DNA of 64,000 nucleotides from Mycoplasmataceae bacterium (GTDB lineage: Bacteria; Bacillota_I; Bacilli_A; Mycoplasmatales; Mycoplasmoidaceae): NCBI GenBank assembly GCA_031265955.1, contig JAISBY010000004.1:1-64000 (forward strand), in the 5' to 3' direction. Below are positions 1 through 64,000 of this stretch, in pieces; within the stretch, counting starts at the first letter, position 1, and the number at the start of each line of letters is the position of its first letter. A program made the translations under genes and the position numbers. The notes under the pieces are model-generated. The model was not told where the DNA came from. It saw only the letters and a list, made by a program, of their open reading frames with translations, and did no database searches.

Positions 1-68
1 TATAATTTTTATTGTTCATAAGAACCTTTCGTAATTAAATTTTTTGTCAAACTTAATTATATGAATAG

Positions 69-90
69 GTCCTTATGGACTTTTTTATTT
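69..90 (+). terminator. Rho-independent terminator for a gene left of the window
   Basis: AGGTCC-TTAT-GGACTT forms a short stem (one G-T wobble) followed by a run of six T. It reads on the plus strand, so it would end transcription entering from the left. The stem is short. Confidence 0.5.
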
Positions 91-100
91 ATCGTTGCAG

Positions 101-126
101 TTACAATTGGAATTTGGAAATTGTAA
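101..126. terminator. Perfect hairpin after the lipoprotein stop
   Basis: TTACAATT and AATTGTAA are perfect 8-bp arms around a 10-nt loop. The hairpin lies 6 nt past the stop of the minus-strand lipoprotein gene (stop at 133-135). It probably ends or stabilises that transcript; the T run is weak. Confidence 0.4.
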
Positions 127-132
127 TAACGG

Positions 133-880
133 TTATGATGTCGGCAAATTTACATCATCAAATCCAATTATTGGAATGTAACCTCAGTTGATTTTGGTAA
201 ATGTCGTGGCAAAAAAACTTTCAGTAGCATCAATTACAAAACCGCTTCCATCTTCTACTGTCATATTAAATACATTTCCTGGCCACTGTTGAAGACTTTG
301 GTCTGGCGAAATGTTTTTCATAAATCATAAAAAACGAGTTGTAGAATGTGTATTGGAGTGAACTTGAATTGTTGTTTCCGTATTTTGTTGAATTTCTTGC
401 GCACCATTATAATCAACTCACACGTTTCTATCAAATGCAAAATCTAAAAGAATTCAAAAACTAAAATGTCCAGATGAATCCTGTTTTATATATTGAACAT
501 GAAACATAGAATATTGATCAACACAATCAAAAAAATCAATTGGCGCGGTCAAATCAGCATTGCTATAAAAATCTATAGATTCGGCACAAAAATAAAAATA
601 TTGGATAAAAGAATTTAACATATCGCCAGGCTTCAAATTCTCGTTAAAATAATTTAAAACATCAGTCGATTCTTTTGTTGTGTCAATAAAATTTTTGGGT
701 TTATGCTTGCTTAAATAATTACGGTAAAAAGATGAATGTCAATTAGGAACGTCTTTAAAATGAATGGTTAAATCGTATAGATCGTAATTATCATTTTTGC
801 TACACGAGGTAATGGATAATCCCCCCCCCCGATGCAACTAAACTAATTAATCCTATCCCTACAAAATTTTTAAGTTTCAT
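133..880 (-). CDS. Phase-variable lipoprotein gene, OFF by poly-G frameshift
   Basis: The start codon (878-880) opens a signal peptide (MKLKNFVGIGLISLVAS) that runs into ten G (821-830, C on the plus strand). With ten G it ends within eight codons. With nine G the frame continues into LSITSC, a lipobox, and then an open body to the TAA at 133-135, giving about 248 aa. The body has only TGA (Trp) codons inside, so nothing else is broken. It is not similar to a family I recognise. The mature protein would be anchored by its Cys on the outer face of the membrane. The run length predicts ON/OFF switching by slipped-strand mispairing. A one-base sequencing error in the tract is the alternative. 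Confidence 0.8.
821..830 (-). repeat. Homopolymer of 10 (G on coding strand), slippage site
   Basis: Ten consecutive C on the plus strand lie inside the signal peptide codons of the minus-strand lipoprotein gene. G/C runs of this length are very rare in this AT-rich sequence. Nine bases would restore the frame; ten put it out. Confidence 0.9.
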
Positions 881-928
881 AAATTCTTATCCTATTTTGA
901 TTATACTATTGTAATAATACTATCCCTT

Positions 929-1375
929 ATGAAAGTAATCCTCTTAAAAGATGTTAAAGGTCTTGGCAAAACCCATGATGTTGTTGACGTTAAAGATGGC
1001 TATGCCAAGAACTACTTAATTAAAAATAAATTAGCAGTATCAAATACGACTAATGCTCAGGTGACCTTAAATAAAGATTTAGACATTCTTGCAAAACAAG
1101 AAGTTGTTAGAGTAAAAGAAGCTAGTGAACTAAAACATAAATTAGAACAACTGAGTTTACATTTTACTTTAAAAACTAACAAAGGCAATGCTTTTGGAAG
1201 CATTTCACATAAAATGATTATTGATGAGTTACATGATAAATATCAGCTTAAAATAGACAAGTTTATGGTTGATACAAATGATGAAAAAAACTTAGGATTA
1301 GGTCGACATTTAATTACCATTAACATTTACAAGAAAATTGTAGCAAAATTACCTATAAACATAGAGGAGGAATAA
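929..1375 (+). CDS. rplI: 50S ribosomal protein L9
   Basis: 148 aa, normal length for L9. The N-terminal domain shows the family pattern MKVILLKDVKGLGK, then a basic NYLI segment. A long helix (about 45-75) links to the C-terminal RNA-binding domain. It binds 23S rRNA in the large subunit. It is followed after 3 nt by dnaB, a common bacterial pairing, and the two are probably co-transcribed. The start is preceded by TATACT/TAATAC elements rather than a strong Shine-Dalgarno, so the message may have a short leader. Confidence 0.95.
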   Translation: MKVILLKDVKGLGKTHDVVDVKDGYAKNYLIKNKLAVSNTTNAQVTLNKDLDILAKQEVVRVKEASELKHKLEQLSLHFTLKTNKGNAFGSISHKMIIDELHDKYQLKIDKFMVDTNDEKNLGLGRHLITINIYKKIVAKLPINIEEE

Positions 1376-1378
1376 AAT

Positions 1379-2800
1379 ATGGCTAATGAGATTACTAATA
1401 ACCAACTAGTTGAACCAATTGAACGTGAATTAATTAGCGAAATTTTAAATGATACCTCTATTGTTGAAGACGCCATTTTGAAATTAGAACCTGTTGATTT
1501 TGTTAATAGACAAATGGCTTCTATTTTTAATACCATTATTAAATTACACACTGATGCCAAAACCATTAGTGAACATACCATTCTAAATTACATTAGTACT
1601 CACAAAGAAATGCAGTTTGATGATTACGAATTAGTTGTGAAAACTTTGGCTAATAAATTCGTTTCCACTACCGATTTTGAAGACCATATTGATTTGATTA
1701 AAAATGCCTCTATCAAACGTCAGTTAAATACCTTTGCCGATGAAATTATTACTACTGACATGGACATTACTAAGTTTAATGAACTCCTATATAACTTTCA
1801 AAATAAAATGGCTGTCATTACTAGTGCCAAACGTTCTAACAAAATTGCTTCAATGTCCGATATTGCTCAAGACTATTCTAAGGATTTACAAAGAATCATT
1901 TCCCACGATGAAGAAGTAACTGGAACCCCATCAGGTTTTTCGTTAATTGATGCTAAAACTAATGGCTTTCAACCTGGTGATTTAATTATTTTAGCAGCAC
2001 GCCCTGGCGTTGGCAAAACAGCTCTAGCTTTAAATTTCTTAGTAAATGCTGCTAAAGATTGTAAAGAACGTGCAGAAAAAACACCGAACAATGAAATTGT
2101 ATTAATGTTTTCGCTTGAAATGAGTTCTAAAGAATTATGTAACCGAATTGTTTCCAGTGAAAGTATGATTGAACTTTCACCATCAAAACGTAGCCGACTA
2201 AGCAATATTGAACATCAGTCAGTTAATAATACAATTGATGCTATCGCTGATCTACCAATCTACATTGACGATGATAGTTCACTTACTATTTTAGATGTGC
2301 AATCTAAAATCAAACAAATCGCCATGACTCATAAGATTAGATTAGTAGTAGTGGACTATTTAGGGCTACTTAAAGCCCCAACTACTCACAATAATTTAAA
2401 TAATCGTCAAGCTGAAGTAGCGATGTTTTCTAGAACCTTTAAACAAATTGCTCGTATGAACAATATCCCAGTCTTAGTATTAGCACAGCTGAACCGTAAT
2501 ATGGAACAACGTGGTAAAAAAGCTGATGGTGCACGACCAATGTTATCTGATTTGAGAGATTCGGGAGCGATTGAACAAGATGCTGATATCGTTACCTTCT
2601 TGTCTAAAGTCATTCCAGAAGACGAGGAAGAAGATAACAAAAAAGAAAGCTCAACCATTCTGATAGAATATAATATTGCGAAAAATCGTAAAGGGCCAAC
2701 TGGTTTGATTAATTTAGATTTTATTAAAAACATTAGTCGCTTTGAAGAGAAACGTTTCGTGCCTGTAAAAGGAGTCAATGAAAGTAAAAGTTTTAACTAG
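1379..2800 (+). CDS. dnaB: Replicative DNA helicase DnaB
   Basis: 473 aa. The N-terminal domain (about 1-110) would bind primase, and the RecA-like ATPase domain follows. The Walker A motif ARPGVGKTALALN is near residue 203. The later VVVDYLGLL (Walker B) and LSDLRDSGAIEQDAD motifs are typical. It unwinds DNA at the replication fork as a hexamer. A strong AGAGGAGGA ribosome site lies just upstream of the ATG. Its 3' end overlaps the start of the next lipoprotein gene by 23 nt, so both are read from one message with rplI. Confidence 0.96.
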   Translation: MANEITNNQLVEPIERELISEILNDTSIVEDAILKLEPVDFVNRQMASIFNTIIKLHTDAKTISEHTILNYISTHKEMQFDDYELVVKTLANKFVSTTDFEDHIDLIKNASIKRQLNTFADEIITTDMDITKFNELLYNFQNKMAVITSAKRSNKIASMSDIAQDYSKDLQRIISHDEEVTGTPSGFSLIDAKTNGFQPGDLIILAARPGVGKTALALNFLVNAAKDCKERAEKTPNNEIVLMFSLEMSSKELCNRIVSSESMIELSPSKRSRLSNIEHQSVNNTIDAIADLPIYIDDDSSLTILDVQSKIKQIAMTHKIRLVVVDYLGLLKAPTTHNNLNNRQAEVAMFSRTFKQIARMNNIPVLVLAQLNRNMEQRGKKADGARPMLSDLRDSGAIEQDADIVTFLSKVIPEDEEEDNKKESSTILIEYNIAKNRKGPTGLINLDFIKNISRFEEKRFVPVKGVNESKSFN

Positions 2801-4796
2801 ATTTTTAATTGGAAGTAGTTTGGGTGTAGTTATTATTGCTCCAACTATTACCATGACTTCTTGTGCTTCAGTATCGCAATGAACCTTACCAGTAAATATT
2901 GGCGGAGTTGGTGATTTAAGTCCGTGAAGCGATTCATGAAATAAACCGAATATTCCTAATTTAACAGATTCTAAAGGGTATACATACGCTACTACTGGAA
3001 ACTATTCTTCACCAGCTTTTAATTTCAAATCATATTTACCAAATAATTACATTGCTTATACCGATAGATCAGGAAATTCAGCTAACTATGCATATGCGAA
3101 ACCATATGATGATCGAAATTGAAATCAAAATGATGACCCTTCATTTTTTGATTACCAATGAATTAATACAAGTAACACTGACCCTCTTAAATACTCTGAA
3201 TCATTTAATCTGGATACAAATGATGGAAAGAAAAACGTTTCAGTAGCAACTTCAATAGAAAATCTTAATTTATATTTTTCATTAAGTTTCACTTCTATCG
3301 CTTCTGCAATTAATGTATATAACTCTGGTCTTTTACGTTTAATGACAGAAGACGGAGTATTAAATAACAAAAACGGAAATGATGTTTGATACAATCAATT
3401 CTTTTCAGAACTTAATCATGGTGATAAGAGCTCTGACGCAAACAAACAGTTTTATGAATTTTTATTTGACATGCTTGATAATTTGAGTCAAGGTAAGTTC
3501 AAAGCAAAATTTGGACAATCTGGGGCAAACTTTAAATTTGCGAGTAACAAATTTGGACCAGGTCCCTATATTAGTTATCAAAACGAGGACGACACGGTTG
3601 AAACATTTTACGATCCATTGAAAACTTTTAGATCAAATAATAGTTTTTTAGAATCCGATATAGCAAAAGATACCTCTTCTACAGATGTAATTAGTGGAGG
3701 CTCTCTTAGTCCGAAATTTATTTTTAATAATCAAACTAGTCCAAATAATATTCCGTCTGTTGCTGGCGCTTATACGGCTTACGCAATACCTTCAACCACT
3801 AAAGTTGATACAACGAATCTAGACAATAATAAGTTTTATCCTGCCATTGTTTCAACACCAATTCCATTTATAGTAACTCCAGCAGCTTCTACATATTCTT
3901 ACTACAATCCTTTAACGAAGCATAGTTATCAGCAAAATGATTATTTATTAGATGATATAAGTTCTGTACAGAATCAAATTAATAGTACAAATGCTTGAAG
4001 CAATTTTTCAAAACATGTAGATACATCAAAAGATAGTAAATATGCCGATAAAAAAACATGAGCAAATTCACTATCATATAGTTTTGACACTTCTAACCAT
4101 TTAAATTCAATACCGAAAAGTTCTTTCTACAAAGAAGCAGGGGCTGGTAGCACATCATCAAACTTACTTGATGTCCTAGACAAGAATAAAGCTACATATC
4201 TTGAACCTTCTGTTTCTTTATTGTTTGATAATACTAATTACAATTCTATTCAGCCCAACTCTTATATTGCTTTTGCTAACTACAGTTTCATTCCTTTTCC
4301 CAAACTTGATGTCACCAGTAATATTGTGTACGATTTTATGCCTGTTTTTAACGGGATAACAACCAATAGCAATACTGGAGTTCCTGCTGTTTTTCCAGTA
4401 TCTCTATTATTTGAATCTCAAGATACTCCTGGAGCAATGTCAAATTTTGACACAAATTTATTTAAAGCTTCACTAATGCCTGAAGCTGACGTTCTGTATA
4501 ACTATCAACAAAGTAACAATAAAGAAACGCCGTATAAAACCGATGATTTTAAAAATAATCCTAACAACAAAATGTGATATTTTGATTTAGATAAAATATT
4601 TGATAAACAAAGTAAAGCTTATGGATTTTTTGATAAAAAAATTGATCTAAATAAAACTCCTCAAGATTATTTTAGTGATAATAAAGATGCCTTTCAAACA
4701 CTATGAAATTTATTTATTAATTGACAATTTGAAAGTGATACATGAAAAAATGATTCAACTGATTCTACTAAAGTATTTATTCCATTAACCAAATAA
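2778..4796 (+). CDS. Surface lipoprotein, 672 aa
   Basis: The signal peptide (MKVKVLTRFLIGSSLGVVII) leads to the lipobox TMTSC, with Cys at about residue 29, so the mature protein should be lipid-anchored outside the cell. The body is long, hydrophilic, rich in Ser, Thr, Asn and Tyr, and holds many TGA Trp codons. The start overlaps the dnaB end by 23 nt; GGAG lies 4 nt before the ATG. The stop TAA overlaps the ATG of ung. I do not recognise a domain; it has the look of the large lipoproteins found in many mycoplasmas. Its place inside a replication/repair operon is notable. Confidence 0.85.
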
Positions 4797-5452
4797 TGCA
4801 AATCAATATTAACACCAATTGAAAGCAAATTATTGAATCGCAAAGACAGTCATCCTATTGAAATACATTAGAAGAGGCTGTTGACAACTCGTATAACAAT
4901 AGTTCTACAACTTTACCCAAACAAGAAAATATTTTTAAATGCTTTAATTACTTTAATATTGAATCTACCAAGGTGGTAATCTTAGGACAAGATCCGTACC
5001 CAACGCCTGGTGATGCTAACGGATTAGCATTTAGCGTAGACCGAAATTATAGTTTGCCTCATTCACTCATAAATATTTTCAGAGAACTCAAGAGTGATTT
5101 AAACATCAATCGTAACGATGGTAATTTAATTGATTGGGTAAAACAAGGGGTGTTGTTATTAAATACTGCTCTCACCTTTAATAGAAACAATCCTAATTTT
5201 TTATCTTTATGGAAACCATTTACTGAAAATATTATTAAATACATTGACGAAAATATTAGCGGTGTTATTTTTATTTTGTGAGGTAATTTTGCCAAACAAT
5301 ATGAACCGTTAATTAAACATAATGCTCGTTATGTTATCAAAAGTGGTCATCCTTCATTTGCTGATAAACACAGAATGTTTTTCAATACTAAACCATTTAG
5401 TAGAACAAACACACTATTAGAGCAGCTTAATAAGAAACCTATTATTTGATAG
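4796..5452 (+). CDS. ung: Uracil-DNA glycosylase
   Basis: 218 aa, family 1 size. It removes uracil from DNA in base excision repair. The catalytic water-activating loop GQDPYPTPGDANGLAFSV is present, with the Asp of GQDPYP. The second motif reads SGHPSFADKHRMFF, keeping HPS with a changed tail compared with the usual HPSPLSA. The start codon overlaps the TAA of the preceding lipoprotein gene (TAATG), which suggests translational coupling. Three Trp are coded by TGA. Confidence 0.95.
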
Positions 5453-5466
5453 CGCAATCTACCATA

Positions 5467-5472
5467 TATAAT
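5467..5472 (+). promoter_or_regulatory. -10 box of a leaderless promoter
   Basis: TATAAT ends 8 nt before the ATG at 5481, with no room for a Shine-Dalgarno. This predicts a leaderless or near-leaderless message. Confidence 0.6.
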
Positions 5473-5480
5473 AAGCACCG

Positions 5481-6632
5481 ATGTCATCTAAACTTACTTC
5501 ACTTGATGCGATATTAATATTCTTAAGTTTTTTAGCCGTTGTAGGACTTGCTATAGTAATTAAGAAAATTTACTACCGCTTTCGGTATAACCAGAGAGTA
5601 TATATCTTTCCAAGAATTGGTGTAAAAGGGATAGCGAATATTGCAATGGTAATTTCTATTGCTATTGCCACTCTATTGTTATTGACCATTGTGTCAGCTG
5701 GACTACTAGGAATTTTGTTTCGCGCTTATCCTGGCTGAAGAGTAACAATTGAAGGTATTCTTATTAAAGTAGGCGGGCTATTATTCGGACCAATCATCGG
5801 TATTTTCATTGGAGCCGCTACAGACTTATTAAGTGTAGCACTAACGGCTGGAATGTTTCATTATGGTTATTTTATTGCCGCAATGGTTTATGGACTATTA
5901 GCCGGAATTGTTAAAACAATTCTTAACGTTTCCCATGGTAAACAAGTTCGTTTTGCTTTTATTTCTACTATTTTAGTTTCAATAATCGGAATCGTTAGTG
6001 TCTTATATGTTTTATTACAGCCTACTCCTTTTCAAATTAACTTTTTCACCCAACTCACAATTCAGCAATGACAATTAGCTTTACTTATCGGTGGTATATA
6101 TGTAATTGGTTTGGCTGTTCTATGAGGTTGTATGTTTGCCTACTATCGCCCTACCATTTTGCTAAATTTTAGTGAAATATCATATTGATTTAAATATAAA
6201 AGTCGTATTCTACGTTTTCGTCGTTCGTTAGAAAAAAAACATAATCCTCAAGAAATAATGAATGCTCAATTAAACTGAAGTGCTCGTTTTGGTGCAGATG
6301 CAAACAAGGCGTTATTGAATATTGCTCAAAAACGATCAGCAATTAAAACAAATGATCGTCAAAATTGATTATCATATTTTGCACCAGTACTAATGGTTAT
6401 CCTACTTGGTGAAGCAACTGTCAATATTTTCATGCTTCCACAATTTGACTTAATGTTTTCTTTAATGCCATACGATGCATGATTAGGAATGAGGAGTTTA
6501 ATGCTTGTTATCACTATTCCGATGAATATTGCAATTGTTTACCCAGTTTATCGTATTGTTTGTCCAACAATGAAATATGATTATATGGAAGACACTGTTG
6601 AAAGTCGTTCCGTCCCTTTAATGGTGGATTAG
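5481..6632 (+). CDS. ECF-type transporter substrate-binding (S) subunit, extended
   Basis: 383 aa, with about six to eight membrane helices. The core (about 75-200) reads RVTIEGILIKVGGLLFGP, IGIFIGAATDLLSV and YFIAAMVYGLLAGIV. This matches the pattern of FolT-like S components of energy-coupling-factor vitamin transporters. Typical S subunits are about 180-200 aa; this one carries a C-terminal extension of about 150 aa with more membrane helices and a basic cytoplasmic stretch (RILRFRRSLEKKHN). The substrate cannot be read from the sequence. No ECF ATPase genes are nearby. gatC starts 3 nt after it. Confidence 0.7.
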
Positions 6633-6634
6633 TT

Positions 6635-6913
6635 ATGAAGATTGATAAAAGAGAATTTAAAGAATTGGCAGCCTCATTGCATTTTACGATGGATAATGTG
6701 CAATTAGATAAACTATATCAAGAGTCAGAGTTTTTGCTAACGGCTTTAGAAAATTTAAGTAGTTTAAAAGTAGACGATTTAACCCCGATGCATTATCCAT
6801 TCAGTGCTTCATCACACTTATTAAGAGATGATGTTGCTATTGAAATTAAAGAACCAGAAAAGTACTTGAATAATGCTAAAAATCGTTTTGATAAATATGT
6901 TGTGGTTAAATAA
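6635..6913 (+). CDS. gatC: Asp/Glu-tRNA amidotransferase subunit C
   Basis: 92 aa, normal for GatC. It stabilises the GatA-GatB complex that converts Glu-tRNA(Gln) to Gln-tRNA(Gln). The sequence shows helical N-terminal pattern and the C-terminal LRDDVAIE segment typical of the family. It opens a tight gatCAB operon, 3 nt after the transporter gene and 2 nt before gatA. Confidence 0.9.
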   Translation: MKIDKREFKELAASLHFTMDNVQLDKLYQESEFLLTALENLSSLKVDDLTPMHYPFSASSHLLRDDVAIEIKEPEKYLNNAKNRFDKYVVVK

Positions 6914-6915
6914 TA

Positions 6916-8352
6916 ATGAAATCATTTATTCTTGAATTACACAATCAAATTATTAACGGCGACAAAACCATTAGCGATATTGTTCGTAATTCTATCCAAA
7001 AGTGTAAGAATATTAATGATACTAATTCATTAGTTACTGACACATATTCAGCAGCAGAACAACAAGCTAAAATTCTAGAAAATGATATTAAGAATAATCA
7101 AAATAACCTACTATATGGAATTCCTTATATTTTAAAAGACAATGTTTGTACAAAAGGTATTAAAACTACTGGCGGTTCTGCCTTCTTGAGTAATTTCATT
7201 CCTCCATATAGCGCCACTATTTACGACTTGTTTAACCAAGACAATGCTGTTTTAATAGGCAAATCTAATATGGATGAATTTGGTATGGGAGGAGCTGGCA
7301 TCTATTCAGCGTATGGGATTACTAAAAATATTTTAGATCCAACTAGAATAACCGGCGGTTCTTCATCAGGTTCAGTAAACTTAGTTGCTGCAGGTGTTGT
7401 TCCTTTTGCAATTGGTACTGATACTGGAGATTCTTCTAGGAGACCTGCTTCTTTAGTCGGAATAGTTGGATTCAAGCCAACTTACGGACTGATTTCTCGA
7501 TATGGAATTATGCCATACGCTCCTTCTATGGATCATGTTGGTATTCTTACGAAAACAGTAAGCGATGTGGCGATTGTTGCTGATTATCTTTTTAAATATG
7601 ATGAAAAAGATTTTACTAGTCAAAGACTTCCAGCTAATAATTTATTTAACAATCTGACTACTGTCGATAAATTAACAATCGGCGTTATTAAAGATGTTGA
7701 AAAATATTTAAAACCTGACATTTTAAAAGCTTACATTGAATGTATAGAGTTATTAAAAAAGAATAATTACATAGTCAAATATCTTGATTTTAATGACCAA
7801 CTTTTAGCTTCAGTTCATGCAGTTTACTATGCAATTAGTTATTCAGAAGCTAACAGTTGCTGAGCTAATTTGACTGGCATTCCTTTCGGCGCCAATTTTG
7901 GTGGAGATAATTTTGACAACATCATAACTTTATCTAGAAGCAAGTCTCTGGGCGAACAAGTAAAACGTCGTTTTACTATTGGTGCATATATTACTAAAAA
8001 AGAAAACTATGAAAAATTATTTATTCATTCGCAAAAAATACGTCATTTTCTTGTGAATGAATGAAATAAACTTCTTGAGCAAGTTGATACTATTTTATGC
8101 CCGGGTGCTTCCTCTACTGCCCCAAAAATTGAAGATGTTACTAATCAAAGCTTTTCTACTACATTTGCTGATGATTTTTTATGTGTGGCAAATTTTGCCG
8201 GTTCCCCTTCAATTACTATACCCTATAAGAAAGTAAAGCAATTACCTTGAGGAATCAATTTAAATTGTAAAGCTTTTGCAGATAAACAATTGCTTGATTT
8301 TGCTTATTCTATTGAAACCATTTTTGAAAAATCAGGAGTGTATGATGAATAA
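6916..8352 (+). CDS. gatA: Glu-tRNA(Gln) amidotransferase subunit A
   Basis: 478 aa. This is the amidase subunit that frees ammonia from glutamine. The amidase signature GGSSSGSVNLVAAGVVPFAI is clear, and the catalytic Lys is in ILKDNVCT. The segment around the nucleophile Ser reads DTGDSSRRPAS where most GatA have DTGGSIRQPA, so the Ser stays but its neighbours differ. TGA codes Trp at three or more places. It overlaps the start of gatB by 8 nt. Confidence 0.95.
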
Positions 8353-9754
8353 TTTTAGAGCCACTATTGGAATTGAAGTGCATACCGAACTGAATACTTT
8401 ATCAAAAATGTTTTCTAGTGTTGCTGTTTCAGCATACGACAAACCGAATACCAATATCAATGAAATTGACTTAGGGTTACCGGGTGTGTTGCCTTCGCCA
8501 AATAAAGCTGCCGTTATAAAAGGAATACAATTGGCAACTGCTTTAAAAATGGAAATCAATAATAATTTATGTTTTGATCGTAAAAATTATTTTTATCAAG
8601 ATTTACCTAAAGGATTTCAAATCACTCAACAATATCATCCAATTGGTAGAAATGGCCAAATTAGAATTTCTAACAAAATAATTAAAATTGAAAGAATTCA
8701 TTTGGAAGAAGATACCGCTAAACAACAAATTATTAATGGTAAACTATGTTTAGATTACAATCGTTGTGGTATTCCTTTAATTGAAATAGTGTCGCAGCCC
8801 GACATGGAAACGCCAAAAGAAGCAATTGAATATTTAACACTATTAAAAAGAATATTAACTTTCTTGAATATTTCTGATGGAAAAATGGAAGATGGTTCAT
8901 TTAGGGCTGATGTTAACATTTCAGTCGCGCCAATTGGAACTAACAAATTAGGAACCAAAGTCGAAATCAAAAACATCAATTCCTTTGCAAACGTAGGTAG
9001 TGCGATTGAATACGAATTTCAAAGACAAGTAAGACAACTACTTAAAGGTGAAAAAGTAATTCAGGAAACACGTCGTTGAGATGAAAACAAAAATCAAACG
9101 ATATTTATGCGTTTGAAATCTGATGCAATTGATTACCATTACTTTAGAGAACCTAATATTGTTCAAATAGACATTAATCATTTAATTGGTGATGCCCAAA
9201 AATCAATGCTGAAATTACCGACGATAATTGAGAATGAATTATTAAACAATAATGTTGCTACTAATTTGATACAACAAATTATGGACGATCATAATATTTA
9301 CAATGTTTTCAACACGATTAATGCAAAAATCCATAATTATCCTTTAGTATCAACCTGAGTAGTTGTAGAACTTGGAGGATTATTAAAAGCAAAGGGAGCC
9401 AAATACGAAGTGCTTGAATCCAACTTTATTAATCGATTCATCAATCTTTTAAAATTATTAAACAACCAGGAGATTAATGGAAAACAAGCTAAAACTATTC
9501 TTGAAAAGATATATACATCAAATGTCGAACCAGTTGAATTTGTTCAACAATTAGGGTTTATTCAAATCAAAGATCCAACAATTATTCAAAATTATTTTAA
9601 AAAATACATTGCTGAAAATAGTAATATGGTTACTCAATATAAAGAACGACCTGAACGTGTTGAAAAGTTTTTTATTGGATTATTAATGCGAGATACTAAA
9701 GGACAAGCAAACCCAAATATTTCTATAGAGATACTTAAGAAACTTCTAAGTTAA
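8345..9754 (+). CDS. gatB: Asp/Glu-tRNA amidotransferase subunit B
   Basis: 469 aa. This subunit binds the tRNA and activates the misacylated Glu with ATP. The family motif GIEVHTELNT is near the start and DLGLPGVLP follows, then the C-terminal YqeY-like tail. Two ATG lie in a row at 8342 and 8345. I chose the second because the CAGGAG site sits at a better distance (6 nt). The gene overlaps the gatA end, so translation is coupled. Confidence 0.95.
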
Positions 9755-9766
9755 TATACATTACTT

Positions 9767-9772
9767 TATAAT
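9767..9772 (+). promoter_or_regulatory. -10 box of plsY, leaderless
   Basis: TATAAT ends 7 nt before the plsY ATG at 9780. No ribosome site fits between, so the transcript should begin at or near the start codon. Confidence 0.6.
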
Positions 9773-9779
9773 TTAATTA

Positions 9780-10532
9780 ATGCTTGATTTTGAGATTGTA
9801 TTAATGTGTATTTCTTTTGCCGTAATAGGATATCTATTTGGCAGCATTATTTTTGGTGCAATCATTTCCAAAATAACTAAAAAAGATATTAGAAATAGCG
9901 GTTCTAAAAATATTGGTGGTACTAATGTTTCAAGAATATTAGGTATGCCAATCGGCATACTGGTATCGGTTCTAGACGCATTAAAGGGATATCTAGCGGT
10001 TATCATCTGTTGAGTTATTTTTCGTTACACCGTTTTTAATTGATTAACGCCTAATACATCTATTCATTTGTATCCGATTATATACATAGCAGGAGTTTTT
10101 GCGGTAGTAGGGCATTGCTGACCATTATTATTTTTGATAATTCTATTTAAAAACAAATTTGATTTTCAAAAAGCAAAAACTAAATCTGGTGGAAAAGGCG
10201 TATCAACAACAGGTGGCATATTGTTTGCTATTTCTCCCTGATTAGGTTTAATCGCTTTTGGTACTTTTGTTTGCGTTGTTATCATAACAAGATATGTTTC
10301 ATTAAGTTCAATGATATGTATGTTTATCCCTGTCTTTATGATTTTTATTCCGACACTACAATACATTTATTTATTCGACAATAGTCTACTATACACAGGA
10401 CAATATTCTCCTAATATCTCGACACAGATTATTTTAATGATGATGATGCTTTGTAATTCATCAATCATTATTGTCAGACACAAAACAAACATAGTACGAT
10501 TATTACAACATAAAGAAAAGAGGATTTTTTAA
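9780..10532 (+). CDS. plsY: Acyl-phosphate glycerol-3-phosphate acyltransferase
   Basis: 250 aa membrane enzyme. It transfers an acyl group from acyl-phosphate to glycerol-3-phosphate, the first step of phospholipid synthesis. Conserved motifs are visible: YLFGSIIFG, then SGSKNIGGTNVSRILG (the NPGATN loop), GHCWP, and TKSGGKGVSTTGG. It works with PlsX and FakA, coded at 26-28.8 kb. At 250 aa it is longer than the usual 190-210 because of extra residues in the C-terminal third. It is followed after 2 nt by pncB. Confidence 0.92.
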
Positions 10533-10534
10533 CA

Positions 10535-11593
10535 ATGAAATTTAAATTTGATTCTAGAGTTCGCACTGGATACTACTCTGCTAGTTACTTCAACAAAGCA
10601 TCTAAAATTGTCGCTAAGTATAAACCGAATGAAAACGTTTGTCTTCAGTTCGTACATTTTAATCAAGAACCAGTTAAAGTTTGCGGAATTAACGAATCCA
10701 TTCAATTATTAAAAGCAAGTTTAACAAAAAAGCAATTATCAAAAATTCAAATTTATGGATTAAAAGATGGTGATGTTGTTGGTAATAAGAGCCCAGTTTT
10801 ATTGATTTTTGGCCCTTATCAAATCTTTGGTAAATATGAAAATATAATTGATGGAATTTTAGCAAGACGTTCGTCTGTTTGTAACAATTGTTATAAAATG
10901 TTAAAACTTATTAAAACTGAACAATTAATTTTTATGGCTGACCGTACTGACGATTATTTAATGCAACCATACGATGGGTATAGTGCATATATTGGTGGTG
11001 TCCGTAACTTCGTAACTGAAGCATCAGTAGAATTTATTAAAAACGATCCCAAAGTAACGGTAGGCGGAACTATTCCTCATGCCTTGATTCAGGAGTTTGA
11101 TGGCAATTTAAACGAAACAATGCAAGCCTACTTTACTGAATATGGAAAAACTAAATCTATCGCCCTAATTGACTACCATAACGATATTGCTTTAGAAATT
11201 AAAAAACTAGCTAATAAGTTTAAAGAAATCTATGCCGTTAGAATTGACACATCAAGTAATATGCTTGATTATGGTCTTAAGAATCTTACAAGTGATAAAA
11301 CAGCGTATGGTGTAAGTTATCAACTTGTCAAATATGCGAGAACTATTTTAAATCAAGTTGGATTTAAAAAAACTAAAATTATTGTATCAAGTGGTATTAA
11401 TATTGAAAAAATTCAAAATTTTCAAAAGCACAATTCTCCCGTCGATATTTATGGGGTTGGCAGTAGCCTAATCACTAGAAATGTACACTTCACTGCTGAC
11501 CTTGTGCTTAAGAACGGACACCACCAAGCAAAAGACGGCAGAAAGTTATTTATTAACATAAATAAGATAAAAAGTCTTAAAAAATACATTTAA
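10535..11593 (+). CDS. pncB: Nicotinate phosphoribosyltransferase
   Basis: 352 aa. It joins nicotinate to PRPP, the entry step of NAD salvage. Recognisable pieces are RTGYYSASYF at the start, YDGYSAYIGGVRNFVTEAS, GGTIPHALIQEFDG, and AVRIDTSSN near 240. Length and order fit the short bacterial NAPRTase group. A good AAAGAGGA ribosome site precedes the ATG. Together with coaX/coaD it indicates vitamin scavenging. Confidence 0.88.
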   Translation: MKFKFDSRVRTGYYSASYFNKASKIVAKYKPNENVCLQFVHFNQEPVKVCGINESIQLLKASLTKKQLSKIQIYGLKDGDVVGNKSPVLLIFGPYQIFGKYENIIDGILARRSSVCNNCYKMLKLIKTEQLIFMADRTDDYLMQPYDGYSAYIGGVRNFVTEASVEFIKNDPKVTVGGTIPHALIQEFDGNLNETMQAYFTEYGKTKSIALIDYHNDIALEIKKLANKFKEIYAVRIDTSSNMLDYGLKNLTSDKTAYGVSYQLVKYARTILNQVGFKKTKIIVSSGINIEKIQNFQKHNSPVDIYGVGSSLITRNVHFTADLVLKNGHHQAKDGRKLFININKIKSLKKYI

Positions 11594-11615
11594 TTAGTGT
11601 ATATATTAGAAGAAT

Positions 11616-12572
11616 ATGGCTGAGCTAAAAACAGAAACAGTTGTCGTAAGTGGAACAAAAAAAGTTCAATTTTCACAACCACAGTCTTCAGTAAGACTAA
11701 CCAAACATCAAACTGCTATTGTTCAATTGGAAAATCAAAACGAACAACAATTAACTATTAAAGAACAATGAGAGAATCTTAAAAGCAGCGCAAAAGATAC
11801 AAGAAGAATTAAACAAATTAATCCCTATGCATCTTATTTTCCAGAATTTTATAAAAAAGAACTACGTAATTCATTTGCAAGTTTTATGGTTTGAACATTT
11901 GTTTGGCTAATTACTTTAGCGGTAAGTGCCGTCGCCATCTACTTCATCGTTAAAGATTCATCTTGTAGTAACTATGTCTCTTTATTATTAACTCCAATCA
12001 TAGTATTAGTGTCATCTTTATGAATAGTTAATACCAATAAGTTCTATTGTTTTAGAGGCGAATCTAAAAATATTAATTTTAAAGATGAGAAAACTCTTTC
12101 AATTAATATCACTAAAGTTTATAAAAGATTAAAAACTGGTTATATCAATGTTAATTGAATGTCTATCACTTCATACGTTGTGAGTCTTTTAGTTATATTC
12201 ATTAACTTCATAGTGGCTTACGCAAGAACCAACGTTAAATTCGGAACATGAAACATTAATAATGTTTCTTCTAACCTTCGTGATGAGTATATAGTTTATG
12301 AAATTATTTTTTGAGTTGCCGTATCAAGTATTCTATTAACATTAATTCTTCAAGCAGTCTTATTATTGACTAATTACATTCGTGCTTCACGCATCGAGAA
12401 TTTCTATAATTTTCAAATTGTTTCTCAAGAAGAATTAGACAACATTAAAAAACAAAAGAATCGTCGTGATTTAATTATTTTCCTTTGTTCAATCGCTTTT
12501 GTTGGATTAATCGGATATTTTATATATCGGCTTGCTAAGCGAAGTCGTAGCACAAAAGTAGTAGTAAGTTAA
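11616..12572 (+). CDS. Membrane protein of unknown function, five helices
   Basis: 318 aa. The first 90 residues are hydrophilic and Gln/Lys-rich. Then come membrane segments near 90-120, 125-145, 185-210, 230-255 and 285-305, ending with a basic tail (YRLAKRSRSTK). Many Trp are TGA. I see no catalytic motif. TATATT about 10 nt before the ATG suggests its own promoter. Function unknown. Confidence 0.75.
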
Positions 12573-12613
12573 TATAACGGATTAACAGAATTTCCAAGAA
12601 ACATATAATCTCT

Positions 12614-12619
12614 TATAAT
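12614..12619 (+). promoter_or_regulatory. -10 boxes of efp
   Basis: Two TATAAT copies lie 10 nt apart (12604-12609 and 12614-12619), 13 nt before the efp ATG. Either or both could be used. Confidence 0.55.
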
Positions 12620-12632
12620 CATTAACACATTT

Positions 12633-13199
12633 ATGGCAGACATTATTTGAGCTAAAGACTTGAGACCTGGAAACACTTTTTTATTTAAAGGTAATTTATA
12701 TCAAGTCATCGAAAACTCTTTTAACAAAACAGCGATGCGTGAAGGTATTGTTAAGTGCAAAGTTAAAAATATGCGTAACGGATCAATTACCATTGAAGTG
12801 TTAACTGGAGAGAAATTAGAAAAAGCTTCAGTAACTACTGTTAAAATGTTGTTTTCTTACAATGATGGTAATAATTTTGTTTTCATGGACAATGTAACTT
12901 ATGAAACTATAGAAATTCCACAAAGCCGTCTACAATGAGAAAAAAATTTCATTGTTGAAGGAACAGAAGTTTCCGTTCAAAAATATGAAGACGAAATTTT
13001 AGGTATTTCATTGCCTGATCAAATTGTTGCAATTGTTACTGATGCCGAGGAAGCGGTTCAAGGTAATACTGTAACTTCCGTCCAAAAAAAGGCTTGAATT
13101 TCATCTGGATTTGAAATTCAAGTTCCACAATTTATTAAAACTGGTGATAAAGTTTTAATAAACACTGTTTCTGGGGAATATGTTGGCAGGACACACTAA
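12633..13199 (+). CDS. efp: Elongation factor P
   Basis: 188 aa, normal size. It helps the ribosome pass polyproline stretches. The KOW-like N-terminal domain, central OB domain and C-terminal OB domain are all present. The [18 protein letters not shown] start and [17 protein letters not shown] end are typical. The residue usually modified sits in the loop [10 protein letters not shown]. It opens efp-asp23-nusB; its stop shares one base with the next start. Confidence 0.93.
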
Positions 13200-13483
13200 T
13201 GGGTGCTATTACACAAAATAAAATTGGGACAATTCAATTAACTGATGACATTATTAGACAATCGATATTGAATTATGTTAAGTCTAGTAAATTAAACGAA
13301 CCTGTTTCTATTGACATAAAGCAGAATGATACCAATCGTTTTATTTTTACCATTGTTTTTAAAAACGGTAAAAACAAGAATTTTATTAACGATTTAGATT
13401 CTTTATGTTCATACGTACTAAAGATGATTGAAACTAATCTACAAATTTTTGGTTCAATAGTAATAGGACAAATAAGCAATTAG
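13199..13483 (+). CDS. Asp23/YqhY-like small protein
   Basis: 94 aa. It sits exactly between efp and nusB, the place of yqhY (Asp23 family) in Bacillus. The start GTIQLTDDIIRQSI resembles the Asp23 N-terminal strand-helix. The call rests largely on context because the similarity is low. The start overlaps the efp stop (TAATG), so the two are translationally coupled. Confidence 0.5.
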   Translation: MGAITQNKIGTIQLTDDIIRQSILNYVKSSKLNEPVSIDIKQNDTNRFIFTIVFKNGKNKNFINDLDSLCSYVLKMIETNLQIFGSIVIGQISN

Positions 13484-13487
13484 CAAT

Positions 13488-13883
13488 ATGCCTAATACAA
13501 AGCAACAATGAAAGAAGAGAGTAGAAATATTTCGCTTTATTTTTTCGGTTTTGATGAATAATAATTTGAATGCTAAAGAAATAAAACAAATGACATTTGA
13601 AAATAATTTATTTGATGAGAGTCAATTAAAAGTTCTTGATTATTTTGCGGATCACCAAGAAGAAATAATTGATTTAATATCCAAGCACCTTGTTGTCGAA
13701 TGAACGTGAAAACGAATACCAGAAGTTGATAAAGCTTTATTAATATCGGCATATGTTGAATCAAAGGCAACTAACATCGACAGAAAAATCATCATTGATC
13801 AAGCGCTAGTAACTATCAAACATTTTGGAGACCCCCAATCAATAAAATATATAAACGCTATTTTAGATAAGATAATTAAATAG
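13488..13883 (+). CDS. nusB: Transcription antitermination factor NusB
   Basis: 131 aa all-helical protein. It binds boxA RNA with S10 (NusE) to allow rRNA read-through. The C-terminal signature RIPEVDKALLISAYVES, then ID.KIIIDQALVTIKHFG and INAILDKIIK, is clear. Two close TGA Trp codons (WTWKRIP) hide it in the standard code. It lies 4 nt after the Asp23-like gene. Confidence 0.88.
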
Positions 13884-13885
13884 TT

Positions 13886-14479
13886 ATGGGCATTAATCAA
13901 TCAACAACCAAAGAACCAGAAAGAGCTGTTAATTTAACTTGAACTTGATATTTGTTTTTGTTTGCTAATGTTCTTTTAATGCTTGGTATTGCTATTACTT
14001 GAGGCATATACGGAAATGGCGTAGATAATAGGACCGCTTTTCTTCCAATAATTATTTGTAACTCCATCGCTATTATTACGATGGGAGTATTCTATTTTTT
14101 TGATGCTAGAGATATCTATCTTATTCGCCAACATATTCCGCGTAAATACTTTTATTCATATTTTATTAGCGGTTTCATTTTTGTGTTTAATCTCATTGTA
14201 ATTTTCGTCTATATAGCCCTGATTCATCAAATTGAGCAAGCTATAGATAAAGATGTCCAACTAAAAACGAACATAATATTTGGCATTCTTTTTGGAATAG
14301 CAGCCATCGTTTCCCTTGTTACAATCGGAATGTATCGTTATGCTAAATTTCGTATTGACTTAACTTTATATCGTAGACGTCATGGTGAAAATGACACTAG
14401 ACAAGATCAAACTTCTTCTGGTGTTTCTTCCGACCAAGCAACTAGCGGTTTAACAACTGATAATGTTAGTAAAAAATAA
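13886..14479 (+). CDS. Four-helix membrane protein, unknown function
   Basis: 197 aa. Four membrane helices (about 20-42, 50-70, 88-112 and 130-152) are followed by a basic turn and a 35-residue Ser/Thr/Gln/Asp-rich tail (QDQTSSGVSSDQATSGL). Starts 2 nt after nusB and overlaps mtaB by 17 nt. No motif indicates a function. It is probably co-transcribed with nusB. Confidence 0.75.
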
Positions 14480-15764
14480 AACATTCAGTATCGTTACACT
14501 TGGATGTCGCACTAATGGCGTCGAATCAAATGCCATTAATAATCAATTAACTGATTCTGGTATGATCAATGTAAATGACATTAATAAGTCAGAGATTTGC
14601 ATTGTCAATACATGTTGTGTAACTAAAAGAGCTGAAGCTAAATCTCGTTATTCCATTATGAAAGCTACTCGTTCAAAATTGTGCAAGGTAGTAATAATAG
14701 TTGGTTGTTACTCACAAATTAATAAAAATTTAATATTGGATAGAAAAGTTGGAATTGTTTTAGGAACAAAATATAAATCATCTCTAATTAACTATTTAAA
14801 AAAGTATGATGGAGTACATCCAATAATCGCAGTGAATAATTTTTCTAACAAGGATAAGTTCGAGAACTATGTTATTGAAAACTACCACAATAATACTAGA
14901 GCATTTTTAAAAATTCAAGACGGTTGTAACTTCATGTGCAGCTATTGTGTCATTCCTTTTGCAAGAGGACGACAGCGATCGTTATCTCATAAAAAAATTA
15001 TTGAAACCATTAAAAAATTAGTATCTAACGGTTACAAAGAAATAGTTTTAACTGGCGTTAATACAGCAGGATATTTTGAAAACAAAAATTATCAATTTTA
15101 TGATTTACTTTGTGATATTAATTTGTTATCTGGTTCTTTTCGAGTTCGCATTTCCTCGCTAGAACCATTTCAAATTAATCACAAAATCATTGATTTAATT
15201 ACCACTAATAAGGAAAGATGGTGCCAACACTTTCATATTTGTATTCAATCAGCTTGCAATCAAATAATATCTGACATGAAACGTAAGTACACAATAACTG
15301 CTTTTATTGAATTATGTAGATATATCCGTTCAAAAAATAAAATGGTTTCAATTACAACAGATTTAATTGTTGGTTTTCCAACAGAATCTAATGATTGCTT
15401 TAAAGAATCTTTAATCAACTTAAAGTTAATTAATTTTAGCGATATGCATATTTTCCCTTTTTCTTTAAGACCATTTACTGCCGCTGCGAAATTAAAAAAC
15501 ATAGTGAGCGATCAACAAAAAACACAAAGATTTACTCAAATGAGTTCTTTAAATAAAATGTTTAAAAATCAATATTTAAATACGTTTAGAAGTCAAACGG
15601 TCAAGGTTCTATTTGAGAAATCTACTGATATAAATTACCAAAGTGGACACTCTGAATATTTTTTTAATGTGAAAGTAAAGACTAACAAGCATTTAACCAA
15701 TGAATTTCATCGTGTGAAAATTACTAGAATTATTGACAACCAGGCATTTGGTGTCTTAATTTAA
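14463..15764 (+). CDS. mtaB: tRNA t6A37 methylthiotransferase MtaB
   Basis: 433 aa radical-SAM enzyme that adds a methylthio group to t6A at tRNA position 37. The N-terminal MTTase domain has VTLGCRTNGVESN, NTCCVTKRAE and VGCYSQIN, which supply three cluster cysteines. The SAM motif CNFMCSYC is near residue 157. The C-terminal TRAM region is short. It resembles MtaB more than MiaB by its TLGC start and size. Unlike most genes here it has no TGA Trp codon. Its end overlaps the convergent surface-protein gene by 35 nt. It needs Fe-S clusters, supplied by the SUF operon at 51-56 kb. Confidence 0.85.
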   Translation: MLVKNKTFSIVTLGCRTNGVESNAINNQLTDSGMINVNDINKSEICIVNTCCVTKRAEAKSRYSIMKATRSKLCKVVIIVGCYSQINKNLILDRKVGIVLGTKYKSSLINYLKKYDGVHPIIAVNNFSNKDKFENYVIENYHNNTRAFLKIQDGCNFMCSYCVIPFARGRQRSLSHKKIIETIKKLVSNGYKEIVLTGVNTAGYFENKNYQFYDLLCDINLLSGSFRVRISSLEPFQINHKIIDLITTNKERWCQHFHICIQSACNQIISDMKRKYTITAFIELCRYIRSKNKMVSITTDLIVGFPTESNDCFKESLINLKLINFSDMHIFPFSLRPFTAAAKLKNIVSDQQKTQRFTQMSSLNKMFKNQYLNTFRSQTVKVLFEKSTDINYQSGHSEYFFNVKVKTNKHLTNEFHRVKITRIIDNQAFGVLI

Positions 15765-18096
15765 TACGTTTTTCCATAAAAAACATTACAACAAGCAAAA
15801 TTACTAAAAATCCCAAACCACCAATTATGTAGTAAATTAAATGATATTTATCATTACCGTTTAAATTGTATTCCTGTTTCAATTCTACCGGATATTTAGT
15901 TTGTAAATCCGTATACGATACTTCTACATCAAGCTTTGAATGAATATCATCACTCTTTAAAATGATTTTTAAATCATTCATATGCCTTGTGTTAAACTCG
16001 CCACTAGAATGAATGAAATATTTTTTATAATCATTTTCTGATATAGAACTAGGTTTTCTTTTTAAAACCGATTTATCAATTTTTTTAATAAATTCAAAAT
16101 AATACGGTTTTAAATTGACTACCTTAAAACTTTTGTTCAAATAATCTTCTTGTAAATCAGTTTTTTTACATTCATCAATCAAAACTTCCACTTCTCCATT
16201 TACATTGTCTATATTAGTAATTTTAAAATGCAAATTATTTATAACTTGCGAATCAAAATTATTGGCTTTTAGTAGGTCAATAATTTTATCTTGATTCAAA
16301 TCGTCACAAATTAAGTGTTGATCTAACGTTCCTGCATTAATATTAGGAATTTGTTGATCTTTTTTAAACCCTTTATATGTGCTGTTATATTGTTGCCCAT
16401 TAATCACAAATGATATTGTTATTGTTCCTTCCTTCGAATTTCTATGAATTTTGTATTGATCACTATTCAATAGTGATTGATCTCCAATTTCACCATACGA
16501 AGTTATTAATTCAATATATTGATTGAATAATTTATCATCTGTTAAATCGTAAACCCCATATTGTTCATTAAAATTTAAATCGTTATCTTTAAAGCGGACG
16601 TTATTAATACATGGAGTTGATAATGTATAGATGTTGTTAGAATTGGATTCAATTAACGATGAATTATTGAAAATTTTTGAACAATCCTGCGAACTTACAT
16701 AGGTATCAGTAGTATTGATTTCATTACTTATCAACGAATCAAATTTAAAAGTTAATTTTCCATTTTGATTAAAATTTATCGGAATATCAACACCAGTAAA
16801 TAAATCGGAGAAATTAAAATTCTTCCTAAATCCGTTTCATTTGTTCGGTTCTTCTAAATTAGGAGTTTCATAATTTAATGTAAGCTTCATTTTGTCCTTT
16901 AAATCGTTAATGATAATCAATGGATTATCAAATTTTGAAAGCCCTAACGATTCTGCATAGTTTGTCGCTTCGGTTGTTAGTATTTGCAAAGTTTTACTTG
17001 CGGATCAATAAAATAAAAAAGGGTTCATTTTCTTACCAACAAAAAGATTCATGAAATTCTCATCGATCAAATTCATATTTAATAAATCGTTAAATGTCGG
17101 CTCGGTAAAAACTGGAAATTCTTTGTTCAAAATACTCCACTTATCATGTAACTGTTTTCTCTGTTCTTCGTGAAATGCATTAAGCTTACAAGCCCTATCA
17201 AAAAAATCGTTATTGATACCTAATTTAACAGTTCTAGTCTTGTAACTTCCTGATGAAATAGATATTAATTTATTCAAGTCATAACATCCCATTAAAGGAT
17301 AAATATGCTCATCGTAATATAAGTTTGAATCGTTATCAAACGGATTCAAGGTTTTTCCTTTTAGGAAATAAAAAAGATTGGCAGTAGAATGAGATCATCC
17401 TTTCCTAAAATTATCTTGTTTAATGAATGTAAAAGGAATTCCATCTTCAGGGCTGTGTGAATCTAAGGATATATCCCCGTTTAATCCTGCGTCTTTTATG
17501 TTTTCAAAAGTTTCTGGATTTTTATTAGCACTGGCAAAAGCACATGGTACACTAATATCTTTTAGTTTGCTTGTGCGAGACCACCATTTTGCATTTTTTA
17601 ATTTTAATTGCAATATCGAAATTCCAAAATCAGAATTAATTTTACTTCTGTCATAAGATAAATTACTTAAGTATGGATCAGTTCAATCCTGAATTCTATT
17701 TTTAATATCATCATTAATTGTTCCAGTTTTATCTTGAACATTATCAAAAATACCATAATTTTGTCCTTTCGTCACTGGCGTCGTTTGTTTACACTCGGAT
17801 AAAATATTTTTAACATCTGTGTCGTGATAGTCGGGACTTAAATACACTTTTTTGAATTTATTCTCAAATTTAATTTCGTGTGTTCTATCATTCCCCGGTT
17901 TACACGACTTGTTCTGTACTCCGACATTCTGTAAACAGTCAGTATTGATCGTTGTATTTTCAAGATAATCTTTGGATATTTGATTATCCATTGTAACTAT
18001 TTTTTGAATATGACTTCTGTTACTCATTGCGTTCAAAGACAAACAAATTGTTAGCCCCATTAAAAATGTAGTAATTATTTTTATTGTTCTTTTCAT
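15730..18096 (-). CDS. Large surface protein with signal peptide and C-terminal anchor
   Basis: Four open pieces in one frame join across TGA codons into 788 aa with no other stop. The N-terminus (MKRTIKIITTFLMGLTICLS) is a Sec signal peptide without a lipobox Cys. The C-terminus has one membrane helix (YHLIYYIIGGLGFLVILLV) and a short basic tail (MEKRIKLRHQ). The middle, about 720 residues, should face outside. It contains several Cys and alternating charged and polar segments. RBS AAAGGAAAA precedes the ATG. The 3' end overlaps mtaB. No family recognised; an adhesin or secreted-domain role is a guess from topology. Confidence 0.8.
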
Positions 18097-18254
18097 TTTA
18101 TATTTTCCTTTTCAATTTAGAAAAAGAATGATACGATAAAAGTCTAGAAAATCCTTCCGCAATTTTTTCGGATTTTTTTCGGAAATTTTTCAGATAAAAA
18201 TGTTACTGCAGTAAAAATATAATGTCAATATTTATGTCTCATAAATTACTTTGC

Positions 18255-18260
18255 TATAAT
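18255..18260 (+). promoter_or_regulatory. Extended -10 promoter of the 43-aa ORF
   Basis: TTGCTATAAT contains the extended -10 pattern TGnTATAAT. It ends 16 nt before the ATG at 18277. Confidence 0.6.
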
Positions 18261-18276
18261 TAGCAAGTTAGAAAAT

Positions 18277-18408
18277 ATGACAGTTAAGCAACAAAAAAAT
18301 AAAAAAATCCAAAACTCTAAAGGTGATTTTAATTCCATCGAAGATTTGTATAAATGAGGTGAGGAATTAGCCTGAACAGCTCTCGGATTTAAACCAGACG
18401 AAAAATAA
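18277..18408 (+). CDS. Small protein, 43 aa
   Basis: The ORF has two TGA Trp codons and a basic start (MTVKQQKNKK) followed by EDLYKWGEELAWTALGF. The extended -10 box just upstream supports expression. The conserved look of the Trp-rich end argues for a real gene. Function unknown; no partner apparent. Confidence 0.5.
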
Positions 18409-18409
18409 T

Positions 18410-18564
18410 TTATTTTGTAGACGTTTTTAATTCTCGTTGCATTTTTCATTCGCCTTTCTTAGACTCATTTATTATTTTTACTAATGCCGCTTTTTCATCA
18501 ATCGCTTCAATTTCTTTTACAATAGAAATTGTATTAATTCTGCTTTTACCTTAAACTTTTTCAT
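18410..18564 (-). pseudogene. Small gene broken by one frameshift
   Basis: A good ribosome site (AAAGGGAGAATTT) leads to ATG at 18564 and MKKFKVKAE. The frame then meets TAA after about 15 codons. A one-base shift near 18530 opens RINTISIVKEIEAIDEKAAL and on to a TAA at 18410, including one TGA Trp. Total would be about 50 aa. Either a decayed small gene or a one-base sequencing error. Function unknown. Confidence 0.4.
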
Positions 18565-18669
18565 AAATTCTCCCTTTATTAAAATGTTTTAAATGATATC
18601 ACTAAAATGATCTCTGTTATAAAAACTATGAAAAGCACATTCCATAATGAGAAATTTTTAATTATTATG

Positions 18670-18697
18670 TATAACCACAATAGATATTGTGGTTATA
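18670..18697. promoter_or_regulatory. 12-bp perfect palindrome over the eno promoter
   Basis: TATAACCACAAT and ATTGTGGTTATA are perfect 12-bp arms around AGAT. The right arm runs into the TATAAT at 18694-18699 upstream of eno. The position over the -10 box fits a repressor site for the glycolytic operon. It could also fold as an RNA hairpin. Confidence 0.7.
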
Positions 18698-18699
18698 AT
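18694..18699 (+). promoter_or_regulatory. -10 box of the glycolytic operon
   Basis: TATAAT lies 39 nt before the eno ATG and overlaps the palindrome described at 18670-18697. AGGAGAA at 18730-18736 is the ribosome site. Confidence 0.6.
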
Positions 18700-18738
18700 A
18701 TTTGACGTTTTTTATAAACAAATATTTTTAGGAGAAAT

Positions 18739-20091
<1,353 letters not shown>

Positions 20092-20093
20092 AT

Positions 20094-21074
20094 ATGCGTA
20101 TTGCCGTTTTAGCCTCTGGTGGTAATTCTCCAGCCATGAATAATGCAGTTATTACTTTAGTAAAATCTGCACGTTTGAATGGTATGGATGTTAAATTAAT
20201 TTATGATGGTTATCAAGGCTTACTTGAACATAAATTTTACGATGCCAATATCCGCTACTTAGAAGAATTTGCTTCACGTGGTAATGTAGTAATTGGCACT
20301 GCTCGTAGCCCAGAATTTATGAAACCTGAAGGTAAACGTAATGCAATGCAAATTCTTAAAAATGAGAACATTGATGTTTTAGTTGTAATTGGTGGTGATG
20401 GTTCTTATCAAGGCGCAGCTGATTTAGCTAAAATGGGTGTAAAAGTGATGACACTACCTGGCACAATTGATAATGACGTTTCATCAACTGATTCAACCAT
20501 TGGGTTTTATTCGTGTCTCGATGTAATTGTTCAATCCATTGATCGTCTTCGCGACAGTTTTGATTCACATTCTGGTATTTGTTTTGTGGAAGTTATGGGG
20601 CGAGGTTTTAGTGATTTAGCTGTTCAAGCTGGTATTGCCACAGTTGCTGAAGCCATTGTAACTAAAGAAAATATTTTAAAGGCAAAAGATTTTGTTCAGA
20701 TTGCTAATGAAACAAAAAGTAACAAGAAACGTTCTTGCATTTTTGTCATTACTGAAAAAATTTATGGCAAGAATAATTTACCAACGCTTGATAGCATCGC
20801 TAAAGAAGTAGAAAAATATACCAATCGTGTATGCCGTGTCAATGTCATTGGGCATATACAACGTGGTGGAACGCCAGCAGCGATTGACCGATATTGAGCT
20901 TCAATGATGGCAAATCATTGCATTAAATGTATTAAGGCAAAACGCTTTAACCGGGCAATCGGCGAAGAACGTCGCGAATTAGTTGATATTGATATTTTCA
21001 AAGCAGTTAAATTACCAAGAAAACACAATCGTACTAAGCTAGCGAATGAATTTGAAAGAATTAATAGGATATAA
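20094..21074 (+). CDS. pfkA: ATP-dependent 6-phosphofructokinase
   Basis: 326 aa, normal bacterial size. It phosphorylates fructose-6-phosphate. ATP site GGDGSYQGA and catalytic PGTIDNDVSSTD are present, as are EVMGRGFSDLAV and QRGGTPAAIDR. The opening GGNSPAMNNAV has Asn where many have Asp/Cys-Pro-Gly variants. Starts 2 nt after eno, ends 2 nt before pyk. Confidence 0.95.
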
Positions 21075-21076
21075 AT

Positions 21077-22606
21077 ATGGACAAACACGCACCAATTAGA
21101 GTTAAAAGTTACTACAAACGTACCAAAATTATTGCAACGTTAGGACCAGCTATCACTCAACAACTATGAACCCTGGATTCCCTTAAGGATCCTAAAAACG
21201 CTGCGATGGTTGCTTTAGCATATCAACGCATGGAAGGTATTATTAAATCCGGAGTAACATGTGTTCGTTTAAATTTTTCCCATGGTGCCTATGAAGAACA
21301 ACAAGTTCGAATTAATATTGCTCGTGATGTCGCAAAAAAATTAAATCGTAACATTTCTGTAATGTTGGATACTAAGGGTCCGGAAATTAGATTAGGCAAA
21401 ATTAAAGACGGGCCTGTCCCTGTACTAAAAGATAGTAATATTACCATTTACACAAAAGAAATGATAATTGGTGATAATACTAAATTTTCGGTTACCGATT
21501 CTACTGGTACATACAACATGTCCAAAGACGTAAAAGTAGATGGCACCATCCTAGTTGATGATGGAAAACTTCAATTGAAAATCAAAGAAGTTGATATTGA
21601 TAAAGGAATAATTAAAACCACTGTTTTAAATAATCATAGTATTAACGATAAAAAACGAATTAATTTACCTAACACTGAATATTCCATGCCTTTCATGTCA
21701 CAAAAAGATCGTGATGATATTTTATTTGGTATTAAAAATAATGTTGATTACATTGCTGCTAGTTTCGTTAATTCCAAAGAAAATGTTCAAGAGATTCGTG
21801 AATTTTTAGATGCTAATGGTGGATCACAAATTCAAATTATTTCTAAAATCGAATCGACTCATGCCATTCGTAATATTGACGAAATTCTAAATGCGACTAA
21901 CGGCGTCATGGTGGCACGTGGGGATTTAGCATTAGAAATACCATTCTACGATGTTCCCTATTGACAAAAATATATTATTCGTAAATGTCGATTAATTGGT
22001 AAACCATCAATTGTTGCCACCCAAATGTTAGATTCGCTAGAACGAAATATTCAACCGACAAGAGCAGAGGTTACCGATGTTTTCTTTGCCGTTGATCGTG
22101 GTGCTGATTCAACAATGTTATCAGGCGAATCAGCTCAAGGACAATTTCCAGTACAAGCGGTTTATACAATGCGCCAAATTGATAAAACATCTGAATTGTT
22201 ATTTGACTACCATCGTGCAATTAATTGATATTTTCGTAAAACCAAATTACCGAGATATTCAAAACTATTAGCATTAAAAATAGCACATAAATGTTTGCCA
22301 TCACATAGCGAAGTTGCTCCTAATTTTAAATACAATTTTGTTGTCATTTTCACAAACGACAAACAAACTATTTGAACTATTTCCAACATTCGTCCTGCAG
22401 CAACTATCATTGTTGTGACTGACGAACGGGAACTATTAACATGTTTTGGTATCAACTACGCTATTCAAACTCATTATGTTAAAGATTTGAATGTAGCTAA
22501 AAATAAAGATAACTATCATCAAGTGGCTCGTGAGGCAATTGATAGATTTGAACCAGGCGAACAACAAGCAATTGTTTTCTTAAATAGAAAATTCAAAGAA
22601 ATTTAA
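21077..22606 (+). CDS. pyk: Pyruvate kinase
   Basis: 509 aa. It makes pyruvate and ATP from phosphoenolpyruvate. It shows KIIATLGPA, VRLNFSHGAYEEQ, LDTKGPEIRLG and the active-site stretch ISKIEST, followed by MVARGDLALEIP. An insert of about 25 residues near position 35-50 precedes the usual first motif. TGA Trp occurs in at least four places. A hairpin terminator follows at 22626-22668. Confidence 0.95.
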
Positions 22607-22625
22607 CTTAGATCATTAATTAGAT

Positions 22626-22668
22626 AAGAGGCACAAGCACTAACATTTGTTGCTTGAGTCTCTTTTCA
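22626..22668 (+). terminator. Terminator of the glycolytic operon
   Basis: AAGAGGCACAAGCA pairs with TGCTTGAGTCTCTT with two mismatches around an 11-nt loop and is followed by TTTC. It lies 20 nt after the pyk stop. Confidence 0.6.
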
Positions 22669-22801
22669 TTAAACCAGCATTTACAATGTATGTTATTTGT
22701 ATTACAAAAACATTTTTTTACCATGAATCGCAAAGATATATACAAAAAAGTAAATTCAATTAAAGAAAATAAAGGACATTAATTTAAAAAGGGGAATTAA
22801 A

Positions 22802-23410
22802 ATGAATAATAAAAAGAAAAATCACTTGTCTCAAAACGAGAAATTATCTGAGAGATATCGTATTTGAAGAAAGTATCACCGCAACGCTTCACTCATCGCT
22901 AGTTTAGGTGTACTTGGCGCAAGTGGTGTTGGAATTGGTGTTGGATACAGTATTTGGCATTCAAAACCTTCTAACGATTCTACTAAAAATTATGAAAGCT
23001 ATTTTTTTACGAACAATGAATTTAGGTCCGTTTATGGCAATAATTACGAATTTGATAATTTCAGCGATGGACATATTTGAGGAGGCACAGGACTATCAAT
23101 CTTTTTTTCTACGTCATATGAGGATTCACAATTCTTTACCAGCAAATTCAGATCCGGGCAATATATCTTAGCCTTTGATACTAAAGATCAAGAAGTGCTT
23201 GAAAATCTTCTTTCATTTTATCATCAAAGTTTTGGTATTATCGATAGCAAAACTGTGCAATTTGACTTTAATTTTACCGGATCTGGTTCTGATTTTCATG
23301 ACGCTTCCAAAACCTGCAAATTTAAAATATCTATATTTGATACAATAAACAACAAAGTAATTTATACATGCCCACAAGTGTTTATCTATCATGAATACGA
23401 CCAAGAATAA
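22802..23410 (+). CDS. Membrane-anchored extracellular protein, unknown
   Basis: 202 aa. A basic cytoplasmic start of about 28 residues (NNKKKNHLSQNEKLSERYR) is followed by one Gly-rich membrane helix (SLIASLGVLGASGVGIG), and the remaining 150 residues should be outside. It has an AAGGGG ribosome site. The 3' end overlaps the Fic gene by 20 nt, so the two are translated from one message. No family recognised. The region before it (22669-22801) holds only a 19-codon ORF at 22723-22782 with no ribosome site. Confidence 0.75.
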
Positions 23411-24062
23411 ACTTCTTAAATTTTGTTTTTATTTTGCTTTCTGATCAGTCGAAATATTTGAAGGAAAAAAATACGAATGATATTTAGAAAATAAAAATAA
23501 AATCAAAAAGCAAGCAATCAATATTCTTAATTCAAGGTATTTGATTGATAATATTTTTTTAAAAGCAATAAATTTTAATAACGCATTAATTTTTATTTTA
23601 GAAAATAATGCTCTATCTAAAGAAAAATTATGCTATCTCAACAAGATCATAACCAACAAACTATTCAAAACAACAAGAAAAAAACAAGAAATTGGCAAAT
23701 ATAGAATTAGCGAAGTTTCTTTCGGTTCATTTAAAGGAATAAATGCAAAATTAATAGACAAAAAAATTTCTAAAATATTTTGTGAATATAACAAAAATGA
23801 ATTCCATTCTAAGTTAGAAATTTATGACATGTATTCGAAATTATTGCTTACTCACCCTTTTATTGATGGTAATGGTCGTGTAATGAGATCCATATTCATA
23901 AGCGAGTGGTTAAAAAATGGTTATGAACCATTTGTACTAACACACTCGGACAAAATGAAATTAACGGAATATACAAATTACTACCTTAAAAACCATAACC
24001 CCCAAAATGCAATCAAATTTTTAGAACACTTGGAAAACAAATATTCAAATTTTTATTTTTAA
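23391..24062 (+). CDS. Fic-domain protein (AMPylase family)
   Basis: 223 aa. The Fic core motif HPFIDGNGRVMRS is intact, with the catalytic His near residue 155. The family usually transfers AMP to hydroxyl side chains of target proteins. I extend the start upstream to ATG 23391, across two TGA Trp codons, because the frame stays open and overlaps the preceding gene. The N-terminal SVEIFEGK is near, but does not match, the inhibitory pattern [ST]xxxE[GN]. No signal peptide, so it acts in the cytoplasm unless exported. Partner may be the membrane protein upstream. Toxin or signalling roles are both possible. Confidence 0.85.
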
Positions 24063-24076
24063 ATTTTTGCTAATTA

Positions 24077-25225
24077 CTACTTAATTAAAGAACTTATATT
24101 TTTATTTTGAATGTGAAGTGCATCTGCCACAATTTTGTTTGTTAATTCACCATTGTAAGTAATAATAGCATTCAGTAAAATCTTATTATCTTTTATAGTC
24201 ATTAGAGCATTCTCACCTTTTAAGTGTTTGAGAAATTTTTCAGTTAGTATTGTGCTAATTGCCACACTAATGCTATTGGCGAATAATGAAGGAATGTTTT
24301 CAATGGCAAAATGTTTTACCCCTTCAACAATATAGTAAGGTTTCTTAAAAGTTGATGGTTTGGTTTCGGTATCAGCAGTAACACCTTGATCAATTGCTAA
24401 ATCAACAATGACGCTACCGTGTTTCATAGTGGAAACCATTTTTTGAGTAATTCGTTTTGCTGTTAATGAACCGGGCACGGAATTGGTGTTAATTAATACA
24501 TCTGTATTAATAACAATATTACTTAAATCAGTAAAATCGGCTTTTTTTACCTCAAACTTACAACTATTTAATTTAGCTAATGTATGTAAATGGGTATCAT
24601 CTTTAATTTGTTTGACTAAGTGATCATCATTTTCTAAAACAGTTAGATTAGCTCCTAAGCCTAAAACAGTCTTAGCAGCTTCTAACCCAGCATACGAAGC
24701 ATTTAAGATAGTGAATTGAGCTTTATCTTTATTGTGAGTTAAAGATGCAAATGTCTTACCCAATCCATCTTTAACCATTTTGGATAAGTTATAAGCTCCC
24801 AATAAAACACCGAATCTACCCTTAATTTGCTCATTTGGAATTATTAAACTGAAGACACCATCATCTTGAATTGCCTCAATTCCTAATGTAGTAATCTTAG
24901 TTTTCATTAATTTAAATAAAACTTTAGGATTATTAGCTAAATTAAAAATAGAAACTAGAATTTGATTAGGACTAATACATTTAATTTCGGCGTTAGTTGG
25001 CTTGCTAAGTTTCAAAATTAAATTACTATTACCGATAGTTTCTTTATTGTTGTTTAAGACTTTAGCGCCCACTTCTAAGTATTCGTGGTCAGTAAAACCA
25101 GCGTTATCACCAGCGCCTTTAGTAATTACTATTTCGTGTTTTGCTGCTATTAAAGTTTTAACATCAGTCGGAACTAAACTAACACGATATTCGTTCTTTT
25201 CCTCTTTTAATATTGCAATTTTCAT
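24077..25225 (-). CDS. Alanine dehydrogenase-like protein, divergent
   Basis: 382 aa, close to the usual 370 of alanine dehydrogenase (L-alanine + NAD to pyruvate + NH3 + NADH). R14 in EYRVSLVP, K72 in LILKLSKP and D279 in VDLAIDQG correspond to substrate-binding or catalytic residues of the family. The catalytic His (LHLA in known enzymes) is Asn95 (IFNLA). The nucleotide-binding glycine loop is also changed (LNASYAGLEAAKTVLGLGA). The PntA transhydrogenase subunit is the main alternative; no pntB follows. TAAGGAGT precedes the ATG. It lies downstream of rpmF and a small membrane-protein gene. Confidence 0.75.
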   Translation of the reverse strand: MKIAILKEEKNEYRVSLVPTDVKTLIAAKHEIVITKGAGDNAGFTDHEYLEVGAKVLNNNKETIGNSNLILKLSKPTNAEIKCISPNQILVSIFNLANNPKVLFKLMKTKITTLGIEAIQDDGVFSLIIPNEQIKGRFGVLLGAYNLSKMVKDGLGKTFASLTHNKDKAQFTILNASYAGLEAAKTVLGLGANLTVLENDDHLVKQIKDDTHLHTLAKLNSCKFEVKKADFTDLSNIVINTDVLINTNSVPGSLTAKRITQKMVSTMKHGSVIVDLAIDQGVTADTETKPSTFKKPYYIVEGVKHFAIENIPSLFANSISVAISTILTEKFLKHLKGENALMTIKDNKILLNAIITYNGELTNKIVADALHIQNKNISSLIK

Positions 25226-25234
25226 ATAAACTCC

Positions 25235-25459
25235 TTATGCAAAATGAGAAACAATCATTCCAATGGTTACACCAACGCACGTTCCAATTGCGATAACCAC
25301 AAGTGCCATAACAGAATTGAATCAACGATTTTGCGGCTTAACTTTAATTTTCTGAAATTCATCGCTTGATGGAATAGTTGAAAAATCAATATCCTTAAGC
25401 ATTTCAGTTTGCTGTTCAGACAATGAATTTTTATCAGTTTTGTCTTGTTTTATTGTCAT
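25235..25459 (-). CDS. Small single-helix membrane protein
   Basis: 74 aa. A hydrophilic start of about 45 residues ends in KPQNRWFNSVMALVVIAIG, one membrane helix to the C-terminus. Its ATG shares a base with the rpmF stop (TAATG), so it is translated with rpmF. The ald-like gene starts 9 nt after its stop. Its size and single C-terminal helix recall SecE-like proteins, but I see no decisive motif. Confidence 0.65.
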
Positions 25460-25635
25460 TACTTGACTTCAATTACTTTACGGCCTTTGTAGTATCCACA
25501 ATACGGGCAAACTTTATGCGGTTGAATTGGACGACCACATTTTTTGCAAACAGTGGTTGTAGTTTTCTTTAAAGCGTGATGAGAACGTCTCATTCCTTTA
25601 CGCGATTTACTTGTTCTTCGTTGTTGTACTGCCAT
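25459..25635 (-). CDS. rpmF: 50S ribosomal protein L32
   Basis: 58 aa. MAVQQRRTSKSRKGMRRSHH start is typical. The CKKC and CPYC pairs give a zinc-binding form. An AAGGAAA ribosome site precedes it. First gene of a small minus-strand operon with the single-helix protein and the ald-like gene. Confidence 0.95.
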   Translation of the reverse strand: MAVQQRRTSKSRKGMRRSHHALKKTTTTVCKKCGRPIQPHKVCPYCGYYKGRKVIEVK

Positions 25636-25788
25636 AATTTCCTTAATTTTTAAATAACTATAAAAGTAAAATGGATTATATATATATTTTGCATTTATTT
25701 CGAAAGGGAAAAATGAAATGTTTATTAAATAGATATCGTGGAAAAATATACAATCACCACCAATGGTTACAAATAACAACATATAGCA

Positions 25789-25794
25789 TATAAT
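25789..25794 (+). promoter_or_regulatory. -10 box of the asp23-fakA operon, leaderless
   Basis: TATAAT ends 7 nt before the ATG at 25802, leaving no space for a ribosome site. The operon of nine genes to 34456 may start here. Confidence 0.6.
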
Positions 25795-25801
25795 TTGGAA
25801 C

Positions 25802-26080
25802 ATGTCTAAAGTTGATCGAATCAATTATGACGAAAGTCTTGTAATACGTTTAGTGGCAAATATCGTATCAAAAGTACCGGGAGTGGATGTTAATGATAAC
25901 TTTAATGTTACCATTAATGAAAAACACACAGTGCTCGGCATCATTTTTAAGCCATTACCAGACGTTTTAAATGTCTTTCAAATTGCTCGTAAAGTACAGG
26001 AAACTGTTTACTACAATGTGAAGAAAACTTTTGACTTATATAACATCACAATTAATGTGGTAATTGATGGAGATAAATAA
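25802..26080 (+). CDS. Asp23/Gls24 family protein (YloU-like)
   Basis: 92 aa, slightly shorter than YloU. It has the strand-helix pattern of Asp23 proteins (VANIVSKVPGVDVNDNFNV, ITINVVIDG). It sits just before fakA, as yloU lies before yloV in Bacillus. Precise role in this family is not known. Confidence 0.65.
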   Translation: MSKVDRINYDESLVIRLVANIVSKVPGVDVNDNFNVTINEKHTVLGIIFKPLPDVLNVFQIARKVQETVYYNVKKTFDLYNITINVVIDGDK

Positions 26081-26084
26081 TCAT

Positions 26085-27779
26085 ATGCTTACGTTAAATG
26101 CTGCAAAATTAAAACAAATGTTCGTTGCCGGCGCTGAAGCAGTTGCTAGTGAGTATGAATACATAAACGAACTAAATGTATTCCCTGTTCCAGATGGTGA
26201 TACTGGAACTAACATGATGATTACTATCAATGGTGCAGTAGATACCATTCGCAACATTGATTACACCGATATTTTTTTACTAGGTAAAAATTTCTCTCGT
26301 GGTCTTTTAATGAATGCGCGAGGAAACTCTGGTGTAATTTTTTCCCAAATCATTAAAGGTTTTACTTCAATTTTGAAAGAAGGCAAAAATGAAATTGGAG
26401 TGGTAGATTTTGTTAGTGCTTTTTCAGCCGCTAAAAATACGGCTTACGCTGCCGTAGCCAGTCCTGTAGAAGGTACAATACTTACTGTAATTCGCGTTAC
26501 TGCCGAAAATTTGAACAAACAGCGTAATTTTAAATCCATTGAAGATGTAATGAAAACTGCTTGCAAAGAAGCACAGAAGATTTTATTACAAACTCCAGAA
26601 CTTTTACGAGAATTAAAGGAAGTTGGTGTTGTTGACTCTGGTGGTTATGGTCTTTGTCGTTTTTTTGATGGAATGCTGTTAGCATTGGGCAAAAACGTTG
26701 AACTTGATACGGCCAAAAAAATTCCACTTAATAAAATTGAAGCCAAAAGATCTTTTATCAACGGTTTGGAAGATTCTAATGTTGGTTTTGGTTATTGTTG
26801 TGAGTTTATCATGATATTAAAATCACGTGTCTCATTAAAACAATCAAAAAAAAGAGATTTTGATTTGGCATCATTTAAAAAAGAATTAAATTCAATTGGT
26901 GATTCTACTGCCGTTGTGAAAGAAGATGATTTAGTAAAAGTTCACATTCACACTTTGACTCCTTATCGTTTATTAGAAATTGGTGCTAAGTACGGTGAAT
27001 TTAACAAGGTGAAAATTGAAAATATGACTTTGCAGTTTCTTGAAAGAAATCCTGGAACCACTTTAGAAAAAATTCAAGATCAAATCAAAGCTAAAAGAAA
27101 ATTACCAAGTGAAGTGAAAATTATTGCTACCGTTCCTTCAGCAACAATTGCAAAACTTTATAAAGATAAATTGAATATCAACCACACAATTAATACTGAA
27201 ATAACTGGCAACCCATCAATTCAAGAATTCTTGGATAAGATTAGAGAAGCCAATACATCAAACATTATCATTGTTGTTGATGATTCCAATATTCTTTTAG
27301 CAGCAAGAGAAGCAGCAACATTAACTGCTAATGAAATTAATATCGAAATTATTAATGCACATAATATTGCTGCTTCATATCTCGCTTGCTTAAGTTTTGA
27401 TCCAATTCAAGACATTGGCACTAACGAAAATAATATTAGCGAGATTGTTGAATCAACCGTTGTCGGAAAGGTATCAGTTTCAAGTAAATTTGTAAAATAT
27501 TCTCACATTGAAATTAAAAAGAAAGATTTTATCGGTATCATTGATAAGAGAATTGTGGTTTCAGGTAAGAATTTAACACAATTATTACAAGAATTTAGTG
27601 ATAAATTGGTAGATGAATTACGTAAACCAAAAGTTGCTTACATTATTTATGGCCGCGACGCTCAATTACGTGACATTAAATCGTTAAAAAAATATTTAAC
27701 TGAGACTCATTCGTTAAACGTTTCGTTAGTCAATGGTGATCAGCAAACTTATTCTCTCTATATTGCTATTCAACGATAA
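26085..27779 (+). CDS. fakA: Fatty acid kinase catalytic subunit (FakA/YloV)
   Basis: 564 aa. The N-terminal DhaL-type kinase domain has NVFPVPDGDTGTNM and ARGNSGVIFSQIIKGF. A middle domain and a DegV-like C-terminal part follow. It phosphorylates fatty acids bound to a FakB protein, giving acyl-phosphate for PlsX/PlsY. No FakB gene is in the window. I start at ATG 26085, after the asp23 stop, because GGAG is upstream; an earlier in-frame start at 26067 would overlap that gene. plsX follows after 25 nt. Confidence 0.88.
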   Translation: MLTLNAAKLKQMFVAGAEAVASEYEYINELNVFPVPDGDTGTNMMITINGAVDTIRNIDYTDIFLLGKNFSRGLLMNARGNSGVIFSQIIKGFTSILKEGKNEIGVVDFVSAFSAAKNTAYAAVASPVEGTILTVIRVTAENLNKQRNFKSIEDVMKTACKEAQKILLQTPELLRELKEVGVVDSGGYGLCRFFDGMLLALGKNVELDTAKKIPLNKIEAKRSFINGLEDSNVGFGYCCEFIMILKSRVSLKQSKKRDFDLASFKKELNSIGDSTAVVKEDDLVKVHIHTLTPYRLLEIGAKYGEFNKVKIENMTLQFLERNPGTTLEKIQDQIKAKRKLPSEVKIIATVPSATIAKLYKDKLNINHTINTEITGNPSIQEFLDKIREANTSNIIIVVDDSNILLAAREAATLTANEINIEIINAHNIAASYLACLSFDPIQDIGTNENNISEIVESTVVGKVSVSSKFVKYSHIEIKKKDFIGIIDKRIVVSGKNLTQLLQEFSDKLVDELRKPKVAYIIYGRDAQLRDIKSLKKYLTETHSLNVSLVNGDQQTYSLYIAIQR

Positions 27780-27786
27780 TTATCAA

Positions 27787-27792
27787 TATAAT
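27787..27792 (+). promoter_or_regulatory. -10 box before plsX
   Basis: TATAAT ends 12 nt upstream of the plsX ATG. It may give plsX-rnc-smc an extra promoter inside the cluster. Confidence 0.5.
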
Positions 27793-27804
27793 TAATGCAC
27801 TTTT

Positions 27805-28785
27805 ATGAAATTAGCAATAGATGTAATGGGTTTTGAAAATGATATTTCCGAAGCCATTAAAGCATGTCGCAGATTTAAAAAACAATATCAAGAAGTAAAA
27901 TTTATTTTGGTTGGAAAAGAAAACGAAATTAAATCTCGCCTTAATAAGTCAGATGATTTTCAAATTATTAATGCAGATGATGTTATCACCATGAATGACA
28001 GCCCAATGTTAGCAGTTAGAAAGACTAATTCTTCAATGTACAAAGCAATTGAATTGGTTCAAACAAATCAAGCCGACGGTGTTTTATCAGCGGGATCAAG
28101 TACTTGCTACGTTCCAATAACTTATTTACTTTTAAAATTAATTGATGGTATTAATAAACCTGCATTCATGCCATATTTACCAACATTAAATAAAAAAGGA
28201 TTAATGCTGTTGGATGCTGGCGCAAACAAACAATGCACAGGCGATGATTTATATCAATTCGCTAAGATGGGTTCAATTTATTGTCAAACAATACGTAACA
28301 TTGATAAACCACGTGTTGGTATTATTAATATTGGCACCGAAATTGATAAAGGTTTTGAATATCATAGAGAAGCACATCAATTAATTTCAAAAGATAAAAG
28401 TATTAATTTTATTGGCTTTGTTGAACCACGTGATTTATTGGAAGGTATAGTTGATATAGCAGTTGCAGATGGATATACAGGTAATATTACCCTAAAAGCG
28501 TTAGAAGGCGGGCTCAAAACGATAAAAATTGCCTTAAAAAAAGAATTTAAAAGACCGTGAAATTGATTAGGCGCCATTTTATCGTTAGGAGCAATTAGTG
28601 GTTTGATAAATGTATTTGACTATAGAAATAATGCCGGAGCGTTTGTAATGGGTTTACAAAAAATTGCTGTCAAAACACATGGAAGTGCTGATGAGCAACA
28701 ATTTTATTCGTCAATTCGTATGTTATATGAAGCGGTTGATAAAAAAGTAACTGATCACATTAAAGAATCCTTAGGTAAAAAATAA
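27805..28785 (+). CDS. plsX: Phosphate acyltransferase PlsX
   Basis: 326 aa. It exchanges acyl groups between acyl carrier protein and phosphate. MKLAIDVMGFENDISEAI opens it where most have DAMGGD, a slightly changed motif. SAGSSTCYVP, LLDAGANKQCT and NIGTEIDKG (GxExxKG) match the family. One TGA Trp pair (PWNW) splits it. Its stop shares one base with the rnc start. Confidence 0.9.
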
Positions 28786-29456
28786 TGTATCAAATTCAAC
28801 AGCTATTAAAAGCTTTTAATATACGTGCAAAGAACTTTTCTTTATACGAGCAAGCTTTTACACATACTTCTTATGCTCATGACCATAAATCAACGAAGGA
28901 TTATGAAAAGTTAGAATTTTTAGGTGATTCTGTCATTCAACTAATAATAAGCGAACATTTGATGCAAAAACATCCCCAAATGGACGAGGGAACTCTCTCA
29001 AGACAAAGAATTATTATGGTACAGTCTAAAACATTAATTAAAGCATCAATCCAATTAAGACTACCTGAACTTATTAAATTTGGAGACGCCATTAAGGATA
29101 AAAAGAATTTTTCTGATTACATCAAGGAAGATGTTTTTGAATCATTCATTGGAGCTTTATATTTAGATCAAGGTTTAGAAATATGCCGTAATGTACTAAA
29201 ACGCACAGTAATTCATATGTATGAAATACATTCGCTAAATGAAATGCGCGATTTTAAATCAATGTTGCAAGAATATATGCAAAAGTTTAGTAAACATGAT
29301 ATTGTTTATAAAACTGTTAATAATCAAAATGGTGATTATTGAGTAGAAGTTTGGATAAATAATATTAAAAAAGGTATAGGACATGGTGTTAAAATTAAAG
29401 AAGCGCAAGTTCAAGCTGCTAGAGACGCTTATAAAAAGTTAACGAAAGGAAAATAA
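28785..29456 (+). CDS. rnc: Ribonuclease III
   Basis: 223 aa. It cuts double-stranded RNA, including rRNA precursors. EKLEFLGDSVIQLIISEHL is the signature, with the acidic cluster EDVFESFIGALYLDQG. A double-stranded RNA-binding domain with KIKEAQVQAARDAYKKL closes it. Start overlaps the plsX stop (TAATG) and smc begins 2 nt after. Confidence 0.95.
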
Positions 29457-29458
29457 AC

Positions 29459-32422
29459 ATGCCAATCTTTTTAAAAAAATTTAAAGCAAATGGTTTTAAA
29501 TCCTTCGCGAACAATATTGAAGTTAATTTTGATCAACATATGTCTGGTGTGGTTGGGCCAAACGGTAGTGGCAAATCAAACATTGTTGATGCCATAAAAT
29601 GAGTGTTAGGTGAACGGAGCAGTAAAACACTTCGTGGTAAAACTAATGAAGATGTTATTTTCCACGGATCAGTAGGACATGATAAATCAAAAAATGCCGA
29701 AGTTACTCTAGTATTTGATAATACTTCGAAGGTTTTACATTATGATGGAAAAGAAATCGCCATCACTCGTCGTCTTACAAGAGGAGAAGGAACGAATGAA
29801 TATTTTATAAACAACGAACCTTGTCGATTGAAAGACATTCAAGATGTTTTTTTAGATACTGGTTTATCTAAAGGTTCATTAGGCATTATTTCTCAAGGCA
29901 CAGTTCAATGATTCGTTGAAGCTAAACCAGAGGAACGACGTACAATTTTTGAAGAAGCTGCGGGTATTGGTTTATATACTAAAAAGAAAGAAGAATCAAA
30001 TTCACAGCTTGCTAGAACTGAAGAAAATTTAAATCGCATTTTAGATATTACGAATGAATTAGGAAGCGATGTTAAAAAGTTAACTAAGCAAGCAGAGAAG
30101 GCTAAAATCTTTGCTGAAAAACGTAAGGAATTAATGCATTTGGATTTAACTATAACTGTTAAGGACTTAAAATATTTTCAAGAAAAATTGGTAAAAATTA
30201 ACTCTGAATTAAAAAACGCTCGAAACGAATTAGAAATTTTTGAACCTGATACTAAAGCGATCGTTGAAACTTTAAAACTCTCAAAAGAAAAAACCGAAAT
30301 AGCCGATAAAAATATTGAGGTTCTCACTCAACAATTAACTGATTTAATTGAAAAAATTAATAAGATTGAATTGAAAAAAGCCAATATTCAAAATAAATTG
30401 ACTAATGATATTTCTAGTGACAATATTGAAAAAAGAGCTGAAGCATACAGACAATTATTAGCGTCAACTAAATTTGAGCTAGATGATGCTAAAGAAAAAG
30501 CTAAAAAACTCCAAGGCGAAATAGAGGCATATAACGAGATTGTTGAAAAATTAGCTATTCGTCGAAATGAATTAATGGATTTATCTAGCAAACATTCCAT
30601 TAAATTAGCTGAAGTTCGTATTCAAGGGAAGAATATTAGAGAAGCATTAGAATCTCGCAGTCATCTAGATCTAGGCGTTAAAACCATCATAGAAAATAAG
30701 CAGGCACTCTCAGGGGTAAAAGGCACTATCCGTGATTTTTTAACTGTTAAAGAAGATTATGAAAAAGCCATTTTAACTGCTCTAGGGAAAAGTATTCAAA
30801 ATGTCATTGTTGAATCAGTTGATGATGCAAGAATTGCAGTTGATTTCTTAAAAAGAAACAAAAGTGGAAGAGCAACATTTTTACCATTGGATTCTATTAA
30901 ACCAAGAGTTATAAAAAACGAACATCTAGAAGTTTTAAAAATGCAAAATGGCTTTGTTAATACTGCAAACAATCTTGTAGAATTCGACACTTCATATTCT
31001 AACGTTTTTAATTATTTATTGGGTAACATTATTATTGCTAACGATTTAAATACTGCTACTGTATTGTCGAAATACACTTATCAAATTTACCGAGTAATTT
31101 CACTTGACGGAGATATTGTTGCTCCTGGTGGAGTAATTACTGGTGGATACAACAGAATTAATCCTATTATGTCTGTAAATTTAGAAACTAAATTAGCAGA
31201 GCTTGAAAAGGAATTTAGTACTTTAGATAGTGAACTTGTAACATATCGTGTTGATCTTGAAAAAGCAACTGCCGAACTAAATGAGGCTTCTTTTAAACAA
31301 AATGAAAAAAAGATTCTAATGTCACGTTACGACGAATCTATTAAAACAAATGAGGGTCAGTACTATAAATACCAAATGGACTATGACCAATTGGTTAAAA
31401 AGAATGATTTAACTGACAAACGCGAACAATGAACTGAAACATCACTAAATGAAGAGATTGCGAAATTAAATCTTAACAAAGATAAAATAACTCAGTCCCT
31501 AGGCGTTGCTCGTCAAAACAAAACAATTTATAAAGCAAAAGTTGATGATTTAGAAGCTAAATTAACAGAATTACGTTTCATGATTGACAAACACCGTGAT
31601 ACAGTTGCCGCCCATGAAACTGAAAAAGTTCGTTGTGAAGCTGTCATTGAAAATGCGCGCAATAAAATTAATCAAAATTACCATATGACAATTGAATATG
31701 CTTCAGAAAATTACAATGGCGAATTACCAATGTCCGATAATCAAGCTCGTGAAACTGTTAGTAAGTTACAATCTGAAATTGACAGATTGGGTTCTATAAA
31801 CATGGAAGCAATGGACGAATTGGAAGAAAAACAGAAACGTTACGATGAGTTATTAGCGCAACAAAGTGAATTAGAAAAAGCTAAAAACGACATTGTTGAA
31901 GCGATTAAAGAACTTGATAATAAAGCTAGGGAAGATTTTACCAAGACTATTGATGCAGTTAATGAAACTTTACCTACAGTGTTTAAATATTTATTCGGTG
32001 GTGGAATGTGCCGTGTGGAATACGTTGATCCTGAAAATGTATTGACAAGCGGAATCGACGTTACCGCAAATCCTCCTGGCAAAAACGTTGTGCATTTAAA
32101 TTTATTATCAGGTGGTGAAAAAACTTTAGTGGCCTTATCAATTTTATTCGCCATTTTAAGAAATAAGAGTTTCCCTTTAATAATTCTAGATGAAGCTGAA
32201 TCAGCACTAGACCCAGCTAACGTTGAACGTTTTGGAAAAATTATTCACGAAAACTCTGACAAAACGCAATTCGTTGTTATTACCCACCGCCCAGGAACAA
32301 TGGAGAGATGTGACGTTCTTTTTGGTGCCACAATGCAAACAAAAGGTGTTACAAGTTTATTTAAGGTGTCTCTATCTCAAGCCAAAGCAGAATTTGGTTC
32401 AGAAGATGAAAAGGGAAAATAG
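29459..32422 (+). CDS. smc: Chromosome segregation protein SMC
   Basis: 987 aa. The N-terminal Walker A GPNGSGKSN is near residue 35. Two long coiled coils flank a hinge (about 415-530, with GVKGTIRDF). The C-terminal ABC signature LSGGEKTLVALS and Walker B LIILDEAESALDP complete the ATPase. It compacts chromosomes as a dimer with ScpA/B, whose genes are not here. At 987 aa it is shorter than the roughly 1180 aa of Bacillus SMC, from shorter coiled coils. TGA Trp splits it into four open pieces. Confidence 0.95.
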
Positions 32423-32425
32423 CTC

Positions 32426-33457
32426 ATGGGGATATTCAGTAAATTTAAAAATTTACTAATTGGAAAGAAAAAGGTTTCTGATCAAATTGCTAAGGTTAAT
32501 CAGGAAAAAGTCGAAATTGATCAAAAGAAATTCGATCAAGGCTTAAAAAAGTCATCTAGTCTTCTAAATAGTTCAATCAATCAGATAGCAGCTAAATATC
32601 GACGTTTGGATGATGAATTAATCGAAAACATTGAAGAAGCATTATTATCGTTTGACATCGGTACTAGCGCTTCTCAAAAAATACTAGAAGCAATTATTAC
32701 TGAAATAAAATATCAAAACATCGCTGATCCAGAATTAATAAAACAAATCATTATTGATAAACTTTTTGTTTATTACATTCAAGACACAGATGTAAATAGC
32801 GACATTAAATTAGTACCAAACAAAACAAATGTCATTTTAGTAACTGGTGTAAATGGTGTTGGCAAAACTACTAGTATTGCTAAATTGGCGCATTTGTATA
32901 AGAACAAGAATTATAAAGTTTGTGTCGTGGCAGCAGACACGTTTAGAGCGGGTGCAATCGCTCAATTAGAAGTATGATCTAACCGAATTGGTGTACATAT
33001 TTTTAAGCCGCAAAAAGATGGCCAAGATCCAGCAAGTGTTATATATGACGGATTAGATTTTGCCAAACAAAATAGAATTGATATTTTAATATGTGATACT
33101 TCTGGACGATTGCAAAATAAAATTCATTTAATGAATGAATTAAAAAAAATTAATAGTGTTATTAATAAATTTGATTCTGATCAACCAATTGAATCGCTTT
33201 TAGTAATAGATGCTACTACTGGTCAATCAGGGATTGTTCAAGCGAAGGCTTTTAATGAAGTAACTAAAGTCACAGGAATCATCTTAACAAAAATGGATAG
33301 TACATCTAAGGGCGGCATTGTTCTTTCTATAAAAGATGCATTTAATTTGCCGGTAAAATTTATTGGTTTAGGTGAGTCTTTAAACGATTTAGAACCGTTT
33401 GATCTTGAAATGTTCATTCATGGTTTAATCAAAGAATTGGAAATTAATGAACAGTAA
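32426..33457 (+). CDS. ftsY: Signal recognition particle receptor FtsY
   Basis: 343 aa. The NG domain has Walker A GVNGVGKTTSIAKLA near residue 142, DTSGRLQNK and TKMDSTSKGG. It docks SRP-ribosome complexes at the membrane. A charged Lys/Glu-rich N-terminus replaces a large A domain. It follows smc by 3 nt and overlaps ylxM by 11 nt, the classic rnc-smc-ftsY order. Confidence 0.95.
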
Positions 33458-33755
33458 AAAAAATACAGTTAAATACAGCGAATTATTTTTGCATTATCAA
33501 TCACTTTTCACAAAAAAGCAAAAAAGCTATTTAACCGATTATTTTCTGAATGATTTTTCTTTCAAAGAAGTTGCAAAAAAATATCATGTAACAACTATGG
33601 CTGTAGTTGACAGTGTCAATCGTAGCAAAAAAACTTTAAATTTTTATGAATCCAAATTGCATTTGCATGAGAAATTTCAAAAGCGTATAAAGATATACGA
33701 TAAGATGACTAATAAAAATATCAAAAATAAACTTGAAGAGATTGATAAAATATAA
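33447..33755 (+). CDS. ylxM: YlxM/p13-like helix-turn-helix SRP accessory protein
   Basis: 102 aa. A helix-turn-helix like sigma region 4 (SFKEVAKKYHVTTMAVVDSV) is preceded by FTKKQKSYLTDYFLNDF, matching the UPF0122 (YlxM) family. In Bacillus ylxM sits beside ffh; here it overlaps ftsY by 11 nt, tying it to the SRP receptor. It may modulate SRP GTPase activity. Confidence 0.75.
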   Translation: MNSKKNTVKYSELFLHYQSLFTKKQKSYLTDYFLNDFSFKEVAKKYHVTTMAVVDSVNRSKKTLNFYESKLHLHEKFQKRIKIYDKMTNKNIKNKLEEIDKI

Positions 33756-33757
33756 TT

Positions 33758-34456
33758 ATGCTGAAAACAATAATTTTTGACATTGATGGCGTTATTACAG
33801 ATTTATCTTTTTTTCATTTCTTAGCATGAAAAAGCGTTCTTAGTTTTTACAACGTCAACCTTCAAAAAGAAGAATGAGCCAATTACAATGGCCGTCAAAG
33901 ATTAACTATTCTTAAAATGATTTTGAAAAATCATAATATTACTTTTGATGAAAAAACACTAACAAAAATATCTAATCAAAAAAATGATTTATTCGTTCAC
34001 TTAATTAAACATAACCTTACCCCGAAAAACATAATTAATGGCGTTCGCCAATTAATTGATGATGCGATTACACGCGGCTTAAAATTGGTTGCTGTTAGTT
34101 CTTCAGCTAATGCAGTCTTGGAAATGAAATGTCTAGGATTATTTGATAAATTCACATATGTATCTGACTACCAAAGCAAAAGATTATCTAGTCTATCACA
34201 AACAGAAAAAAAAGTGGTCTCACCTTTATTATTTTCTTTGAAAACGTTAGGAATTGAGTCATCTGAATGTATCGGCTTAGAGGACCATGTTGATGGAGTC
34301 TTAGAATACAAATCTGCTGGCATATTTTCAGTTGCCATTGCTAATTATCAAGAAGATATAAAGAAAGAAGCAGATTTTTGAGCGGAATTACCAGAACAGA
34401 TAGTTTTGGAAGAAATTATATTTAGCTACTACAAAAGAGACACTCAATACGATTAA
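33758..34456 (+). CDS. HAD-family phosphatase, phosphoglucomutase-like
   Basis: 232 aa. Motif I is IFDIDGVITDLS (DxDxxxT/V), motif II VAVSSSAN and a late IGLEDHVDGVLE (GxxxD-type acidic site). The cap is helical and fits the beta-phosphoglucomutase/Gph group. Substrate unknown. It closes the ftsY-ylxM operon and its stop abuts the convergent tig end. Several TGA Trp codons sit near its start. Confidence 0.8.
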
Positions 34457-35758
34457 TTATTTATTAATTTCTATTAATTTATCAAATACTTTCTCTTGAA
34501 TTAAGACAGTTTTGATACCGTCATAGTTGTTGTTTAATCTTTGTTTTAACATGTCTAAAGTCATACCATAGACTTTCGCCATTTTGGTTAAATGTTCTTC
34601 TGTTTCTTTTTCAGATATGTCAATTTTTAACTCATCAATAATTTTTTCAATACCTATAACTAATTGAAGATTTTTAATTGCGGATTCTTCTAAAACTTTT
34701 TCAAAATCTTTTAAATTTTGGTATCCCAAATAAGTTGTAATGTATTTTTCTTTATCAACTTTTACTTCCAACGCTCTTTTGTTAATATCGTTATTCAAAC
34801 GTTTAATCTCTTCATCCAATAATGATTTAGGAATATATGATAACTTTGTATGTTCTATTAGTCATTGCGATATTTCTTTAATTGCCTCTTGTCTTGCTGA
34901 ATATTTTTTATGTTCATGAAGTTGGTTATGCACATATTTCTTAAATTGCTCATCGGTTTTAACATCTGGAATTGCAAATCTCGCAATATACTCATCGTTC
35001 AATTCTGGTTTTTGAATAATTTTAATATCATTAATCACCAATTCAAACTTAGCTTTCTTATTTGCCAGATCTTTGGAGTGATAATCCTTTGGAAAAGTAA
35101 CTTCAATGGTTTTCTTATCATCTTTTTTTAAACCAATCATTTGTTCTTCAAATCCCGGAATAAATGAATTAGAACCGATTTCTAATTCGTGACCTTTAGC
35201 TTCTCCTCCAGCAAATGGTTTTCCATCTATAAATCCTTTAAAATCAAAATTTACCATATCACCTTTAGCAATTATGTCTGTATCTTTCGGAACTAACATA
35301 ATGTCTTTCTTAGTGTATCTTGTGATTTCACGCTCTACATCTTCGCTTTGAATTTTTGGCTCAGCATAATTAATTTTGATTTTTTTGTAATCACCTATTG
35401 TGACGTCAGGAAATTTTTCAAAAGCATAAACGATACGCAAGAATTTTGGATTGATTTCTGCAATATCTACAGTTAAAGCGTCTTCAATTACTTTCTCTGA
35501 TTCAAAATCTTTAGCTTGCAATAAAAGGCGATAATTTTCATCAATCGTCTTTTTAAGAGAATGATTCATCACTTCTTGTTCGGAAATATATTTTTTTGCA
35601 ACTTCAGAAGGAACGTGCCCTGATCTGAAACCAGATAACTTTAATTTTTTTGATAGGGCTTTATAGGAAAGTTCCTGAGCATTTTTCCAAATTTTCGCAT
35701 CACTTTCAACAATGTATTTTATTTCGTTTTTAATTTCTTCTTTTTTAATGATTTTCAT
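34457..35758 (-). CDS. tig: Trigger factor
   Basis: 433 aa, normal for this ribosome-bound folding chaperone. The ribosome-binding tail signature LSGFRSGHVPSEVAKK (GFRxGxxP) is near residue 43. A peptidyl-prolyl isomerase (FKBP) domain with GDMVNFDFKGFIDGKPF follows at about 150-245, then a helical C-terminal arm. One TGA Trp splits the tail. A divergent promoter region separates it from the lipoprotein gene at 35851. Confidence 0.95.
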
Positions 35759-35810
35759 ATTTTGCTGCCTATATTGAATAATAATTCTACAACAAAAATG
35801 TTAGTGTTGT

Positions 35811-35816
35811 TATAAT
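35811..35816 (+). promoter_or_regulatory. -10 box of the poly-G lipoprotein gene
   Basis: TATAAT lies 34 nt before the ATG at 35851, with AAGGAG in between as ribosome site. It is part of the divergent region shared with tig. Confidence 0.55.
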
Positions 35817-35850
35817 AAAACATTAGATTTATAAGGAGAAATCAATAAAT

Positions 35851-36336
35851 ATGGGAAAAATACATTCAATCAGGATATTTGGTTCGGTTTTATTAGGGGG
35901 GGGATTAGCAACAGCCGCCGTCCTTGCTACAACCAGTTGTAATGGAAAACCTGATGGTGATAAATATTTAAATATATGAACAGACAAAATAGATTGTACT
36001 AATACAGATCTTAAAGCTACGAATGTACAAATAGGGGAATATAAAATTCAAGATAAGAAAGATACAAATGAAGCGGTGGCGATTTGAGGCGTGAGCACCG
36101 TTCCGTTTTACGGAAATTTTGTAGCTTATGTCTATGGTTGATATAACGGAGATTCTTCCAGCTCAAATGACGGAAAAATATGAATCGGAATCATTCCACC
36201 TAAAAGTGTTGATAATTTGCCTAGTGGCGAACACAAAGTAGAAGTTGACATTAGTTTATATGATCATGGTGATGATAAAAAAGTTCTTGAGGATGTAAAA
36301 TACACCATTGATTTGAATGTCCAAGACGAGATATAG
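35851..36336 (+). CDS. Phase-variable lipoprotein, ON (poly-G in signal peptide)
   Basis: 161 aa. The signal peptide contains a run of eight G (35896-35903) read as GGG GGG GGA (Gly-Gly-Gly), then ALA-rich helix and lipobox ATTSC, with Cys at about residue 30. With eight G the frame is intact, so the gene should be on; adding or losing one G would stop it. The mature part is 130 residues, rich in Asp, Gly, Lys and Trp (TGA). No family recognised. A strong terminator follows. Confidence 0.85.
35896..35903 (+). repeat. Poly-G tract of 8, slippage site
   Basis: Eight consecutive G in the signal-peptide codons of the lipoprotein gene at 35851. Homologous in position to the tract at 821-830. Confidence 0.9.
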
Positions 36337-36353
36337 TCTTGAGTTCTTAAACT

Positions 36354-36402
36354 AATAAGATAAGAAGTTATCAATATTTAGTGACTTCTTGTCTTATTTC
36401 TT
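36354..36402 (+). terminator. Strong hairpin terminator after the lipoprotein
   Basis: AATAAGATAAGAAGT pairs with ACTTCTTGTCTTATT (one mismatch of 15) and is followed by TTC TTTT. It lies 17 nt past the lipoprotein stop. It also covers the end of the convergent metallopeptidase gene. Confidence 0.8.
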
Positions 36403-37060
36403 TTCAGTTCGGAATAAGTGAACTAACATAATTTCAAAATGGTTTTTGATGGTGGGGATGAATTAAGTGAGACAATTCATGCACTATTAAATAATCAATC
36501 GCTTCTTTTCGGCAACAAATAAGTCGCAATGAGATAACGATTTTTTTAGATGAACTATAACAAACACCTAATTTTGAAGTCATTCATTTAAAAGATAGAT
36601 TTGCCTTAAGATTCATTCTTTTTTCCCATTTTGTAAACATATTCGGAATAACATTCTGACAATATTGCAATAGTATTTTTTTTATCAAAAATAATTTATC
36701 CGATGTTTTATTGCAATGTAAATAAATTTTTTTACCAATAATTTCATATTTTCTACGGTAGTTAGTCAATAAACTACTTATTTCATATCTTTCATTTAAT
36801 AAATAAATGTAATTAAAATTTGGATCTATTAATTGCTTATTTTGTTTATTTACGATATGAGTGTGCATTTTAAGAATATTTTTCTTGATGAAATCACTGG
36901 CAACTTTTTCTGACATTCATTTTGATACTACAACATGAATTTCGTTATTTTTAGTTACTTTTATATAAGAGTTTAACGTTGATTTAACAAACAACTTATA
37001 CATAATTGGCTGACCGTTAATATAAGCATGCTTAATTTGATAATCTGTGATTTTAGTCAC
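36368..37060 (-). CDS. YgjP-like zinc metallopeptidase (DUF45)
   Basis: 230 aa. A C-terminal HExxH site reads VHELSHLIHPHH, followed by FWNYVSSLIP, the usual third-ligand region of the YgjP/SprT-like family. GTG 37060 is the start, with AGAGGA upstream; it shares a base with the TAG of the dUTPase gene (TAGTG). Function in this family is not settled; the N-terminal half is basic. The stop at 36368-36370 lies inside the terminator hairpin of the opposite gene. Confidence 0.7.
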
Positions 37061-37554
37061 TAATAATTTTCCTCTTGGCGTTTAAAATTGATTTGATTTT
37101 TTTCAAAATAAGCTTGATGGATTTCATCGTAGGTAAAACCTAACTGGTAGCCCAATAATAAATAATTAGTAAATCATTCTTTAATTCCGCTTGAAGTATT
37201 TAAAACTTCCATGGATTTAAATAATCTATTAAAAGCAATTGTAAGGTCTTTTTTATTTAATATAGAAATAGTGTCATTCAAAATGAATTTGGGTTTAATA
37301 TCATGAGCTATTGATAAAGAACCAATGAAATGAATACCATCTACATATTCCTCAAGAATTACTTTTTTTTCTGACGCATTTTTAATAGACCAAAATTTAA
37401 AAGAACGAACTTCATTAGCTAATTCCCCTAGTTCAACAAATAGTGCAAGTTTTAATTCCTCTATAATCTTTGAATAAGTAACATTATGTCTTTGATGCAC
37501 TACTTTGTCTAATATTTGTTGTGCTTCAATAATATCTTTTAAATCTAATTCCAC
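37060..37554 (-). CDS. dut: dUTP diphosphatase, all-alpha (dimeric) type
   Basis: 164 aa. Helical MazG-like family of dUTPases: FVELGELANEVRSFKFW (ExxE), then LEEYVDGIHFIGSL (ExxxD). It hydrolyses dUTP to dUMP and PPi and so limits uracil in DNA, complementing Ung. The GTG start shares its G with the TAG of the nitroreductase gene; the TAG end shares with the metallopeptidase GTG. Confidence 0.8.
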
Positions 37555-38075
37555 TATAAACCTTGTTTTACTTTATCAATATTATAAATTTCGTCATAAC
37601 AACGATTAACCTTTTTAGGAGTTCTACCTTTTTCTTGAGCATAACCGATAGTAATGCCAATTGCTAATTTGGTATTTCCACTAACATTTAACAATTTGTT
37701 CATATTTTCTTCTTGATAAATAATATGACCAATCAAACATGTTTGTAATCCCAACGATTCGGCAGCAATCATTACTAATGTTGTTGCGATAATTGCGTCC
37801 GCTACCGCTCAATGTGCTTTATCTTTTAGTCGGTTATGATCGCCATAAAAAGCAATAAATAACGGTGCTTCGCTAATGTGTCTTTGGTTACCAGCGTAAA
37901 TCGCTATCTTATCGCGAGTTTGTTTATCAGTAACAAAAATACAAGAGAAATCTTGCAAGTTCAAAGCTGTAGGAGAAGAATTAATAATTTCCTTCAACTT
38001 GTTAATCTTCTCTACTTCAATTGGTTTATCTAAATACTTTCTACAACTAGTACGTTTTAAAATATCGTTAAGCAT
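37554..38075 (-). CDS. Nitroreductase family protein
   Basis: 173 aa. The FMN-binding start LKRTSCRKYLDKPIE and the later IAAESLGLQTCLIGHII are typical. It may reduce nitro or quinone compounds using NAD(P)H. One TGA Trp (AHWAVADAIIA) splits it. Lies 16 nt downstream of rplT, so it may belong to the infC operon. Confidence 0.85.
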
Positions 38076-38091
38076 AAATAAAAATGAAGAA

Positions 38092-38439
38092 TTACTTCTT
38101 CATTACCTTTTCTACTAATGTTTTAAATTCTTCCGGATTATTAATTGCTAGTTCACTAAGCATTTTACGATTAATGGCAATTTTAGCTTTGTGTAGGGCG
38201 TTGATAAAAGTTGAATAATTGTAACCTAGTTCGCGTACTGCGGCATTGATTCTAGCATTTCATAACTTACGGAAATCACGTTTACGTGCTTTACGATCGC
38301 GATAAGCATAGTCTGCTGATCGTAATAAAGTTTGGCGAGCAATCTTATAGGATGTATGTTTTGTTCCTCAAGCACCCTCTACTCTACGTTTAGTTGCTTT
38401 ACGGCGTTGTCTTGTGGTTTGTCCACCTTTAACTCTCAT
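38092..38439 (-). CDS. rplT: 50S ribosomal protein L20
   Basis: 115 aa. [18 protein letters not shown] start is close to the usual MARVKRGVTARARHKK pattern, with [20 protein letters not shown] inside. It binds 23S rRNA and in many bacteria represses its own operon through an infC leader. RBS GGAGAAAG precedes it. Confidence 0.95.
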
Positions 38440-38450
38440 AGTCTTTCTCC

Positions 38451-38651
38451 TTACTTACCTAATGTATAACGATGTCTTTTAGCTAATGCATGACTTAATT
38501 GTGCATCATGCTTTAGGTGTCGTTTCTGTTTTGTTGTCTTGCAATGTGCTTGATGACTACGATGCGAATGTTTCATCATAATCTTGCCAGAAGCCGTTAC
38601 TTTAAAACGCTTTTTAGCAGACTTCTTTGTTTTTTGTTTAATTTTACCCAT
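38451..38651 (-). CDS. rpmI: 50S ribosomal protein L35
   Basis: 66 aa. MGKIKQKTKKSAKKRFKVT and MMKHSHRSH are characteristic. Middle gene of infC-rpmI-rplT. An AAGGAGAA site overlaps the infC end region. Confidence 0.95.
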   Translation of the reverse strand: MGKIKQKTKKSAKKRFKVTASGKIMMKHSHRSHQAHCKTTKQKRHLKHDAQLSHALAKRHRYTLGK

Positions 38652-38664
38652 AAATGTATTCTCC

Positions 38665-39183
38665 TTATTTATTCCTTACAATAGTTGCTTCATATAGAAC
38701 CGGTGTTAACTTTTTAATTGGATTCAAGATTTTAGCGGTATCACCAAGTAATGCTAAGAACTTATCATATGTTTCTTGAATTAGTTCGGGTTTATAGCCA
38801 ATTCGGCCGTAAGCCTGAATTTTGAATTTAATTTGCGCATTATCATTTAACCAGTCAATCGCCTGATTTGCTCTTCATTTTAAATCGTGATCACTAATTT
38901 GTGGACGTACTTTTACTTCTTTGATCTTAATTACACTTTGGTTTTTTCGTGAAAGTTTTTCCTTCATTTTTTGTTCATAAGTGAATTTACCATAATCCAC
39001 AATCTTGGCAATGGCAACACCACCAGTCTTTTCAGCCGGGACGAATAATACTAAATCGTATCCTCTTTCCTTGGCCAAATTAACAGCATTCATCTTATTC
39101 ATTACGCCTAACTTAGTTCCATTTTCATCGATGATTAATAATTTATCATCTCTAATTTTTTCATTTATCGGTCTATATTCCAT
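38665..39183 (-). CDS. infC: Translation initiation factor IF-3
   Basis: 172 aa from ATG 39183 (MEYRPINEKIRDDKLLIID). It prevents early subunit joining and checks start codons. The IF3 N-domain and, after a TGA Trp, the C-domain with ISDHDLK and LTPVLYEAT are present. An upstream in-frame ATG at 39207 would add MKFWKSNW and cannot be excluded; neither start has a good ribosome site. A leader with three hairpins precedes it. Confidence 0.93.
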
Positions 39184-39215
39184 TCAATTACTCTTTCAAA
39201 ATTTCATATAAAGAA

Positions 39216-39245
39216 AACATTGTGCTTATAGCCAAACACAATGTT
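39216..39245 (-). promoter_or_regulatory. Attenuator-like hairpin in the infC leader
   Basis: AACATTGTG and CACAATGTT (as seen on the minus strand) form a perfect 9-bp stem with a 12-nt loop followed by TTCTTT. It sits about 30 nt before the infC start. Two more perfect hairpins lie upstream: 39250-39271 (9-bp stem, TAAT loop) and 39283-39297 (6-bp stem). The position fits an L20-regulated infC-rpmI-rplT leader; the fold is unverified. Confidence 0.5.
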
Positions 39246-39364
39246 AAGATTTAAATACTAATGTATTTAAAGCTTGATACCCATAATCTTTGATTATCAG
39301 GTGAGTGTGTAACTACTTTCTTTATACGAATAGAATTCTACAACTTTTTATAGGAAAATAAAAA

Positions 39365-39658
39365 TTATTTATCTTGTTGTTTACTAAAAACTAAAACAAT
39401 CGAAACACTTTGTGAAGTACTAGCGCTTCCTGAAATAATATTTTTATTAACAGTTGGTGTGCCGACATAAGTGGTATCGGTAGTGGTATTGTCTCGTTGT
39501 TTACGTAGATAATAACCTCTGACTTTCATAAAATCTTCTACTTTTACTGCCTTTTCATCACTTTTACAAGTAACGGCAATTGGATCTTTACCAGTGTCAA
39601 TTTGCTTTTGTAATGCCTTAAACGATACTATCCCAAATGCTTTATTTCAAAACCCCAT
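39365..39658 (-). CDS. Hypothetical protein, 97 aa
   Basis: The ORF has one TGA Trp (MGFWNKAFGIVSF). It then has IDTGKDPIAVTCKSDEKAVK and a Thr/Ser-rich second half, ending in FSKQQDK. Ribosome site AGGGGAT lies 8 nt before the ATG. Sits just downstream (in transcription) of the tandem coiled-coil genes. No family recognised. Confidence 0.6.
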
Positions 39659-39701
39659 ATATTCATCCCCTATTTTTATTAATTAACTTCCTCAAATTAT
39701 A

Positions 39702-40193
39702 TTATTCTTTTAAATTATTAAGTTTGACAATATTATCTATTCTATGTTTTAGTGGATCAAATTCACTTTTAACTCATTGGCTAAATCAAGTTGGTCGAGT
39801 GGTGTCCATCTTTTTGATATCTGCCTTTAATTTACCTATGTCAGCTTCAATTTGATCAAATCGTTTGTCTTGTTTATCAAAGCGAGCAAATACCGCCTGC
39901 TGAAATTCTAAAAATCAAGGCGGTGGTTGTGGTGGTTCAACAATTATGTCTTTCATTTCCTTCATTATGATAACACGTTTTGTTGCTAGTTTAAAATTTA
40001 CATGTTCAACGGTACGTTGTATTTCTTGTTTTGCTATCATCCATGATTCATTACTATAAAAATAAAAAATTATTGTGTCTGATGAAGCATCTCAAATTTC
40101 TTTTGCTTTGTTTTTATGGCAAATCCTTTTGATAACTTCAATTTTGTTAAGAAATTCATCTATTGAGATAAAAACAGTAATTGGCATAGTCAT
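39702..40193 (-). CDS. Coiled-coil protein, copy A of a tandem pair
   Basis: 163 aa, reconstructed across TGA Trp codons. An N-terminal alpha/beta region of about 85 residues is followed by a Pro-rich linker (IIVEPPQPPPWFLEF), then a heptad-like helix (FARFDKQDKRFDQIEADIGK) and the end VKLNNLKE. It is about 60 percent alike to copy B. The Pro linker suggests two separable domains. Function unknown. The start at 40193 has AGGAGAG about 15 nt upstream. Confidence 0.65.
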
Positions 40194-40217
40194 ATTTTTG
40201 GTTATTCTCTCCTATAC

Positions 40218-40264
40218 CTATTTAATACAAGCAAAAAATAGAATTTGCTAAATTATTTTTAAAT
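40218..40264 (-). repeat. 47-bp direct repeat, copy 1 (upstream of copy A)
   Basis: Matches 40830-40876 at 46 of 47 positions. Both lie before the coiled-coil genes on the minus strand and contain a promoter-like TGTATTAAAT. Unit length of the duplication is about 612 bp. Confidence 0.85.
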
Positions 40265-40312
40265 GATTGCAATAAAAACTAATAGAATCAGACAAATACT
40301 ATCGAAAATTAA

Positions 40313-40816
40313 TTATTCTTTTAAATTATTAAGTTTGATAACTCTATCCAAGCGATTGCCAATTTTCTTAACTTCCTTTTTTAATGGATCAAAATCACTT
40401 TTAACTCATTCGGTAAATCAAGTTGGTTGAGTAGTGTCCGTCTTCTTGATATCAGCTTCGATTTTATCAAAACGTTTGTCTTGTTTATCAAAGCGAGCAA
40501 ATACCGCCTGTTGGAATCCTAAAAACCAAGCCGGTGGTTGTGGTGGTTCAACAATTATGTCTTTCATTTCCTCCATTATGATAACACGTTTAGGGGATAG
40601 CTTGAAATTTATTCGTTCAACTACGAGTAGTTGTATTTCTTGTTTTGCTTTTAGTCATGATTCGTTATCACAAAAATAAAACAAAATAGTGTTGGCAGCA
40701 CCGTCTAAAACCTCTTTAGCTTCGTATTTTTTACAAATACTTCTAATATCTTCAATCTTGTCTACAAATGAATTTGTAGACATCATAATGATGACTGGTA
40801 TTTTATTATTTCTCAT
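40313..40816 (-). CDS. Coiled-coil protein, copy B of a tandem pair
   Basis: 167 aa. Same plan as copy A: MRNNKIPVIIMMSTNSFVDK start, KRVIIMEEMKDIIVEPPQPP linker, and FARFDKQDKRFDKIEADIKK coil, with an extra KKEVKKIGNRLDRV stretch. RBS GGGGAGCAAG precedes ATG. Trp occurs as TGA and TGG. Membership in a known family could not be settled. Confidence 0.65.
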
Positions 40817-40829
40817 CTTGCTCCCCACA

Positions 40830-40876
40830 CTATTTAATACAAGCAAAAAATAAAATTTGCTAAATTATTTTTAAAT
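40830..40876 (-). repeat. 47-bp direct repeat, copy 2 (upstream of copy B)
   Basis: Partner of 40218-40264. One mismatch. Likely holds the promoter of copy B. Confidence 0.85.
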
Positions 40877-40926
40877 TTTAATTTCAAATAATCGGAAACT
40901 TGTGCTCATAATGATATTTATATCCA

Positions 40927-40932
40927 TATAAT
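40927..40932 (+). promoter_or_regulatory. -10 box of the mgtA leader
   Basis: TATAAT lies 149 nt upstream of the mgtA ATG, leaving a leader of about 140 nt. A second TATAAT overlaps the ATG itself at 41077-41082, less likely to serve it. A short ORF with AAGGTAAGG ribosome site (40958-41011, 17 aa) lies in the leader. Confidence 0.45.
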
Positions 40933-41080
40933 TCCCATAACATTGAAAGGTAAGGTAATGATATGGGCCCTCACACGAATAGTTCAAAAGATGAATATGA
41001 TTCGGTTTTAATCATTAGTTACTTACCAATCATATAAATATTGTCTTATTAACTATCCATGTTAGACCCTAAAATCTATA

Positions 41081-43759
41081 ATGGCTAAAAAACAACGTAA
41101 AAAACGTTTACCTCAAATATCGGGCGAATTAAACCAAAAGCTACTAGCCAATGCTAATATGTCTAACGATGACATACTAAGTATTTTTCATAGTTCGCAA
41201 GTAGGTTTAGACAGCGAACAATACGAGAAAGCCAAAGAGATATACGGCCCAAATACTCTTGGTATCAAAAAACAGTACCAATGGTATCATTCGCTTATTG
41301 GCGCTGTTTTTAACCCTTTCTCTGTTATTCTAATAATTATTGCAATATTAGATGTTGCCATCCCTACCATGCGTGATTGACCATCGTTTGGTATCATCCT
41401 AGGCATATTACTTGTCACTTGCTTTGTGAGGATGTTTCAAGAAATTCGCTCTAACAAAGCAAGTGAAAAATTAAATGACATGATTGAAACCACTGCAGCC
41501 ATTGAACGGAATGGCATTAGAAAAGAAATTCCGATTGATGAGATTGTACCAGGGGATATCGTTCATTTAGCTGCAGGAGATATGGTACCCGCTGATTTAA
41601 TGGTACTCAATGCCAAAGATTTATTTATTACGCAATCCGCTCTGACCGGTGAATCAGAACCAGTTGAAAAAACTGCTGGTATTTTTAAAAACAGAGAATT
41701 TCAAACAGCGCTTGAAGCTAACAATCTTTGTTTTATGGGTACATCAGTTTCATCTGGTTCTGCTAAAGCGATTGTTTTAAATACTGGCAATAATACTTTT
41801 TTTGGTCGAATTGCTAGATCAATATCTAAGAAAAGACCAAAAACTAACTTTGATAAGGGAATTCGCAATGTTAGTATCCTATTATTAGTAACCACTATCA
41901 TTATGGTAATTGTTGTATTTGCTTTACAAGGTGGTTTAGGTACTGGCAAAGATCGTTGAATTACTAGCATTACCTTTTCCTTGGCGCTAGCAGTAGGATT
42001 AACGCCAGAATTATTACCAATGATTGTCACGGTGAACCTTGCGAAAGAAGCCTTTAGGTTGTCCAAACAAAAAACCATCGTTAAAAATATTAACTCCATT
42101 CAAAGTTTTGGCGCGATGGATGTTTTATGTACTGACAAAACTGGCACATTAACTGAAGACCGAATTGTTTTAGAACGACATTTAAATATCGAGAATAAAG
42201 AAGACAATCGCGTTTTAATTTATGGTTACTTAAATAGTTATTTTCAAACGGGGCTTAAAAATTTATTAGATTTAGCCATTATTGAAAAAACGAAACAATT
42301 AGGTTTTGATAAGTCTACAGAACAATTTGTCAAAATTGATGAAATCCCTTTTGACTTCCAAAGACGTCGTATGTCAGTAATCCTTAAAGACCCAAACCGT
42401 CGCCACCAATTAATCACTAAAGGTGCACTAGAGGAAATTCTATCAGTTTGTGATTATGTAGAATATAAAGGCAAAGACATTAAATTAAATTTAAAGCTAC
42501 GTAACCAAATACGTAGTAATGTTCGTGCTCTAAACGAACAAGGCATGCGAGTTATTGCGATTGCGACAAATCATAAACCCTTACCTGCTGATCGACCTTT
42601 TAATGTAAAGGATGAAGATAGTTTAAAACTAATTGGTTATGTTGCATTACTAGACCCGCCTAAGTTATCTGCACGCAAAGCTATTTTAGATTTACAGAAA
42701 CGTGGTGTGCAAGTGAAAGTATTAACTGGTGATAATGACGCTGTCGCTAAATATGTTTGTAGCCAAGTCGGACTAAAAGGGAAGAAAATTCTACTTGGCA
42801 ATGATATTGAAACCATGACAAAAGAGCAATTAGAGAAGAAAGTAATGGCCGTTACCATCTTTGCAAAATTATCACCCGAACAAAAAGTTAGAGTTGTTAA
42901 TGCCATCAAAGATAATAAACATGTGGTTGGATTTATGGGCGATGGTATTAATGATGCTGGAGCCATGCGTACAGCTGATTTAGGTATCTCGGTTGATACC
43001 GCAGTCGATGTTGCCAAAGAAAGCGCTGATATCATTTTGTTAGAGAAAGATTTAACCATCTTAGGCAATGGTTGTGTGGAAGGCCGTAAAACCTATGCCA
43101 ACATTATTAAATACATCAAAATGACTGTATCCAGCAATTTTGGCAATATGTTGAGCATGTTAGTAGCAAGTGTGTGATTAACAGCATACGGTATCTTACC
43201 AATGCGTCCTGAACAAATTTTAATATTGAACCTAATTTATGACTTCGCTCAACTTGCCATGCCTTGAGACAATGTGGATAAGGATTTTGTTAATAAACCT
43301 CGGAGTTGGAATGCCCGTTCTATTTTAAAGTTTATGTTATTTATTGGGCCAATTAGTTCCATTTTTGATATTGCAACATTTTTGATAATGTTCTACATTA
43401 TGGGTTGACACGGATCATATCATAATGTTACTGATCCGACTTCCGTAAGTTTATTTCAAACTGGTTGATTTTTAGAAAGTCTATTAACACAAACCGCTGT
43501 AATCATTATTCTTCGTAGTAATAAGCTACCTTTCCACAACACAGCCCCGTCATTACCCGTGGTACTTTCCTTAATATCTATTCTCTTAATTGGTTTAATT
43601 TTTGTATTAACTCCAGGATTTCAACCAATCTTTTACCCGCTATCATCAAGTATTAATGCACCAATAATTGGTTATATTCTTGCAATTGTAGCTGGATATA
43701 TTGTCTTAGCCCAATTATCAAAGATGGCATATATTAAATTATTCCATAGTTGGTTGTAA
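41081..43759 (+). CDS. mgtA: P-type ATPase, Mg2+ importing (MgtA-like)
   Basis: 892 aa, ten predicted membrane helices. ATPase motifs: TGESEPVEKT, CTDKTGTLTED (phosphorylated Asp about 352), and FMGDGINDAGAM. The helix AVGLTPELLPMIVT is characteristic of Mg2+-ATPases of the MgtA/MgtB type rather than of Ca2+ pumps. It imports Mg2+ with ATP. A long leader with a small ORF precedes it. trmB starts 4 nt after its stop. Confidence 0.85.
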
Positions 43760-43763
43760 TCTT

Positions 43764-44399
43764 ATGGGTCGTATTCGTAAAATTAAAAATGCTGAAAACT
43801 TAATTAAGGAATATCCTTGGCTTATTAGTGAACCAAGAACAAATTATTTTAAGAATGATAATCTACTAGAAATAGAAATTGGTTCAGGCAAAGGTATATT
43901 TTTAATTACTAAAGCATTAAATAATCCACACATTAATTACATTGGGATTGAACGTGATTCTACCATTGTGCTAAAAGCATTAAAAAAAATTAATCAATTA
44001 GCAAATAAACCAACTAATTTATTAATTATCAATGATAATGCCGACAATTTGGAAAAATGATTTACTAAAAATAGTATCAATGTTATCTATCTTAATTTTT
44101 CTGACCCATGGCCAAAAAAACGCCACGAAAAAAATCGCTTAACATATCATACTTTTTTAAAAATTTATTATGACTTGTTAAAAAAACATGGAATTATTGA
44201 ACTCAAGACTGATAAATTAGATTTTTATAACTATTCATTAAATTCTTTTGACAATTTTCCGAAATTTAAAAAAAATAATTCCACTTTAAATCTTTATGAA
44301 AATGTAATTTTATTAAAAAATAATGTTCAAACTGAATATGAACAAAAATTCACAAAACAAAACATTAAAATCAAGAAAGCTAAATTTGAAAGAATTTAG
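43764..44399 (+). CDS. trmB: tRNA (guanine-N7)-methyltransferase
   Basis: 211 aa. It methylates G46 of tRNA with SAM. SAM site EIGSGKGIFL and catalytic NFSDPWPKKRHEKNRLTY are intact. One TGA Trp. Its last codons form the left arm of a strong bidirectional terminator. Confidence 0.93.
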
Positions 44400-44409
44400 C
44401 TTTCTTGAT
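44370..44409. terminator. Perfect 15-bp bidirectional terminator
   Basis: ATCAAGAAAGCTAAA and TTTAGCTTTCTTGAT are perfect arms around 10 nt, followed by TTTTAT on the plus strand. The left arm lies in trmB codons. It separates trmB from the convergent recR (stop at 44427). Confidence 0.85.
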
Positions 44410-44426
44410 TTTATAATTGGATTACA

Positions 44427-45026
44427 CTAGTATTTAGTTTTATTTTTAATAGCGAATTTCAGTGTCATATTATCAGCATAATCAAGTGCTGAATTAATTG
44501 GTAAACCGAGTGCTAAACGATAAACATTTGCGTTAGTCAATTCGTTAATTATCTTTTTTACAAAAACAGCTGTCGCTTCACCATTGATAGTTCAATTAGT
44601 CGCCAATATAATCTCATCAAAACTATGCGACTTTAACCAATTCATTAATTTTCTAATGGAATTGGAATCAATGTTAGTCTTGCTTTTAACATCAATTTCA
44701 CCTTGTAACACATAATATAAACCAACATATGAACCAGTTTCTTCAATTTTTTGTAAGTCTTCAATTGAAGAAACAATACAAAGTTTATCTTGTTCTCTTG
44801 ACTTGTTTAAACAAATATCACAAAATTCACCATCGGCAAAATTGTTACATTGTTTACAAAAATGGATCTTTTCATGACTTTCGTTAATACGTTCTATGAA
44901 ATCCTTAATAAATTTATCATCTTTTAAAATCAAAAAATAAGCGATACGTTCTGCTTGTTTGTTGCCAATTCCAGGCAATGATTTTAAGGCATCAACTAAA
45001 TATTCAAAACTAATTGGTTTTTTCAT
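44427..45026 (-). CDS. recR: Recombination protein RecR
   Basis: 199 aa. It loads RecA at gaps with RecF/RecO. LKSLPGIGNKQAERIA is the helix-hairpin-helix. A four-Cys zinc finger (CKQCNNFADGEFCDIC) and a Toprim domain with CIVSSIEDLQKIEETG follow. A TGA Trp in ATNWTINGEATA, where most have ATxxxxEGExTA. The ATG shares a base with the ybaB TAA. Confidence 0.93.
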
Positions 45027-45334
45027 TAAAACATTCCAGGCATTCCGCCTTGTGGCATTGCTGATTGCTGAATAGCTTCACGATCTTCTTTGATTGACTC
45101 ATAAGCTTGATTAATAGCTTCGGAAATCATTTCTTCCATTGTAATTTTATCGTCTGGATCAACTAATGCTGGATTTACTGTTAGTTTAGCAATTTTTCCA
45201 GCACCTGTCATATTCACTATTACTGATCCGTTTTTATAATCAAATTCAAATTCTTTTGATTCAAATTCTTCCAATTTCTTTTGAATTTCTTTTTGCATCT
45301 TTTGTGCTTGTTGCATCATTTGATTAATATTCAT
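45026..45334 (-). CDS. ybaB: YbaB/EbfC nucleoid-associated protein
   Basis: 102 aa. MNINQMMQQAQKMQKEIQKK start and MTGAGKIAKLTVNPALVDP are characteristic; a Gly/Met-rich tail ends it. The pairing ybaB-recR is conserved in bacteria. Divergent from pepF, with 48 nt between them for both promoters. Confidence 0.9.
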   Translation of the reverse strand: MNINQMMQQAQKMQKEIQKKLEEFESKEFEFDYKNGSVIVNMTGAGKIAKLTVNPALVDPDDKITMEEMISEAINQAYESIKEDREAIQQSAMPQGGMPGMF

Positions 45335-45382
45335 AGTCTATCGCTCTAAAAGTTAAAAATTATTATATAAAATTAATTCAAT

Positions 45383-47197
45383 ATGAAAACTGTAAGCAAA
45401 TTAAAATACACTTGAGATCTTGAAACACTATTAAGTGGCAAGAATTTAGAAGTACTCTATCAACGATGAATTAATAAGCAAAAAGAAATAATAAAACTTT
45501 ACGCATCATTTGATTTAAATTTTAATAATTTCAAAAAATGAATATTTTGTGACGAAGAATATGAAGTCCTTTCAAATCGTTTGTTTAATTACATTAGTAA
45601 CAATCATTCGGAAGATCAAAAAGAAGCCAAATGAATTGCATGGCTGCAAAAATTAAATAACGATAGTAGTAATTTCGCTGTTCTTCTTTCAGATTTTTCC
45701 CAAAGAATTATTAAAAATAAAATCAAAATTCAAGAATATTTAAAACAATCTAGTATTGCCGAATATCAAAGAGAATATGATTTAATTTTTAAAACTGAAC
45801 CACATATTCTTCAAGATGGAGAACAAAAAGTATTAACAACTATGGGCATTATCAACGATGGTTTCTCAACTATTTTTACAACGCTTAAGGACACTGAGAT
45901 CAAAATTGATGATGCCATAAGTTCAAAAAATCAAAAGATTGCGCTTAAAACAGTTGCTGATGTTATGAAGAATTTAAAAAATGATGATCGGCAAGTTCGT
46001 AAATCTACATGAGTTAATTTTAATAAAGCTCATCATAATTATGAAAATACCTTTACGCAAACTCTTTATTACAATTATTTAATGTTAAACACCTCTAGCA
46101 GATTACATAAATTTAAAGATTATGTTGACGCTACAGCCTTTGCAGATGAAATTGATTCATCACTAATTACTAATCTTTATAAAAATGCAGAAATTTTTAA
46201 AACTAGTTGCCAACAATACAATAAAGTTTATGCTACATTTCTTAAGAAGAAATTACATCTCAAATCATTAGAACCTTGAGACAAAAATTTAACCATTGCC
46301 AAAAATGATGTGAAATTTTCAATCGAGCAAACGAAGGATATTATTTTAAAGGCTTTTCAACCATTAGGAAATGAGTATATTGACATTGTTAAGAAAGCCT
46401 TTTCTGAGAGATGAATATCTTGATTATCTAAACCTGGTAAGCAGCAAGGAGCATATTCAATTGGCGGAACCAAAGGTTTATCTAAATATTACATTTCGAT
46501 GAATTTTGAAAATAGCATTCGTTCAGTATCGACTATTGCCCATGAACTAGGACATTCACTTAATTCTTACTATATTGGTAAAAAACAGAAAGTTTACCAA
46601 GGTGTTTCTATTTTTTATGCTGAAATTCCTTCGATTGTCAATGAAATGCTACTTTTCTATTATTTGCTTGATAAGTATTCAAATAATGAAGAATTTACAA
46701 AATTGGTATTGGACGAATTAATTTCAAATTCCTTTTCAACTATTAGTAGACAAATTGTTTTCAGCAATACGGAATATGTCTTAAACCAACATATCAATAA
46801 CTCTCAGCCGTTTACCAAAGAAAATATTAAAAAAGTTTATTATGAAATGCTTGATAAATATTGTGGAATAGAAAAAGAAATGGCTAGCAAGCTAAAGAAA
46901 GAACCATATTCTTATTCGCTTTCTACAATTTTAAGAATTCCACATTTCTATGCTGGTAACTTTTATGTATACAAATACGCCATCGGACAAATCGTAGCAA
47001 CTCTAGTAGCTGATAAACTTTACCATGGTGATAAACAAATGTTAAAAAAATATTTTACATTTTTATCTAGTGGTTCTTCACTTTCGCCAATGGATACAAT
47101 TAAATTGCTTGGTATTGACCTGAAGGATCCGAAAATTTATTTGCAAGTTAAAAAAGTTATTGATAGATGAATTAAACAATTAAGTAATCTTAAATAA
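45383..47197 (+). CDS. pepF: Oligoendopeptidase F
   Basis: 604 aa, M3 family zinc peptidase. It cuts short cytoplasmic oligopeptides. HExxH site STIAHELGHSLNSYY with the downstream Glu in FYAEIPSIVNEMLL. Many TGA Trp codons break it in the standard code. The N-terminal 200 residues are helical. Its stop is 2 nt from the convergent pepP stop. Confidence 0.93.
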
Positions 47198-47199
47198 TT

Positions 47200-48243
47200 T
47201 TATTTTGGCGATTTGTTTGTCAAAACCCGGCAACCTGTTTCTGTTAATAGAACGGTGTCTTCAACACGGACTCCGCCTATTGATGAGTCGTAGATACCAG
47301 GTTCAATAGTAATAATGCTATTAGATTGTAGACGCTTATTGTAAATTTTATTAACACGTGGATTTTCGTGAATTAATAATCCAGCACCGTGGCCTATACC
47401 ATGAGGGATATCATAACCGTCTCAATGTTTCTTGATGTAATTACGACAAGCAGCATCCAATTCCGTTCCTAATATATTGGCTTTAGCTTTCTTAATTCCT
47501 TCTTTATTAGCATTTAAAACAACTTGATACATTTCTTGCATTCGTGTTGGCAGTTTTCCAATTGATCAAACTCTAGTGATGTCAGAACAGTATTCTTCAT
47601 AAACGCATCCAGCATCCACTAAAATAATTTCATTTTTCTTCAATTTTCGATTTGATGGAACACCGTGAATATCTGCAGCATTTTCTCCAAAACCAACGAT
47701 TGTAGGAAATGATAAACCTGTAGCGCCTTTTTTCATTACAAAGTGATAAAGCTCTTTCGCTACTTCTATTTCACTAACACCAATTTTGGCCCATTTTCTT
47801 AAATGTTCTATAGCAGCACAAATAATATCTGCAGCCTTTTGCATTTTTTCAATTTCATCTGTCGTTTTGACTAATCTTAAATCATTTGCATCAATAGGAA
47901 TCAATTTAGTTCTCAATGGTTTAACAAAAGTGTTGTACTCGTCAAACGTAATAAAATTTGATTCAAATAGAGTTTTTTTTATGTTTTGTGCTTTACAAAA
48001 ATTTAATCACGAACTAGCATCTTTGTATAAATGCGTTTCAATATTTGGATTATTCTTTCTTAAATTAGCAATGTCTCTTTCATCAACAAAAACGTGAACT
48101 TTATTATCTTTGTAAAGAACTAAAGCAAAATCAGCAACATTGTTTTTTATTAATCACTTACGGTTAACAGTTGCGACAGAAATTAAACTATCGGCCTTAT
48201 TCCGTTTAATTAAATCAAAAACTTGCTTAATTTTTTGATCCAT
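47200..48243 (-). CDS. pepP: Xaa-Pro aminopeptidase (M24)
   Basis: 347 aa. It removes N-terminal residues before proline. Metal-ligand motifs are LVDAGCVYEEYCSDITRV, HGIGHGAGLLIHE and TIEPGIY. The N-terminal creatinase-like domain is about 125 aa. Its ATG shares a base with the rpmG stop. Confidence 0.92.
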
Positions 48244-48404
48244 TATTTGGCTTTAGTCTCTTTATGCAGAGTAACCTTACGACACTTCTTACAATATTTC
48301 TTAAGTTCTAATTTTTCTGGAACAGATTTAGTATTTCGTTTAGTTAAATAATTAATGTTATGACAAACAGTACATTCTAATCTAACTTGTCTTTTTACAG
48401 CCAT
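48243..48404 (-). CDS. rpmG: 50S ribosomal protein L33
   Basis: 53 aa. [20 protein letters not shown] and KKYCKKCRK give the zinc-binding four-Cys form. GGAG ribosome site. Precedes pepP with a TAATG overlap. Confidence 0.92.
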
Positions 48405-48455
48405 TGATTGCTCCTTCAAATTTAATTTTTGAGTATTGGATTATACACGATTAAA

Positions 48456-49673
48456 TTATATTTTTACTTTCCCCAATAACCAGTCAATAATATTAATTAT
48501 CTCGATACCATTATCATCAACATAACTTTCTCCTTCGCACACTATGACTATTTTCCTATTATTGTCGTTAATTGATATAAGATTGCCTATTTCTCTGTTT
48601 TTTATTTTTTCAGTGTCAAGATTTTTGGCAACTTGGATATATGTTTTTTTATGATCTTTGATTATCAAAAAATCTATTTCTTTTTCATTGCGCAATTTTA
48701 GGGAATACACTTCATAATTGTTTCTCAATAATTCTAAAAATGCGATGTTTTCTAATAGCTTTCCCTCGTTTTTAAAATTCGTATTAACATTTTTTATTCC
48801 AGTATCAACACAATAATATTTTGACGAAGTGTTTAGAACCCTTTTACCTTTCAGGTCGTAATATGGGTTTTTATAAATTATTAAACTATCCATCATCCAT
48901 TTTTGATAGTTGTCCAAAGTCGGCCTTGTGATTTCTCCAATTTTATTGGATATTAGGTAATTATGAATACTAATTGTAGAGGTAACATTACCGTTATTGT
49001 CAAAAATGAATTGTGCTATTCTTTTAAATTCAGAAACATTTTTAATTTTATGTCTAGTTCTAACATCTTTATCTATAACATCATCAAGAATTTTGTTTAA
49101 TCTATTTTTGATTAATGATGTATTGTTAATTATTTCTAACAATATTGGCATACCGCCGTATTTCAAATAGTGTTCAAAAATTTCGTTATCTGTATTTCTC
49201 TTTTTATCGTATTTTAAATTTTTTCTCAAAAAATCATGAATTTCACTAAAAGAAAGTGGCAAAACATGAATTTCAACATTTCTACCAGTAAAAAGGGTCG
49301 CCAATTCCGCACTAAACATTTTCGAATTTGATCCGGTAATAACGATGTCAAATTTTAAAGTTTTATGCTCAAAAAGACTTATAACACATTTCTCAAATTC
49401 ATTAATTTCTTGGATCTCATCCAAAAATATGTAATTTATTACATTTATTTTGCTTTGAGCAATGATTTTCTTATAAAGTTCTTTGTACGTTAATTCTTGT
49501 AATTCAATATCATTGAAATCATAATATATGATGTTTTTTTGTTTTAGAGTATTCATATATTGATTTAGAATAGTTGACTTACCACTTCTTCTAATACCTG
49601 TAATCACTTTGATTACATGTTTATTTTTTCATGTAGTTAATCACTCTATATATTTTGTTCTTTTAATAAGCAT
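48456..49673 (-). CDS. AAA_14/DUF4143-type ATPase
   Basis: 405 aa. The start is extended to ATG 49673 across TGA Trp codons (MLIKRTKYIEWLTTWKN). Walker A is GIRRSGKST near residue 26, Walker B IFLDEIQEI, and ITGSNSKMF is sensor-like. The DUF4143 C-terminal half ends in a nuclease-like EIDFLI...YIQVAKN segment. Family members are common in mobile or defence-prone regions; role unknown. TATAAT lies 7 nt before the ATG, so leaderless. Tail -35 may be TGTCAA. Confidence 0.85.
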
Positions 49674-49748
49674 ACTAGCATTATATGTGTATTTTACAAT
49701 TTTGACATAAATGTAGTTTTTGTAAAGTTAGTTCTAATATAAAATTAA

Positions 49749-51275
49749 TTAAGAAGTTGCTTTTACCCTATCACTTTGTTTCATAAATGCTAACTTTGAA
49801 ACTTTATTAACATCAAGTTTTAAAACTTTAGCAAGGTTAGAACCATACTCTTTATCAGCTTTGTAGAATAAAGCGGTTTGACGATATTGAATGTTTTGCT
49901 TAGCATTACCTAAATGTCCAGCAATATTATTTATTAAATGTTCTTTTTCTGCTGATGTAAGAACACGTCTTCAAAATTCACCAGTTTGATAAAAGTCAAT
50001 ATCTTCTAACGGTTGAATACGCTTAGCTAAAGTTCCATCAATATTCAAAACAGGCATTGCCACTTCAGGAATCGGATATGGTTCACCAGGCACGCTATTA
50101 GGAAAGTAATTTACTTTCGCAGTGCTATTGTTATTGATTGTATGTAAACCATCTCTTTGGTAGTTATGAATTGGCACTCGAGGTCTGTTTATTGGAATTT
50201 CGGTATTATTAACACCTAGACGATATCTTTGAGCATCACGATAAGCAAATAAACGTCCTTGCAATAATTTATCAGGGCTAAAAGCAATACCAGATACTAA
50301 ATTGGTTGGTGCAAATGCTACTTGTTCTACTTCCGCAAAATAATTTTCGGGATTACGATTTAAAGTAATCTTACCAATTTCAATTAGTGGAAAGTCTTTG
50401 TGAAATCATACTTTTGTAACATCAAATGGATCGAACTTATAATTTAATGCTTGTTGTTTGTTCATAATTTGTACGCAAAATTTTCATGATGGGTATTTTC
50501 TATTTTTAATTGCTTCAAATAAATCACGTGTTGCATGATCTGGATCTTTGCCCTTCATAATAGTAGCTTCTTGATCAGTCATTGTTTCATTACCTTGGTC
50601 ACTAATGAAATGGTATTTAACTCAAACATAATCTTTGTGTTTGTTGTATCACATATAAGCATGGCTACTAAATCCATCCATGTGACGGTAATTTTTAGGA
50701 GTACCACGATCACTAAATAAAAATGAAACTTGGTGGATAGATTCAGGTGTTAAAGATAAAAAATCCCAAAACATATCGGCATCAGGCATTCCGGTTTGTG
50801 GATCCCTCTTTTGTGTGTGTACAAAATCAGGAAATTTAGCAGCATCTCTAATAAAGAAAATAGGAGTATTATTCCCTACTAAATCATAGTTTCCAGTCTT
50901 AGTATAAAATTTAATAGCAAATCCCCTTGGATCACGGGCAGCGTCAGCTGATCCTCTTTCGCCACCGACGGTAGAAAAGCGAATAAACAATGGTGTCTTT
51001 TTACCTTTAGTATTAAATAAATCAGCAGAGGTATATTCACTCATGTCTTTTGTTAGTACGAACTCACCGTAAGCACCCGCTCCTTTAGCATGTACTACCC
51101 TTTCTGGAATTCTTTCACGAGTAAAATGTGCTAATTTCTCAATTAAATTAACATCACCTAAAGCCGTGATTTCACCGCGTTTACCTGTTTTACCAATAGT
51201 TAATGATGTGTTGTCTTCGCTAATTGGTGCGCCTGTAGCACTAGTTAATATTTTCTTGGTCTTCTTTTGTTTCAT
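49749..51275 (-). CDS. Heme catalase
   Basis: 508 aa, small-subunit clade of monofunctional catalases. It breaks H2O2 into water and O2. The catalytic His62 ([15 protein letters not shown]), the distal Asn in [11 protein letters not shown], and the heme-ligand Tyr345 in [14 protein letters not shown] are all present. RBS CTAGGAGAA, -10 TATAAT at 51300-51305. No heme synthesis genes are visible, so heme must be taken up. Trp is coded as both TGA and TGG, so it has adapted to this code. Most mycoplasmas lack catalase; lateral gain is likely. It lies next to the SUF operon. Confidence 0.93.
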
Positions 51276-51299
51276 ATGTTCTCCTAGATATAGTGATTA

Positions 51300-51305
51300 C
51301 ATTAT
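51300..51305 (-). promoter_or_regulatory. -10 box of catalase
   Basis: TATAAT on the minus strand, 24 nt before the ATG, with AGGAGA in between. I see no clear PerR or Fur box in the 91-nt region. Confidence 0.5.
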
Positions 51306-51366
51306 AGATGCTTACTTATAAAGTCTTATGAAACAAATTGATTTTATCTTGTAAATATTACAGCAA

Positions 51367-52755
51367 TTATTCAGTGCCTAAATCAAGCTTTAATAAACGG
51401 TTAAGTTCAACAGCATATTCCATTGGTAATTCTTCCACAAAAGGTTCCACGAAGCCTAGAACTAATAAATGTCTCGCATTTACTTTGTTAATTGAACGAG
51501 AATTCAAATAAAACATTTTCTCTTTATCCAAGTCCGTTACTTTTGCCTCATGTTTTAAAAATGAAGTATGGTTACTAATAATTTCAGTAGGAATTGTGTC
51601 GGTTTTACTAATCTTATCTAAAATTAAAGTATCGCATTGGACATCGGCGTAGCTATTAGAAGCACTTTTAGTGATGTTAACTAATCCCCGATAAGTGGCA
51701 TTACCGCCATTGTGGGCAATAGATTTGGAAATAATTTGACTGCGAGTATTCTTACCAATGTGAATCATTTTAGCACCAGCATCCTGAATTACATCTTTAT
51801 GAGCAATGGCAATCGAAATACATTTAGCCGATGAATTATCGCCTTTGAGAATTGTTGCGGGATATTTCATATTTAGTTTGCTACCTAAATTACCATCAAT
51901 TCATTCCATCGTAGCATTTTCTTCACAAATACAACGTTTGGTTACTAAATTCAAAACATTATCTGATCAATTTTGAATAGTGGAATAGCGAGCTTTGGCA
52001 TTTTTAGCAAGGAATACTTCCACAACCGCTGCGTGTAAATTATTTTTATCATAAATTGGAGCAGTGCAACCTTCAGTGTAATGAACTTTCGCACTTTCAT
52101 CAACGATAATTAATGTTCTTTCAAACTGTCCTACTGATTTCGTATTGATTCTAAAGTAAGCTTGTAATGGTTTGGAAAGTTGGACGCCTTTGGGAACATA
52201 AATAAAAGAGCCACCAGATCAAACTGCTGTATTCAAAGCAGCATATTTATTGTCGATATATGGTACAAGTTTACCAAAATATTTTTTTACTAATTCTGGA
52301 TGCTCCTTTATCGCAGTTTCAATATTAGTAAAAATGACTTTCTTATCTTTTAGTTCTTGAATTACTTGATGATAAATTGATTCTGAATCATATTGGTTAT
52401 TAGCACCTGATAAAAATTTAGCATCAGCTTCATGCACGTTAAGTTTTTTAAATGTATCTTTGATTTTTTCTGGAATCTCGCTTCATTTCGGATTAGTTTT
52501 AACAGAAGAAGCATAATAAATATAGTCATCAAAATTTATAAACTCTAGCTTTGGCCCTCATTTAGGATTTTTCAACTTTAAAAATGCACGGTATGCTTTT
52601 AGTCTTATGTTCAACATTCATTTAGGTTCATCTTTGATGACTGATATTTTTTTAATAACATCAACAGATAAACCTTTCTTTAACGATACAATTGAAGTAT
52701 TGATATCACTAAATCCATATTCGTACTCTTTTTGATTAATAACTTTATTTTTCAT
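51367..52755 (-). CDS. sufB: Fe-S cluster assembly protein SufB
   Basis: 462 aa, full length. It is the scaffold subunit of Suf[42 protein letters not shown] and [18 protein letters not shown] match the family; the C-terminal KMFYLNSRS and [11 protein letters not shown] close it. Start overlaps the sufU end by 11 nt. TGA Trp repeated. Last gene of the SUF operon. Confidence 0.95.
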
Positions 52756-53188
52756 TCTTGCTTAAAGCCTCTTGAATCGCTTGAATTCCAACTTTACCAC
52801 ATTTAATGCGATTGAGCTGTTTGTTTAAATTTTCAAATACATATAGCTCACCTAATTGTTTCTTATTGTATTTTTGGCCGTCAATCATCGCTAAATAATT
52901 ATTAATTAATTCGTTAGCATTTTTAATAGACTTATTCCTAATAAGGTTAGCCATGATATCGGTCGAAGATGTCGCAATAGCGCAACCAATCCCAGAAAAC
53001 TTAACATCTTTAATTTTATTATTTGTGGTTAATACGTAAGCAGTTAAATTGTCAATGCACGACGGTGAATCACGATTGGCTTTTTTATAATTTTTGATTA
53101 CTTTGTTGTTTTCGTCAATTTTAGTAGTTGGATTTTCGTAGTGATCTAAAATAATTTCGCGACGAATGTCAAGCTGGTTAGATGACAT
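52745..53188 (-). CDS. sufU: SufU, zinc-dependent sulfurtransferase
   Basis: 147 aa. It accepts sulfur from SufS. Zinc ligands are visible: SPSCID (Cys, Asp), SGIGCAIATSS (Cys) and RIKCGKVG (Cys). Start at ATG 53188 inside the sufS end (11-nt overlap); an earlier TTG at 53194 is possible. Confidence 0.9.
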   Translation of the reverse strand: MSSNQLDIRREIILDHYENPTTKIDENNKVIKNYKKANRDSPSCIDNLTAYVLTTNNKIKDVKFSGIGCAIATSSTDIMANLIRNKSIKNANELINNYLAMIDGQKYNKKQLGELYVFENLNKQLNRIKCGKVGIQAIQEALSKNEK

Positions 53189-54395
53189 AATCAATGATGT
53201 CTCCTTTTTTAATGTTTTTTAATGTTTTAATTAAAGTATCAACATCATTTTTATCATTATAAAAATAAAATGAAGCTCGAATTACTCCAGGTTCATTAAT
53301 AATATACGACGCCAATTTAGCACACGATAAACCGCTACGAACAATAATTTTTTTATGTCCAAGATAATTGGCAATGTCGTGTGAATTAAAACCTTTAACG
53401 TTAAAAGCAACAATTGGATAAATCGCTTTAGGATTAATTAATTCCACATTTTTTAATTTATTAAATTCCTGATTAATATATTTTTTTAACATTAATTCGT
53501 GTCGGTGAATTTTATCTCAACCATAAGCATTTAAATAATCAATTGCTGCACCTCAACTAACAATTCCAGCAGTATGTGGTGAACCGCCCTCAAATTTGTC
53601 TGGTCCACTAGCAAATGTGTAACTATTACATTCAACATTGTTGTTCATGCCACCACCAAAACGAATTGGATTAATCATATTAAAATATTTTTCTTTCATG
53701 TAGAGCATCCCAATTCCAGTACCAGCACACATTTTATGAGCGCTTGCTACTAAAAAATCAACATTAGCCTTTTTAACATCAATTAATTTATGTGGCAACA
53801 TTTGGGTAGCGTCACACACCACAAATAAATTGAGATTGTGTTTTTTTACTCCTGCACCAATAATATTTGCATTTAATTCATAACCTAACAAATTTGAAAT
53901 GTTGGCGTAAGCAATAATTTTAGTTTTTTTGGTAATACTTTGAATGATATCTTGCTCAGACGGAACATGATTAGGTTTACCAGCAAATATGATTTTACAT
54001 TTTTTTGCTTTAGCAAGTTCCATTCACGGCAATAGATTACTAGTGTGTTCACCATAAGTTAAAATAATTTCATCATCTTTTTTAAGATAAGGTTCAAGAC
54101 CGCGAGATACTAAATTTAAACTTTCAGTTGCACCACTGGTAAATATAACTTCTTGTTTTTTTGCATTTATTAATTTAGCTAGTTTATCTCTGGTTTGATC
54201 AATCATCGTTAATGCATGATAAGTTAAACTTGAATCGCTATTATGAGGGTTAGATGATCACTTCTCGTAGAAGTTAACAATGGCATCAATGACATATTTA
54301 GGCTTTAATGAAGTGGCCGAATTATCTAAATATGTTCATCCTTTGTTCTTTTGAAATCATGGAAAATCTAATTTGATTTTTTTGTTTATTTTCAT
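53178..54395 (-). CDS. sufS: Cysteine desulfurase SufS
   Basis: 405 aa PLP enzyme that takes sulfur from cysteine. The PLP Lys is in VASAHKMCAGTGIG and the active Cys in RSGLSCAKL. Group II pattern with HTSNLLPWMELAK. It contains several TGA Trp. ATG at 54395 lies 10 nt downstream of the sufD stop. Confidence 0.95.
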
Positions 54396-54405
54396 TAATT
54401 CATCC

Positions 54406-55020
54406 TTAGATCATCTTCTTCAAAGTTTTAGTCACTTTATTATATAAATTGGAATTTGATTCAGTTGTTTTTAGTCCGGAAAACATCCCGTTTAAAATTG
54501 TCAATATAGCTTTTGTTTTAGATATGCCACGACTCATTAAATAGAATAGCTGCTCAGGGTTAACATTACCGATATTAACAGCGTGAGATGCCTTAATAAC
54601 ATTTGTATCAATCAACATTGACGGCGTAACATCAATGTTTGATGTTTCGTCAAAAAGAATGCCATCAACTGTTTGATTTTGTTCGATATTAACGGTGTTC
54701 TTCTCGGCAATATTGACTAAATTCAATTTTATATTCCCGTAATTAGAAGCAATAGCTTTTACCATAGTATTGGACACAGAATTTGAAGAGTGAATAATTT
54801 TAATATCAATATTTTTAGTATATTTTTCATCCAAAATATAAATATTTAAATTACATTCGGAGTAATTTTTTATCAATATTTTCATCGTAACTTTGGTATT
54901 ATTTGGAGAAATATCAATAATGTCAAGTTTTAGACTACTATTTTCTTCAACTACATAAGTCTTATTAACACCTTTTGCAATCAAATGGGTTACTGATTTT
55001 GGAATTATTGTTTGTGACAT
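54406..55020 (-). CDS. sufD: SufD, N-terminally shortened
   Basis: 204 aa, about half the 430 aa usual for SufD. The C-terminal signature KASHAVNIGNVNPEQLFYLM and SRGISKTKAILTILNGMF is intact, and a beta-rich middle (NLNIYILDEKYTKNIDI) precedes it. The N-terminal helical domain and half of the helix region are absent, and there is no room upstream because sufC overlaps the start by 16 nt. The frame is open and the start is clear, so it looks like a genuine compact SufD. Confidence 0.85.
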   Translation of the reverse strand: MSQTIIPKSVTHLIAKGVNKTYVVEENSSLKLDIIDISPNNTKVTMKILIKNYSECNLNIYILDEKYTKNIDIKIIHSSNSVSNTMVKAIASNYGNIKLNLVNIAEKNTVNIEQNQTVDGILFDETSNIDVTPSMLIDTNVIKASHAVNIGNVNPEQLFYLMSRGISKTKAILTILNGMFSGLKTTESNSNLYNKVTKTLKKMI

Positions 55021-55793
55021 GTTAAATATGGGTCGGTAATTTCAAAATCAGAGTCATTTTGATTCTTTGGAGCGTATTGTTTATAGCCATTTTTTTCTAT
55101 TTCCTTAATTAGAGAAATATTACCAATTTTTACTATTTCTCCATTTATCATAATCAATACTTTTGTAGGCTTAACTTGATGCAAAAACTCAAGATGGTGA
55201 GAAACGATAAAAGTAATCCGATTTTTACGATCCTTATTAATAAAACTGGCAATCAATTTAGTTGCATCAAAGTCTAAACCTGAGTCGATTTCATCCAATA
55301 AAATTAGACTTGGATTGAATAATTGAGATTGTAACATTTCGTTTTTCTTCTTCTGCCCGCCCGAAAAACCTACATTTACATTTCTAGTTAAGATTTCACT
55401 AGGTAAATCTAATTTTTCTAATAGTTCGTTAATTTTTGAATAAAGTTGATAAAAACCAATTTTATTTTCAGTATTTTCATTAGCAATAATCTTAAAAAAC
55501 TCTAATGTCTGAATCCCTTCTAACTCAATTGGGTTTTGGGTTGCGTAAAAAATTCCTAATTTAGCGATTTTGTCGGTCGGTAAATTAGTAATTTCTTGGC
55601 TATTAAACTCAATGCTACCACTAGTATTGATGCTAAAATGATGCATTATTGCCTTCAATAAAGTAGATTTCCCAGTTCCGTTAGGCCCTAAAATGGCAAT
55701 GACATCATTTTGTTTAGCGGTTAGAGAAATATTCCTTAAAATCTGTTTCTTGCCAAAGGATGCATTAAATCTAGTAATTTGTAAAGTTTTCAT
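55005..55793 (-). CDS. sufC: SufC ATPase
   Basis: 262 aa ABC-type ATPase of SufBCD. Walker A GPNGTGKSTLLKAI, signature FSGGQKKKNEMLQ, Walker B LILLDEIDSGLD. Start ATG 55793; TTG 55799 is an alternative. -10 TATAAA on the minus strand (55802-55807) leaves a leader of only 8 nt. First gene of sufCDSUB. Confidence 0.95.
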   Translation of the reverse strand: MKTLQITRFNASFGKKQILRNISLTAKQNDVIAILGPNGTGKSTLLKAIMHHFSINTSGSIEFNSQEITNLPTDKIAKLGIFYATQNPIELEGIQTLEFFKIIANENTENKIGFYQLYSKINELLEKLDLPSEILTRNVNVGFSGGQKKKNEMLQSQLFNPSLILLDEIDSGLDFDATKLIASFINKDRKNRITFIVSHHLEFLHQVKPTKVLIMINGEIVKIGNISLIKEIEKNGYKQYAPKNQNDSDFEITDPYLTCHKQ

Positions 55794-55801
55794 AGTCAAA
55801 T

Positions 55802-55807
55802 TTTATA
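55802..55807 (-). promoter_or_regulatory. -10 box of the SUF operon
   Basis: TATAAA on the minus strand ends 8 nt before ATG 55793. No ribosome site fits, so leaderless. Confidence 0.5.
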
Positions 55808-55867
55808 CCAATAGTAATTCGTAATTATATATAATATGCGTCCATTTTTATATTAGGTAGGTAAAAA

Positions 55868-58800
55868 ATGAAATTTAAAAAAATAACTTTTTCATTGCTG
55901 ACTCTAGCAGCTGTGGGCTTTGTTGCCACAACATTGCTAACGTCTTGTAGCGGAGTTAGTGGCGATATTCTTAACAACATGGTAAAGATCGGTAACGATG
56001 ATAAATTCGCTGATGGCACTAGTCTTCAAGATGAAATTAATATCGCTTTAACTGATAAGGATGCAACTGCTGCGTTTAAAACATCTGTTGTTAATAAAAT
56101 TTTATATGCTTGATTTAATTCACTAAAAGATAAAAACTCTACCGTAACTAGCGATATCAAACAATGAGACAAAGATATTAATAACGACTGAGATTCGCAA
56201 ATTCAAAGTTCTAAAAATAGTCATCTATCTAATTGAAAATACTATTTTCAAAATGATGTTTTAAATCCTGTCGGGGGAACTAAAGATGCATGGAAAAAAG
56301 CTCAATGGTATAGCAAGATTCGAGATTACTTCACTGGCGAAATAACTAAGAACTCTTATTTATCAATTCCTGAAATTGACAATCAGAAATATAATAAGGA
56401 TTTTTATGTGGGAACTAATCCAGGCCAAACTGATAATATTCCATTAACTGATTTTAATCACGGAGTATTAAACAAAATTAGTAATAGCATTCCTGACCAA
56501 ATTGGTATTGCTGGAACGAAAATGAAACCTACTGATGTTCTTAGTCCTGACTGGTGACCCACAATTAATTTTTACGCAAAAGCAAATGCTAGTTATGATC
56601 CTAAAAGTTCGAGTGATCAGGATAAATCCTATGCTTTGCTACAGCAAATTGCTTTTGAAAATTATACTAATAACATCGCTCCAATATCAACTGGTTACGT
56701 TTTATGAAATTATTCTTTGGATGATGGACAAGAAGATCTAAAAAAAGTTTACAATGCCGATAAGATTCTTGGAGCCGCAGATTTGCTCAAAACTCCAAGT
56801 TTTTCTTTTCCATATTTTGGTAACACCGAAGCTGGTAAACCTGGACCAAATCAGAATTTTTCTAAATTTGCTAGTGACTTTACAAGTACCGAACACAATG
56901 AATTTTTAGTTAATCAAAAAGGTACGTCCACAGATACTGGTAACTTAGGTCTAATTAATATTCCTAATAGTGGATACAGCGATTCAACCGATGCTACTCT
57001 AGCGTTAATTAACATGTCTTCTGATTCTAGCTCAGACAACACTCCTTTCGAAACATATGTTGCTCCTTTGTTTGATATTTTTCAACAAGAAAATGCACCC
57101 ATTGACGCCGCTACGTATGTTATGCCTACTAGTAGTAATCCAGATGCTACTGACACAACAGTTTTTGCTGACTCTACTAATATTCTTAATAATTTTTTGT
57201 TCACAAATTCTGATGAATCTACCAGCGTAAAAAAAGTACCATCGTGATATTTAGATTCAACAACTGGTGCTGTGAATAAGCGTGGAGTGATGGATTTGGC
57301 AAACCTTTATGATTTTGCTGGTACTGATCCTGATGATATTAGTACTTTTACTAATTCTGAGATATTTAGTCATGATTCTAGTCCATATGCTAATTGATAC
57401 AAAGATGGTGCTCGATATTTTGCAAGTGCTGTTAGGTTAACAAACACTACTGGCTCTGGTTCAACATTTACAGTTAATCCAACTCCGTACCTAATGATTC
57501 GCACCGCTAAAGGAGTAACTTTAGAGGGCGTTGACGGTATGACTTATCTAAAACAAACAAGTGTGCCACAGCCAACTGATACAACTTCCAGCACAGTATG
57601 AAGACCAGGCGATGCGTTTTCTCAAGAACGTGAAAATCAATTGATCAAATTTAGAACTGCTTACCAAAATTTTGCCACTACTCCAACATACAAAGGAATA
57701 GACGTCATTAATTCGAGCGGGGGTAGCGCTAGTGGACCATTGGTTGATTATTTAAAATCAAATATTGATTCTATTGTTCTTGATGCTGTTAATCGTGTTT
57801 GAACAACAAAAGATATTCCAGTTGACACTTATACCGATGGTGCTGAAGCTAAATCTTATTACGACGACGGATTGCTTGGCATTAATTCTATTATCTCTAG
57901 AGGCGACGACAATAATGATACATGAAACACAAAATTGAATGATTTGATTCAATCATTCAATTTATTAAATTTATACAGCACCATCATTTCTAATTACGAC
58001 TCCAACAATAAAAAATTATTTTCTTATTCAAGCGCATATTCTACCAATGCTTTAACTACAAAAGGTGACAATGAAAAAGATGGGAAAGTTTCAATTTATA
58101 AAAACGGTCTAGCTTCACCTTTGCCAGTTAATATTACAACCGGTAATCTGAATGGTGATAGACTGACAATTAAAACAAATTATAGTGTAGACGTTAATGC
58201 AGCAAAAGCTTTGGCTAAAACAACTGGTTTGAATGCTTATTTCGCAAAAGAAGGGGTGACGATTTTTGCAAATAATAGCTATGACAAAATCATTTCTGCA
58301 GCCATTGATTTATCTAATGATAAATTAGGAGGTATTTTAGAGAGATACACTGCTTGAAATGATGTTATATCTTCTGATGCCAAAGCACTTCACAGTGGCA
58401 AAGGTAATTCTAAAGCATACGAATATAACTACAGTGAGAACATTTTGACTTACAATAGTTATGTTAATGATTTATTGTGAAAATTTGGTTCTACTTCTTC
58501 TTTCTCAAATAGCGTTAAAACAGCAGCTCTACAAAAATACATTAATGACCCTACTAGAGGCGGTTGAAATCCAACACCAAATATGCTAGATGCTGTTGCT
58601 TCTATGTATTTGTCTACAAAATTAATTAGTTCTGATACACCTCTAACATCTTATTTCAATTCTAAAGCTGCAAACACACCACTAGAATTTTCAGATTATA
58701 AAGATGGTTTACTTCCTGAATGGAACAGTTCGCTATCTAGTAGCTTAGGGTCAACTACTATTACCACAAACGACAACAAAGAAGTTACATATGGTTACAA

Positions 58801-59968
58801 TGATAAAGCCATTGATTATTTAACTTACCAGGCCACTATCTTGCGTTTGACTGGTGGCAAAGCAACAGCTGATATTACAAATGATTCTAAATTTGTTGAT
58901 TGAATTAAAAATAAAATCGGTACTGATTTTCAAAATACTGCATACATTGCTTGAGGAACCAAGGATAATAATATTTTGAATGGTCAATTCAGTAGTATAG
59001 CAAGTCCTGATACTAAAAATGCTATCAGTACACTTTATGGCTGAAAAAACAATTTTGCTGGTGATTTTGATAATATTTATACAAACACTAACATTCCTAT
59101 TTCTACTAGTCAAGTAAAATCGTATGTTAACTATGATCAATACTGACAATTTGCTCCACTCCCAACATCCAGTTCAAGTGACGACGATGTGAAAGATGCT
59201 ATGGGGTTTTTAGGGCTGCAAACAAAAAACTCTAATACCTTGGATAAAATTTCAGCTACTGCTAAAGATGCTATTTTTGGTTCAGACATTTCAGCAAGTT
59301 TTGATAGTAGTACTTCCGTTGGAACTCTTTATCAATTTAATAAAGATGGTAATAATGATAATGCTAGACTAAACCTGCTAGCCTCAATCGATAGTGATAT
59401 TGATCCTAATAATCCATCTGTTGTAAAAATTAACCAATACGTTTCTTTCATTAATAGTCAAACCGGTAGATTCTCAGGAACCAGTGGGGCGATTGCTAAT
59501 GAACCTGACCCAGTAAAAAAATTAGATATATTAAAAAGAGATGTTAATGATTTAAGCATTTTACCTTCCACTTGTTTCGGCGGATACAACATTGTTAATA
59601 ATTCCACTTTACCAACATGAGAGCTAAGAGGCGCTGATGGTAACCGTTTCCTCGGTGATACTCCCGGAACATTTGGTGTTGGTTCAAGAGTTCGTGTTAT
59701 GCAATTAAATCGTTATGACGTTGATAGTTCTATTTGAACGGGTAATGGGGGGACAGATAACGTTGTGACCCATTTACAAAAAACATTAGGTACAAAGATG
59801 GTTGATTACTTAGTAGCACAAGCGGCACTTGATTCTAACCAACAATCTATCACTATTACCGATGTAATTAAAACTGTATTCAACAATAATAAATTAGTGG
59901 TATATGACCGTCGCTTCAACGACCAACTTGGTTCGCAATGAGTAAGCAACTGAAAATCTAAGAATTAA
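55868..59968 (+). CDS. Giant lipoprotein, 1366 aa
   Basis: One frame from ATG to TAA across about 20 TGA Trp codons. Signal peptide MKFKKITFSLLTLAAVGFVA, lipobox LLTSC with Cys at about 27. Body rich in Asp, Ser, Thr, Asn and Trp, with no other helix. It resembles the very large Mycoplasma surface lipoproteins (about 1200 aa). RBS AGGTAGG precedes the ATG. Presumed exposed on the cell surface. Function unknown. Confidence 0.85.
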
Positions 59969-59973
59969 TTAAA

Positions 59974-60849
59974 ATGAATAGAAAATTAGTATTCACTGAT
60001 TTAGATGGTACTTTATTAAACATTGACAAAAAAATTAGCGAGGAATCAGAAAGAATTATTAAGGCTTTCATTGCCCAAGGGCATTACTTTTGTTTTGTTA
60101 CCGGACGTTCTATTGATGATGCATTACCATACTACAAACAATTAGGATTAAATACCATTTGTATTTGTAACAACGGAGCAGCAATTCACAATCCCGCTGA
60201 TAAAGATTTTAATGATATTTTCTTTCCAATGAATAAAACAATCTTTTTCAAAATTTGAGATTGTCAAGAAATTCAAGATTCCATCGAATACTTTGTCATT
60301 AAAACCAAACATAACACATACGTCAATAAAATTCCTACTGAAAGAAAAATTAAAGAAAGACTTAAAACTCTATTTCATCTTGATTTTGAACAAATGAAAA
60401 ACGTTCGTAAAGAAGCCTTAATTTACCACAATAAAGATCGTCGTTCAGATATTTTGTCAATGGTTCTTATCTTAAAGCCAAAAACTGATCTTGAACATAT
60501 TTATTACTTAATTAAGTCATTAACAAATAACCTCTTAATTTCACATTGATCTATTGACAACCGCGGGTTTGAACAAAACGGACAAGTCATAATTGAATTG
60601 AATCATAATTTTGCCAACAAACTAAACGCTCTAAAATTTACTCAAAGTTATTATGATGTTTTATGAGCTGATACTTATGTCTTTGGCGACGGCGAAAACG
60701 ATGTAGCAATGCTAAGCAAAACCGAAAATTCTTGAGCAATGCGCAACGCTTCTTCACACGCTATTTCTGCAAGTCGTAGTATTACTAGATGTGACAATAA
60801 TAACGATGGAGTTGCTAGAACTCTTGAAGAATTATTTATGCCTAAATAG
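59974..60849 (+). CDS. Cof-type HAD phosphatase
   Basis: 291 aa. Motif I is VFTDLDGTLLN (DxDGT), ending in FGDGENDVAML (GDxxND). The Cof/YbjI subfamily acts on small phosphates such as sugar or vitamin phosphates. Substrate unknown. It lies 5 nt after the giant lipoprotein, and its end overlaps the coaX end by 8 nt. Confidence 0.85.
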
Positions 60850-61585
60850 TTTGGCTTAATTCGTAATAACCTAATAAGACAGCGTTATCTAAAAGTTTTA
60901 TGTGTTTCAATTTATCTATGTCGTGTAAATAAATTGTTTTACCACCAGTTAATACCATTTGATTAATATGGTATTTTGTTTTAGCATAATCGTACACACT
61001 AGATATAAAACCTCTTGCCATATGACTGGCGCCGGAATTTATCGCCGAATTTGTGTCCTTGCCAAATTCTAATGAACTAGCTTTAGCTGTGTCAACTAAT
61101 AGTTTGTTTTTAATTAATGATGTCGTTGTATTTAGCTGATGTATTCCCATCTCAATTGAAGAAGCAATAACTACTCCCATTATTCTTTTACATTTAACAG
61201 CGACTGCGAATGTAGCGGTACCAAAACTAATTCCAACAGCATTTTTATAAAGCTTCTTAAGAATCGTTGCTAAACCTAATATATCTGTACCAATTTCATT
61301 AACATTGAACTTAGATAGATTAAATTCTTTTTTAAAATCAATGGCTCTAATCATTTTCAGTTGTAACTTAGTAATATTTTTAATATCTCTCAAAATCTGT
61401 TTATCTAGTTCCTTAACAACTGACCCAACATAAACTTGTTGATAATTAACGCCATCAATCTTTTTTTTAAGATTATTAAAGGAATAAAGTTTTGTTGGTA
61501 AAATTTTTGTTTTTGTTAACTTGCCATCAATAAAATTACCAAGCTTAATATTGGTATTGCCCACATCAATTATTAATTTATTCAT
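60842..61585 (-). CDS. coaX: Type III pantothenate kinase CoaX
   Basis: 247 aa. Phosphorylates pantothenate, first step to CoA. IDVGNTNIKLG holds D7 of the phosphate-1 motif. D101 in NEIGTDILGLA keeps the catalytic acid, but the following Arg of the usual GxDR is Ile. The phosphate-2 motif reads GISFGTATFAV, with S120 where most have Asp. Overlaps coaD by 8 nt. Confidence 0.8.
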   Translation of the reverse strand: MNKLIIDVGNTNIKLGNFIDGKLTKTKILPTKLYSFNNLKKKIDGVNYQQVYVGSVVKELDKQILRDIKNITKLQLKMIRAIDFKKEFNLSKFNVNEIGTDILGLATILKKLYKNAVGISFGTATFAVAVKCKRIMGVVIASSIEMGIHQLNTTTSLIKNKLLVDTAKASSLEFGKDTNSAINSGASHMARGFISSVYDYAKTKYHINQMVLTGGKTIYLHDIDKLKHIKLLDNAVLLGYYELSQTI

Positions 61586-62030
61586 GTTTATTCCTAATAA
61601 TCATTTTTCTTTGCCTGATCAATTCTTTTTGATTAGTGGATGAGATGTCTTTTAGTTTGGAACTAGCAACGAAAAATATTGTTTCAATTTTTTGGTTTAG
61701 TAAAAAGTTATTTTGGGCCATGTTTATTTCGTATGAAACATCTTTGCTATTCCTAATCGAACGAATTAAATACTGACATTTTAAACGTTTTACTAAATCA
61801 ACCGTCAAACCATTATTTTCAACAACACTCACATTTTTCAAATTAAGTTTCTCAATTTTACATTTTACAATTTGAAAACGTTTGTTATTACTAAGTGTAT
61901 ATTTTTTATCAATATTTTTAGATACAGCTACATATAAGTAATCAAAAAGATTAGACGCTCTTTTAATTACGTCAATATGACCATTATGCATTGGATCAAA
62001 CGAACCTGCAAATACTGCTCTACGTTTCAT
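61578..62030 (-). CDS. coaD: Pantetheine-phosphate adenylyltransferase
   Basis: 150 aa. GSFDPMHNGHIDVIKRA is the nucleotidyltransferase HxGH site. DISSTNQKELIRQ closes it. It makes dephospho-CoA. With coaX next to it, gives a two-gene CoA module. Starts 2 nt after the preceding gene's stop. Confidence 0.92.
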   Translation of the reverse strand: MKRRAVFAGSFDPMHNGHIDVIKRASNLFDYLYVAVSKNIDKKYTLSNNKRFQIVKCKIEKLNLKNVSVVENNGLTVDLVKRLKCQYLIRSIRNSKDVSYEINMAQNNFLLNQKIETIFFVASSKLKDISSTNQKELIRQRKMIIRNKHE

Positions 62031-62032
62031 AA

Positions 62033-62464
62033 TTACTTTTCTTTGCCCTTAATGTAAGCAACAATTGCTTTGCTATTCTTAAATTCTTTGCCTTGGTCTT
62101 GAATAGCTACTCTCGTAGCATCTTTAGTTTCATCGTTAATTAAACCAATAATATTTTTATCAATCACTCCGAATTTATCAAGTTGTTTTACAGCTTCTTT
62201 GTGTCCACTTCTTATTAACATTTTGCGGATGTAATTAATAGTTCATGCCACTCCCAGTTGAAATGTGTTAGTATTGTTAGAAGTTACCAATAGATAGTCA
62301 GATTTCAAAAGATAATCAAGGTCATTTCAAAAAATAACGCTAAGCTTGTCCCTAGACGTAATGGTTAATGGCGCGCGCCACGAAATGTCCACTTCATTTC
62401 CGAGAAAACTAATAACCTCTTGGAAATCATCGCCTAATAAATATCCTTTTTTTAATTTATACAT
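62033..62464 (-). CDS. Hypothetical protein, 143 aa
   Basis: Reconstructed across two TGA Trp codons (FWNDLDYL, VAWTINYI). N-terminal beta-rich part (GYLLGDDFQEVISFLGNE) followed by a Lys/Asp-rich helix half (KDATRVAIQDQGKEFKNS). Lies directly between the toxin and coaD genes. No family recognised. Confidence 0.6.
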
Positions 62465-62498
62465 GTTCCTAATTATCTATTATGGAAATAATAATGAA

Positions 62499-63095
62499 CT
62501 ACTTATCAGTTATTTTCAATTTCGTAAAAGCTTGAAGAATCATATCTTGTAATTTATCGATATCGATAAATTGATCTGTTTGCTCTTTAACTACATAATC
62601 ATATTGCTGAATGCCTTTAGCCATTAATACTTGTTTTAATTCATCTTGGACTTCAGGAATGAGTTTTTCATAATATTTATTTGCAATAAAGCATAAATCG
62701 TATAAATCACGAATTTTATCTCTATTTCTAAAAGCATCAGCTTTTTGCATAGCAATAACATTTATGTCATAAAAATAAAAAATGCCCTCCTTTTTAATAT
62801 TTTCTTTATTTATAGATTTATTTCTAAGAGATGTTTCGATTTTTAAAGTCCGTCCGATAACTCCGTAATTTATAAAAAACTTTTGGCCTTTGTTGGTATC
62901 CTTTCGTTCGCTAGGAGAGGGCAAATGATGAATTTGACAAAACTTTTTGACGATATTAGCGATATTGCCTTTTTCAGAATCAAAGTCCAAATCCTCGCTA
63001 AAACGATCTAAATCATAAAATTTATATAAACAAGAACCACCTTTAAAAACAAAACGATTTGTATTTTTAAACAGAAAATTTAGAAATTCATTCAT
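62499..63095 (-). CDS. AbiEii-like nucleotidyltransferase toxin
   Basis: 198 aa. The nucleotidyltransferase core VFKGGSCLYKFYDLDRFSED with LDFD supplies GG(S) and DxD-type acids. R..DLYDLCFIAN fits the C-terminal part. Members of this superfamily act as type IV toxins or phage-defence effectors by modifying tRNA or other targets. Shorter than most (about 290 aa) and starts close to the core. TATAAT overlaps the ATG; the gene is 48 nt after a small partner gene. Confidence 0.8.
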   Translation of the reverse strand: MNEFLNFLFKNTNRFVFKGGSCLYKFYDLDRFSEDLDFDSEKGNIANIVKKFCQIHHLPSPSERKDTNKGQKFFINYGVIGRTLKIETSLRNKSINKENIKKEGIFYFYDINVIAMQKADAFRNRDKIRDLYDLCFIANKYYEKLIPEVQDELKQVLMAKGIQQYDYVVKEQTDQFIDIDKLQDMILQAFTKLKITDK

Positions 63096-63143
63096 TATAT
63101 TTTCATGTGCTTTTTAATTTGTATATTTCATAAATTTTAAAAA

Positions 63144-63488
63144 TTATTTTTCCGGTCAGAAAATAATGTGTGGATTTTCTTTTTCTTCTTTTTCCCCGTA
63201 AGATTGTCATTCTAGATGATCTAAAATAGAATTCAGTTTCGTTTGCAACATTCACTTTGGGTAGGAATCGAGAGATTTGGTTAAATTTGTTTTGAAAAAT
63301 AATTTATTATCTATTAGACATAAATTAAGTTTATTTAACCATTCATTAACATCGCTAAATCTAGCTTCGCTACCATTATGCATATATCTAAAAAATAAAC
63401 TATGACCTATGTTAAAAAACTTTTCAAGTCAGTAGTTTGTCACACTGAAATGATTTTTTATAACCATTAATAATTGCTTCGTTTTCAT
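63144..63488 (-). CDS. Candidate antitoxin or regulator, 114 aa
   Basis: Reconstructed across TGA Trp codons. The start MKTKQLLMVIKNHFSV and the stretch FFRYMHNGSEARFSDVNEWL look like a helix-turn-helix, but I cannot assign a family; it does not match the usual AbiEi antitoxin. A perfect operator-like palindrome lies over its promoter. It lies directly upstream of the AbiEii-like gene. The end is Lys/Glu-rich (GEKEEKENPH). Confidence 0.6.
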
Positions 63489-63497
63489 ACAATTGAT

Positions 63498-63503
63498 ATT
63501 ATA
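63498..63503 (-). promoter_or_regulatory. -10 box of the toxin/antitoxin operon
   Basis: TATAAT on the minus strand, 9 nt before ATG 63488, abutted by the palindrome at 63505-63518. Leaderless. Confidence 0.65.
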
Positions 63504-63504
63504 T

Positions 63505-63518
63505 GTCACTTTTGTGAC
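63505..63518. promoter_or_regulatory. Palindromic operator candidate GTCAC-TTTT-GTGAC
   Basis: Perfect 5-bp arms with a 4-nt spacer. It sits directly upstream of the minus-strand -10 box, within the -35 spacer. This fits autorepression by the antitoxin-like protein. Confidence 0.6.
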
Positions 63519-63598
63519 TTATTGAATAATTTATTCTTATTAATACATGTTAACAGTAGATATTTGTTATAGATTTTTTAAAAAAATAACTTATTTTT

Positions 63599-63622
63599 TT
63601 GACGCGAGGGGGGGGGTATAAT
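63599..63622 (+). promoter_or_regulatory. Promoter with poly-G spacer, possibly phase-variable
   Basis: -35 TTGACG (63599-63604), spacer CGA plus nine G (12 nt), -10 TATAAT (63617-63622). The usual spacer is about 17 nt, so the present length may be weak; changes in G number would alter it. Confidence 0.65.
63608..63616 (+). repeat. Poly-G tract of 9 in a promoter spacer
   Basis: Nine G immediately before the -10 box. Third long G/C run of the window. Confidence 0.9.
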
Positions 63623-63631
63623 ACTACGCGA

Positions 63632-63928
63632 ATGGCTTTAAATGTAGAAAAAATTAAAGATTTATATTCAAAATATAGACAAAAAAGAAGAGATATGTTC
63701 CACTCCTTGATATGGAGTTTAATATTTGTAATAATAACATCAATTTTCATTATTGCATTTATTTTTCATCCACTACTAGGTTTGCTCATAACCTTTGTTA
63801 TATTAATGACTTGTACTATTATTTCTTATATTTTCTTTTTTTATGATCTATTTTGGGTTTTGAAATATAAAGATAATTTTGATATTACTACAATAAACGA
63901 ATTAATTAACAATTTGATAGTAGATTAA
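63632..63928 (+). CDS. Small membrane protein behind the poly-G promoter
   Basis: 98 aa. A basic N-terminal 25 residues (KIKDLYSKYRQKRRD) is followed by two membrane helices (about 28-50 and 52-72), and a short C-terminal part. ATG 63632 is 10 nt after TATAAT, so probably leaderless. No family recognised. The tract upstream suggests variable expression. Confidence 0.7.
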   Translation: MALNVEKIKDLYSKYRQKRRDMFHSLIWSLIFVIITSIFIIAFIFHPLLGLLITFVILMTCTIISYIFFFYDLFWVLKYKDNFDITTINELINNLIVD

Positions 63929-64000
63929 GAAATAGATGTAGTTTCTTCAAAATCAATTAGTTCATATTCTTTATTCAGACATTCAATAAATTTTCTATAA
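63925..64000 (-). CDS. C-terminal end of a minus-strand gene, cut by the window
   Basis: Minus-strand frame open from the window edge to TAA at 63925, 24 codons (FIECLNKEYELIDFEET). Overlaps the end of the small membrane-protein gene by 4 nt. Only a short piece, so it may be chance. Confidence 0.35.
   Translation of the reverse strand, partial: YRKFIECLNKEYELIDFEETTSIS

Follow-up and report, generated by a model that had tools for sequence, protein, structure and literature searches.

A nine-G tract within a putative near-leaderless promoter of a gene for a small membrane protein in a Mycoplasmataceae bacterium

Does a run of nine G located between a −35-like hexamer and a −10 element control transcription in this Mycoplasmataceae bacterium, and, if so, in which direction and to what degree? 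The run lies on the forward strand of the window, by which we mean the whole stretch of 64,000 nucleotides that was analyzed. Direct inspection of the bases at 63599 to 63634 bore out exactly the elements described in an earlier, sequence-only reading of this DNA, namely, TTGACG, CGA plus nine G, TATAAT, and ATG. TTGACG (63599 to 63604) agrees with a −35 hexamer at five of six positions and is separated from the −10 element by a spacer (63605 to 63616) consisting of CGA (63605 to 63607) and the G run (63608 to 63616, at approximately −21 to −13). The spacer has the length of 12 nt given in that reading, where it had been judged against the optimum near 17 nt. The −10 element, TATAAT (63617 to 63622), is a six-of-six match and is followed by nine bases, ACTACGCGA (63623 to 63631), and the ATG at 63632. 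As the ATG is located 9 nt past the −10 element and transcription would start ∼7 nt downstream of this element (63628 to 63630), a leader of 2 to 4 nt is predicted, and the gene is better described as near-leaderless than as strictly leaderless. The site was missing from the output of an ordinary sigma-70 scan, which covers spacers of 16 to 18 nt. A direct repeat of ACGCGA (63602 to 63607 and 63626 to 63631, 24-bp spacing) flanks the G9-TATAATACT segment; a special meaning for this repeat was set aside, the frequency of the six-mer being ordinary.

The arrangement at 63599 to 63634 is not a chance event. Runs of at least seven G gave nine matches in the window relative to 0.44 in shuffled sequences, and, in stretches fetched from across the genome (G000; 980,658 bases in 11 contigs, 89% complete), 64 distinct runs of at least eight G were detected relative to ∼1 expected under an order-1 model. 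All 64 of these tracts contained 8 to 10 G, the longest having 10. TATAAT was found within 7 nt after a G run at four sites (0.23 expected; P ∼ 1e-4), and two runs were both preceded by TTGAC and followed by TATAAT, compared with an expectation of 0.002. These two tracts were the window site and a site at C2:78225-78251, and among the 36 genomes of the genus such sites were present only in this genome. The poly-G load was very uneven among the 36 genomes, with more than 90 G8 matches in G000, G064, G070, and G080 and none in several others. Inspection of sequence and frame also confirmed the existence of the two other tracts noted in the window, both within the signal peptides of lipoproteins. 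One (821 to 830, reverse strand) is a G10 tract that is out of frame, hence OFF in the assembly, and would be ON with 9 G; the other (35896 to 35903, forward strand) is a G8 tract that is in frame and ON in the assembly.

Promoter statistics were obtained from 243 kb of sampled DNA from this genome, enriched for the surroundings of poly-G tracts. TATAAT with an ATG 5 to 10 nt further on that opens a frame of 60 codons or more was detected at 26 sites, some of which will be due to chance, and a TATAAT-N6-9-ATG layout recurs in the genome. At the window site, TATAAT precedes the ATG of an open frame by 9 nt, which is the near-leaderless, −10-driven layout of mollicute promoters, and the same distance was observed for the promoter of a divergent AbiE partner gene, itself one of the 26. 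The −10 element and start codon are therefore well supported as a likely near-leaderless promoter. No clear −35 element was present among the 26 leaderless-type promoters sampled: a match of at least 4/6 to TTGACA at 17-nt spacing was found in 4 of the 26 (background, 5%), with nothing at 16 or 18 nt. In Mycoplasma pneumoniae promoters, similarly, there is no strong enrichment of the −35 element, and the positions of greatest importance are −17 to −13 (PMC5573727). A −35 role for TTGACG is consequently doubtful. At base −13, 24 of the 26 promoters had A or T, and the window site alone had G, so the G run may come at a cost in promoter strength, and the tract may weaken this promoter at every length.

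The second flanked tract (C2:78225-78251; loci L012 and L100, beyond the window) has the structure TTGACA-AAAC-G8-ATA-TATAAT, with a 15-nt spacer that would reach 16 to 18 nt at G9 to G11, i.e., with one to three extra G. The gene following it is near-leaderless and encodes an EFR1-type flavodoxin/ferredoxin for which no orthologs were found in the genus. The model of the sequence-only reading, in which gains of G would strengthen the promoter, fits the second site better than the window site.

Homopolymers in promoter spacers were also detected in other organisms. The pattern TTGAC-N0-5-G8-N0-5-TATAAT matched at least 120 sequence stretches from public genomes (loci L142 to L261), with 64 assemblies, mostly of uncultured gut Bacilli and Clostridia, among the matches listed. 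Among these listed matches, the spacer length peaked at 15 to 16 nt in 97 of 131 sites, and the modal spacer was 15, 16, or 17 nt in 49 of the 64 assemblies, with a search pattern that favors 12 nt by chance and is blind beyond 17 nt. A set of 395 genomes of the class Bacilli contained 66 TTGAC-poly-G-TATAAT matches and none for a reversed control pattern. For sites with a downstream reading frame, 72 of 98 (matches listed) encoded an N-terminal hydrophobic segment versus 29% of the frames at the same loci, and several of the proteins were TasA/camelysin-like by eye. One genome, G342, contained 37 copies of the promoter; G466 had sites with G7, G8, and G9; and a metagenome-assembled genome, G410, had five copies with spacers of 11 to 12 nt and G9 or G10 tracts, resembling the window site. 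Copies inside one genome differed by single Gs (G342, G363, G410, and G466). Five matches to the pattern came from viral contigs. The sequence comparisons indicate that the homopolymer spacer marks a real promoter class, located in most cases ahead of membrane-anchored surface proteins; a description of this multicopy class of gut Bacilli and Clostridia was not found in the literature searched. The window site shares the three elements of this class in the same order but differs in its short spacer of 12 nt and near absence of a leader, where the class has mostly 15- to 17-nt spacers and leaders of ∼20 to 180 nt. In the sister species G064, nine promoters had C8 to C12 runs located 4 to 13 nt before TATAAT, and four promoter copies with near-identical flanks had tracts of C9, C8, C8, and C8, differences of the kind that slippage would leave.

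In the reading that we prefer, the window site acts as the promoter of a gene for a small membrane protein, with TATAAT at 63617 to 63622 as the −10 element and transcription starting 2 to 4 nt ahead of the ATG. Replication slippage in the slip-prone G9 tract would shift the distance from the −10 element to TTGACG and to the A/T-rich stretch preceding it, and this shift in register would probably alter promoter output in a graded way. Taken as a whole, this explanation of a graded, tract-dependent promoter is given about an even chance of being correct. What the analysis shows is the sequence itself, the excess of tracts, the layout of the promoter, the inserted setting of the gene, and the wider promoter class; promoter activity, variation of the tract at this locus, and an effect on transcription are each inferred. 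A homopolymer-associated promoter is accepted as real; transcriptional phase variation would be plausible and modest tract-dependent expression likely, though slippage may have little effect, as positions −20 to −13 stay all G at any tract length.

A more conventional explanation is that TTGACG serves as a true −35 element, that the 12-nt spacing is an OFF state, and that added G would restore ∼17 nt and turn the promoter ON. Such a switch would suit the flanking of the tract by TTGAC and TATAAT, the sharp 15- to 17-nt mode of the listed poly-G class, the optimum of 17 nt for tp0126 (PMC7864442), the 15-nt spacer at C2:78225, and the short-spacer copies of G410. The difficulty lies in the numbers, as 13 to 15 G would be required here and none of the 64 tracts exceeds 10, and in the lack of clear −35 enrichment both in this genome and in M. 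pneumoniae. With 8 to 10 G, a spacing of 16 to 18 nt to TTGACG is out of reach, so that any switch at this site is not a classical restoration from 12 to 17 nt, and we regard this explanation as improbable. The same considerations weaken the proposal that gains of G strengthen the promoter. Moreover, the published directions differ among tp0126, tprE/G/J, and porA, and the direction stated in the sequence-only reading was therefore not accepted.

At the other extreme, the tract may be a mere passenger, with the −10 element alone driving the promoter and slippage being widely tolerated without a useful effect on expression. Many tracts of this genome sit within genes and have no obvious switch role, the −35 element appears dispensable, and the bases at −20 to −13 would be unchanged by slippage; against this stand the flanking of tracts by TTGAC and TATAAT above chance levels and the recurrence of promoter-spacer homopolymers in G064 and class-wide, and this possibility is considered rather unlikely. 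A third candidate moves the tract into the coding sequence. The frame of the downstream gene can be traced upstream as far as TTG at 63599, which gives 109 codons (63599 to 63928), and, if translation began there or further upstream, GGG GGG GGG would be read through and slippage would shift the frame. The tract is indeed in frame with this extension, a one-in-three coincidence, and there are translational tracts elsewhere in the window and genome. The TTG start was nevertheless rejected: no −10 element is located 6 to 9 nt before it and there is no ribosome-binding site, while the extension itself contains a perfect TATAAT with an ATG at the distance typical of this genome. A translational switch is thus judged highly improbable.

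The gene downstream of the predicted promoter is a near-leaderless frame of 98 codons (63632 to 63928, forward strand) encoding a hydrophobic product with two likely membrane segments and no lipoprotein signal peptide. The frame does not contain a TGA codon; TGA probably encodes Trp in this organism, as some frames are open only under code 4. No credible ortholog was found in 60 genomes of the family and 36 of the genus, the best marginal matches having E values of 2.8e-4 at 23% identity (family) and 0.004 (genus), and hence no second allele with another tract length was available. A Pfam-type profile search detected no family above the cutoff, a single-sequence structure model consisted of one long helix (pTM 0.44) and was uninformative, and a PDB fold search was empty.

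This gene is part of a species-specific insert of ∼1.7 kb (62465 to 64000, continuing to contig position 64205) located between a gene for a 143-aa protein (62033 to 62464) and cinA (contig 64206 to 64685, beyond the window). In the relatives G065, G064, and G079, the flanking genes are adjacent, with a gap of 20 to 46 bp from cinA to the 143-aa gene, and the gene order is asnS-pgsA-cinA-143-aa gene-coaD, with coaX also present where the locus extends to it. The insert contains an AbiEii toxin gene, its partner, the 98-aa gene preceded by the poly-G promoter, and, at its other end, a convergent 77-codon frame of unassigned function (63925 to 64000, continuing to contig position 64158; reverse strand). 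The toxin gene (62499 to 63095, reverse strand) encodes an AbiEii-type nucleotidyltransferase of a type IV toxin-antitoxin system (Pfam PF08843, E = 1e-17; PADLOC AbiEii, E = 2e-50). Upstream on the same strand, as in AbiE type IV systems, is a 114-codon frame (63144 to 63488), divergent from the 98-aa gene, whose product is an unrecognized, antitoxin-type partner; a homologous pair is present in G049. The promoter of the partner gene (TATAAT at 63498 to 63503, 9 nt, and ATG; reverse strand) has a palindrome, GTCACAAAAGTGAC, upstream, which suggests that the partner may be autoregulated. The 98-aa gene was absent from AbiE-bearing relatives. The adjacency of the flanks in relatives, together with the lack of an ortholog, family, or fold match for the 98-aa protein, indicates that the locus was recently acquired or orphaned. 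Elsewhere in the window, a putative catalase-like frame was noted (49749 to 51275, reverse strand); catalase is unusual in a mollicute.

A second type of arrangement involving poly-G tracts was detected at nine places in the same genome. Each consists of TATAAT, mostly ATGCAAT(Y)AAAT(R), a G run, a conserved hairpin, and an intrinsic terminator made up of a hairpin and a T run, with a lipoprotein-type gene following at approximately +130 to +141. These places are C2:68257(−), C3:38829(+), C3:243219(+), C3:300157(+), C3:337493(+), C3:379493(+), C3:387482(−), C5:77281(+), and C7:37886(+), within loci L061, L017, L066, L069, L070, L295, L072, L081, and L087; eight have G8 to G10 and one, C3:379493, has G7, and the start differs from the others in C3:300157 and C5:77281. 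Ten similar arrangements were present in G064 (loci L298 to L308, L324, L327, and L338). In the 17 analyzed, one phase of the G tract gave a leader peptide of ∼28 to 47 codons extending into or past the terminator, and the other phases stopped after 7 to 19 codons. Compensatory changes were observed in 11 of 22 pairs of the consensus fold (18 sequences). These poly-G leader frames are apparent phase-variable attenuators, as judged from sequence and predicted folding, and the arrangement is a stronger lead than the promoter finding at the window site. A precedent is the pil1 locus of Streptococcus gallolyticus, in which a repeat in a leader-peptide frame before a terminator decides readthrough (PMC3894217); the pil1 repeat is GCAGA, whereas the repeats of this genus, which are multicopy, are poly-G and dinucleotide, and attenuation of the pil1 kind is not the mechanism of the window locus. 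Loci L298 to L306 and L311 of G064 combine a C8 to C12 run before TATAAT with a second tract, G8 to G10, in the leader frame, giving two mutable tracts in series. Three further loci, L088 (C7:50096), L080 (C5:69220), and L089 (C7:68739), have poly-G or poly-C near TATAAT, with an ATG next and, after it, a long dinucleotide repeat, either (CA)n or (AG)n. Two of them, L088 and L080, continue with a terminator-like stretch and then a lipoprotein-like gene, and the layout resembles a dinucleotide version of the leader-frame switch.

A broader proposal, which we put forward tentatively and consider possible rather than probable, is that homopolymers act at three levels across the genus: in promoter spacers (the window locus, C2:78225, and the C8 to C12 runs of G064), in leader-peptide attenuators, and in signal-peptide frames, with some genes having two tracts in series. 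The window locus would then be a promoter-level switch on an AbiE-linked insert of recent acquisition, which would suggest that genes, once acquired, may join the phase-variable set via their promoters.

Several known promoters bear comparison with the window site. The earlier citation of the poly-A tract of Mycoplasma hyorhinis vlp as a precedent was correct (PMC10502178), and both vlp and the dinucleotide repeat of Mycoplasma mycoides vmm are promoter repeats that control transcription (PMC10502178). The likeness lies in a simple repeat within a mollicute promoter; the vlp and vmm repeats are not poly-G and control surface antigens, whereas the window tract is of G and precedes a gene for a small, unassigned membrane protein without a lipoprotein signal peptide. 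Closer precedents, being poly-G, are porA and tp0126. In Neisseria meningitidis porA, the poly-G tract is located in the spacer and contains 9 to 11 G, with expression lost on a change from 11G to 10G or 9G (PMC3639595). In Treponema pallidum, poly-G tracts of 7 to 11 are present in the promoters of surface-protein genes tp0126, tprE/G/J, and tprL (PMC7864442); that of tp0126 is located between the −35 and −10 elements with an optimum at 17 nt, and tprE/G/J require 8 G or fewer (PMC7864442), a direction opposite to that proposed for the window site in the sequence-only reading. The T. pallidum systems belong to another phylum than the organism studied here. The window site resembles porA in having a spacer G run of similar length that would be expected to set promoter strength, and it shares with porA and tp0126 a poly-G tract between recognizable −35 and −10 hexamers. 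Across the natural tract range of porA, the spacing varies about 17 nt, whereas the window spacer is 12 nt and 16 to 18 nt is not reached at the tract lengths used by this genome; the site plausibly works like porA and tp0126, but membership in this group is not established. If the length of the tract sets transcription, the locus would represent a mollicute promoter switch based on poly-G, the repeats in the mollicute promoters cited here being poly-A and dinucleotide, and would test the effect of a spacer homopolymer in a setting in which promoters barely use a −35 element. Mechanistically, the window site can plausibly be placed beside porA and tp0126 and, within the mollicutes, beside vlp and vmm.
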